From the NCBI GenBank assembly GCA_934716785.1, contig CAKUYM010000151.1, positions 1 to 9,821 on the forward strand: 9,821 nucleotides of DNA. The letters run 5' to 3'. Made by a program: the position numbers and the translations under genes. This document shows, one piece after another, positions 1 through 9,821 of this stretch. The notes beneath the pieces were generated by a model. That model ran no database searches. It saw only the letters and a program-made list of their open reading frames with translations, and was not told the DNA's origin. How positions within the stretch are numbered: position 1 is the first letter of the stretch; every line of letters starts with the position of its first letter. This DNA is from an uncultured Bacteroides sp. (GTDB lineage: Bacteria > Bacteroidota > Bacteroidia > Bacteroidales > Bacteroidaceae).

Positions 1-202
1 ATATAACATTTTTATTAATAAGGTTGTTCATAAAAACGGAAAAAAAGTCCGGTTTCATAAATCTTTTTTTTCTTTCTGGGGTTTAATCTTATTTAACGGG
101 CTTTGGATATTAATCAATGCGACTTAAAACGTACATTTGCAAGTGTATGTTGGCTGGTGATAAAGTTGCTTTTAATACCGGTCGGTCAGGCAACGGTGTC
201 TG

Positions 203-216
203 TTTCTTGCAAGAAA
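203..216. repeat. 14-bp perfect palindrome upstream of the SPOR gene promoter
   Basis: TTTCTTGCAAGAAA equals its own reverse complement. It lies about 32 bp upstream of the -33 box of the promoter at 249-279, a position where a dimeric regulator could bind. It also sits inside a larger imperfect inverted arrangement (CTG at 200-202, CAG at 220-222, with three extra A on the right arm). Whether any protein binds it cannot be seen; chance occurrence in AT-rich DNA is possible. Confidence 0.45.
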
Positions 217-248
217 AAACAGAAATAGGTGTTTTTTTGACGGATTTC

Positions 249-279
249 TTTGTCGGATGATAAAATTTCTATTATTTTG
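249..279 (+). promoter_or_regulatory. Putative Bacteroides-type promoter for the SPOR lipoprotein gene
   Basis: TTTG at 249-252 is followed after 19 bp by TTATTTTG at 272-279, which differs from the Bacteroides -7 consensus TAnnTTTG by one base. Transcription would start near 286 and leave a leader of about 60 nt before the ATG at 345. An upstream in-frame ATG at 294 would then be almost at the 5' end, which supports the downstream start. Confidence 0.5.
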
Positions 280-344
280 TTGCCCGAAACTGAATGATAA
301 TTGACAGGAACTTTGAATTATTAATTAAAACAGAATATAAGAAT

Positions 345-839
345 ATGAAAAAATTAGTCGTATTAGGAATGGGAATATGCTTGGTTTTGGCATTTACATC
401 TTGTAAATCCAGCGAGAGCGCCTATAAGAAAGCTTACGAGAAAGCAAAACAGCAGGAATTGGCGGAGCCGCAAGTAGAAGCTCCGGTAGAAGTGACTCCG
501 GTGGTTGCAGCTCCTGTGACAACGCCTAAAGCAGCAGATACGTCCGGTGTTCGTCAGGAAAAGGTTACGGTGGTTTCCGGCAATGAAGGATTGAAAGATT
601 ACAGTGTAGTGGTCGGCAGTTTCGGTGTGAAGGCTAATGCCGAAGGTCTGAAAGACTGGTTGGAAGCACAAGGATACCATCCTACTATCGCATTTAATGC
701 AGAGAAAGCAATGTATCGCGTGATTGTCAGCTCATTTGCCGATAAAGCCGCTGCAGTCGACGCTCGCAATGCATTCAAGGCTAAGTATCCGAGCCGTTCC
801 GATTTCCAAGGGGCTTGGTTGCTGTATCGTGTGTATTGA
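345..839 (+). CDS. SPOR-domain lipoprotein
   Basis: Product of 164 residues, probably an envelope lipoprotein. Residues 1-20 form a signal sequence of lipoprotein type: two lysines, a hydrophobic core, then FTSC with the lipidated cysteine at position 20. A Lys/Glu/Ala-rich stretch (about 25-40) and a Pro/Val-rich linker (41-62) lead to a C-terminal SPOR domain at about 84-163. This domain shows its two half-repeats (YSVVVGSF and YRVIVSSF, each followed by a helix rich in Ala and Lys). SPOR domains bind glycan strands of peptidoglycan lacking stem peptides, often at division sites, so a role in septation or wall remodelling is inferred. An in-frame ATG at 294 would add 17 residues before the signal peptide; the ATG at 345 is preferred because it puts the Lys-Lys motif at the N terminus. 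The gene stands alone, with its own promoter and terminator. Confidence 0.85.
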   Translation: MKKLVVLGMGICLVLAFTSCKSSESAYKKAYEKAKQQELAEPQVEAPVEVTPVVAAPVTTPKAADTSGVRQEKVTVVSGNEGLKDYSVVVGSFGVKANAEGLKDWLEAQGYHPTIAFNAEKAMYRVIVSSFADKAAAVDARNAFKAKYPSRSDFQGAWLLYRVY

Positions 840-890
840 TTTCTTTTTGGTAATATATGTTGGAAAGGACAGATGTTTTTTCCGGATAAG

Positions 891-921
891 AAGGCGGTAA
901 CTGGGAAGTTACTGCTTTTTT
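891..921 (+). terminator. Intrinsic terminator after the SPOR lipoprotein gene
   Basis: A 9-bp stem, GCGGTAACT (894-902) with AGTTACTGC (907-915), closes a GGGA loop and has one G-U pair. It is followed at once by six T (916-921). Flanking A bases at 891-892 can pair with the T run. It should separate the lipoprotein gene from the sulfonation operon. Confidence 0.8.
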
Positions 922-924
922 ATT

Positions 925-954
925 GAGAGTACAATGCATTCTTCGAGAGCACAA
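925..954. repeat. 10-bp direct repeat with 20-bp period upstream of the sulfonation operon
   Basis: GAGAGTACAA at 925-934 and GAGAGCACAA at 945-954 match at nine of ten positions. Their starts are exactly 20 bp apart, close to two turns of B-DNA, which would place both copies on one face of the helix. They lie roughly 100-130 bp upstream of the inferred transcription start of the operon. This fits an activator site, but no regulator gene is in the window, so the role is inferred. Confidence 0.4.
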
Positions 955-1021
955 CACGTTGTTTTATTTAGATATTTTTATTATAATGCTAAAAGAAGTT
1001 ATAAATGATAGCAAGGAAACT

Positions 1022-1049
1022 TTTGTAGTGGATAAAGTTTTTACTTTTG
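1022..1049 (+). promoter_or_regulatory. Candidate promoter of the sulfonation operon
   Basis: TACTTTTG at 1042-1049 matches the Bacteroides -7 consensus TAnnTTTG exactly. A TTTG lies at 1022-1025, but the gap of 16 bp is shorter than the usual 19-21, so the promoter may be weak or need an activator. The start would fall near 1056, inside a small inverted repeat (ATTCT at 1053-1057, AGAAT at 1066-1070), and give a leader of about 55 nt. A Shine-Dalgarno-like AAAGGA is at 1101-1106. Confidence 0.5.
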
Positions 1050-1111
1050 TCAATTCTTAAGTTAGAGAATCCACAGCCTTGGTGTAGACGAGGTGTTAAT
1101 AAAGGAATTAA

Positions 1112-1936
1112 ATGGAACAGAAGTATGCAATGGCTGCTATCAGTGCAGCATTAAAAGCCGGTGAAGAAATACTTTCTATCTATGAGGATCCGGCATCGGA
1201 TTTCGGGATAGAGAAGAAGGCAGACAACTCTCCGCTGACAATAGCAGACAGAAAGGCACATGAAACGATAGTGGCGGTTTTGAACAAGACTCCTTTTCCT
1301 ATCCTTAGCGAGGAAGGAAAACACTTGGACTACGGCATTCGTAGCAAGTGGGACACTTTGTGGATTGTAGACCCCTTGGATGGTACAAAGGAATTTATCA
1401 AACGAAACGGAGAGTTTACCGTGAATATCGCTTTGGTGAAAAATTCCGTACCGGTAATGGGAGTCATTTATGTGCCGGTGAAAAAAGAACTTTATTATGC
1501 CGTGGAAGGCGTGGGAGCTTATAAATATAGCGGCATCGGCAAGTTGGAAGGTGACGGAGTGTCACTGCAACAGTTGATGGAACATTCGGTGCGGATGCCG
1601 TCAAAGACTGTACGTGATCATTTTATCGTTGTGGCTTCCCGTTCGCATCTGTCACCTGAGACGAAAGATTACATTGCCGATTTGGAGAAGAAACAGAGTG
1701 GCATTGAATTGATCTCCAGTGGAAGTTCAATTAAGATTTGTTTAGTCGCAGACGGGATGGCTGATGTATATCCTCGTTTCGCTCCGACGATGGAGTGGGA
1801 TACCGCTGCCGGACATGCAATAGCACGTGCAGCAGGGATGGAAGTATATCAGGTCGGGAAGAACGAGCCTCTGCAGTACAATAAGGAGGATTTGTTGAAT
1901 CCGTGGTTTATCGTTGAGCCGATAAGAGAACATTAA
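1112..1936 (+). CDS. cysQ: 3'(2'),5'-bisphosphate nucleotidase CysQ (PAP phosphatase)
   Basis: Product of 274 residues, of normal length for CysQ. It belongs to the inositol monophosphatase superfamily of Mg2+-dependent, Li+-sensitive phosphatases. Metal-site motifs are all present: EE in SEEG at 66-69, DPLDGT at 87-92 (D87 and D90) and WDTAAGHA at 229-236 (D230). CysQ turns 3'-phosphoadenosine 5'-phosphate (PAP) into AMP and phosphate in the cytoplasm. PAP is what remains of PAPS after sulfo transfer and inhibits sulfotransferases, so placing this gene first in a unit that also encodes a sulfotransferase makes sense. The start ATG follows AAAGGA by 5 nt. The stop codon lies inside a 16-bp palindrome. 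No signal peptide is seen. Assignment to another member of the superfamily is unlikely given the cysC, cysD and cysN neighbours. Confidence 0.93.
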   Translation: MEQKYAMAAISAALKAGEEILSIYEDPASDFGIEKKADNSPLTIADRKAHETIVAVLNKTPFPILSEEGKHLDYGIRSKWDTLWIVDPLDGTKEFIKRNGEFTVNIALVKNSVPVMGVIYVPVKKELYYAVEGVGAYKYSGIGKLEGDGVSLQQLMEHSVRMPSKTVRDHFIVVASRSHLSPETKDYIADLEKKQSGIELISSGSSIKICLVADGMADVYPRFAPTMEWDTAAGHAIARAAGMEVYQVGKNEPLQYNKEDLLNPWFIVEPIREH

Positions 1937-1944
1937 TTAATGTT
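1929..1944. repeat. 16-bp palindrome across the cysQ stop codon
   Basis: AACATTAATTAATGTT is a perfect palindrome that contains the cysQ stop codon and ends 3 nt before the ATG of the permease gene. It is almost all A/T and would be only a weak RNA hairpin with no T run, so it is not called a terminator. It may be chance, or may influence translation at the junction. Confidence 0.4.
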
Positions 1945-1947
1945 TAT

Positions 1948-3501
1948 ATGACATTTGAAATTGTATTTGTATTATTATCTCTATTAGGAATGGTGGCTGC
2001 CTTGGTCGCAGACAAGATGCGCCCGGGCATGGTGCTTTTCTCGGTAGTGGTATTATTCTTATGTGTAGGTATTCTGACCCCCAAAGAGATGCTTGAAGGA
2101 TTCAGCAACAAAGGGATGATTACTGTTGCCTTGCTGTTCTTGGTCAGTGAAGGTATTCGCCAGTCGGGCACATTGGGGCAGGTGATAAAGGTGTTGCTGC
2201 CTCAAGGTAAGACAACAGTGTTCAAGGCACAGTTGCGTATTCTGCCTTCGGTCGCTTTTATCTCCGCTTTTTTGAATAATACTCCTGTTGTAGTCATATT
2301 CGCCCCGATTATCAAGCACTGGGCAAAATCAGTGAAGTTGCCAGCCACTAAGTTTCTGATACCACTTTCGTATGTCACTATTTTAGGTGGAATTTGTACG
2401 CTGATTGGTACATCTACCAATCTCGTGGTGCATGGGATGATATTGGAAGCCGGATTTGAAGGATTCTCGATGTTCGAGCTTGGAAAGGTGGGCATCTTTA
2501 TAGCGATTGCCGGCATTGTTTATCTTTTTATTTTCTCCAAACGCCTGTTGCCGGATGCGCGTCCGGATACGGCTGTGCCCGATGAGGATGTGGAAGAAGG
2601 AGAGAAGTTGCATCGGGTAGAGGCCGTTTTGGGTTCCCGTTTTCCCGGTATCAACAAGAATTTGAAAGAGTTTAATTTCCAACGCCATTACGGGGCTGAG
2701 GTGAAAGAAATCAAGACTCGCAGCGGACAGAGGTTCGTGACGAATCTGGAAGAAGTGGAACTTCACGAAGGCGATACGCTTGTGGTGATGGCGGATGATA
2801 CATTTATCCCGACGTGGGGAGAATCTTCCGTGTTTGTCCTGTTGACAAACGGAAATGAACCTGATACTACAGGAAAGAAAAAACGCTGGTTTGCCTTGCT
2901 ACTGTTGGTCTTGATGATTGTAGGTGCAACGGTGGGCGAACTTCCGGCCATCAAAGAGCTGTTTCCGGATGCCAAGCTGGATATGTTCTTTTTTGTTTCT
3001 ATTACTACGATAATCATGGCATGGACAAATCTGTTCCCCGCCCGTAAGTATACCAAATATATTTCGTGGGATATCCTGATAACTATCGCTTGTGCATTTG
3101 CTATCAGTAAGGCAATGGTGAATTCCGGTGTGGCCGATTGTGTGGCTAAGTTCATTATCGGGCTGAGTGATAATTACGGACCTCACGTATTGCTTGCCAT
3201 GCTGTTTCTCATCACGAATTTGTTTACGGAGTTGGTGACGAACAATGCGGCTGCCGCTTTGGCATTCCCCTTGGCACTGTCTATTGCCGCCCAGTTGGGG
3301 GTGAGCCCGACGCCTTTCTTCGTCGTGATCTGCATGGCTGCATCCGCCAGTTTCTCAACGCCTATCGGTTATCAGACAAATTTGATTGTGCAAGGTATCG
3401 GCAACTATAAGTTCATGGATTTCGTCCGCATCGGTCTGCCGCTTAATATCATTACTTTCTTAATCTCTGTTATTCTGATTCCGATGATCTGGAATTTTTA
3501 A
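1948..3501 (+). CDS. SLC13/DASS-family anion permease with a TrkA-C domain, probable sulfate transporter
   Basis: Inner-membrane protein of 517 residues. Hydrophobic segments fill about 1-45, 55-75, 95-125, 135-165 and 180-198, then a soluble insert, then about 313-330, 345-362, 372-392, 412-426 and 431-517. Inverted-repeat signature motifs of the SLC13/DASS (ArsB/NhaD-like) group are seen: NNTPVV at 110-115 with GTSTNL at 154-159, and TNNAAAA at 431-437 with STPIGYQTNL at 470-479. The insert (about 222-290, including LEEVELHEGDTLVVMADD) is a TrkA-C (RCK_C) domain, known in many bacterial family members. Such proteins usually carry two copies and run to about 600 residues; here only one is visible. 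The family moves sulfate or dicarboxylates, often with Na+. Position between cysQ and cysC points to sulfate. The exact substrate and coupling ion are inferred. Start 11 nt after the cysQ stop. Confidence 0.85.
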   Translation: MTFEIVFVLLSLLGMVAALVADKMRPGMVLFSVVVLFLCVGILTPKEMLEGFSNKGMITVALLFLVSEGIRQSGTLGQVIKVLLPQGKTTVFKAQLRILPSVAFISAFLNNTPVVVIFAPIIKHWAKSVKLPATKFLIPLSYVTILGGICTLIGTSTNLVVHGMILEAGFEGFSMFELGKVGIFIAIAGIVYLFIFSKRLLPDARPDTAVPDEDVEEGEKLHRVEAVLGSRFPGINKNLKEFNFQRHYGAEVKEIKTRSGQRFVTNLEEVELHEGDTLVVMADDTFIPTWGESSVFVLLTNGNEPDTTGKKKRWFALLLLVLMIVGATVGELPAIKELFPDAKLDMFFFVSITTIIMAWTNLFPARKYTKYISWDILITIACAFAISKAMVNSGVADCVAKFIIGLSDNYGPHVLLAMLFLITNLFTELVTNNAAAALAFPLALSIAAQLGVSPTPFFVVICMAASASFSTPIGYQTNLIVQGIGNYKFMDFVRIGLPLNIITFLISVILIPMIWNF

Positions 3502-3514
3502 TAAAACTATATAA

Positions 3515-4123
3515 ATGGAAGAAAAAAATCATATATATCCCATATTCGGCCGTATGATGACACGGCAGGATAAAGAGGAGCTTTTGGGACAGCATAGTGT
3601 GATGGTTTGGTTTACCGGACTGAGTGGCTCGGGCAAGAGCACGATTGCTATTGCGTTGGAGCGTGAGCTCCACAAGCGGGGGCTGCTTTGCCGTATCTTG
3701 GACGGAGACAATATTCGTAGCGGAATCAATAACAATCTGGGATTCTCCGCAGCCGACCGTGTAGAGAATATCCGCCGTATAGCCGAGGTGTCCAAGTTAT
3801 TCCTCGACAGCGGCATTATTACGATTGCCGCATTCATCAGTCCGAACAACGATATTCGTGAAATGGCTGCGAATATTATCGGCAAGGATGATTTTCTGGA
3901 GATTTTCGTAAGCACTCCGTTGGAAGAGTGCGAGAGGCGTGACGTAAAGGGATTGTATGCGAAAGCGCGGAAAGGGGAAATCCGGAACTTTACGGGAATT
4001 TCCGCTCCGTTTGAAGTCCCGGCGCATCCGGCTTTATCCTTGGATACCTCAAAATTGAGCCTTGAAGAATCGGTGAACCGTTTGTTGGAACTGATTCTGC
4101 CCAAAGTAAAAAAGAATGTTTAG
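3515..4123 (+). CDS. cysC: Adenylylsulfate kinase CysC (APS kinase)
   Basis: Product of 202 residues, the usual size of a stand-alone APS kinase. It phosphorylates the 3'-OH of APS with ATP to give PAPS, in the cytoplasm. Visible motifs: P-loop GLSGSGKST at 35-43, DGDN at 63-66 that contacts APS, NLGFS with DR..NIRR at 74-88, AFISP at 106-110, and the lid segment KGLYAKARKGEIRNFTGI at 145-162. The residues after FISP are NND rather than the more usual aromatic or His plus Arg, a small variation near the APS site. The N terminus (1-27) has the HIYPIFGRMMTRQDKEELLGQ type of lead-in common in CysC. The gene is separate from cysN, unlike the CysNC fusions of many proteobacteria. It starts 13 nt after the permease gene. 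Confidence 0.95.
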   Translation: MEEKNHIYPIFGRMMTRQDKEELLGQHSVMVWFTGLSGSGKSTIAIALERELHKRGLLCRILDGDNIRSGINNNLGFSAADRVENIRRIAEVSKLFLDSGIITIAAFISPNNDIREMAANIIGKDDFLEIFVSTPLEECERRDVKGLYAKARKGEIRNFTGISAPFEVPAHPALSLDTSKLSLEESVNRLLELILPKVKKNV

Positions 4124-4150
4124 TAGAAGAATAAAATCATTATTTTAGTA

Positions 4151-5059
4151 ATGGAAGAATATAGATTAAGCCATTTGAAGGAGCTCGAAGCAGAGTCTAT
4201 TCATATCATCCGCGAGGTGGCTGCGGAATTTGAGAATCCGGTAATGCTCTACAGCATCGGAAAGGATTCTTCGGTGATGGTGCGTCTGGCTGAAAAAGCG
4301 TTTTATCCGGGCAAGGTGCCATTTCCGTTGATGCACATCGATTCGAAATGGAAGTTTAAGGAGATGATTCAGTTTCGTGACGAATATGCAAAGAAATACG
4401 GATGGAATCTGATTGTAGAAAGCAACATGGAGGCTTTTAATGCAGGTGTGGGACCTTTCACGCATGGAAGCAAGGTGCATACAGACCTGATGAAGACACA
4501 GGCTTTGCTTCATGCGTTGGATAAATATAAATTTGATGCCGCATTCGGAGGTGCTCGTCGTGATGAGGAGAAGTCGCGTGCCAAAGAGCGCATCTTCTCG
4601 TTCCGCGATAAATTCCACCAGTGGGACCCGAAGAATCAGCGTCCTGAACTGTGGGATATCTACAATGCCCGCGTGCATAAGGGAGAAAGTATCCGTGTGT
4701 TCCCGTTGAGCAACTGGACGGAGCTGGACATCTGGCAGTATATCCGTCTGGAGAATATCCCCATTGTTCCGCTGTATTATGCCAAGGAACGTCCGGTAGT
4801 GAATATAGACGGCAATCTGATAATGGCGGATGATGACCGTCTGCCGGAAAAATATCGGGATAAGATTGAAATGAAGATGGTGCGTTTTCGTACGTTGGGC
4901 TGCTGGCCGCTGACCGGTGCAGTGGAAAGCAATGCATCTACGATTGAAGAGATCGTGGAAGAGATGATGACTACCACCAAGAGTGAGCGGACAACCCGTG
5001 TGATCGACTTCGATCAGGATGCGAGCATGGAACAAAAGAAACGTGAAGGATATTTTTAA
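4151..5059 (+). CDS. cysD: Sulfate adenylyltransferase subunit 2 CysD (ATP sulfurylase, PP-loop subunit)
   Basis: Product of 302 residues, matching the family length. CysD is the catalytic ATP pyrophosphatase-type subunit that joins sulfate to AMP from ATP, making APS and pyrophosphate, in complex with the GTPase CysN. The PP-loop is [10 protein letters not shown] at 34-43. [16 protein letters not shown] at 133-148 and [15 protein letters not shown] at 184-198 are hallmark CysD stretches that separate it from the related CysH reductase. The C terminus ([16 protein letters not shown]) is also typical. The ATG is preceded by an AT-only weak hairpin (4132-4147) and no clear Shine-Dalgarno site, which is common in Bacteroides. 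The next gene, cysN, follows after 12 nt, as expected for partners made in equal amounts. Confidence 0.96.
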
Positions 5060-5071
5060 TTGGAAATAGAA

Positions 5072-6532
5072 ATGGCAGATAATAAATTAGATATAAAGGC
5101 TTTTCTGGACAAGGATGAACAGAAAGACTTGCTGAGACTGTTGACCGCCGGTTCGGTAGACGATGGGAAATCAACGTTGATCGGACGCTTGCTGTTCGAC
5201 AGTAAGAAGTTGTATGAGGATCAGTTGGATGCATTGGAGCGTGATAGCAAACGTGTGGGCAATGCGGGCGAGCATATCGACTATGCATTGCTGCTCGACG
5301 GCTTGAAGGCAGAGCGTGAACAAGGTATTACAATTGACGTGGCTTATCGCTATTTCTCAACCAACGGGCGTAAGTTTATCATCGCGGATACTCCGGGGCA
5401 TGAGCAGTATACACGCAATATGATTACCGGTGGCTCTACGGCCAACTTAGCGATTATCCTCGTGGATGCCCGTATGGGAGTGATTACGCAGACACGCCGC
5501 CACACCTTCTTGGTCTCTTTACTTGGCATCAAGCATGTGGTGCTGGCTGTCAACAAGATGGACTTGGTGGACTTCTCGGAAGAACGTTTCAATGAAATCG
5601 TTGCGGAATATAAGAAGTTCGTGGCTCCGCTGGGAATTCCTGATGTAAACTGTATCCCTCTATCTGCATTGGATGGCGACAATGTCGTCGATTTATCAGA
5701 ACGCACTCCGTGGTATAAAGGAACTTCTTTATTGGATTTTCTGGAGACTGTCCATATCGACAACGACCATAACCTGACGGATTTCCGTTTCCCGGTTCAA
5801 TATGTGCTCCGCCCGAATCTGGACTTTAGAGGGTTCTGCGGCAAGGTGGCATCCGGTGTCATCCGTAAAGGAGATACGGTGATGGCACTTCCTTCAGGCA
5901 AGACATCGAAGGTGAAGAGCATCGTTACTTATGACGGGGAACTGGATTATGCTTTCCCGCCACAGTCTGTGACGCTGACGCTGGAAGATGAGATTGATGT
6001 GTCTCGTGGTGAAATGCTTGTACGTCCCGATAATCTGCCGATTATCGACCGCAACTTTGAAGCGATGATGGTGTGGATGGACGAAGAGCCGATGGATGTC
6101 AATAAATCGTTCTTTATCAAACAGACCACCAACTTGAGCCGTACGCGCATTGATGCAATCAAGTATAAAGTGGATGTGAACACGATGAAACATCTGTCTT
6201 TGGAAAACGGACAACTGACAAAAGAGACTTTGCCTTTGCAACTGAATCAGATTGCACGCGTGGTGCTGACCACCGCTAAGGAATTATTCTTTGATCCTTA
6301 TAAAAAGAACAAATCTTGCGGTTCGTTCATTCTGATTGACCCGATAACCAATAACACCTCAGCGGTGGGTATGATTATCGACCGGGTAGAGATGAAGGAT
6401 ATGAGCAATACGGATGATGTTCTCGTATTGGATCTGGCAAAGTTGGGAATCGAACCGGAACATTATGAAGCTATAGAAAAAGCGGTGAAAGACTTGGAAC
6501 GCCAGGGAGTTGCCGTGAAAATTGTAAAATAA
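5072..6532 (+). CDS. cysN: Sulfate adenylyltransferase subunit 1 CysN (GTPase subunit)
   Basis: Product of 486 residues from the ATG at 5072. CysN is an EF-Tu-like GTPase whose GTP hydrolysis drives APS formation by CysD. G motifs are complete: G1 GSVDDGKST at 27-35, switch I region around [11 protein letters not shown] at 85-95, G3 DTPGHEQY at 106-113, G4 NKMD at 161-164 and G5 SAL at 198-200. Beta-barrel domains 2 and 3 fill about 230-440. No APS kinase domain is fused at the C terminus; cysC is a separate gene upstream. A TTG at 5060, in the same frame right after the cysD stop, would add four residues (MEIE) and has AAGGA 9 nt upstream, so the start is not certain. The ATG is preferred because its N terminus agrees with the family. 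It is followed after 6 nt by the sulfotransferase gene. Confidence 0.94.
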
Positions 6533-6538
6533 GATAAT

Positions 6539-7645
6539 ATGGGATTACTCGAATTTAATAAACTTCCGATTAATACGCTGGTAGGTGCCGACTGGAAGAC
6601 GTTTAAGGCAATCACTGCCAATCGTGAAATTGATGCAGCTTATAAAGGCAAATACCGTTTGACAAAAGCTGTGTGCCGTCTGCTCTCTCCGTTGGCAGGA
6701 CTGCAAGATAGGCGGTATGAGAAGCTGCTGGTCGACCAACCGTTGGAACATGATCCGGTATTTATCCTGGGGCATTGGAGAAGCGGGACTACTTTTGTGC
6801 ATAATGTATTCTCCTGCGACAAGCACTTCGGATATAATACGACGTATCAGACCGTATTTCCTCATTTGATGATGTGGGGGCAGCCTTTCTTTAAAAAGAA
6901 TATGAGCTGGTTGATGCCGGACAAGCGCCCGACTGATAATATGGAGCTGGCTGTGGATCTTCCGCAAGAGGAAGAGTTCGCGTTGGCGAATATGATGCCA
7001 TATACATATTATAATTTTTGGTTCTTGCCGAAATATCAACAAGAGTATGCCGATAAGTATCTGTTGTTTGACGATATTACGGATGCCGAACTGAAAGTTT
7101 TTGAAGAAGTGTTTACGAAACTGATCAAGATTTCTTTGTGGAATACACACGGCACGCAGTTCCTCAGCAAGAATCCGCCGCACACGGGCAGGGTGAAGGA
7201 ACTGGTGAAAATGTTCCCGAACGCCAAGTTTATCTACCTGATGCGTAATCCGTACACTGTATTTGAATCGACACGCAGTTTCTTTACAAATACAATTCAA
7301 CCGCTGAAATTGCAGGATATAAGCAATGAACAATTAGAAGAGAATATTCTTTCTATATATGCAAAGCTTTACCATAAGTATGAATCGGACAAACAGTTTA
7401 TCCCGGAAGGGAACTTGATAGAAGTGAAGTTTGAAGATTTTGAAGCGGACGCGATGGGTATGACGGAGAATATTTATAAGTCTCTTTCCATCCCCGGATT
7501 TGCCGAAGCACGCGGAGATATAGAGAAGTACGTAGGTGGCAAGAAGGGGTACAAGAAAAATAAGTATAAGTATGATGACCGCACTATCCGGTTGGTAGAA
7601 GAGAACTGGGGCTTTGCTTTGAAACAGTGGGGTTATAATTTGTAA
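6539..7645 (+). CDS. PAPS-dependent sulfotransferase, likely steroid (cholesterol-type) sulfotransferase
   Basis: Product of 368 residues, cytoplasmic, with no signal peptide or membrane segment. The 5'-phosphosulfate loop is GHWRSGTT at 78-85 after the first beta strand (PVFIL). The 3'-phosphate site is FIYLMRNPYTVFESTRSFF at 231-249, with R236 and S244 in the expected positions. KNPPHTGRVKELVKMFPNAKF at 211-231 and a Lys-rich C-terminal stretch with NKYKYDDRTI at 341-350 resemble the large bacterial Sulfotransfer_3-type family. The enzyme transfers the sulfo group of PAPS to a hydroxyl or amine, releasing PAP. It starts 6 nt after cysN, so translation is probably coupled to PAPS supply. From memory, the B. 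thetaiotaomicron protein BT_0416, in a cluster of this kind, sulfonates cholesterol and related steroids; orthology here rests on synteny and is not proven. Other acceptors such as lipids or bile acid derivatives remain possible. Confidence 0.88.
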   Translation: MGLLEFNKLPINTLVGADWKTFKAITANREIDAAYKGKYRLTKAVCRLLSPLAGLQDRRYEKLLVDQPLEHDPVFILGHWRSGTTFVHNVFSCDKHFGYNTTYQTVFPHLMMWGQPFFKKNMSWLMPDKRPTDNMELAVDLPQEEEFALANMMPYTYYNFWFLPKYQQEYADKYLLFDDITDAELKVFEEVFTKLIKISLWNTHGTQFLSKNPPHTGRVKELVKMFPNAKFIYLMRNPYTVFESTRSFFTNTIQPLKLQDISNEQLEENILSIYAKLYHKYESDKQFIPEGNLIEVKFEDFEADAMGMTENIYKSLSIPGFAEARGDIEKYVGGKKGYKKNKYKYDDRTIRLVEENWGFALKQWGYNL

Positions 7646-7667
7646 GAAGAAAAAAGAAAGGAAAATA

Positions 7668-8636
7668 ATGATTCGGAAAATCGTTCGTCGCCTGTTGGTT
7701 ACAGGTTTTGTGGCATTTTTATCTTCCTTGTCTTTGATGGCGCAACACCGGGTGGAAATGCTTCCTTTCGGAGACATGGATCAGTGGATAGACCGTCAAA
7801 TAAAGGAGTCGGGTATTATCGGTGGAAATACAAAAAATGTATATGCGATAGGGCCTACATCTGTAATCAAGGGAGATCAGGTTTATAAGAATATGGGCGG
7901 ATCGCCTTGGGGAACGTCCAATGTGATGGCAAAGGTGGCAGGTATAACAAAGACCAATACCTCGGTTTTCCCGGAAAAGCGGGGAGACGGATACTGTGCG
8001 CGGTTGGATACACGCATGGAAAGCGTGAAGGTATTGGGGCTTGTCAATATTACGGTATTGGCGGCTGGCTCTATTTTTACCGGTTCGGTGCATGAACCGA
8101 TAAAAGGTACGAAGAATCCGCAGAAGATGCTACAGACGGGCATCCCGTTTACCAAGAGGCCGATTGCCCTTCAATTTGACTATAAGGTGAAGATGTCCGA
8201 CCGAGAGAACCGTATCCGCGCCACCGGTTTCAGCAAGATTACGGATGTGCCCGGCAAAGACTATCCGGCAGCTATCCTGTTCCTGCAGAAGCGTTGGGAA
8301 GATGCAGAAGGAAATGTGTATGCCAAGCGTATAGGTACGATGGTGACTTACTATTATCACTCCACAGACTGGAAGAATAACGCTTCTTATGAGATTATGT
8401 ATGGCGATATTACGGCTCGTCCTGAATATAAGGCCCATATGATGCGTTTGCAGGTGACCGAAAGCTATACGGTGAACAGCAAAGGTGAAAGTGTGCCTAT
8501 CCATGAGGTGGCGTGGGGAGATGAAAATGATGTGCCGACTCACATGTGTCTTCAGTTTACATCCAGCCATGGAGGTGCTTATATCGGTTCGCCGGGGAAT
8601 ACATTGTGGATTGATAATGTGAAATTGGTGTATTAG
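7668..8636 (+). CDS. Exported PCMD-like beta-sandwich protein of unknown function
   Basis: Product of 322 residues. Residues 1-25 form a signal peptide (IRKIVRR, a hydrophobic core, then SLMA before Q26), cleaved by signal peptidase I; no lipobox cysteine follows. The mature part resembles the Bacteroidetes PCMD domain (putative carbohydrate metabolism domain), with LAAGSIFTGSV at 131-141, PFTKRPIALQFDYK at 160-173 and a C-terminal SSHGGAYIGSPGNTLWIDNV at 299-318. That ending is typical of this jelly-roll fold, where a small residue pattern precedes a strand with a conserved Asp. No catalytic motif can be named. AAAGGA lies just before the ATG, and the gene follows the sulfotransferase by 22 nt with no terminator between. 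A periplasmic or surface role linked to the sulfonated product or its acceptor is inferred from position only. The name of the domain does not prove carbohydrate binding. Confidence 0.75.
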   Translation: MIRKIVRRLLVTGFVAFLSSLSLMAQHRVEMLPFGDMDQWIDRQIKESGIIGGNTKNVYAIGPTSVIKGDQVYKNMGGSPWGTSNVMAKVAGITKTNTSVFPEKRGDGYCARLDTRMESVKVLGLVNITVLAAGSIFTGSVHEPIKGTKNPQKMLQTGIPFTKRPIALQFDYKVKMSDRENRIRATGFSKITDVPGKDYPAAILFLQKRWEDAEGNVYAKRIGTMVTYYYHSTDWKNNASYEIMYGDITARPEYKAHMMRLQVTESYTVNSKGESVPIHEVAWGDENDVPTHMCLQFTSSHGGAYIGSPGNTLWIDNVKLVY

Positions 8637-8650
8637 TGCGTGTATGAATG

Positions 8651-8669
8651 AAAAAATACGTGATTTTTT
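8651..8669 (+). terminator. Possible weak terminator at the end of the sulfonation operon
   Basis: AAAAAAT (8651-8657) and ATTTTTT (8663-8669) form a 7-bp A/T-only stem with loop ACGTG, 14 nt after the stop codon of the PCMD-like gene. The stem has no GC pair, so it would be a poor intrinsic terminator. It overlaps the -33 box of the next promoter. Read-through into the porin gene is possible. Confidence 0.3.
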
Positions 8670-8698
8670 GTTTGTGTTATATTAAATATCTATATTTG
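8667..8698 (+). promoter_or_regulatory. Strong Bacteroides-type promoter of the OmpA-family porin gene
   Basis: TTTG at 8667-8670, a 20-bp gap, and TATATTTG at 8691-8698 match both consensus boxes and the spacing of the Bacteroides housekeeping promoter exactly. Transcription should start near 8705 and give a leader of about 110 nt. Strong expression fits the codon choice of the porin gene. Confidence 0.8.
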
Positions 8699-8704
8699 CA
8701 TTAA

Positions 8705-8816
8705 TTTATAGAAAAGAGTGAAGTTTGCTGACTCTTTGTATGGTTTGCATGGGGTAAACGCTGAGCCTTTATTTTCTATAGGTGCTGAAATATATTATTT
8801 ACTAAAATAAATTGAG
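8705..8816 (+). promoter_or_regulatory. Structured 5' leader of the porin mRNA
   Basis: The leader of about 112 nt holds two competing inverted pairs. A long-range 9-bp pair joins TATAGAAAA (8707-8715) with TTTTCTATA (8772-8780). A local 7-bp hairpin joins AAAGAGT (8713-8719) with ACTCTTT (8731-8737). They share bases 8713-8715, so they may form one branched structure or switch between forms. No known riboswitch class is recognised. The segment before the ATG is A/T-rich and probably unpaired. Confidence 0.4.
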
Positions 8817-9821
8817 ATGAAAAAGGGTTTATTGTTTGTTTTATTGGCAGCGGCTTCAGTCAGTCTGTCTGCTCAAGAAAAAGAAAACACTAAAAAAAGC
8901 TACCGGGTAGAGACAAATCTCTTTGGCGCTAATTGGTTTGTCAGTGGTGGAATTGGTGCACAGATGTACTTTGGAGATAATGACAGCAAAGCAAGTTTTG
9001 GAAAAAGACTCGCTCCGGCACTTGATATCTCTGTAGGTAAGTGGTTTACTCCGGGTATCGGATTGCGCGTGTCTTATAATGGTCTTCAAGCTAAAGGTGC
9101 AACACCGGATGCTGGTGACGTTTATGTAAAGGGCGGTACTTTTTCTAATGGTTATTACAAGCAAAAATGGAATCTTGCAAACTTCCACGGTGATGTAATG
9201 CTTAACCTTTCCAATATGCTTTGCGGCTACAATGAAGAACGTGTTTACTCGTTCATTCCTTATGCAGGAGCCGGACTTGTACACTCATGGAGCGACCCGA
9301 AAGAAAACAACCTGGGTTTGAATCTTGGTTTGATCAACCGTTTCCGTCTTTCTTCAGCATGGGATCTTAACGTAGAGTTGCGTGGGCTGTTGATGAAGAA
9401 CGCTTTCGGTGGTGCAAGCAAAGAAGGTATGGCTGGTCTGACTGTAGGCGTGACTTACAAGTTCAAGAAACGTGGTTGGGAAGCTGTTCCTACTGTGCCG
9501 ATGGTGCCGGAAAGCCAGTTGAACGATATGAGAAATACTCTGAACTCTTTGAAGAGCGAAAACGAATCTCTGAAGCGTGAGTTGGTTGATGCACGTAACA
9601 AGAAACCGGAAGTTATCGTTCAGAAAGAAGCCGGCTTTGTTCCGCGTCTTGTTGTCGTATTCAATATCGGCAAGAGCAACATCAGCAAGAGAGAATACAT
9701 GAATATCGAAGCTATGGCTAAGGGTATTAAAGAAAACCCGAACAAGGTATTTACTGTAACGGGATATGCTGACCAAGGCACCGGTTCTGCCGAGTACAAC
9801 ATGAAGTTGAGTAAGAAGAGA
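8817..9821 (+). CDS. OmpA-family outer membrane porin (3' end beyond window)
   Basis: An open frame of 335 codons from ATG 8817 runs to the window edge without a stop. Residues 1-19 are a signal peptide ending SLSA before Q20. About 25-220 alternate as in an outer-membrane beta-barrel, with paired aromatic and Gly-rich strands (TNLFGANWFVSGGIG, FIPYAGAGLVHSW). A Pro-rich hinge at 224-231 leads to a short coiled coil at 234-260, with hydrophobic heptad residues L235, M238, L242, L245, L252, L256 and A259. A C-terminal OmpA-like peptidoglycan-binding domain starts near 268 (VVVFNIGKSNISKREY) and shows TGYADQGTGSAEYNMKLSKKR at the edge. Bacteroidetes porins of this kind have about 380-400 residues, so some 50 are missing. 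Codon use is strongly biased (CGT, GGT, AAC, GAA), unlike the operon before it, which suggests high expression. It has its own promoter. It anchors the outer membrane to the wall. Confidence 0.92.
   Translation, partial: MKKGLLFVLLAAASVSLSAQEKENTKKSYRVETNLFGANWFVSGGIGAQMYFGDNDSKASFGKRLAPALDISVGKWFTPGIGLRVSYNGLQAKGATPDAGDVYVKGGTFSNGYYKQKWNLANFHGDVMLNLSNMLCGYNEERVYSFIPYAGAGLVHSWSDPKENNLGLNLGLINRFRLSSAWDLNVELRGLLMKNAFGGASKEGMAGLTVGVTYKFKKRGWEAVPTVPMVPESQLNDMRNTLNSLKSENESLKRELVDARNKKPEVIVQKEAGFVPRLVVVFNIGKSNISKREYMNIEAMAKGIKENPNKVFTVTGYADQGTGSAEYNMKLSKKR

Follow-up and report, generated by a model that had tools for sequence, protein, structure and literature searches.

The window (the whole stretch of 9,821 nucleotides that was analysed) carries seven co-directional open reading frames at 1112-8636, as the preliminary description had it. 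Six of them, at 1112-7645, were named by Pfam and NCBIfam profiles and form a cassette of cysQ, a DASS/CitMHS-type transporter, cysC, cysD, cysN and a Sulfotransfer_3 sulfotransferase (ST). The genes are as follows:

294..839, + strand: SPOR-domain gene (PF05036, 45.5 bits), lipoprotein-like by eye; upstream flank, outside the cassette
1112..1936, + strand: cysQ, 3'(2'),5'-bisphosphate nucleotidase, predicted PAP recycling (TIGR01331, 264 bits, cut-off 229)
1948..3501, + strand: DASS/CitMHS-type membrane transporter, predicted sulfate importer (PF03600, 206 bits, and PF00939, 53 bits, both over cut-off)
3515..4123, + strand: cysC, APS kinase (TIGR00455, 235 bits, cut-off 139; NF003013, 248 bits, cut-off 163)
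4151..5059, + strand: cysD, sulfate adenylyltransferase small subunit (TIGR02039, 508 bits, cut-off 397)
5072..6532, + strand: cysN, sulfate adenylyltransferase GTPase subunit (TIGR02034, 601 bits, cut-off 336; NF003478, 717 bits, cut-off 590)
6539..7645, + strand: PAPS-dependent sulfotransferase, Sulfotransfer_3 family, BT_0416 type (PF13469, 144 bits, cut-off 27)
7668..8636, + strand: PCMD-domain protein, predicted secreted (PF13201, 93 bits), with a signal-like N-terminus by eye
8817..9821, + strand: OmpA-family protein (PF00691, 33 bits), running off the window; downstream flank

Neighbouring genes are separated by 6-27 bases when CysN is taken from ATG 5072, which lies 12 bases past the cysD stop and was chosen over the TTG at 5060 given in the list of open reading frames. 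The cysQ translation contains the motif DPLDGTKEF, which we take to be the metal site, and that of cysC contains GLSGSGKST, presumably the Walker A motif. The transporter exceeds the PF00939 cut-off of 27, while its 92 bits against the NCBIfam DASS model TIGR00785 fall below the cut-off of 199, and sulfate is thus uncertain as its substrate. CysH was rejected as the identity of the cysD product, the 43 bits against TIGR00434 being far below the cut-off of 165. Family profile, PAPS-binding loops and fold all assign ST to Sulfotransfer_3. A scan of nine window genes with Pfam and NCBIfam profiles revealed no cysH, cysI or cysJ, in agreement with the earlier statement that the cluster holds no genes for reducing PAPS or sulfite.

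Comparison with four relatives shows strong purifying selection on all eight genes that run from SPOR through PCMD (dN/dS 0.010-0.102; 0.010-0.023 for ST), although these values are rough because several dS exceed 1. Close orthologues of the OmpA-family gene adjoin PCMD in loci L001-L006, L009, L010 and L035, whereas many relatives do not have the gene in that position. Rfam gave no match in the window at gathering threshold. A strict Bacteroides-type promoter pattern had two plus-strand sites in the window (0.42 expected), neither of them upstream of cysQ, where just 3 of 69 relatives carry it, and promoter assignment was dropped.

Conservation of the cassette and the use of PAPS

All six genes were found in 72 of 80 related loci, with order and strand identical in 72 of 72. 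Of the eight incomplete loci, six are truncated where their contig stops, and in L063 and L076 ST is the sole one of the six genes. Among the named relatives compared, ST is 95% identical to that of the window in B. faecis, 90% in B. fragilis and 89% in P. vulgatus; the closest DNA fetched was from B. congonensis (87% over 9.7 kb). In a draw of 151 genomes of the family, for which 90% completeness was requested, ST was present in 57. A scan of the phylum gave an ST match in 27 of 392 genomes, three at 77-97% identity, five long ones at 26-36% and the remaining 19 weak. One genome, G568, was scored as ST-positive although a frame break splits the gene. In three genomes other genes separate cysD from cysN; a scan of these for substrate-specific enzymes gave a helicase-nuclease and an MBOAT acyltransferase, with no common theme.

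APS kinase was found in 58 of the 151 family genomes, or in 57 once G054, with a match of 22 bits, is set aside, and 56 genomes are common to these and the 57 with ST. This pairing, 56 of 57 each way, strengthens the earlier proposal that PAPS is made for a dedicated product. Both cysC and ST are retained in G136, G082, G057, G041 and G021, although the two genes are placed on separate contigs or 13-20 kb from each other. When kinship was taken into account on a carB tree, ST and APS kinase changed the same way in 8.9 of 9 independent pairs and the opposite way in 0 (p 0.004). The tree comprises 107 of the 151 genomes, those with an orthologous carB among the matches listed; in at least 11 genomes carB is situated close to the cassette, which makes it less than fully neutral as a marker.

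The preliminary description had proposed a search for cysH and sulfite reductase genes outside the window as a check on the dedicated route. In the relatives this search came out in favour of that route: neither CysH over cut-off nor a sulfite/nitrite reductase domain (NIR_SIR) was found in any of 8 named relatives, picked from the 80 loci, or in any of the 57 ST-positive family genomes. In the ST-positive relatives that were searched, PAPS is therefore likely consumed by sulfotransfer, and the genome of the window, to judge by them, probably lacks cysH as well. The alternative that the PAPS genes serve assimilatory sulfate reduction, in which case cysH and sulfite reductase would be encoded at other places in the genome and ST would be a side user, could draw on cysD, cysN and cysC as classical assimilation genes and on CysH over cut-off and NIR_SIR in 4 of 151 family genomes each, but the six genomes that together hold these matches all lack ST and APS kinase, and for the relatives searched this scarcely credible reading is refuted. 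In three of the six (G085, G105 and G026) CysD and CysN are 48-50% identical to those of the window. The near one-to-one relation of APS kinase and ST, together with the reductases found in none of the ST-positive genomes, suggests that PAPS synthesis in this family exists for sulfonation; if so, cysC may be used as a genome marker of sulfonation.

An unlinked Omp85-type barrel and the PCMD gene

A predicted outer-membrane barrel of the Omp85 family of about 400 amino acids, here named Omp85-A, co-occurs with ST. Among 95 Bacteroides genomes it was present in 62 of 64 ST-positive and in 1 of 31 ST-negative genomes, and unbroken copies numbered 57 and 0, respectively; these are raw genome counts that ignore kinship. 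In the family the figures were 21 of 57 and 0 of 94, and of the 36 ST-positive family genomes that lack Omp85-A, 27 have an ST of 72% identity or less. The exceptions within ST-positive Bacteroides are G086 and G589, which lack Omp85-A, and five of the 62 copies, which are broken; in G551, G582 and G585 Omp85-A is broken and ST is not. Omp85-A lies at least 85 kb from ST in all 19 of the 62 genomes where the two share a contig, and in the other 43 they are on different contigs, so that closeness is possible there. In P. vulgatus, Omp85-A is found upstream of cysQ, with a TAATG overlap between its stop and the earliest potential start of cysQ, and in L299 and L300 it is likewise the same-strand gene upstream of cysQ. 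The genes at L030:3275-4519 and L283:6755-7966 match PF01103 only (38 and 44 bits; cut-off 24), and Omp85-A fits the noNterm Omp85 type, a barrel that lacks POTRA and any further N-terminal domain. The genome of the window presumably encodes its own Omp85-A, as extrapolated from relatives. Neighbourhoods of Omp85-A were also inspected for a functional theme; NQR subunits, peptidases and other unrelated genes gave none.

Shared ancestry alone, with joint loss by chance or through genome reduction in part of Bacteroides/Phocaeicola, is an unlikely explanation of this association, though several observations lend it weight. Only six independent Omp85-A changes occur on the 107-genome tree, and on the corrected carB tree ST and Omp85-A agree in 4.7 of 5 pairs (p 0.06; median p 0.125). 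With the genomes in which Omp85-A adjoins the cassette and their ST-negative sisters left out, 2.8 of 3 pairs go the same way; in pairs starting from ST differences, Omp85-A agrees in 4.0 of 9 and does not differ in 5.0. No sign test with Omp85-A reaches 0.05 on this tree: the direction agrees throughout, but the number of pairs is insufficient for significance. ST-negative genomes are in many cases small, and the paralogue Omp85-B, intended as a control and defined by Omp85 matches at 35% identity or less, is enriched in ST-positive genomes too (37 of 64, compared with 6 of 31 ST-negative ones; p 0.0004). The association of the paralogue is, however, much weaker (odds of 5.7 against 930 for Omp85-A), and ST-positive genomes of 2.5-2.7 Mb (G596, G581, G597 and G599) retain both genes. 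The strong co-occurrence in Bacteroides despite the distances seen on shared contigs also argues against shared ancestry alone, and the adjacency of Omp85-A to the cassette in Phocaeicola is separate support for a link.

The preliminary description had counted the PCMD gene as a seventh member of the cassette. The six genes from cysQ to ST stand as it described them, but PCMD is without a known step in sulfonation and, since it adjoins the SPOR gene without the cassette in some relatives (9 of 20 fetched PCMD neighbourhoods: L158-L161, L164, L165 and L170-L172), it is a flank by position; the earlier observation is thus confirmed in part and its interpretation supported. With orthologues restricted to long matches of E below 1e-70 and at least 40% identity, PCMD was present in 55 of the 57 ST-positive family genomes and in 9 of the 94 ST-negative ones, and this genome-wide association leaves room for a role in the envelope. 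That PCMD truly functions as part of the cassette and is no mere neighbour is conceivable, if rather doubtful. By coordinates, 43 of the 55 copies in ST-positive genomes are not adjacent to ST; 5.9 of 9 independent pairs change the same way as ST and none the opposite way (p 0.03); and L063 retains ST and PCMD together with the PAPS genes not nearby. Against membership, 3.1 of the 9 pairs show no difference, and the ST-negative genomes that retain PCMD include G010 and G075 (81% identical), G055 and G077, in addition to the SPOR-adjacent copies mentioned above. The structural model of PCMD (mean pLDDT 60) gave six fold matches under E 0.001, with query TM of 0.36-0.38, all of them chains from four crystal structures that bear the name of putative glycoside hydrolase; these matches are too weak to assign a function. 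Judged from titles and the beginnings of abstracts, no on-topic paper on PCMD in Bacteroides was found in the literature collection searched, and a search of the same collection for BT0417 gave none.

Proposed mechanism and comparison with known sulfonation systems

It is quite probable that the six genes provide sulfate import, PAPS synthesis, sulfo transfer to a steroid-like alcohol and PAP recycling, likely together with the unlinked predicted Omp85-type barrel. The transporter would bring sulfate into the cell, and CysDN would form APS and CysC PAPS, reactions expected from the families to which these proteins belong. ST would then sulfonate a hydrophobic alcohol, as shown with cholesterol for BT_0416 (PMC9417993), and CysQ would clear the resulting PAP. 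The substrate or product may cross the outer membrane via Omp85-A, a conduit role suggested by its co-occurrence with ST and by its position directly before cysQ in Phocaeicola. One may speculate further, at somewhat less than even confidence, that sulfonation and export form one system across the envelope, with the cassette as its cytoplasmic half, Omp85-A as the dedicated outer-membrane conduit for the sulfonated lipid (or sterol substrate) and PCMD as a secreted partner, all kept or lost as one functional unit though far apart.

Alternatively, the native substrate could be a lipid (or glycan) of the cell's own envelope, sulfonated and displayed on the outer membrane, with sterols used opportunistically and PCMD and Omp85-A as parts of the envelope. 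We regard this as a genuine but not quite even prospect; against it stand the induction of Bt_0412 and Bt_0416 by cholesterol, the formation of cholesterol sulfate by BT_0416 in vitro and the effect of BT_0416 on this compound in mice (PMC9417993). The shared fold, for its part, reveals no substrate. Returning to export through Omp85-A, the available text of PMC9417993 names no route for sterol or sterol sulfate across the outer membrane, and Omp85-A offers a single deletable candidate. The six-gene boundary in turn tells which genes to transfer for heterologous expression. What is new here is the association of Omp85-A with ST, as the cholesterol-sulfonation type of cluster was already known; in the literature collection searched, no paper joined sulfotransferase, Omp85 and Bacteroides.

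In its predicted gene kinds the window cassette matches the B. thetaiotaomicron cholesterol-sulfonation cluster BT_0411-BT_0416, with a PAP phosphatase, a sulfate importer, APS kinase, CysD, CysN and a PAPS sulfotransferase in adjacent positions. A study by Yao et al. in 2022 reportedly also concerns the B. thetaiotaomicron cholesterol sulfate cluster. The tie to BT_0416 that the preliminary description had drawn was right, as Bt_0411-Bt_0415 are given as putative PAPS genes alongside Bt_0416 (Le et al. 2022, PMC9417993). The same study reported identical clusters in B. ovatus and B. fragilis. It also detected labelled cholesterol sulfate of microbial origin in portal vein blood. Sulfate importer, PAPS-synthesis genes and sulfotransferase are adjacent in both systems; the window differs in belonging to another species and its activity is a prediction from sequence, and neither PCMD nor the Omp85 barrel figures in the published description of the cluster as far as available. 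B. dorei YGMCC0564 has a homologous cluster with the same enzymes, in which the BT_0416 homologue is cholesterol-induced (PMC10666794, in the portion available). In P. vulgatus, a relative of B. dorei, the cassette follows mutL and Omp85-A and has no PCMD beside it.

The mycobacterial sulfotransferases STF9 (2z6v) and STF1 (2zq5) share 16% identity with ST, a level that says nothing on substrate. Omp85-A, which consists of an Omp85 domain of some 400 amino acids and no other Pfam domain, resembles the noNterm Omp85 proteins as far as these are presented in the available text of PMC4104836; a role in membrane-protein assembly or biogenesis is suggested for them there, whereas the link to sulfonation is newly proposed here. 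Assimilatory operons, in which cysDNC occurs with cysH and cysIJ, share CysD, CysN, CysC and CysQ with the window, but in the window a sulfotransferase takes the place of PAPS reductase and sulfite reductase.

Genes of the window and limits of the cassette

Nine genes, all on the plus strand, were recognized in the window by open reading frame and profile analysis, and its source is a Bacteroides; the closest DNA among those fetched is that of B. congonensis (L002; 87% over 9.66 kb).

Main features of the window
294-839, plus strand: SPOR gene, preceding the cassette
1112-7645, plus strand: six-gene block of cysQ, a transporter gene (CitMHS/DASS Pfam families), cysC, cysD, cysN and a Sulfotransfer_3 sulfotransferase gene (ST)
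7668-8636, plus strand: PCMD gene, after ST
Downstream of PCMD, plus strand: OmpA gene, interrupted by the window end

Spacing within the block is 6-27 bases, given that cysN starts at the ATG at 5072. CysQ, CysC, CysD and CysN exceed their NCBIfam cut-offs, while ST matches PF13469 (144 bits) above the Pfam cut-off and has no NCBIfam match. Assignment of the transporter, which passes the cut-off of PF00939 and falls below that of TIGR00785, is less sure. Relative to four close relatives, dN/dS was 0.010-0.030 for the transporter, cysC, cysD, cysN and ST, 0.019-0.043 for PCMD and 0.046-0.093 for cysQ.

All six genes were found in 72 of the best 80 of 291 related loci, with identical order and strand in all 72, and six of the eight incomplete loci are cut by a contig end. 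The 10 kb upstream of ST is devoid of PAPS genes in Candidatus Bacteroides intestinavium (L063:10001-12166) and Prevotella sp. MGM2 (L076:10001-11104). Of the 72 complete loci, 57 have PCMD no more than 700 bases after ST (L062, one of the other 15, ends there), and SPOR lies at most 5 kb before cysQ in 46 of those 57. SPOR adjoins PCMD with no cassette between them in 9 of 20 fetched PCMD neighbourhoods (L158-L161, L164, L165, L170-L172); L170, L171 and L172 derive from the ST-negative genomes G010, G075 and G055, respectively, and the gap of about 1 kb in the former two holds small open reading frames only. L159, L161, L165 and L170-L172 also share their outer flanks with cassette-bearing Bacteroides, L001 among them, namely a small, holin-like membrane protein (under cut-off) upstream and RuvX, peptide deformylase, a TPR protein and threonyl-tRNA synthetase downstream. 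Judged from these neighbourhoods, the cassette in Bacteroides is a discrete six-gene block within a SPOR/PCMD site, and either insertion or loss may account for the difference between sites. Four loci have the cassette at another site, behind an Omp85-family gene: those of P. vulgatus (L030), P. massiliensis (L028) and two relatives (L012, L047). By coordinates, at least 11 more distant genomes carry carB some 1.7 kb upstream of cysC.

A long PCMD orthologue, whose N-terminus appears signal-like by eye, was present in 64 of 151 genomes drawn once from the family, namely in 55 of 57 ST-positive and 9 of 94 ST-negative genomes; by coordinates it adjoins ST in 12 of the 55 and is non-adjacent in 43. 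On a carB tree of 107 of these genomes, PCMD changed the same way as ST in 5.9 of nine independent pairs, showed no difference in 3.1 and never changed oppositely (p 0.03). By position, then, PCMD is a neighbour of the cassette; the evidence for a shared role is moderate.

PAPS synthesis and reduction genes

In the same family draw, 57 genomes carried ST and 58 carried APS kinase; without G054, a 22-bit match that was set aside, the latter number is 57. Both genes occurred together in 56. G052 carries ST without APS kinase. G032 carries APS kinase without this ST, with cysD and a single-frame cysN-cysC beside a TauE-type transporter gene (L136:7553-11293), which is a second design in the genus for making PAPS. 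The pairing does not reflect linkage alone, since cysC and ST are 13-20 kb apart or on different contigs in five genomes (G136, G082, G057, G041, G021). Among independent ST-differing pairs on the 107-genome tree, APS kinase differed the same way in 8.9 of nine and oppositely in none.

CysH above cut-off and the NIR_SIR domain were each found in 4 of the 151 genomes, and the six genomes carrying either have neither ST nor APS kinase (0/6 for both). CysD and CysN of the three of these that were fetched (G085, G105, G026) are 48-50% identical to those of the window and therefore look like a different lineage. In the 57 ST-positive genomes no CysH match exceeded 68 bits against a cut-off of 165, and some of these sub-cut-off matches fall in the cassette's own cysD, e.g. 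in G001. Neither CysH above cut-off nor NIR_SIR was found in eight named relatives (0/8 each). A PAPS-reductase-like match in B. salyersiae (L081:1501-2043; 57 bits, below the CysH cut-off) lies in an 839-aa open frame, and similar long frames recur in the family draw.

Other genes were observed between cysD and cysN in some genomes. A gene of 1,328 aa in G141 (L154:5763-9749) and 1,324 aa in G089 (L155:8663-12637), with DUF4011, AAA and REase_MTES_1575 domains, resembles a helicase-nuclease of defence-like make-up. G021 has two genes at this position (L137:4088-6726), one for an MBOAT acyltransferase and the other for a 316-aa product without Pfam family, and its ST lies 8 kb from these on the opposite strand.

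An Omp85-family barrel associated with ST

In P. vulgatus, the product of the gene upstream of cysQ is a 414-aa protein whose one recognized domain is Omp85 (PF01103, 38 bits). The stop codon of this gene and the first possible start of cysQ overlap as TAATG, and the matched part of CysQ starts 15 bases downstream. Close relatives of this barrel, here Omp85-A (57-94% identity), occurred in 21 of the 151 family genomes, all 21 ST-positive. When 95 Bacteroides genomes were searched with the B. finegoldii copy, Omp85-A was found in 62 of 64 ST-positive genomes (absent from G086 and G589) and in one of 31 ST-negative genomes, in raw counts that ignore kinship. This one copy (G609; L303:6083-7300) has an internal stop, as if decaying after cassette loss. 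Omp85-A is broken in five ST-positive genomes; other broken genes, ST in G568 and cysD and PCMD in G008, suggest assembly errors in those two, and ST is unbroken in G551, G582 and G585. Counting unbroken copies alone gives 57/64 versus 0/31, kinship again ignored. In 19 of the 62 genomes Omp85-A and ST are on one contig, with a distance of at least 85 kb in each case. From this co-occurrence, Omp85-A is predicted to be an unlinked outer-membrane partner of the cassette.

The paralogue Omp85-B, by the same search, was also enriched (37/64 ST-positive, 6/31 ST-negative; p 0.0004), with odds of 5.7 compared to 930 for Omp85-A in the raw, kinship-blind counts of the 95 genomes. Just five supported pairs on the 107-genome tree differ in Omp85-A, 4.7 of them the same way as ST (p 0.06); leaving out the linked cases and their sisters, three pairs remain, 2.8 the same way. 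The association of Omp85-A with ST was not found in the literature searched.

Separately, PCMD adjoins an Omp85-B gene, 27-31% identical to Omp85-A, in eight loci of distant family members (L156, L157, L162, L163, L166, L168, L173, L175), which hints at a PCMD-barrel pair.

Relation to the published sterol-sulfonation cluster

No mention of BT_0417 was found in the literature searched. The suspicion in the preliminary description that the core was already known proved right: BT_0416 is reported to convert cholesterol to cholesterol sulfate both in E. coli and in vitro, its deletion in B. thetaiotaomicron abolishes the activity, Bt_0411-Bt_0415 are the putative PAPS genes, and identical clusters occur in B. 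ovatus and B. fragilis (PMC9417993). Further reports describe a homologous cluster in B. dorei (PMC10666794), sulfonation of other steroids, e.g. isoalloLCA, via the cluster, and sulfonation of DHEA by B. thetaiotaomicron (PMC11271093, citing Yao et al. 2022). With BT_0416 activity and these clusters in print, the cluster in the window belongs to a published kind and its core is known.
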